Virus record (IMG/VR): IMGVR_UViG_3300042445_001555
Span: 1 to 20,376 of that record
DNA: 20,376 bases
Source of the DNA: a virus
Direction: 5' to 3' (one strand)
Below are positions 1 to 20,376 of the stretch, piece by piece (positions within the stretch are counted from its first letter, which is position 1; each line of letters starts with the position of its first letter). Under the pieces are notes generated by a model, which saw only the letters and a list, made by a program, of their open reading frames with translations, made no database searches and was not told the DNA's origin. The translations under genes and the position numbers were made by a program.

Positions 1-152
1 GAATTGTTTGTTTACAAGGAGATATTGTTGTTTTTAACGGTACAGATGATGGAATCGTTGAGTTAGAAGGGATAGAGGGATGGTGTGAAGGAATAGAATT
101 ATCTTTTACCCCAAAAATAGTAGCAGAGCATTTCAAAGTTAAATTGGTTTAG
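1..152 (+). CDS. 3' end of an unknown small protein (5' truncated by window)
   Basis: An open frame enters from the left edge (codons in phase with position 3) and ends at TAG 150-152, leaving about 49 residues. The visible part contains GDIVVFNGTDDGIVELEG and ends in FKVKLV. It is acidic, rich in beta-branched residues, and reads like a small globular beta-rich domain. I do not recognise a family. The next gene starts 59 nt later behind its own leader, so this one probably ends a separate transcript. The frame is real in the sense that it is open to the edge and has the same composition as its neighbours, but the start is not visible. Confidence 0.6.
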   Translation, partial: IVCLQGDIVVFNGTDDGIVELEGIEGWCEGIELSFTPKIVAEHFKVKLV

Positions 153-166
153 GCAAAACAAATCGT

Positions 167-174
167 TACATTTA
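167..174 (+). promoter_or_regulatory. TACATTTA promoter-like box before the AT-hook-like gene
   Basis: TACATTTA lies 45 nt upstream of the ATG at 212. It resembles the Bacteroidota -7 element TAnnTTTG, and a TTG lies about 20 nt upstream (144-146), a plausible -33 spacing. It belongs to a family of similar boxes before genes at 574, 972, 1290, 1523, 2265 and 2876. Promoter function is inferred. Confidence 0.4.
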
Positions 175-211
175 CATCACACAAATATTAAAAACAAAAA
201 AAATAAAGGTT

Positions 212-508
212 ATGTCAAGTAAAAAAACAGTAAACACAGTAGAAACAACAGTAAGTAAAAGTGAAAAACGTGGTCGTCCGGCAGTTGAGGGATCAGCTCG
301 TCAAGCGAAACTAGCAGCTCGTGCGGCTAGAGTAGCAGCAGGTGGTTCGGTAGAGAGAGGTCGCCCGTCAAACCCAACCAGCGCTCGTCAGGCTCGTTTA
401 GCCGCACAGGCGGAAAGGGTATCTCGTGGGATCGATATTAAGGTAGGTCGCCCAAAAGGTAGTAAGGCTGTTGTAACAACGGAAGTTGTTGAGGCAGTAG
501 AAGCGTAA
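212..508 (+). CDS. Small basic repeat protein with AT-hook-like GRP motifs
   Basis: The 98-aa protein contains three evenly spaced glycine-arginine-proline motifs: RGRP at 20-23, RGRP at 49-52 and VGRPKGSK at 78-85. They are exactly 29 residues apart. Between them are two copies of a unit with SARQA(K/R)LAA and A.RV, predicted helical and rich in Ala and Arg. GRP cores flanked by basic residues are typical of AT-hooks, which bind the minor groove of AT-rich DNA, so a DNA-binding or nucleoid-associated role is plausible. The last 15 residues are acidic and valine-rich. The start lies in a purine-rich leader with no strong Shine-Dalgarno match. A perfect 9-bp hairpin follows the stop. The DNA-binding function is inferred from motif shape only. 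Confidence 0.7.
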   Translation: MSSKKTVNTVETTVSKSEKRGRPAVEGSARQAKLAARAARVAAGGSVERGRPSNPTSARQARLAAQAERVSRGIDIKVGRPKGSKAVVTTEVVEAVEA

Positions 509-516
509 TTTTTTAA

Positions 517-545
517 GTACGGGATTGGCAAAGCTGATCCCGTAC
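517..545 (+). terminator. Hairpin after the AT-hook-like gene
   Basis: GTACGGGAT (517-525) pairs perfectly with ATCCCGTAC (537-545) around an 11-nt loop. It begins 8 nt after the stop of the preceding gene and is preceded by a T-run (509-514). No T-tract follows; instead the TACATTTA box of the next gene overlaps the 3' arm. It may act as a terminator, a 3'-end stabiliser or part of the next promoter. Confidence 0.5.
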
Positions 546-550
546 ATTTA
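543..550 (+). promoter_or_regulatory. TACATTTA box before the 120-aa gene
   Basis: TACATTTA lies 31 nt before the ATG at 574 and is followed by AAACCAAAAAATTA, a weaker form of the leader seen before 1290, 1523 and 2265. It overlaps the 3' arm of the preceding hairpin. Confidence 0.4.
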
Positions 551-573
551 TTCAAACCAAAAAATTATTTTTT

Positions 574-936
574 ATGACTAAGAAACAAACGCTAGAATTA
601 TTAGAAAAACAAATGCCGTCTTTTTATTCACTGGATCAGGTGATTGAATTAATAAAAGGTATTGAGGTGGGAAGTGTTATTGATGTGAATGATTTGTATA
701 AAGAAATTAAGGTACATCTTGAGGAGAATATCGATCAGATGGATAGTGAGGAAGCCATTGATTTTAGCTCAGCTGAGTTCAGTTTGAATTATAATGAGGT
801 ATCACTGGATGACGTAAAGATTGATTCACGTGAAATAACTAGTAGAGCGTGTTACGGATTAACTGATCTGATTGAGGGGTATATTGAGCGTATGAGCGAC
901 ATGGAGGAAGATGCCGTTGAGGAGGCACAAGCATAA
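574..936 (+). CDS. Acidic protein of unknown function
   Basis: The protein has 120 residues and is strongly acidic, with clusters such as HLEENIDQMDSEEAIDF in the middle and MEEDAVEEAQA at the C terminus. It appears mostly helical, with a possible beta hairpin around residues 67-85. There is one cysteine, no signal peptide and no membrane segment. I do not recognise the family. The high negative charge is common in small early phage proteins that bind host enzymes or mimic DNA, but nothing in the sequence identifies a target. The start is the first ATG after the TACATTTA/ACCAAA leader. It is a single-gene unit: the stop is followed directly by the leader of the next gene. Confidence 0.65.
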   Translation: MTKKQTLELLEKQMPSFYSLDQVIELIKGIEVGSVIDVNDLYKEIKVHLEENIDQMDSEEAIDFSSAEFSLNYNEVSLDDVKIDSREITSRACYGLTDLIEGYIERMSDMEEDAVEEAQA

Positions 937-940
937 TCAT

Positions 941-949
941 TACATTCAC
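941..949 (+). promoter_or_regulatory. TACATTCAC leader box before the 67-aa gene
   Basis: TACATTCAC followed by ATCAACCAAAAA lies 31 nt before the ATG at 972. It matches the leader family (TACATTCACGTTAACCAA) with changes in the middle. A TTG at 917-919 is about 21 nt upstream. Confidence 0.45.
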
Positions 950-971
950 ATCAACCAAAAACATTAATCAC

Positions 972-1175
972 ATGGAAAGAATTATTACGGCACTAGATGA
1001 GTTCATCACCAGCAGAATACCAACCGCCATTTATGGAATACCATTACGGGGCGAGCGATTAGATAAACCCACATTCAGAACCACTCACCCGAAACAACAG
1101 GTGGATGAATTTAAGTGGTGTAAGGAATTTCGAGTGGGTAGTCTCCACAAAGTGGATCAACACGTATATTTTTAA
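972..1175 (+). CDS. Small protein of unknown function
   Basis: The 67-aa frame starts at the ATG placed at the standard distance after the repeated leader, which is the main reason to accept it. The product begins MERIITALDEFITSRIPTAI and then becomes basic, with KWCKEFRVGSLHKVDQHVYF at the end. It has one cysteine and no membrane segment. No family is recognised. A hairpin at 1209-1233 lies 34 nt after the stop. It could be a genuine small phage protein or a decayed one; the leader favours the former. Confidence 0.5.
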   Translation: MERIITALDEFITSRIPTAIYGIPLRGERLDKPTFRTTHPKQQVDEFKWCKEFRVGSLHKVDQHVYF

Positions 1176-1208
1176 ATCGGTTCATACTTTTAATTTTTAA
1201 TGGTTAAC

Positions 1209-1233
1209 GGGGCGGTGTTTCTACACCAGCCCC
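1209..1233 (+). terminator. Hairpin between the 67-aa and 58-aa genes
   Basis: GGGGC (1209-1213) pairs with GCCCC (1229-1233), and GGTGT (1214-1218) with ACACC (1223-1227). There is a single A bulge at 1228 and a TTCT tetraloop. The stem is 10 GC-rich base pairs in an intergenic gap. A T-tract is lacking, but the position suggests a transcript end. Confidence 0.5.
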
Positions 1234-1261
1234 TCCCTTATGCCTGGCACTACCCTCATCG

Positions 1262-1270
1262 TACATTCAC
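1262..1270 (+). promoter_or_regulatory. TACATTCAC leader box before the gene at 1290
   Basis: This is a full copy of the leader TACATTCACGTTAACCAA, followed by AAATTAAAAT and the ATG at 1290. The box starts 28 nt before the start codon. It is one of three near-identical copies (also 1492 and 2236). Confidence 0.55.
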
Positions 1271-1289
1271 GTTAACCAAAAATTAAAAT

Positions 1290-1466
1290 ATGAAATTATA
1301 TATTATTAAATGTTACAATAAAGCCGGATACCCAATAGGGGATTACCACGTAGTAGCTTCAAGTGAACGTAAAGCTAAAGCCGCGTTAAAAGTAGATGAA
1401 CGATGTGTAGGGTGGATAGGTAAGATGATGGTTGAATATGTATTAACAATAATAATAACCGATTAA
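1290..1466 (+). CDS. Small protein of unknown function (58 aa)
   Basis: The frame begins at the ATG immediately after the repeated leader and ends at TAA 1464-1466. The product starts MKLYIIKCYNKAGYPIGDYH, followed by a helical, lysine- and alanine-rich stretch (SSERKAKAALKVDE) and ends VLTIIITD. The layout (beta strand, helix, beta strand) suggests a compact alpha/beta mini-domain. The start is well supported by leader spacing. No function is assigned. Confidence 0.6.
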   Translation: MKLYIIKCYNKAGYPIGDYHVVASSERKAKAALKVDERCVGWIGKMMVEYVLTIIITD

Positions 1467-1491
1467 ATGTGACGAGGCAGAACATCAATCA

Positions 1492-1500
1492 TACATTCAC
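1492..1500 (+). promoter_or_regulatory. TACATTCAC leader box before the gene at 1523
   Basis: TACATTCACGTTAACCAA followed by ATAATTAAAATAT, 31 nt before the ATG. It is nearly identical to the copies at 1262 and 2236. Confidence 0.55.
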
Positions 1501-1522
1501 GTTAACCAAATAATTAAAATAT

Positions 1523-1789
1523 ATGACACCAAGACAAATGAAAGAATTAGAAAGACAAGCGGATGTAATCGAGGCAGCTGCTACAGTAAAGAACCGTTTA
1601 AAAGTAACTGACCTGAAACCAGGGTACAGTGTATTCGGGAACAAGGGTAACGTGTGGAGTAATACAGCCCACATCTATGAGTCGGGTAAGGGGAACATGT
1701 GTGGGACACCTGCCCTAAGTACTAACTGGGCTCGAATCGAGGAAGTAGAGTACATCGGATGTCCTGGATGTCTAGCTGCCTACAGGTAA
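1523..1789 (+). CDS. Small putative zinc-binding protein
   Basis: The 88-aa protein has a charged N-terminal helix (MTPRQMKELERQADVIEAAA), a central beta-rich part, and a likely metal-binding pattern: H50, C60, then C80-P-G-C83 near the C terminus. The shape HIYESGK..MCG..STNW...VEYIGCPGC resembles short zinc-ribbon-like proteins of phages and plasmids, in which His plus three Cys could hold one zinc ion. Zinc binding is inferred from spacing alone. The start is set by the upstream leader. After the stop comes a hairpin (1813-1833) and then a region without genes, so this is the last gene of its unit. Confidence 0.65.
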   Translation: MTPRQMKELERQADVIEAAATVKNRLKVTDLKPGYSVFGNKGNVWSNTAHIYESGKGNMCGTPALSTNWARIEEVEYIGCPGCLAAYR

Positions 1790-1812
1790 TCAAATAAATG
1801 AATGATTAAGTA

Positions 1813-1833
1813 GCCGGTGAGTAATTCATCGGC
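1813..1833 (+). terminator. Hairpin after the zinc-ribbon-like gene
   Basis: GCCGGTGA (1813-1820) pairs with TCATCGGC (1826-1833) around GTAAT, with one G-T wobble. The 3' part, CATCGGCCATCTTACT (1827-1842), is repeated exactly at 2468-2483 in a second hairpin. It lies 24 nt after the stop. Confidence 0.5.
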
Positions 1834-1864
1834 CATCTTACTTGGAGTATGGGATCCAGAGCCG

Positions 1865-1873
1865 TATATTTAT
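1865..1873 (+). promoter_or_regulatory. TATATTTAT late-type box in front of a gene-free structured region
   Basis: The same nonamer is found before the genes at 5041, 5778, 7112 and 20007. Here no gene follows; instead a long stem begins at 1880, six nucleotides after the box, about where transcription would be expected to start. Confidence 0.5.
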
Positions 1874-1879
1874 CCTCAC

Positions 1880-2232
1880 AGACGCCAGCCGGTCACCTTC
1901 ACCATTGCTGCTTTAACACCTACAATATGAAGACCGTGCTCGGCGTCTCCCCTAATCCTCACATATGTATGGACGTTAAAGCACAATGATGAAGTATACT
2001 CTACTCACATTATCAGCCGACAGAAAACACAATCACTAAATTCATCTGTAATGATGGACGTCACCCTAGGATATGGGCGCCTGGGAATTGATGGGACTCA
2101 CCCGATGAGTTCACCCGCGTTAGACATACTGCACCTGCGACGCAGTACTAGTTCCGCGGGCGCTAGTTCTCTGCTCCAGCTCATAATGAATATAACCGCA
2201 CTCACCATTCACCGTGTGGGTCAGAACCCACA
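1880..2232 (+). ncRNA. Candidate structured noncoding RNA with a pseudoknot
   Basis: The region from 1790 to 2264 has no credible gene. From 1880 it can fold as follows. P1: 1880-1894 pairs with 1932-1948 (15 bp, single-base bulges at 1937 and 1941). A pseudoknot joins the P1 loop, TGCTTTAAC (1909-1917), with GTTAAAGCA (1975-1983), 9 perfect base pairs. Smaller helices follow: 1988-1993/2041-2046, 2064-2070/2080-2085 (bulge at 2067), 2094-2100/2106-2112, 2127-2132/2142-2147 and 2147-2151/2163-2167 (these last two compete at one base). A hairpin at 2215-2232 ends it. A TATATTTAT box lies just upstream. Base composition is clearly more GC-rich than the virion genes. I know no named RNA family that matches. 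The exact ends and its existence as a transcript are inferred. Confidence 0.5.
2215..2232 (+). terminator. Hairpin at the end of the structured region
   Basis: TGTGGGT (2215-2221) pairs perfectly with ACCCACA (2226-2232) around CAGA. It is followed by the TACATTCAC box of the next gene after three bases. It could terminate the candidate RNA. Confidence 0.5.
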
Positions 2233-2235
2233 GCG

Positions 2236-2244
2236 TACATTCAC
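2236..2244 (+). promoter_or_regulatory. TACATTCAC leader box before the gene at 2265
   Basis: TACATTCACGTTAACCAA followed by ATAATTAAGAC, 29 nt before the ATG. It is nearly identical to the copies at 1262 and 1492. Confidence 0.55.
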
Positions 2245-2264
2245 GTTAACCAAATAATTAAGAC

Positions 2265-2429
2265 ATGAACGTAAATTTTAAAGTTAGCAGCGAAACCAAT
2301 TACCAACACCCAGTAACAGGTGCTGAGTGGAGTAAAGAACAGTACGACGAGTACATCAAGTGGGAAGATAGCCGGTACGAGGTGACTTGTGGGGGCGAGT
2401 GTTATGGGTGTGAGAAATGTGAGGGCTAA
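2265..2429 (+). CDS. Cys-rich mini-protein (54 aa)
   Basis: The frame starts at the ATG placed after the repeated leader and ends at TAA 2427-2429. The product begins MNVNFKVSSETNYQHP, continues with an acidic aromatic stretch (EWSKEQYDEYIKWED), and ends in a dense cysteine cluster, C42-x3-C46-x2-C49-x2-C52. Such spacing suits one bound zinc ion or a redox or metal-cluster site, but no named family is recognised. It is a single-gene unit with its own leader, followed 18 nt later by a strong hairpin (2448-2477). Too short for many gene finders. Confidence 0.6.
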   Translation: MNVNFKVSSETNYQHPVTGAEWSKEQYDEYIKWEDSRYEVTCGGECYGCEKCEG

Positions 2430-2447
2430 TTACCCGATATAAAGTGA

Positions 2448-2477
2448 ATGGCCGGTGGAATAAAATCCATCGGCCAT
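2448..2477 (+). terminator. Strong hairpin after the Cys-rich mini-protein
   Basis: ATGGCCGGTGG (2448-2458) pairs with CCATCGGCCAT (2467-2477) around AATAAAAT: 11 bp with one G-T wobble. It shares GCCGGTG and the exact 16-mer CATCGGCCATCTTACT with the hairpin at 1813-1833, so both are copies of one element. No T-tract follows. Confidence 0.55.
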
Positions 2478-2480
2478 CTT

Positions 2481-2810
2481 ACTCCCCGCGAGGATAATCC
2501 ACCGGTAAAAGGAGGATCGCGTGGGTGAGAAAGCCAGTGGGTGAGAGAGCGCGTGTGAGGATCTCCAGGATCTTCCTCGGGATCGGGACGCGCGCGGCCG
2601 ATAGCGGTGTGGTAGCGGGATGGTGGCGGAATGCTCCCACGCCAATCGCGGTCCATCGACGGGGTGATGGTGCGCACAAAAAAATGCGACCAATTCACAG
2701 CACGCACACACCCTTTCACCATCGACAGTATATACGCATATCCCCCACAACGCAACCACAAATCCCAAAATAACCCTTTCGCCCACAACTCATAAAGCCG
2801 CAAAATCTCC
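2481..2810 (+). other. GC-rich gene-free island with nested helices
   Basis: About 126 of the 200 bases in 2481-2680 are G or C by hand count, far above the AT-rich genes around it. Frames are open on both strands in several phases, as expected for stop-poor GC-rich DNA, and none has a leader or a convincing protein. Helices are visible: GGAC(g)CGCG (2586-2594) with CGCGGTCC (2647-2654), enclosing GTGGTAGC (2609-2616) with GCTCCCAC (2633-2640, one mismatch). GATGGTG (2666-2672) can also pair with CACCATC (2717-2723). There is a partial tandem repeat of GTGGGTGAGA around 2520-2548. It may encode an RNA, on either strand, or be foreign DNA. After 2690 the DNA turns into an A/C-rich stretch with no further signal until the promoter box at 2850. 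Confidence 0.35.
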
Positions 2811-2849
2811 TCTACAACAATTTTTTGGGGTAAGGCAAGATATATACGT

Positions 2850-2857
2850 TACATTTA
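2850..2857 (+). promoter_or_regulatory. TACATTTA box before the small-gene operon
   Basis: TACATTTA lies 26 nt before the ATG at 2876 and is preceded by GATATATACGT. It is probably the start of the transcript for the tight gene run 2876-4310. Confidence 0.4.
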
Positions 2858-2875
2858 TTATATAAAAAATAAATT

Positions 2876-3070
2876 ATGCTATTACTATTAACATATTGGA
2901 TATTAACAACAATATATGGTGTGTATTGGTTAATTAAAAATCCATCAAGATTTGATGATAAAGAAGATTTTTCAATACTAGATGTACTTGCAAATGTATT
3001 TCCTGCTTTATTATTATCTTGGATAATAATTCCAATGTTTATATTAGGATCAATAAAATTTAAAAGATAA
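2876..3070 (+). CDS. Small membrane protein, two predicted transmembrane segments
   Basis: The 64-aa protein has a hydrophobic N-terminal segment (residues 1-20, LLLLTYWILTTIYGVYWLI), a short charged loop (KNPSRFDDKEDF, about 22-33) and a second hydrophobic segment (about 38-58, including ALLLSWIIIPMFILG), and ends in basic IKFKR. Both ends probably face the same side, giving a helical hairpin in the inner membrane. This shape suits a small phage membrane protein, possibly a holin or an antiholin, but nothing proves that and no lysis gene is adjacent. It starts the run of genes joined by the junction AAATAAATTATG, and the next gene follows after 3 nt. Confidence 0.6.
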   Translation: MLLLLTYWILTTIYGVYWLIKNPSRFDDKEDFSILDVLANVFPALLLSWIIIPMFILGSIKFKR

Positions 3071-3073
3071 ATT

Positions 3074-3337
3074 ATGCAAACAGCAGTAGAATGGTTAATA
3101 AATGAATTAGTAGAATTAGATAAACTATTAGATGGTAGACGTAAGAATGAAGATGCTACTGTTTTTAAACTTCCACCCGATAAATTATATGAACGAGCCA
3201 AACAAATGGAGAAAGAGCAAATAATAGATGCTATGGAAAAAACTGCAATGTATGTATCAGCAGCTTTAATAGATAAAGAAATAGGTAAAATGACTTTTGA
3301 AGATTTATACAACCAAACCTATAACCAAAACAAATAA
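3074..3337 (+). CDS. Paralogue 1 of the M-x-TA...YNQTYNQNK small-protein family
   Basis: The 87-aa protein begins MQTAVEWLINELVELDKLL and ends FEDLYNQTYNQNK. In the middle is RAKQMEKEQIIDAMEKT, a motif also present in the two other copies (3341-3565 and 3680-3901) as LEREQIINA and KEEKEQIIKAVEDT. It looks like a short helical protein with a charged coiled-coil centre and a conserved tyrosine/asparagine tail. I recall similar short proteins as common in phages and contigs of Flavobacteria-like hosts, with no known function. The start follows the junction AAATTATG, 3 nt after the previous stop. The three tandem copies show gene duplication with strong divergence at the N-terminal half. Confidence 0.65.
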   Translation: MQTAVEWLINELVELDKLLDGRRKNEDATVFKLPPDKLYERAKQMEKEQIIDAMEKTAMYVSAALIDKEIGKMTFEDLYNQTYNQNK

Positions 3338-3340
3338 ATT

Positions 3341-3565
3341 ATGAGAACAGCAATGCAAATATTAATTGAATCTTTAAAGTTTAGAAGATATAGAGAAAAA
3401 GATGATTCTAGATATGTAATTTATAATATAGCTATATTAGTTGCAGAAGATTTGCTTGAACTTGAAAGAGAGCAAATAATAAATGCCCATGGACTTAGGT
3501 ATTCAGATATTACAGAAGAAACGGTAAAGGGAGAAGAATATTACAACCAAACCTATAATAAATAA
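3341..3565 (+). CDS. Paralogue 2 of the M-x-TA...YNQTYN family
   Basis: The 74-aa protein begins MRTAMQILIESLKF and ends KGEEYYNQTYNK. It has the shared central motif LELEREQIINAHG. It is closest to the third copy in its tail (GEEYYNQTYN). It starts 3 nt after the previous stop and is followed by the tRNA-like element only 6 nt after its own stop, so gene and tRNA-like RNA are probably cut from the same transcript. Confidence 0.65.
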   Translation: MRTAMQILIESLKFRRYREKDDSRYVIYNIAILVAEDLLELEREQIINAHGLRYSDITEETVKGEEYYNQTYNK

Positions 3566-3571
3566 CCCAAT

Positions 3572-3663
3572 AGTCAGGTGGCGGAATGGTAGACGCTAGT
3601 TAACAGACAGAGAGATAAAAGGAATGGTTTACTCTCATATAGGTTCGAATCCTGTCCTGACTA
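3572..3663 (+). tRNA. tRNA-Leu-like element, anticodon arm not resolvable
   Basis: The acceptor stem is perfect: AGTCAGG (3572-3578) with CCTGACT (3656-3662), with discriminator A at 3663 and no encoded CCA. The D arm is GCG-GAATGGTAGA-CGC (3581-3596), a typical Leu form. The T arm has a 5-bp stem (3639-3643/3651-3655) and the canonical loop TTCGAAT. The long middle, as in class II tRNAs, holds a hairpin GAGAG-A-TAAA / TTTA-CTCTC (3610-3636). Only 13 nt (3597-3609) lie between the D arm and this hairpin, too few for a 17-nt anticodon arm, and no 5-bp anticodon stem forms in any register I tried. It may be a degenerate tRNA, an unusual fold or a tRNA mimic. Identity is inferred from the D arm and discriminator only. 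Confidence 0.6.
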
Positions 3664-3679
3664 CTAAAACAAATAAGTT

Positions 3680-3901
3680 ATGAAAACAGCAATGCAAGAA
3701 TTATGGGATTACATAGATGCTAATTACCATGAAGATACTTTTAATCTTTACGATGCAAAAGAGGTTTCACTTAAAGAAGAAAAAGAGCAGATAATTAAAG
3801 CAGTAGAAGATACTCGTAGTAATATAGTTCCAAAAATGTTTATAAAAGAAAATTTAAGTGGAGAAGAGTATTATAATCAAACCTATAACCAAAATAAATA
3901 A
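3680..3901 (+). CDS. Paralogue 3 of the M-x-TA...YNQTYNQNK family
   Basis: The 73-aa protein begins MKTAMQELWDYIDANYHED, carries the shared motif EEKEQIIKAVEDT and ends SGEEYYNQTYNQNK. It lies 16 nt after the tRNA-like element and starts at the junction AAATAAGTTATG. Like its paralogues it is probably a short helical protein of unknown function. The tail is also conserved at DNA level (GAAGAGTATTATAATCAAACC against GAAGAATATTACAACCAAACC in copy 2), which could support recombination between copies. Confidence 0.65.
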   Translation: MKTAMQELWDYIDANYHEDTFNLYDAKEVSLKEEKEQIIKAVEDTRSNIVPKMFIKENLSGEEYYNQTYNQNK

Positions 3902-3904
3902 ATT

Positions 3905-4120
3905 ATGAAAGAAATACTTGAAAATATATTTGACAAAAAGATTGAGCATATTACTTTTAATCAGTCGGTGAGATATACGAAACAGAGGATTGGTATATAT
4001 CCTAAGCAATATACAGAAGTAGATTCCGAAGAACCTACCTATGTTATTAAATTTCTTGATGGGTCAATAGATGAATTAAATTTAAGTGAATTAATAGTAA
4101 AAATATTTAATTATAAATAA
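3905..4120 (+). CDS. Small protein of unknown function (71 aa)
   Basis: The protein begins MKEILENIFDKKIEHITFNQ, has a basic middle (YTKQRIGIYPKQY) and an acidic C-terminal half ending VKIFNYK. Alternating hydrophobic residues (YVIKFLDGSIDELNLSELIVKIF) suggest a beta hairpin followed by a helix. It starts 3 nt after the preceding stop with the same AAATAAATTATG junction and belongs to the same transcript. Family not recognised. Confidence 0.55.
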   Translation: MKEILENIFDKKIEHITFNQSVRYTKQRIGIYPKQYTEVDSEEPTYVIKFLDGSIDELNLSELIVKIFNYK

Positions 4121-4133
4121 AAACAAATAAGTT

Positions 4134-4310
4134 ATGAATAAACAAGTAATCACAGACATGTTTTTGACCAAAGAAGCTATGCTACTACACGTCAAAAATA
4201 TTAGGGAAAAACAAGCCGCCGAATATGGCTTATCACTAGAGCAATACGAACACGCTATTGTTAGCGGTTCCGTCATTACTCCACTTCCACCCACACCTCC
4301 AAAACCCTAA
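4134..4310 (+). CDS. Small protein with a proline-rich tail (58 aa)
   Basis: The frame starts at ATG 4134 with the standard junction AAATAAGTTATG and ends at TAA 4308-4310. The product begins MNKQVITDMFLTKEAMLLHV, has a helical charged centre (KNIREKQAAEYGLSLEQYEH) and ends with a proline-rich tail, TPLPPTPPKP. No family is recognised. The conserved start junction and close packing (13 nt before, 6 nt after) support a real gene. Confidence 0.55.
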   Translation: MNKQVITDMFLTKEAMLLHVKNIREKQAAEYGLSLEQYEHAIVSGSVITPLPPTPPKP

Positions 4311-4316
4311 TACGCA

Positions 4317-4823
4317 ATGAAACGAGTCACCCCCGAAGAAGCACAATATTATATCCAGCTACCCCAAAGTAAATTTCGTAAAGCCGAAGCATTTACTCTC
4401 ATCCCATGTGGTGATGGTTGGGAAGAAGTCATTTACCTAGCATCAGCATTTATGGATTCATCAGGTGGCGTTCGCAAACCCGAATACGTGTACGTATTAG
4501 TTAATAAATCGGTACCTAATATGGTAAAGATTGGTATGACTACTTCTACACCGGATGAGAGAGCAAGACAAATATCAGCTGGTACGGGTGTACCTACTCC
4601 TTGGATTCCTGTTTATTCGTTTCAATGTTATCGCTCTGATTTACTTGAGGCTGATGTACATGACTATTTTGCTGCCCAACGCATTAATACGCATCGTGAG
4701 ATGTTTGCTGTTGATTCTATTACTGCTGCTCGTGTTATTGAGCAATTGGGATTTGTATATTCTAGCGTTTTACACGCGGATAGTATGTTAATTAATGATT
4801 TTAAAGCCGAAAATAATGACTAA
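4317..4823 (+). CDS. T5orf172 / GIY-YIG-type domain protein
   Basis: The 168-aa protein carries the pattern of the T5orf172 (Mug113-like) branch of the GIY-YIG superfamily from about residue 57 to 135: YVYVL (57-61) as the GIY strand, VKIGMTT (70-76) as the YIG strand, ERARQIS (81-87) with the usual arginines, LLEADVH (109-115) with E111 and H115, and HREMF (126-130) with E128. These proteins are phage-borne DNA-binding or nuclease-like factors; a role in DNA cleavage or processing is inferred from the family. The first 55 residues are a separate unknown segment. Its end overlaps the next gene by 8 nt, so the two are translated together. Confidence 0.75.
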   Translation: MKRVTPEEAQYYIQLPQSKFRKAEAFTLIPCGDGWEEVIYLASAFMDSSGGVRKPEYVYVLVNKSVPNMVKIGMTTSTPDERARQISAGTGVPTPWIPVYSFQCYRSDLLEADVHDYFAAQRINTHREMFAVDSITAARVIEQLGFVYSSVLHADSMLINDFKAENND

Positions 4824-5007
4824 AATACAACTTTTGACTAAATTTACGGGTACGTTGATTTTGTTTTTTCTCCAACAATATCTGAATAAGGTTAATGGTT
4901 GGGGGTGGGATGTGTTCTTTTCTTTTATACTATTACATTTCATGTGGTTTAATGGTTGGGATGTATATACGGAGAGAAGTAGGAGAAAGATGGGTAATGG
5001 TGCTTAG
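4816..5007 (+). CDS. Small protein with one or two hydrophobic segments
   Basis: I chose ATG 4816 (63 aa, MTKIQLLTKFTGTLILFFLQ) over the upstream in-frame ATG 4795 because it gives the compact ATGACTAA overlap with the previous stop. The first 20 residues contain a hydrophobic stretch (GTLILFFL). A second, aromatic-rich one follows (GWDVFFSFILLHFMWF), and the end is basic (YTERSRRKMGNGA). It is probably an inner-membrane protein. The function is unknown; a link to the T5orf172 protein is suggested only by the overlap. It is the last gene before the late-type box at 5024. Confidence 0.5.
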   Translation: MTKIQLLTKFTGTLILFFLQQYLNKVNGWGWDVFFSFILLHFMWFNGWDVYTERSRRKMGNGA

Positions 5008-5023
5008 GCTCTCGTCTTTTTAA

Positions 5024-5032
5024 TATATTTAT
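5024..5032 (+). promoter_or_regulatory. TATATTTAT late-type box before the 182-aa gene
   Basis: It lies 8 nt before the ATG at 5041. No TTTG or TTG is found at the -33 distance, unlike a normal Bacteroidota promoter. Confidence 0.45.
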
Positions 5033-5040
5033 CATTAGCA

Positions 5041-5589
5041 ATGAGTCATTATAAAATCAAATTAGACGATAAAGCCGCTTTTTTAAATCGTTTGGAAAAA
5101 CAAGATGTCCGTGTGGATAGCTATGATATTATCGACAATAAATTAAAAGGCTATTTTGAAATTGATGTTACTGATGAACAAGCTAATATTATTATAAAAT
5201 CAATCCTAAAATCATCCCCAAAAATAAACACAGTAAAAGAAATGAAACAAAAAATAACTAAAGCTCAATTAGCAGAGATTATCCGCGAAGAAATGAGTAA
5301 AATGAAAACTAAACCAGCTGCTAAACCAGAAATGGATGAAGCTGCAAATGAAATTATGCAGTGGATATCTGCTAATAGCCAAGTATTATCTACATTAGGT
5401 ACTTTAATTGGAATTACTGGTAGCGCTGTAGGTGCTGCTATTGCTTCTCAATATAAAGCTGCTAAAGCAGAAAATCCAGATGCTAATTTTAAAACATTGG
5501 TTTCTAAAGCAGCAGGTAAAGTATTAGGAGCTGCAGATGCCGCTACAGGAGCAAATACTCCAGGACAAGGTATTGGTGGTAATAGATAA
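5041..5589 (+). CDS. Probable virion or membrane-interacting protein, Gly/Ala-rich C terminus
   Basis: The protein has 182 residues in three parts. Residues 1-65 form an alpha/beta domain (MSHYKIKLDD... KGYFEIDVTDEQANIIIKS). Residues about 66-90 carry the charged helix KITKAQLAEIIREEMSK, a motif I associate with many uncharacterised phage structural proteins. Residues about 113-140 are hydrophobic and glycine-rich (LGTLIGITGSAVGAAIA), followed by an Ala/Gly-rich end (NTPGQGIGGNR). The hydrophobic part could insert in a membrane. It has a late-type box upstream and a strong terminator after, so it is a single-gene late unit. A structural or ejected-protein role is a guess. Confidence 0.6.
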   Translation: MSHYKIKLDDKAAFLNRLEKQDVRVDSYDIIDNKLKGYFEIDVTDEQANIIIKSILKSSPKINTVKEMKQKITKAQLAEIIREEMSKMKTKPAAKPEMDEAANEIMQWISANSQVLSTLGTLIGITGSAVGAAIASQYKAAKAENPDANFKTLVSKAAGKVLGAADAATGANTPGQGIGGNR

Positions 5590-5610
5590 TTTATACAAAT
5601 AATTGAATTT

Positions 5611-5642
5611 AGGGTAGCTCGAAAGAGTTACCCTATTTCTTT
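5611..5642 (+). terminator. Rho-independent-type terminator
   Basis: AGGGTA-G-CTC (5611-5620) pairs with GAG-T-TACCCT (5625-5634) around a GAAA tetraloop: 10 bp with one G-T wobble, followed by ATTTCTTT. It starts 22 nt after the stop and is the clearest terminator of the window. The remaining gap to 5754 is A-rich, with no gene seen. Confidence 0.75.
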
Positions 5643-5753
5643 GGAGGGCTAAATATTTTTCCATAACTTCAGAATACAAGCGGTTGAATAAAATGTTTGA
5701 AATGGGGAAAAAGAGAAAGTAAAAAGATAGAGAAACGGGAACATGAAGAATCG

Positions 5754-5762
5754 TATATTTAT
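5754..5762 (+). promoter_or_regulatory. TATATTTAT late-type box before the 65-aa gene
   Basis: It lies 15 nt before the ATG at 5778, preceded by CG as at 1865 and 7090 (CGTATATTTAT). It follows the terminator and would start the transcript for 5778-6253. Confidence 0.5.
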
Positions 5763-5777
5763 ATATAAACATATATT

Positions 5778-5975
5778 ATGAGATACAAAAACAACGTTTT
5801 AGACAAATTAGTTACGGTAGATACTGCTGTTAATCGTATTCAACTTCAAGTGAATAGAAATATTAACCAAGATCAAATTCTTGAATCTATTGATGCATTA
5901 AAAGAATCAATTGAAAGTATTAGAGAGATAATTTCGGTTGAACCGGACGATTTTGAACAACAATTTAGAGGGTAA
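5778..5975 (+). CDS. Small coiled-coil protein (65 aa)
   Basis: The product MRYKNNVLDKLVTVDTAVNR... is almost wholly helical with heptad-like spacing (LDKLVTVDTAVNRIQLQVNR, then ILESIDALKESIESIREII) and an acidic end DDFEQQFRG. It looks like a short antiparallel coiled coil. I have the impression of similar short proteins next to virion genes in other phages of Bacteroidota, but assign no function. The next gene starts 2 nt after the stop, so both are translationally linked. Confidence 0.6.
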   Translation: MRYKNNVLDKLVTVDTAVNRIQLQVNRNINQDQILESIDALKESIESIREIISVEPDDFEQQFRG

Positions 5976-5977
5976 TT

Positions 5978-6253
5978 ATGGAAACATTTTTATGGGTAGT
6001 TTTAATTCATGTTATTGAAATAATTTTAGTAGCGGGATACTTATTAATTAGTAAGAATAATAAACTTGAAAAAGCATTAGTTAATCAACAACAATATATA
6101 GATGCTATTAGTATCATTATTGAAGATTCAAATAATACTATTCAAGAACTAGATAATAGAGGTGCATTTGAAGCGGATGATGAAGTAGGTACATTCTTTA
6201 GAAATATAAAAGAAATACAAACTGTATTAAATCAATTCAATACTAAAAACTAA
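5978..6253 (+). CDS. Small membrane-anchored coiled-coil protein (91 aa)
   Basis: Residues about 3-23 form one transmembrane segment (FLWVVLIHVIEIILVAGYLLI), followed by the basic SKNNK, so the long C-terminal part probably lies in the cytoplasm. That part is helical (LEKALVNQQQYIDAISIII) and contains a charged stretch, RGAFEADDEVGTFFRNIKEIQ, that looks like the conserved core. There is no lytic or enzymatic motif. Co-transcription with the preceding coiled-coil gene suggests the two work together. Whether they belong to the virion, the membrane or an assembly platform is not visible. Confidence 0.6.
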   Translation: METFLWVVLIHVIEIILVAGYLLISKNNKLEKALVNQQQYIDAISIIIEDSNNTIQELDNRGAFEADDEVGTFFRNIKEIQTVLNQFNTKN

Positions 6254-6304
6254 TTTGGTTACGTTATTTTCTGTTATTATATTGTCTATTAAACAATAAA
6301 TAAT

Positions 6305-7084
6305 ATGTCACATTACGAAGAAGACGTAAATGTATTTCTAGATAACGAATTTAGTGAAGTAGCCTTAAATAAACGTGGACAACCTCGTCGACGTAAACCT
6401 AAAGAACCTCGCATTTATTTTACTGAGGATACCGATAATGCTATTATCGAATATCTAGCCTCATCAGACCAAATATTCCGTAATCAGATTTATAGGGAGC
6501 GTATTGAATATGCTTTCTATAAACTGGCGGAAAATATTATTCATACATTCAAGTTTTACTATACTGATTCAGATACCATAGAGGAACTGAAACATGAAGT
6601 AGTAACATTTTTACTTGAGAAACTCCACTTATACGATCAATCTAAAGGTAAGGCATTTTCTTACTTTGGCACTATTGCTAAACGCTATCTAATCGTCTAT
6701 AATAATAACAACTATAAGAAACTCCAGGAACATGCTACCGTCGAAGAAATAGATGAAGATAAAGTTATATTATATGATACTATTAGAACGGCTGAAGAGA
6801 AAGAAGATCCTAATACTTTTATAGACCAATATATTAGATACGTAGACAAATATCTATACCAGTTATTTCCTAAAATTAATGATGCTAAAACGGCTGATGC
6901 TATTATGGAATTATTTCGTAAACGTGAAACGTTAGAAATATTTAATAAGAAAGCATTATATATATACATTCGTGAAATAACGGATACTACTACTCCTCAA
7001 ATTACTAAAGTAACTAAAAAATTAGATACATTACGTACTAAGTTATATAACGAATACTACCAGCACGGATATATAAGAAATTAA
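6305..7084 (+). CDS. Probable phage RNA polymerase sigma factor (late, gp55-like)
   Basis: The 259-aa protein has a basic N terminus (RGQPRRRKPKEPR, 24-36) and a sigma region 2-like helical core from about 55 to 140: IYRERIEYAFYKLAENIIHTF, then a helix rich in E/L (EELKHEVVTFLLEKLHLYD), then KGKAFSYFGTIAKRYLI (114-130). The last motif is the part that resembles sigma region 2 and T4 gp55, which binds the polymerase clamp and reads a -10-like box. No clear region 4 with a helix-turn-helix is seen; the C-terminal third is helical and lysine-rich. As in T4, such a protein would direct host polymerase to simple late promoters. The TATATTTAT boxes before virion genes are the obvious candidates. 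It sits directly upstream of the virion operon. Confidence 0.7.
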   Translation: MSHYEEDVNVFLDNEFSEVALNKRGQPRRRKPKEPRIYFTEDTDNAIIEYLASSDQIFRNQIYRERIEYAFYKLAENIIHTFKFYYTDSDTIEELKHEVVTFLLEKLHLYDQSKGKAFSYFGTIAKRYLIVYNNNNYKKLQEHATVEEIDEDKVILYDTIRTAEEKEDPNTFIDQYIRYVDKYLYQLFPKINDAKTADAIMELFRKRETLEIFNKKALYIYIREITDTTTPQITKVTKKLDTLRTKLYNEYYQHGYIRN

Positions 7085-7089
7085 GTACG

Positions 7090-7098
7090 TATATTTAT
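7090..7098 (+). promoter_or_regulatory. TATATTTAT late-type box at the head of the virion operon
   Basis: It lies 13 nt before the ATG at 7112, only 5 nt after the sigma-like gene, in the form CGTATATTTATTA. It would start the main late transcript (7112-13070). Confidence 0.5.
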
Positions 7099-7111
7099 TA
7101 ATAAACGCAAT

Positions 7112-7504
7112 ATGGCTAATTTTGATGACGTAACCTTATTTGGTAATACGTCTTTATCTGATATATTTAAACAGATACACCGAAATAATAAAGATACTGA
7201 TAAGCAGATTAATGAATTAATTGATGCTTTAAAACCCCTTGCATCATCTAACGCTGGCTCTGCAGTAATGTTAATGCCAACTGTCAAAGATTTAATCGAT
7301 GTTAATGTAAGAAATAACGACCAGCTAATTAAAATGGCAGGTATTGCTCAACGAGCATCAACTAGTAATAATACTGGAATAGAATCCTTTTTTAATCCTG
7401 ATGAAATACAATTATTATTAGATGAACAACGTGCCGTACAGATTGAAGGTAATAAATTATTAGAACAAACAGAGATTATCCAACATAAAATAGAAAATAA
7501 ATGA
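7112..7504 (+). CDS. Conserved-looking virion-module protein (130 aa)
   Basis: The first gene of the virion operon. It is largely helical: an N-terminal segment LSDIFKQIHRNNKDTDKQI, a hydrophobic middle (AGSAVMLMPTVKDLIDVNVRNNDQLIKMAGI), and a charged C-terminal coiled coil (EIQLLLDEQRAVQIEGNKLLEQTEI). The motif VKDLIDVNVRNNDQLIKMA looks like the conserved core. It overlaps the spike gene by 4 nt (ATGA), so it probably acts with it, for example in hub or spike assembly. The exact role is unknown. Confidence 0.6.
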   Translation: MANFDDVTLFGNTSLSDIFKQIHRNNKDTDKQINELIDALKPLASSNAGSAVMLMPTVKDLIDVNVRNNDQLIKMAGIAQRASTSNNTGIESFFNPDEIQLLLDEQRAVQIEGNKLLEQTEIIQHKIENK

Positions 7505-8682
7505 GGATAAGGGAAAATTTAGGTAGTTTGGTAGCGGCATCTAGTCGTACTACCCCATCACCAGTTATTAAACCTCAAATAGGTAAGGTATATGGTGTAA
7601 TTACTACTGAAAATACTCCTACAAAAGATTTATTTGATAAAAGTGGTGGATGGGGAGGAGTTGGAACTATATTTTACTTAGACTATGATCAAGCTAAAGA
7701 TATAGATACTACTGATTTAACTAAATGTAAAATCGCTAAGCCATTCCATGCTAGTAATCAAAATTATCCTTTAATAGGAGAATTAGTACATTTAATAGAC
7801 TCACCAGCTCCTACTTCTCAAACTAATAATACATCAACCCAGAAATATTATACTGGTACCATCAATATATGGAATAATAATCAACAAAATTCCCCATCAG
7901 CTGGAGATTTAGGTAAAACATTTTCTGAAAAATCAGATATTAGAAATTTATTATCTTTTGAAGGTGATAGAATATATCAAGGTAGAAAGGGAAATGGAAT
8001 TAGATTTGGTAGTACAGTAAAATTTTATTCCGATATAAGTGAATGGAGTAAAACAGGTAATAATGGGGATCCAATAACTATATTAGTTAATGGGTATGTA
8101 ACTACTAATACCGGTTCTTTATATCCCAATATTGAAGAAATAAATAAAGAATTATCTTCTATTTATCTTACTTCAACACAGAAATTACCATTATTACCAA
8201 GTAAAAATGATATATTAAATCCAATAACACAACCTTTATTACCTAATAATTATGTATTTCCTCAAGTCATTATAAATAGTGATAGAATTACTTTAAACTC
8301 TAAAAAAGATGAAGTAATGATATTTGCTAAAACAAATATTGAAATAAATACTAAAAATATAATAAATTTAAATGCTGATGGATATGTACATATAAATTCC
8401 CCTAAAATAATACTAGGCCCAGCATCTCCTATAGATGAGGAGGGTAAAATATTTCAGTTTTCTGATCAACCTATGTTACTAGGAGGTCTCACACAAGATA
8501 TATTAGTAGATTTACTACTTGAATTAAGTAAATTAGCAGCATCTTTAACATCAGCTGTAGCAGCACCCCCTGGCGCCCCCTTAGTAGATATAAATGCCGC
8601 TGGGGCTTCACTTAGTGAAAAATTAAATGAAATAATCCCTAAAATAAAGGATATAACTTCTAAAATAAATTATCTTTCTTAA
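7501..8682 (+). CDS. Baseplate central spike / gp5-like protein without lysozyme domain
   Basis: The 393-aa protein has an N-terminal OB-fold-like part (about 20-100, with GKVYGVITT and PLIGELVHLID), a conserved junction EGDRIYQGRKGNGIRFGS (154-171), and a short beta-helix-like repeat region (about 256-306: VIINSDRITLNS, VMIFAKTNIEINT, NIINLNADGYVHINS, PKIILG). Such hydrophobic-polar strand repeats form the triangular needle of gp5/VgrG-type spikes. Residues about 320-393 are helical. No lysozyme domain is present between the OB-fold and the needle, unlike T4 gp5. It would form the trimeric puncturing tip at the centre of the baseplate. Start overlaps the previous gene by 4 nt. Confidence 0.7.
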   Translation: MRIRENLGSLVAASSRTTPSPVIKPQIGKVYGVITTENTPTKDLFDKSGGWGGVGTIFYLDYDQAKDIDTTDLTKCKIAKPFHASNQNYPLIGELVHLIDSPAPTSQTNNTSTQKYYTGTINIWNNNQQNSPSAGDLGKTFSEKSDIRNLLSFEGDRIYQGRKGNGIRFGSTVKFYSDISEWSKTGNNGDPITILVNGYVTTNTGSLYPNIEEINKELSSIYLTSTQKLPLLPSKNDILNPITQPLLPNNYVFPQVIINSDRITLNSKKDEVMIFAKTNIEINTKNIINLNADGYVHINSPKIILGPASPIDEEGKIFQFSDQPMLLGGLTQDILVDLLLELSKLAASLTSAVAAPPGAPLVDINAAGASLSEKLNEIIPKIKDITSKINYLS

Positions 8683-9836
8683 TGGCTATTGCAAATCCTA
8701 TATCTGTTGGGTACTTAGGTACTGTACAAAGTAAAGCTAAAAATCTTAAAAATGATTTAGTTAAATTATCTACTGAACATATTGAAAGATTAAAAAATAT
8801 TACTCTTAAATATACAACATCTGTAAATGAAGCTAAAGGTAAAGTAGATGAAGAAAATTTAATTAAAATTGCTGAGGAAAAAAGAGATAAAGCTACTGAA
8901 AAAGAAAATCAAGAATTTGAAAAAGAACAAGAAAGATTAAATAAAAATATAGAAAATATTTTATCTCAAGTAATAGATCCTTTTGCAGCTCAAAAATTAC
9001 AAAAATTACAATCAGATCTTAAAACATCTTTAGCTGAAAAAGAAAATAAAGCTAATGCAGCTGCAGCGCAAAAAGAAATAATTAAAAAAATTTCAAAAGC
9101 ATTAGCCCCAATAATGGGATATTTAATAGGAAAAGGAATAATAGCATTAGTCGTTAATAATAAAAAATTAGAAAGATTAGTAAATCAAACTAATGCCTAT
9201 ATAACTTTAGCTAATAAATCAAATAATTTAATTTATCTTACTACAGCCAAAGTAAAAAGAGCAGACGCTGTTAGAACATTAGAAAGAAGTGAAGCTAAGG
9301 TAGTACAAATAAAAAAAGTAATAGACACTGTACGTACTGTATTAACAATAATACTCATTATAGTATCTATTTTAGAAGCACTTCCTAATATCCCCCAACC
9401 AATTAAAGACAGAATAGCAAAATATAAAGCTATAGCTGAATTATTAAATATGATATTAGGGATAATTAGTCCTGTATTGCAAAAAGAAATTAATTATTTA
9501 GAAAAATTAAAATCAAAACTTAAACAGATAGGAGATATATTAGATGGTATAGTGGCTAATAGTTTAAATAAAGATCAAGTAGCTGCGTTATTAGCAAATG
9601 TAGGTAATAATACTGGATTTGAACAATATAAAGGATTTAATTTTGCTATTAAAACTGAAGAAAACTTAGGCGCTCATCAAAAGATTGTTGCTGGAAAACT
9701 TAAACGCCAATTTGCAGTAGCAATTAATCGCGACAATGTGGAAGTATTACAAAGTGATTATTCATTCACATTAGATCCTAACGACTTAATAGAACAACTA
9801 AAATTAATAATAGATCAACAAAATTTACAAGCTTAA
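8682..9836 (+). CDS. Coiled-coil virion protein with hydrophobic segments, possible ejected or tape-measure-like
   Basis: The 384-aa protein has a long charged coiled coil (about 15-135, rich in K/E), then three hydrophobic helices: about 141-158 (LAPIMGYLIGKGIIALVV), 213-234 (TVLTIILIIVSILEAL at its core) and 251-266. These are separated by further coiled coil, and a compact C-terminal domain follows (about 318-384, YKGFNFAIKTEENLGAHQ... SFTLDPNDLI). Coiled coils alternating with membrane-like helices are typical of tape-measure or ejected pore proteins, but it is short for a tail-length ruler. It overlaps the spike gene by 1 nt. A role in the hub, perhaps reaching the inner membrane, is inferred. 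Confidence 0.55.
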   Translation: MAIANPISVGYLGTVQSKAKNLKNDLVKLSTEHIERLKNITLKYTTSVNEAKGKVDEENLIKIAEEKRDKATEKENQEFEKEQERLNKNIENILSQVIDPFAAQKLQKLQSDLKTSLAEKENKANAAAAQKEIIKKISKALAPIMGYLIGKGIIALVVNNKKLERLVNQTNAYITLANKSNNLIYLTTAKVKRADAVRTLERSEAKVVQIKKVIDTVRTVLTIILIIVSILEALPNIPQPIKDRIAKYKAIAELLNMILGIISPVLQKEINYLEKLKSKLKQIGDILDGIVANSLNKDQVAALLANVGNNTGFEQYKGFNFAIKTEENLGAHQKIVAGKLKRQFAVAINRDNVEVLQSDYSFTLDPNDLIEQLKLIIDQQNLQA

Positions 9837-9844
9837 ATATTTAT
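9836..9844 (+). promoter_or_regulatory. AATATTTAT box before the 122-aa gene
   Basis: One mismatch to TATATTTAT, ending 4 nt before the ATG at 9849. This is much closer than the other copies, so a transcript from here would be nearly leaderless. Weak. Confidence 0.25.
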
Positions 9845-9848
9845 TTAC

Positions 9849-10217
9849 ATGAACGTTACATTATTTAAAAAATTAATTAAAGACGCGGTAACCGAGGCTA
9901 TTCATAATGAATTACCTAGTATTATTAATGAAGCCTTAGCTAAACAAAATAAACAACAGATTAGTGAAGGTAAAGTATTTAATTTTAATAGCGGCAATGT
10001 ACCTGCTAATGGATTACCACAAGATGTTCGTAGTTCATTAATGGCACAAATGGGAGAATCATTTGGATACTCACAATCACAACCAACTAAATTAGCAGTA
10101 ATAGATGCTGTAGATGAATCTACCGGAGAACGAGTAAATCCATACTTAGCTTTTATTAATGATGCAGCTAATAACATGAGTCATGCTGATAAAGCCGGAC
10201 TAAGAAATTTAGACTAA
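9849..10217 (+). CDS. Virion-module protein (122 aa)
   Basis: The N terminus is helical (MNVTLFKKLIKDAVTEAIHNELPSI), followed by a glutamine-rich linker (AKQNKQQISEGKVFNFNSG), a central part (QDVRSSLMAQMGESFGYSQ) and a C-terminal part with VDESTGERVNPYLAFINDAA. It lies 1 nt before the gp25-like gene, in the baseplate cluster, and is probably a baseplate component or assembly factor. I recall proteins of this general look from T4-like contigs, but no function. Confidence 0.6.
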   Translation: MNVTLFKKLIKDAVTEAIHNELPSIINEALAKQNKQQISEGKVFNFNSGNVPANGLPQDVRSSLMAQMGESFGYSQSQPTKLAVIDAVDESTGERVNPYLAFINDAANNMSHADKAGLRNLD

Positions 10218-10218
10218 T

Positions 10219-10632
10219 ATGCCAATACCACAAACTACCAGGGTTAATCCCTTAGACTTGCAAAAAAATATTGCAATAGGGGTATCGCTTCCTTTTAATG
10301 GTCCATTTGGTCCATTTAATAAAACATATAGTACTAAAGAACAAATTAAATCTAATTTAATTAATTTATTACTTACTAATAAAGGCGAACGAGTATTTAA
10401 TCCTGAATTTGGAGCGGATATTAGAAGGGTGTTATTTGAAGGTATAACAGAAGATACCTCAGCATTAATACAAAATTTAATTACTACTAATGTTAATTAT
10501 TTTATCCCTGAGGTAAATGTAGTTGATGTAGTAGTAGAACCTAATGAAGATAATAATTCTTATAATATAATATTAAAATATAGTTTAGCTATATCAGGAA
10601 CAGCGGATCAAATTACAGTACAATTTATATAA
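10219..10632 (+). CDS. Baseplate wedge protein, gp25/GPW family
   Basis: The 137-aa protein matches the family in length and in the hallmark ERVFNPEFGADIRRVLFE (57-74), preceded by the helix EQIKSNLINLLLTNKG and followed by LIQNLITTNVNYFIPEV and a closing beta part (YNIILKYSLAISGTADQITVQFI). In T4, gp25 is part of the inner baseplate ring and helps nucleate sheath polymerisation. It lies 1 nt before the gp6-like gene, the usual pairing of gp25 and gp6/J in contractile tails. One of the firmest calls. Confidence 0.85.
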   Translation: MPIPQTTRVNPLDLQKNIAIGVSLPFNGPFGPFNKTYSTKEQIKSNLINLLLTNKGERVFNPEFGADIRRVLFEGITEDTSALIQNLITTNVNYFIPEVNVVDVVVEPNEDNNSYNIILKYSLAISGTADQITVQFI

Positions 10633-10633
10633 A

Positions 10634-12454
10634 ATGGCAGATAATAAAGTATCATATTTAAATAAAACTTTTAGTGATTATAAAGATAGTCTTTTTAATT
10701 TTGCTAAAACATATTTCCCTAACACATATAATGACTTCTCAGATGCAAATCCAGGAGCTATGTTTATTGAAATGTCTTCATATATAGGTGATGTTACATC
10801 ATTCTATACTGATACTCAAATTCAAGAAACATTTTTATTATATGCTAAGGAAAAAGAAAATTTATTAGCTTTATCTTATGCTTTAGGTTATCGCCCAAAA
10901 GTATCATATGCTGCTAATGTTGTAGTAGATATATACCAATTAATTCCCTCATCTGGTAGTGTAAGTGTACCTAATCCTCAATATGCTTTAAGTATACCTG
11001 AAAATACCGTTTTAACATCCGCTAGTACGGGTACTAAATTTTTAACTACGGATAAAGTAGATTTTACTGATACTACAGATACTGAAATAACGTATGTAGA
11101 TGCAAGCTATTTTTTACTTAAAAAATCAGTTAAAGTTATATCTGCTGAAATTAAATCAACAACACTAAATTTCACAACACCACAAAAATTTCAAGTAGCT
11201 AATATTAGCGATACTAATATATTACAAATATTAGATGCAACAGATGCTAGTAGTAATAAATGGTATGAAGTACCATATTTAGCTCAATCAACAATATTAA
11301 AAACTACATCAAATCCAAGCTCAGGAAGTGATGGTGTACCATATTTAGTCAATTATGAAAGAGTACCTCGCCGCTATGTATCTAGATTCCTATCAGATAA
11401 TACATTACAATTAGAATTTGGAGCTGGAATAGCTAATGCATCGGATTCAACAATATTACCATCCCCAGATAATATAGGTTTAGGTTTAGTACCCGGTATA
11501 TCTACTTTAACAAATAATTATAATAAAGCATCTGTATTTTTTACACAAGAATATGGTTTAGCTCCAAGTAGTAATATAACAGTACGTTATCTTGTAGGTG
11601 GTGGCATAACATCAAACGTTCCATCAAATGATTTAACTACTATTGATAAAACAACAGCAATATTTCCTAGTGGAATAACAGGAGGATTAGCTGACCAAAT
11701 TAAAGCTAGTATAGCTTCAACTAACCCATCTCCAGCAACTGGTGGTAGAAATGGAGATGAAATTGAAGAAATGCGCAATAATGCATTATATGCATATCAA
11801 TCTCAATTACGTGCTGTAACTAGAGAAGATTATATTGTTAGAGCATTATCTTTACCTGCTGATTATGGTAGTGTAGCTAAAGTATATGTTACACAAGATG
11901 TAGCTCAAGAATTAATTCCTACGTCTACAGTAGCAACTACTGAGATGCGTAATCCATTATCACTAGATATGTACATATTAGCGTTTGATAGTAGTAAAAA
12001 ATTAGTAACAGCTAATACTACATTGAAACAAAATTTAGCTACTTATATTAACCAATATAGAATGGTTACTGATGCCGTTAATATTAAAGATGCATTTTAT
12101 ATTAATATAGGTGTTAATTTTGATATTAAAGTACAAAGTGGATATAATAATAATGATGTAATTACTAATTGTATAATAGCATTAAAAAATCATTTTGACA
12201 TTAATAATTGGACTATAAATCAACCCATTATATTATCCGATATATCTAATCTTTTAGGAGGTAGTAATATTAAAGGAGTACAATCATTAGTTAAAGTAGA
12301 AATAACAAATAAACAAGGAGAAAATTATTCCCCATACGGATATGATATTTCTGGAGCTACTAGACAAGGTAATATTTATCCATCGTTAGATCCAAGTATA
12401 TTTGAAGTTAGATATCCTGACATTGATATACAAGGTCGAGTTGTATCATCTTAA
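10634..12454 (+). CDS. Baseplate wedge protein, gp6 / baseplate J-like
   Basis: The 606-aa protein begins with the conserved front of phage wedge proteins (TFSDYKDSLFNFAKTYFP, then NPGAMFIEMSSYIGDV at about 39-54 and LLALSYALGYRPK). Residues about 100-340 are beta-rich, and GDEIEEMRNNALYAYQSQ and AVTREDYIVRAL (about 393-405) with ADYGSVAKVYV form the J-type core. The C terminus ends FEVRYPDIDIQGRVV. In T4, gp6 dimers close the inner ring of the baseplate and drive the shape change at contraction. The length is close to that of T4 gp6 (660 aa). It sits directly after the gp25-like gene. Confidence 0.8.
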   Translation: MADNKVSYLNKTFSDYKDSLFNFAKTYFPNTYNDFSDANPGAMFIEMSSYIGDVTSFYTDTQIQETFLLYAKEKENLLALSYALGYRPKVSYAANVVVDIYQLIPSSGSVSVPNPQYALSIPENTVLTSASTGTKFLTTDKVDFTDTTDTEITYVDASYFLLKKSVKVISAEIKSTTLNFTTPQKFQVANISDTNILQILDATDASSNKWYEVPYLAQSTILKTTSNPSSGSDGVPYLVNYERVPRRYVSRFLSDNTLQLEFGAGIANASDSTILPSPDNIGLGLVPGISTLTNNYNKASVFFTQEYGLAPSSNITVRYLVGGGITSNVPSNDLTTIDKTTAIFPSGITGGLADQIKASIASTNPSPATGGRNGDEIEEMRNNALYAYQSQLRAVTREDYIVRALSLPADYGSVAKVYVTQDVAQELIPTSTVATTEMRNPLSLDMYILAFDSSKKLVTANTTLKQNLATYINQYRMVTDAVNIKDAFYINIGVNFDIKVQSGYNNNDVITNCIIALKNHFDINNWTINQPIILSDISNLLGGSNIKGVQSLVKVEITNKQGENYSPYGYDISGATRQGNIYPSLDPSIFEVRYPDIDIQGRVVSS

Positions 12455-12470
12455 AAATTAAAAACCCATT

Positions 12471-13070
12471 ATGAATCTAGACAAATTAAAAGGACACATC
12501 CCTGATAGCGTAATCGCTATGCTACCAGAAACAATTGAAAAATTTGAATTAAACACTTCATTACGCTTAGCACATTTTTTAGCTCAAGCAGGACATGAAT
12601 CAGGTGGATTCAAAGCAGTAAATGAAAATTTAAACTACGGCGCTAAGGGTCTACGTGGTATCTTTGGTAAATATTTTCCAACAGATGCAAAGGCCGCTTT
12701 ATATGAGCGCAAACCAGAAAAAATAGCTAATTTAGTTTATGGTGGAAGAATGGGTAATGGTGCCGAGGCTACAGGTGAAGGTTATAAATTCCGTGGTCGT
12801 GGATATATTCAATTAACTGGTAAAGATAACTATAGTGCATTCGATAAAGTAGTAGAAGAAAATCTAATTGAACAGCCAGATCTAGTTGCAACTAAATATC
12901 CATTATTATCAGCCGCTTGGTTTTTTCATAAGAATGGTTTACATAAATTAGCTGATGGTGGTGCTACTGAAGCAGTAGTAACAACTATCACTAAACGTGT
13001 TAATGGTGGTACGATTGGTTTACCTGATCGCATTAAACATTTTAATGAATACCACGCATTATTAGCTTAA
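12471..13070 (+). CDS. GH19 chitinase-like cell-wall hydrolase (endolysin or tail lysin)
   Basis: The 199-aa protein is a single GH19-type catalytic domain of full length for phage lysins. Visible are LAHFLAQAGHESGGF with the likely acid E43, NENLNYG with the likely second acid E52, GRMGNGAEATGEGYKFRGRG (92-111), YIQLTGKDNY (112-121), and a C-terminal AAWFFHKNGL and TKRVNGG. Phage GH19 enzymes cut the glycan strands of peptidoglycan. There is no signal peptide, so export needs a holin, or the enzyme acts from the virion. It is inserted between baseplate genes, and codon use is somewhat richer in G/C at third positions than the neighbours. Endolysin and tail-associated lysin cannot be told apart here. 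Confidence 0.85.
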   Translation: MNLDKLKGHIPDSVIAMLPETIEKFELNTSLRLAHFLAQAGHESGGFKAVNENLNYGAKGLRGIFGKYFPTDAKAALYERKPEKIANLVYGGRMGNGAEATGEGYKFRGRGYIQLTGKDNYSAFDKVVEENLIEQPDLVATKYPLLSAAWFFHKNGLHKLADGGATEAVVTTITKRVNGGTIGLPDRIKHFNEYHALLA

Positions 13071-13085
13071 GAAGCAATAATCTGT

Positions 13086-13094
13086 CATATTTAT
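13086..13094 (+). promoter_or_regulatory. CATATTTAT late-type box before the DNRLRE-like gene
   Basis: One mismatch to TATATTTAT, 19 nt before the ATG at 13114, in the 43-nt gap after the lysin gene. It would start a second late transcript (13114-19959). Confidence 0.4.
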
Positions 13095-13113
13095 ATGTAG
13101 TAATCATGTAACT

Positions 13114-14229
13114 ATGGCAATTTATAAAATATTTCCTGAAAAAAGTGCTACGCTCTATTCGTATTATCCAACCCTAAATACGGGGCTTGATGAGATACTA
13201 GAGCTTAGCACCTTTCTTTCTATTAATAATACCAATGAGGTATCTCGTGTATTATTAAAATTTCCAACCTCGGATATAAACAGTGTATTTACTAATAATG
13301 TAAAAACATCTAGTTTTGACTGTTATTTAAAATTATTTACAGCCGATGTTTCCCAAATTCCTTTAGATTATACAATTTATTCTCATCCTTTAGCCAGCGA
13401 CTGGAATATGGGCACGGGTAGATTAGCAAATCTACCAATTACTACAGATGGTGCTAGTTGGGCATATACAAATCAATTAAGCGGAAGTGCATGGTTTAAT
13501 CCATCATCTTTTCCAGCTGGTCAAACAGGATCATATCAATCTGGTAGTAATATAGGTGGTGGTTTATGGTACACTGCTTCTAGTTACGCAGCTACTCAAT
13601 CATTTACTTATACATCTACAACAGATAGTGATATTGAATTAAAAGTAACAAACGCTGTAAGTGCAAGTTATACTAATAGAATACCAAATTATGGTTTTAT
13701 TATTAAACATAGTGGTTCAATTGAATTTACTACAGCGTCTAAATTTGAAACTAAATATTTTTCTGATACTACCCATACTATTTATCCCCCATGTTTAGAA
13801 ATTAGATGGGATGATTCATCATATACTACCGGTTCACAAGCCGTAATGGACTCTGATTTATACGTTACTAGCATGGGTAATAATAAAAATATATATCAAC
13901 AAGACTCAGTACAACGTTTTAAAGTTAAAGTTAGAGCAAAATATCCCCCTAGAACGTATCAAACATCTTCATTTTCGTTTGCGTTAGTAAATTATGCTTT
14001 ACCTTCATCTTCATATTGGTCAATAAAAGATTTGGATACTGAAGAAATCGTCGTAGATTATGATACGAATTATACTAAAATTAGTTGTGATGCAAGTGGT
14101 AGTTACTTTGATGTTTATATGAATGGTTTAGAACCAGAACGCTATTATAAGTTATTATTTAAATCTATAATACCTAATGGTGAAACAATAATATTCGATG
14201 AAAATTACTACTTTAAAGTTATACGATAA
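13114..14229 (+). CDS. DNRLRE-like virion structural protein
   Basis: The 371-aa protein starts MAIYKIFPEKSATLYSYYP, followed by EVSRVLLKFPTSDI (about 45-60) and CYLKLFTADVSQIPLDYTIY. This order resembles DNRLRE domains, beta sandwiches in surface and structural proteins (resistance of the termini, a strand LLKF.). Further blocks are YGFIIKHSGS and PPCLEIRWDD (to about 235), then a distinct C-terminal half, beginning at about 250 with VTSMGNNKNIYQQDSVQRFKVKVRA and ending YFKVIR. S/T/Y-rich loops fit an exposed virion protein. It overlaps the next gene by 1 nt. Probably a baseplate or fibre-attachment component. Confidence 0.65.
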   Translation: MAIYKIFPEKSATLYSYYPTLNTGLDEILELSTFLSINNTNEVSRVLLKFPTSDINSVFTNNVKTSSFDCYLKLFTADVSQIPLDYTIYSHPLASDWNMGTGRLANLPITTDGASWAYTNQLSGSAWFNPSSFPAGQTGSYQSGSNIGGGLWYTASSYAATQSFTYTSTTDSDIELKVTNAVSASYTNRIPNYGFIIKHSGSIEFTTASKFETKYFSDTTHTIYPPCLEIRWDDSSYTTGSQAVMDSDLYVTSMGNNKNIYQQDSVQRFKVKVRAKYPPRTYQTSSFSFALVNYALPSSSYWSIKDLDTEEIVVDYDTNYTKISCDASGSYFDVYMNGLEPERYYKLLFKSIIPNGETIIFDENYYFKVIR

Positions 14230-14552
14230 TGTCTCAAATTTTAATACAAAAACAAGTATTTGATAAAGATACATTCGAGAAGGTAGTTGATACTCAATTT
14301 AGTCAATTGATTAATCCACTAGCATCTGATGTAGCAGAACCCTTAACTGTAGACGAATTTTTCAAACTATATGAAGAAATATTTTATCAAATACCAAAAG
14401 AAGGAGATATAAATTCACATAGATATATCCTTGAAAAAGAAGCTGATTACTTAGGAGTAAACTTAAATAATGACGATATTCAAGCTTTATTAGATGAAAT
14501 AACAACTCTAAGACAGACCGTTTTAGATACACAAACCGCTTTAAAAGGATAA
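14229..14552 (+). CDS. Small virion-module protein (107 aa)
   Basis: The acidic, mainly helical product begins MSQILIQKQVFDKDTFEKVV, contains LTVDEFFKLYEEIFYQIPKEG and HRYILEKEADYLGV, and ends with a coiled-coil-like stretch (DEITTLRQTVLDTQTALKG). It is packed between two structural genes (1-nt overlap, 3-nt gap) and is probably a small baseplate subunit or a chaperone for the 1489-aa protein that follows. Family not recognised. Confidence 0.6.
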   Translation: MSQILIQKQVFDKDTFEKVVDTQFSQLINPLASDVAEPLTVDEFFKLYEEIFYQIPKEGDINSHRYILEKEADYLGVNLNNDDIQALLDEITTLRQTVLDTQTALKG

Positions 14553-14555
14553 TAA

Positions 14556-17500
14556 ATGGCTGATAATATAAAAATAATAGGTACTATTTCAAATACATCA
14601 ACAGTTTCACGTTATGATGCTGATGATATTAATTTGATTCCAATCACCACATTAAAAGAATATTTTGGTGGAACGGATAACTATATTGAATATTATATAT
14701 ATGATGCTGGTAATAATTTATTAAATACAAATTATAATTATCTAGACTATAAACTACCTACTACTACTGGTTTAAAACCAAATACCGTTCCTGCTCCTAA
14801 TATTGCAGGAAATATACAAACAGATAATGTAGGTATTGTATCAACATTAGATACAGGAAGTGGAGCTATATACCCTATTATTGAAATAGATCCTGTAACG
14901 GATGTACAAAGTTTTGGATACTCATCAGGTGAATTTAAAGTTAGATATAATTTATTTCAAAATAAAATATCTAATTCTACTGAAAAAGCATTATATGTTA
15001 AAGAAATATCTCAAGATAGAACAGAGATAAGATTAGCTTCTACAACATTAACTGATGCTGATATCGAAACAGCAACAAATGCACTTATAAATGAAATAAA
15101 TAGTACTCCAACATATTATGTAGATTATTTATTAAATTTTGGTGATAATCAACAATATGTAGCCGTTAACGTTGCATTAAATAAAGCTACTACTGGATAT
15201 GAAGTATTATTTAAATTATATAATCCTTTACCTTTAGAAGTACAAGAAAAATCAACATTATGGGTTGTACAAGAACAAGCAAGCCCATACCTATTCGACA
15301 TAAATTTAGATAAGCTAATTACATTAGCACCAGGACCAAAACTAAGAGGTCCTAATTTTGATATAGCTATAGCTAATCAGAATACAATATCTACAGCATA
15401 TAATAATTATTCTGGTTTAATAACAAATTTACAAACATTACAACAAACATCTTATCATCAAATATTAAACTTGATGACTACACAAAGTGTAGACATTAAT
15501 GTAGACTATACTGATTATACTGATTTTGTATTTTTTGGATCGGCATACCAACGTTTATCTAATTTCTATACTAAGGCTAAACAGATCGAGGATTATAATA
15601 CTTTAATTAGTACTTATACAGCTCAAACATCGTCTATTCCTAGTTTAATAACTGAAATAAACCAATACGCTTCTAATATTAATACACTTATATCTCAGTT
15701 TGATGGATATGAATATTACTTATATTTTGAATCTAGTTCGTATGCTTGGCCTAAAACTAATTCTACTAGACCTTTTAGCTTATTATCTACTGGATCAATA
15801 ACCGTTAAAAATTGGTATACTAACCAAACATCATCTGCACAAACCTATGATTATAATAATTATGATAATTTAGAATATGCAGTCCCAACTTTCGTAAAGG
15901 ATGATGATACCAACCAACCATATTTGTTATTTTTAAATATGGTAGGTCATTATTTTGATAATATTTGGGTGTATATAAAAGCAATAACGGACGTTAATCT
16001 AGCGAATAACAACCTAGAACAAGGCATATCCAAAGATTTAGTATATGATCGATTAAAATCGTTAGGTATTAAGTTATATAACAGTCAAGCCGGTGAAGGA
16101 GTAGGCCAATATTTAATAGGTGCCAATACCGGTAGTAGTGTATTTGACAATAACTTTACCATTACTGGTAGTTATTTAAACAATATACCACGTAAAGACT
16201 TAGTATCTGAACTATATAAACGCCTATACCATAACTTACCACTATTAGTTAAAACTAAAGGTACAGTTGCTGGTTTAGAACATCTTGACACAATATTTGG
16301 TATTACAAGTAGTATATTAAATGTTAAGGAATTTGGTGGTAGTACTAAATCTAATTTAATAAAAGGATATAATGAAGATAAAGTAAGAATTGTACCTAAT
16401 ACTATTGAAGATAGAGCGACAACTATATATACATCCGCTAGTGTTTTATCAAACGAACTTAGTTTACAAACATTCCCTTCTGCATCTAAGGATTTTAGAG
16501 ATAATGATATGCATTATGTTGATATATCATTTTCACCTCAAACACAAATAGATACCTACATATCAGGAGCAATAGCGGTTAATAACCCTACATTTAACTT
16601 AGATAACTACATAGGTGATCCTAGACAACAATATAGCGCTTCTTATTCTGATTTAGATGACCAACGTAAATTATATTTTGAAACAGGAGTAGCGGGATTT
16701 AATCCATTTACTGCTTCATTATTAGATTATAATGGATTTATTAGATTAATAGAATTTTTTGATAATTCATTATTCAAAATGCTTTCGGATTTTGTTCCGG
16801 AACGCGCTAGTCTATCAACAGGAATTACAATTAACTCCCCAGTATTAGAAAGAAATAAATCAGTATATTCTGTTCCTACAGCAACTGAACAAACAGTATA
16901 CGATGCAGAATACCCAGCTCCTGAAGTATCAGCTCAATATGGTAAATTATATGATGATTTATCAGGAGATAAAAAACCATTTTATACAGGCGAATTAAGT
17001 GGTAGTGTAGTAGATGTGTATCAATATTTCACAGATAATAACAATCCATATCTAGGTGATTGGGATATATATAATGCACAACACAATATAACTCAAAGTA
17101 TAAATCGAAATACATTTAATCATTCAGATTGGAATGTATTATTAAATAATGTTTCTAAGAGTGTAGAATCAAACGTTAGAAAACACATAGAATATGTTTG
17201 GGGTACAACTGGTAGTATTACTAGTAGTGCTGAATTACAAGATTCATATTTATCACTTCGTTCATATAATACATCACGCTACGAAGGATCTAAGACAACA
17301 AGCTTACTTTATAACACATATACTAGTGCTTCTTTAACATATGCCGGAGATGATTCATTTGGTAAAACGGCCGCTATTGATCATAATTCATATAAATTAG
17401 CTTGGTTAAAATTAATTCCTACTCAAAGTTTAAATTTTTATGATAAAACGTCTCTTAGTTTAAAATACTTAGTTGATTCTGCTAATCAAGTAACAGAATT

Positions 17501-19025
17501 AAACTCATATAATAATAATATATGTGAAATACAAAATACATTTAAATCAGGTACTCCAACTATATTTTCTATAACAGAACCCGGTCAAAATAAATTAGAT
17601 GGAGATAAATTAATATGGAAAGGAGGATATTCATTTAGTCCTATAATTTATAGAGAAAATGGGGAAGTTTTAAATTTCACTTATGATAATTATTTATATA
17701 CAACTTCTTTACCCTTAGGATTTCTAGGAACTGATCCAAATTTTCTTGAATATAGTTTTAATGGTGGACAATATCCACCTAATACTCCTATTCAAAATAA
17801 ACCCGGAACAAATTTTTATAAAATAAATGGAGTTCCTTCTTTAACAGATGAGGTAATAGTAGATAAAGTAATTCCTGCTTCTAATTGGCCATATAATAAT
17901 ACTTCTAAAGTAAATTATACTTCCTACCCTGCAGGTTGGAATAATGGAGGGAACATTTCCAATTTTGGCCCATCATATAGATTTAGCATGTTCAATATAA
18001 ATAATTTTACAACTCCTCAACAAACTACATCGGGGAAAATTGATGGGTTTTTTAATGAACCGGCTTCTACCGCTTTTGATAATACTACTTATAAAATATC
18101 TAGAAATGGAACCTATAATATATCTGCTGGAGTTGAATTTTATATAAGACTTCAAGATATAGCTGCTGGGTGGCGTATTTTTAAAGCAGCATTAGTATTA
18201 GAAAAAGCAACATCAGATGGATATAGTACGGATACATGGACTGATTTACAAATATCAACTCCTATAATTACTAATAAAGAAAATGGTACTCGAGTATTAT
18301 TTGACCAAGCAACTAACACATTTAGAATTGACCCATTAGGTACAGATGAGGCTAGTATAACAAATAGAATGATATTAAATTATACTGGTAATTTAGTTGC
18401 TGGGGATTATTTAAGAATATCATTTTATCTTATAGATATTGCTAATATGGCAACCAGATCAAATGCGGGTACAATGAGATGGAGAAATATGCATTGGGGT
18501 GTAAATGATCCTACTAACACCAGTATTAAATATATATACACCGATAGTTATACATCTACTACACCTTTCTTTACTTTATCAACTACATACAAAACTAATG
18601 ATACTTTAATTTTTAATACTGTATCTTCTGCTTACTTTTATAGTTCATCTTTTACTAATACATCAGCAAATTATTCTCCTATTATTAATAAAATGTCTAT
18701 TCAACCTCTTGATTTAATTAAATTTGGACAATTTGAAGCACCAGAACCCTATTATGAAGTAAAGGAAGTAACAGATATAGGTACAGGAGGAAGTCATAGT
18801 TATAAAGTAGTAGTAACAGACTCAATAATATCATCATCAACATTAGCCGCTAATAATTTTGCTATTTTTAGACCTAAACTAGATGAAACTTCAGTTATAC
18901 TAGAAGGAAGAAAGGCAATAGGAACAGAAGAAATACCTCAATCTTTACTAATACCATATGATGCTTCTACTACATTAAAAAATAATATAGGCAGTATTGT
19001 AAAATCATTAAATACAACTATATAA
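14556..19025 (+). CDS. Giant baseplate-associated structural protein (1489 aa)
   Basis: This is the largest gene of the window. Residues 1-270 look like beta domains (IKIIGTISNTSTVSRYDADD..). Residues about 280-500 hold long helices. The conserved core is at about 545-595: PRKDLVSELYKRLYHNLP, LLVKTKGTVAGLEHL, and VKEFGG. A second core block, DFVPERASLSTGI with INSPVLERNK, lies at about 745-770. Residues about 1180-1295 look like a beta-sandwich domain (sugar-binding or jelly-roll type). The end (PEPYYEVKEVTDIGTGG... SIVKSLNTTI) is compact. I associate the KTKGT and EFGG motifs with large structural proteins of T4-like phages, in the position of wedge gp7-like proteins. S/T/Y/N-rich stretches suit an exposed part. 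A wedge or fibre-anchor role is inferred. Confidence 0.6.
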   Translation: MADNIKIIGTISNTSTVSRYDADDINLIPITTLKEYFGGTDNYIEYYIYDAGNNLLNTNYNYLDYKLPTTTGLKPNTVPAPNIAGNIQTDNVGIVSTLDTGSGAIYPIIEIDPVTDVQSFGYSSGEFKVRYNLFQNKISNSTEKALYVKEISQDRTEIRLASTTLTDADIETATNALINEINSTPTYYVDYLLNFGDNQQYVAVNVALNKATTGYEVLFKLYNPLPLEVQEKSTLWVVQEQASPYLFDINLDKLITLAPGPKLRGPNFDIAIANQNTISTAYNNYSGLITNLQTLQQTSYHQILNLMTTQSVDINVDYTDYTDFVFFGSAYQRLSNFYTKAKQIEDYNTLISTYTAQTSSIPSLITEINQYASNINTLISQFDGYEYYLYFESSSYAWPKTNSTRPFSLLSTGSITVKNWYTNQTSSAQTYDYNNYDNLEYAVPTFVKDDDTNQPYLLFLNMVGHYFDNIWVYIKAITDVNLANNNLEQGISKDLVYDRLKSLGIKLYNSQAGEGVGQYLIGANTGSSVFDNNFTITGSYLNNIPRKDLVSELYKRLYHNLPLLVKTKGTVAGLEHLDTIFGITSSILNVKEFGGSTKSNLIKGYNEDKVRIVPNTIEDRATTIYTSASVLSNELSLQTFPSASKDFRDNDMHYVDISFSPQTQIDTYISGAIAVNNPTFNLDNYIGDPRQQYSASYSDLDDQRKLYFETGVAGFNPFTASLLDYNGFIRLIEFFDNSLFKMLSDFVPERASLSTGITINSPVLERNKSVYSVPTATEQTVYDAEYPAPEVSAQYGKLYDDLSGDKKPFYTGELSGSVVDVYQYFTDNNNPYLGDWDIYNAQHNITQSINRNTFNHSDWNVLLNNVSKSVESNVRKHIEYVWGTTGSITSSAELQDSYLSLRSYNTSRYEGSKTTSLLYNTYTSASLTYAGDDSFGKTAAIDHNSYKLAWLKLIPTQSLNFYDKTSLSLKYLVDSANQVTELNSYNNNICEIQNTFKSGTPTIFSITEPGQNKLDGDKLIWKGGYSFSPIIYRENGEVLNFTYDNYLYTTSLPLGFLGTDPNFLEYSFNGGQYPPNTPIQNKPGTNFYKINGVPSLTDEVIVDKVIPASNWPYNNTSKVNYTSYPAGWNNGGNISNFGPSYRFSMFNINNFTTPQQTTSGKIDGFFNEPASTAFDNTTYKISRNGTYNISAGVEFYIRLQDIAAGWRIFKAALVLEKATSDGYSTDTWTDLQISTPIITNKENGTRVLFDQATNTFRIDPLGTDEASITNRMILNYTGNLVAGDYLRISFYLIDIANMATRSNAGTMRWRNMHWGVNDPTNTSIKYIYTDSYTSTTPFFTLSTTYKTNDTLIFNTVSSAYFYSSSFTNTSANYSPIINKMSIQPLDLIKFGQFEAPEPYYEVKEVTDIGTGGSHSYKVVVTDSIISSSTLAANNFAIFRPKLDETSVILEGRKAIGTEEIPQSLLIPYDASTTLKNNIGSIVKSLNTTI

Positions 19026-19026
19026 T

Positions 19027-19959
19027 ATGCAAGTAACTCATTATCCATTAACTAATACAGTAATAGCTACTACAGATAGTAATGCTATTCAACAGGTATT
19101 TACAGGAGTTAGCCTAATAATATCAGCTAGTGCATATAATACTACTGGATCTGAATTTGATGCTACTTTAGGAGATATTAGAATATTTGTTTATAGTGGA
19201 AGCAATATAATTGCTAATTTCCCCTATTCTCAAACAGATTTTTATACAGATTATACATTAGCATACGCTACTTCTTCCCAACCAAATGGATCTATAAATT
19301 TTACTACAGATTTAATAGATATAAATATAAATCCTAATTATTATTTTAAAATAGTAAACTCTTCTTCTTTAGAAGAAATATTAAATATAGGAATGGATTG
19401 GAATGAAAATAATGGCACTGTACCTTTTTTTTCATCTAATAAATATAATATTACAGTATATTCTGGAGATAGTAATATTAATGAACTTTATATATATAGT
19501 GGTAGTAACTTAATATCTTATATTACCTCTTCTATTAGCGCAAGCTATACATTAAATCCAACAAGTTCAAATTACTATCAAATAGTAGCAGATATTAAAT
19601 CTTCCACATCTCCTATAATAAATTGGGTTCAATATGAGTACTATCCATCTCCTTGGATTGATAATGATCTTTACATAGATTACGTCTTATTAGCAGATGG
19701 ATATTCAGGTACATCTGGTTCATTAACTTTTGCACCAAGTTCATCTATATATGTAAATCAAAACTGCCAAACAACATCTGGACAAACTGGTAGCTTTACT
19801 CTTAAAATAAGAAATGAAACAGACGCTATAACATTATATAATAATACTTTAAATTCAGTAGTGACTAGTTATACAAATTTACAGTCATTTACATTTAATG
19901 CATCAGCAAGTAAAGTATATTCTGTAACGGCATCATCAAACATCTACGCAGCTCCATAA
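19027..19959 (+). CDS. Beta-rich virion surface protein, fibre-like (310 aa)
   Basis: The protein is rich in Ser, Thr, Tyr and Asn with few charged residues and is made of short strands (IRIFVYSGSNIIANFPYSQ, NITVYSGDSNINELYIYSGSN, SFTLKIRNETDAITLYNNTL). The phrase YSGSN recurs at about 57-61 and 157-161, which suggests two related beta-sandwich domains. There is no helical or enzymatic part. The start is 1 nt after the previous stop. Composition and position fit a tail fibre, a fibre-tip or an adhesion accessory protein. Receptor binding is a guess. Confidence 0.55.
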   Translation: MQVTHYPLTNTVIATTDSNAIQQVFTGVSLIISASAYNTTGSEFDATLGDIRIFVYSGSNIIANFPYSQTDFYTDYTLAYATSSQPNGSINFTTDLIDININPNYYFKIVNSSSLEEILNIGMDWNENNGTVPFFSSNKYNITVYSGDSNINELYIYSGSNLISYITSSISASYTLNPTSSNYYQIVADIKSSTSPIINWVQYEYYPSPWIDNDLYIDYVLLADGYSGTSGSLTFAPSSSIYVNQNCQTTSGQTGSFTLKIRNETDAITLYNNTLNSVVTSYTNLQSFTFNASASKVYSVTASSNIYAAP

Positions 19960-19976
19960 CCAAAATCAAATTTTAA

Positions 19977-19985
19977 TATATTTAT
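19977..19985 (+). promoter_or_regulatory. TATATTTAT late-type box before the last gene
   Basis: It lies 21 nt before the ATG at 20007, in a 47-nt gap. It is an exact copy, with no -33 TTTG upstream. Confidence 0.45.
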
Positions 19986-20006
19986 TAGTATATACAAACA
20001 TAAAAC

Positions 20007-20376
20007 ATGGCAATATTAAATCCTACTACAGTAACCGTAGATGCAATTCTAACCACTAAAGGTCGTGAGTTGTTGGCTCGTAACGATGGTTCATTCCAAA
20101 TTACACAATTTTCATTAGCGGATGATGAAATTGATTATACATTATATAATCCAAATCAACCATCTGGCTCAGCGTTCTATGGTGAAGCAATTGAGGCAAT
20201 GCCTATTATTCAAGCATTTCCTAACGATACACAGATTATGCGTTATAAATTAGTAACACTTCCACGTGGTACTTCTCGTCTACCTGTTGTTAGCTTAGGT
20301 TACAATACTATTACACTTAAACAAGGTGCTTCAATCACAATTACTCCACAAACACTTAATTATTTAGGTGCTACAA
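20007..20376 (+). CDS. Conserved phage tail structural protein, N-terminal part (3' truncated by window)
   Basis: The frame is open from ATG 20007 to the window edge (123 codons). It begins MAILNPTTVTVDAILTTKGR, followed by ELLARNDGSFQITQFSLADD, EIDYTLYNP and PSGSAFYGEAIEAMP. I recognise this combination (TKGRELLA, F.IT.FSLADDEIDY.LYNP) as a common start of structural proteins in T4-like phages of AT-rich hosts, where it is usually annotated only as structural or tail protein. Third codon positions here are more often G or C than in the preceding genes, and codon choice suggests high expression. Its own late-type box supports abundant production. Full length and C-terminal domain are not visible. 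Confidence 0.65.
   Translation, partial: MAILNPTTVTVDAILTTKGRELLARNDGSFQITQFSLADDEIDYTLYNPNQPSGSAFYGEAIEAMPIIQAFPNDTQIMRYKLVTLPRGTSRLPVVSLGYNTITLKQGASITITPQTLNYLGAT

Follow-up and report, generated by a model that had tools for sequence, protein, structure and literature searches.

The gap and its gene neighborhood

The window analyzed here is the whole of virus record IMGVR_UViG_3300042445_001555, a stretch of 20,376 bases. It carries baseplate wedge genes, an endolysin gene, a T5orf172 gene and a gene for tRNA-Leu. The best relatives among phage records of the protein encoded at 6305-7081 are found in Flavobacterium phage vB_FspM_immuto (48% identity), in which the gene order is similar as well. 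On the basis of these resemblances, the window is judged to be a piece of the genome of a large Bacteroidota myovirus. For the large Flavobacterium-type myoviruses, neither Rfam nor the literature searched yielded a structured RNA.

An array of small genes sits upstream of the structural genes. Many of them, both in the window and in related phages, are preceded by a cassette consisting of a short GC hairpin, a box of the form TAYATTYAC/TAYATTCAC, an A-rich leader like GTTAACCAAAAATTAAAA and the ATG. The gap at 1790-2264 belongs to this array, and its features are listed in Table 1 together with those at its borders.

Table 1. Features of the gap and its borders (window coordinates)
Feature	Position	Strand	Remarks
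Terminator-like hairpin	1813-1833	+	3' of gene 1523-1789; within repeat common to 2464-2483
Late-type promoter-like box TATATTTAT	1865-1873	+	CG precedes, as at two other late genes in the window
Cluster of UCACC (7 copies) and CUCAC (5 copies)	1875-2213	+	Word-count test
Helix P1	1880-1948	+	15 bp between 1880-1894 and 1932-1948; two single bulges
Helix P2	1897-1994	+	1897-1917 with 1975-1994, 19 bp, one mismatch and one bulge; crosses P1
Predicted multibranch 3' domain	2008-2188	+	Closed by 2008-2013/2183-2188; single-sequence MFE only
7-bp hairpin	2215-2232	+	Probable 3' limit of the RNA; also the 5' hairpin in the cassette of the next gene
Box TACATTCAC	2236-2244	+	Belongs to next gene, 2265-2429

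The late-type box that the first-pass annotation had placed ahead of the paired region is present. The plus strand of the window has five copies of TATATTTAT, and four of them lie 17-30 nt upstream of a gene ATG. In 23 close loci, 54 of the 56 plus-strand copies are located 11-36 nt upstream of an ORF ATG (mode 24); one of the remaining two lies at a contig end and the other is the copy at 1865. Merely one of the eight minus-strand copies in these loci precedes an ATG in the same way. When all loci are considered, 160 of 180 plus-strand copies are found upstream of an ATG, and two of the exceptions come from the more distantly related loci L024 and L025 (6376-6500), where the late-type box CGTATATTTAT precedes a tRNA-Leu gene by 36 nt. 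This arrangement suggests that the late promoter can drive RNA genes as well. The box arose in the gap in 69 of 20000 shuffles, and with the preceding CG in 5 of 20000; it is nine nucleotides long, the genome is AT-rich, and chance copies exist on the minus strand too. The sequence 3' of the 1865 copy lacks the A/T-rich leader typical of protein-coding late boxes. We infer the 1865 box to be a promoter element and, because boxes of this kind mark gene starts in the relatives and in one case that of a tRNA gene, its context supports an RNA gene as the occupant of this gene slot.

Pairing and repeated motifs

Pairing in the gap exceeds chance. The long stem annotated previously, P1, was recovered with every pair canonical. 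The 9-bp pseudoknot helix proposed between 1909-1917 and 1975-1983 is perfect, and its extent had been understated: it is the core of the 19-bp helix P2, to which 1897-1901/1990-1994 and 1903-1907/1984-1988 also contribute. Among pairs of crossing stems in 1874-1999, the top-scoring combination is precisely that of P1 and P2, with -54.1 kcal/mol in a stacking model that leaves out loop penalties. None of 3000 dinucleotide shuffles reached this value (best -39.6, mean -18.7, sd 9.9), and the strongest score among 17,935 windows, taken at a 63-nt step from 1.1 Mb of related phage DNA, was -50.6. P1 alone was equalled in one of 3000 shuffles. The MFE z-score was -2.98 for 1865-2260 and, with only 20 shuffles, -4.8 for the gap 1790-2264; in a window-by-window z-score scan of the plus strand, the 120-nt window 1881-2000 ranked sixth of 507 (z = -4.1).

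A pseudoknot of P1 and P2 would have loops of 2 nt (1895-1896), 14 nt (1918-1931) and 26 nt (1949-1974). It appears sterically possible, because both long loops can bridge the stacked helices at an estimated ~6 angstroms per nucleotide. In the nested alternative, P2 grows inward to about 29 pairs and forms one long hairpin, 1897-1994, which scores -32 (1874-1996) and is mutually exclusive with P1. A true pseudoknot is plausible but unproven, and the 5' domain may instead be a two-state switch, with P1 in one state and the long P2 hairpin in the other; single-sequence folding cannot choose between the two, and all structure predictions derive from one sequence.

Additional local hairpins are present in the MFE fold, and the final 7-bp hairpin was confirmed as 2215-2221/2226-2232. 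Its description as a terminator is plausible but not established: it has no U-tract and represents one copy of the generic cassette of hairpin, box and A-rich leader. It may end the transcript, though it is not specific to the candidate RNA.

The stretch 1874-2213 is also rich in UCAC (11 copies) and in UCACC, with seven copies where 0.67 would be expected. The z-score of TCACC was 7.9, compared with 7.5 for the 99th percentile of the shuffle maximum over all words of that length, and the UCAC count likewise exceeded the 99th percentile of the shuffle maximum for its word length. Six UCACC copies within 340 nt, on the strand read, occur nowhere else in 1.16 Mb of related loci. GTGAG, the complement of CTCAC, is found five times at 2410-2555.

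Relatives, origin and coding potential of the segment

The earlier statement that the candidate fits no family was borne out by the covariance models of Rfam release 15, none of which scored above its gathering threshold; P26 and MIR158, which appeared at a relaxed threshold, were each far below gathering and were discarded. The search for homologues, which covered related loci, phages, plasmids, IMG/VR and GTDB, found none. The gap was not recovered from ~107 related loci, a single-sequence covariance model run against 46 records matched only itself, and BLAST against 50,697 phage records and 72,556 plasmids returned nothing or chance matches of 25-30 nt. Peptide-pattern scans of IMG/VR with both halves of the gap gave no match. 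Two further leads were rejected: a GTDB pattern scan yielded a single Rhizobium stretch, the DNA alignment of which was no better than chance, and the pattern CTTCANCATTGNNGCTTTAAC picked out five contigs in two groups, all of them unrelated coding-like sequence. The large gaps in the relatives L018, L030, L039 and L046 show no similarity to this one. That in L018 (2484-3426) is itself ORF-free over ~940 nt, with z = -4.6 (10 shuffles) and no Rfam match, in a phage that has the 88-aa gene; it is possibly a large noncoding RNA.

In related phages the neighboring 88-aa gene is retained, and so is the block after 2579, whereas this segment is missing. The absence of relatives counts against the RNA-gene reading; an essential RNA ought to be retained. 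The earlier proposal of a late RNA of a new family stands in part: a strongly paired noncoding stretch does start at the expected distance from a gene-start box, while no homologue was found to back the family claim.

A 20-nt direct repeat (95%) at 1823-1842 and 2464-2483, each copy in a similar terminator-like hairpin, flanks the candidate RNA and gene 2265-2429. The distance from the 88-aa gene to the conserved block is 810 bp in the window and 132 bp in the related locus L005; removal of the 641-bp unit between the repeats leaves 169 bp, near the distance in L005. The junction sequence does not align with that of L005 and the agreement is in lengths only, which is suggestive of a cargo insertion between the repeats. 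The gap could be a dispensable inserted or decaying segment, a moron remnant whose inverted repeats are strong yet without function. Its restriction to this phage, the lack of sequence relatives and the bounding repeats (1823, 2464), with the length approaching that of L005 once the unit is taken out, are in keeping with such an origin. We consider it a rather unlikely explanation of the pairing, as two independent long crossing helices are hard to explain in neutral DNA (0/3000 shuffles), the box and the downstream cassette are intact, and the repeat-unit junction matches L005 in nothing beyond length.

The inverted repeats might instead act at the DNA level, for example as part of a replication origin or packaging element with the conserved noncoding block 2579-2780 as its core. 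This block, kept in at least 20 relatives, contains 11-bp GATAGCGG-type repeats and a strongly conserved core of CTCCCA...GCGGTCCATCGACGG...GTATATACGCATAT. No RNA covariation was found in it among the relatives; its repeats are probably DNA-binding iterons and the block is perhaps an origin or control region. The sign of the GC skew flips around it, and the CTCAC repeats of the gap have their mirror in the GTGAG repeats at 2410-2555. However, the block recurs in relatives that have no counterpart of 1790-2213, so the core element does not need that sequence, and the late box would have to be a coincidence. A DNA element is also a somewhat improbable account of the gap. A second strong set of crossing stems (-47.8) lies at 2431-2556, immediately 5' of the conserved block.

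The first-pass annotation saw no credible gene in the gap, and this was upheld by the poor codon usage of the two main ORFs there and their lack of relatives. These score -0.55 (2051-2257) and -0.58 (1849-1989) per codon, under every accepted gene (-0.43 to +0.19), a small margin with respect to the orphan neighbor gene 2265-2429 (-0.43). No relatives of either were found in IMG/VR, and a Pfam search with ORF 2051-2257 gave no match. ORF 1817-1930 scores -0.18, within the gene range, and consists of 37 codons without relatives. An unrecognized short protein gene is most unlikely and was rejected on codon usage and missing relatives: the 68-aa ORF 2051-2257 has the box-like TAAATTCAT 14 nt ahead of its ATG but reads through the next gene's hairpin and promoter box, and the 37-aa ORF 1817-1930, for all its gene-like codon usage, begins with GTG upstream of the late box.

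A candidate noncoding RNA gene

The reading that we prefer, with about even confidence, is an orphan phage noncoding RNA gene with a late-type promoter, situated in a variable cargo region. We infer that the box directs transcription from about position 1880 and that the resulting RNA, ~335-355 nt long, opens with a 5' domain of intricate pairing. In the pseudoknot form, the continuous strand 1880-1917 would pair with two downstream segments; in the alternative form, P1 and the long P2 hairpin would be the two states of a switch. The multibranch domain would follow, and the RNA would end near 2213-2232. Such an RNA would most likely act in trans, its stable structure offering the UCACC/CUCAC repeats to a protein or to a GGUGA-containing RNA. 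Its action as a trans sponge displaying repeated UCACC motifs is a guess that we think unlikely to be right. The fullest version, a phage-specific late RNA in which a two-helix pseudoknot of 34 bp accompanies seven UCACC motifs serving as a multivalent sponge or anti-Shine-Dalgarno mimic, is very unlikely.

GOLLD and ROOL are phage-encoded structured noncoding RNAs of unknown function that often lie near tRNA genes; ROOL has predicted pseudoknots and GOLLD rises during lysis (PMC12286853). The candidate resembles them as a phage-encoded structured noncoding RNA with a predicted pseudoknot, but has neither an Rfam match nor homologues, and its length is less than half of the 800+ nt seen in many GOLLD RNAs. 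The only tRNA gene of the window is located ~1.35 kb downstream of it. ToxI is a small RNA pseudoknot (PMC5772629). Like ToxI and related type III toxin-antitoxin RNAs, the candidate pseudoknot lies beside a small gene; in contrast to them, it shows no tandem RNA repeats before a toxin gene. Searches with the downstream 54-aa protein against the families of Pfam, PHROGs and PADLOC gave no match above cut-off. With the small-gene cassettes of this phage group the candidate shares the array slot, the flanking hairpins and the gene-type box, whereas a start codon is missing from the expected place and strongly folded sequence replaces the ORF. Transcription of the candidate would mean that an RNA gene has taken up a protein-gene slot in a large Flavobacterium-type myovirus and that the late promoter of these phages serves both RNA and protein genes, as the tRNA of L024 and L025 already suggests.

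A separate motif was observed at 1170-1242, directly 3' of the stop of gene 972-1175 in the window. Present in 17 phages, it comprises the 21-nt box TTCATACTTTTAATTTTTAAT, which is nearly invariant, and after it a GC hairpin whose loop is of the UUUCU type. The Rfam search of the window gave no match. The TTCATACTTTTAATTTTTAAT motif was located in L006 (340), L007 (2360), L028 (3562), L030 (4289), L031 (2934), L032 (3309), L037 (279), L038 (4567), L039 (2372), L045 (522), L046 (4921), L052 (2500), L065 (2994), L067 (4411), L068 (1978) and L098 (4578). Compensatory changes occur in seven of the nine pairs of the hairpin. Judged by such sequence comparison, 1170-1242 is a new RNA motif and better supported than the candidate at 1865-2232.
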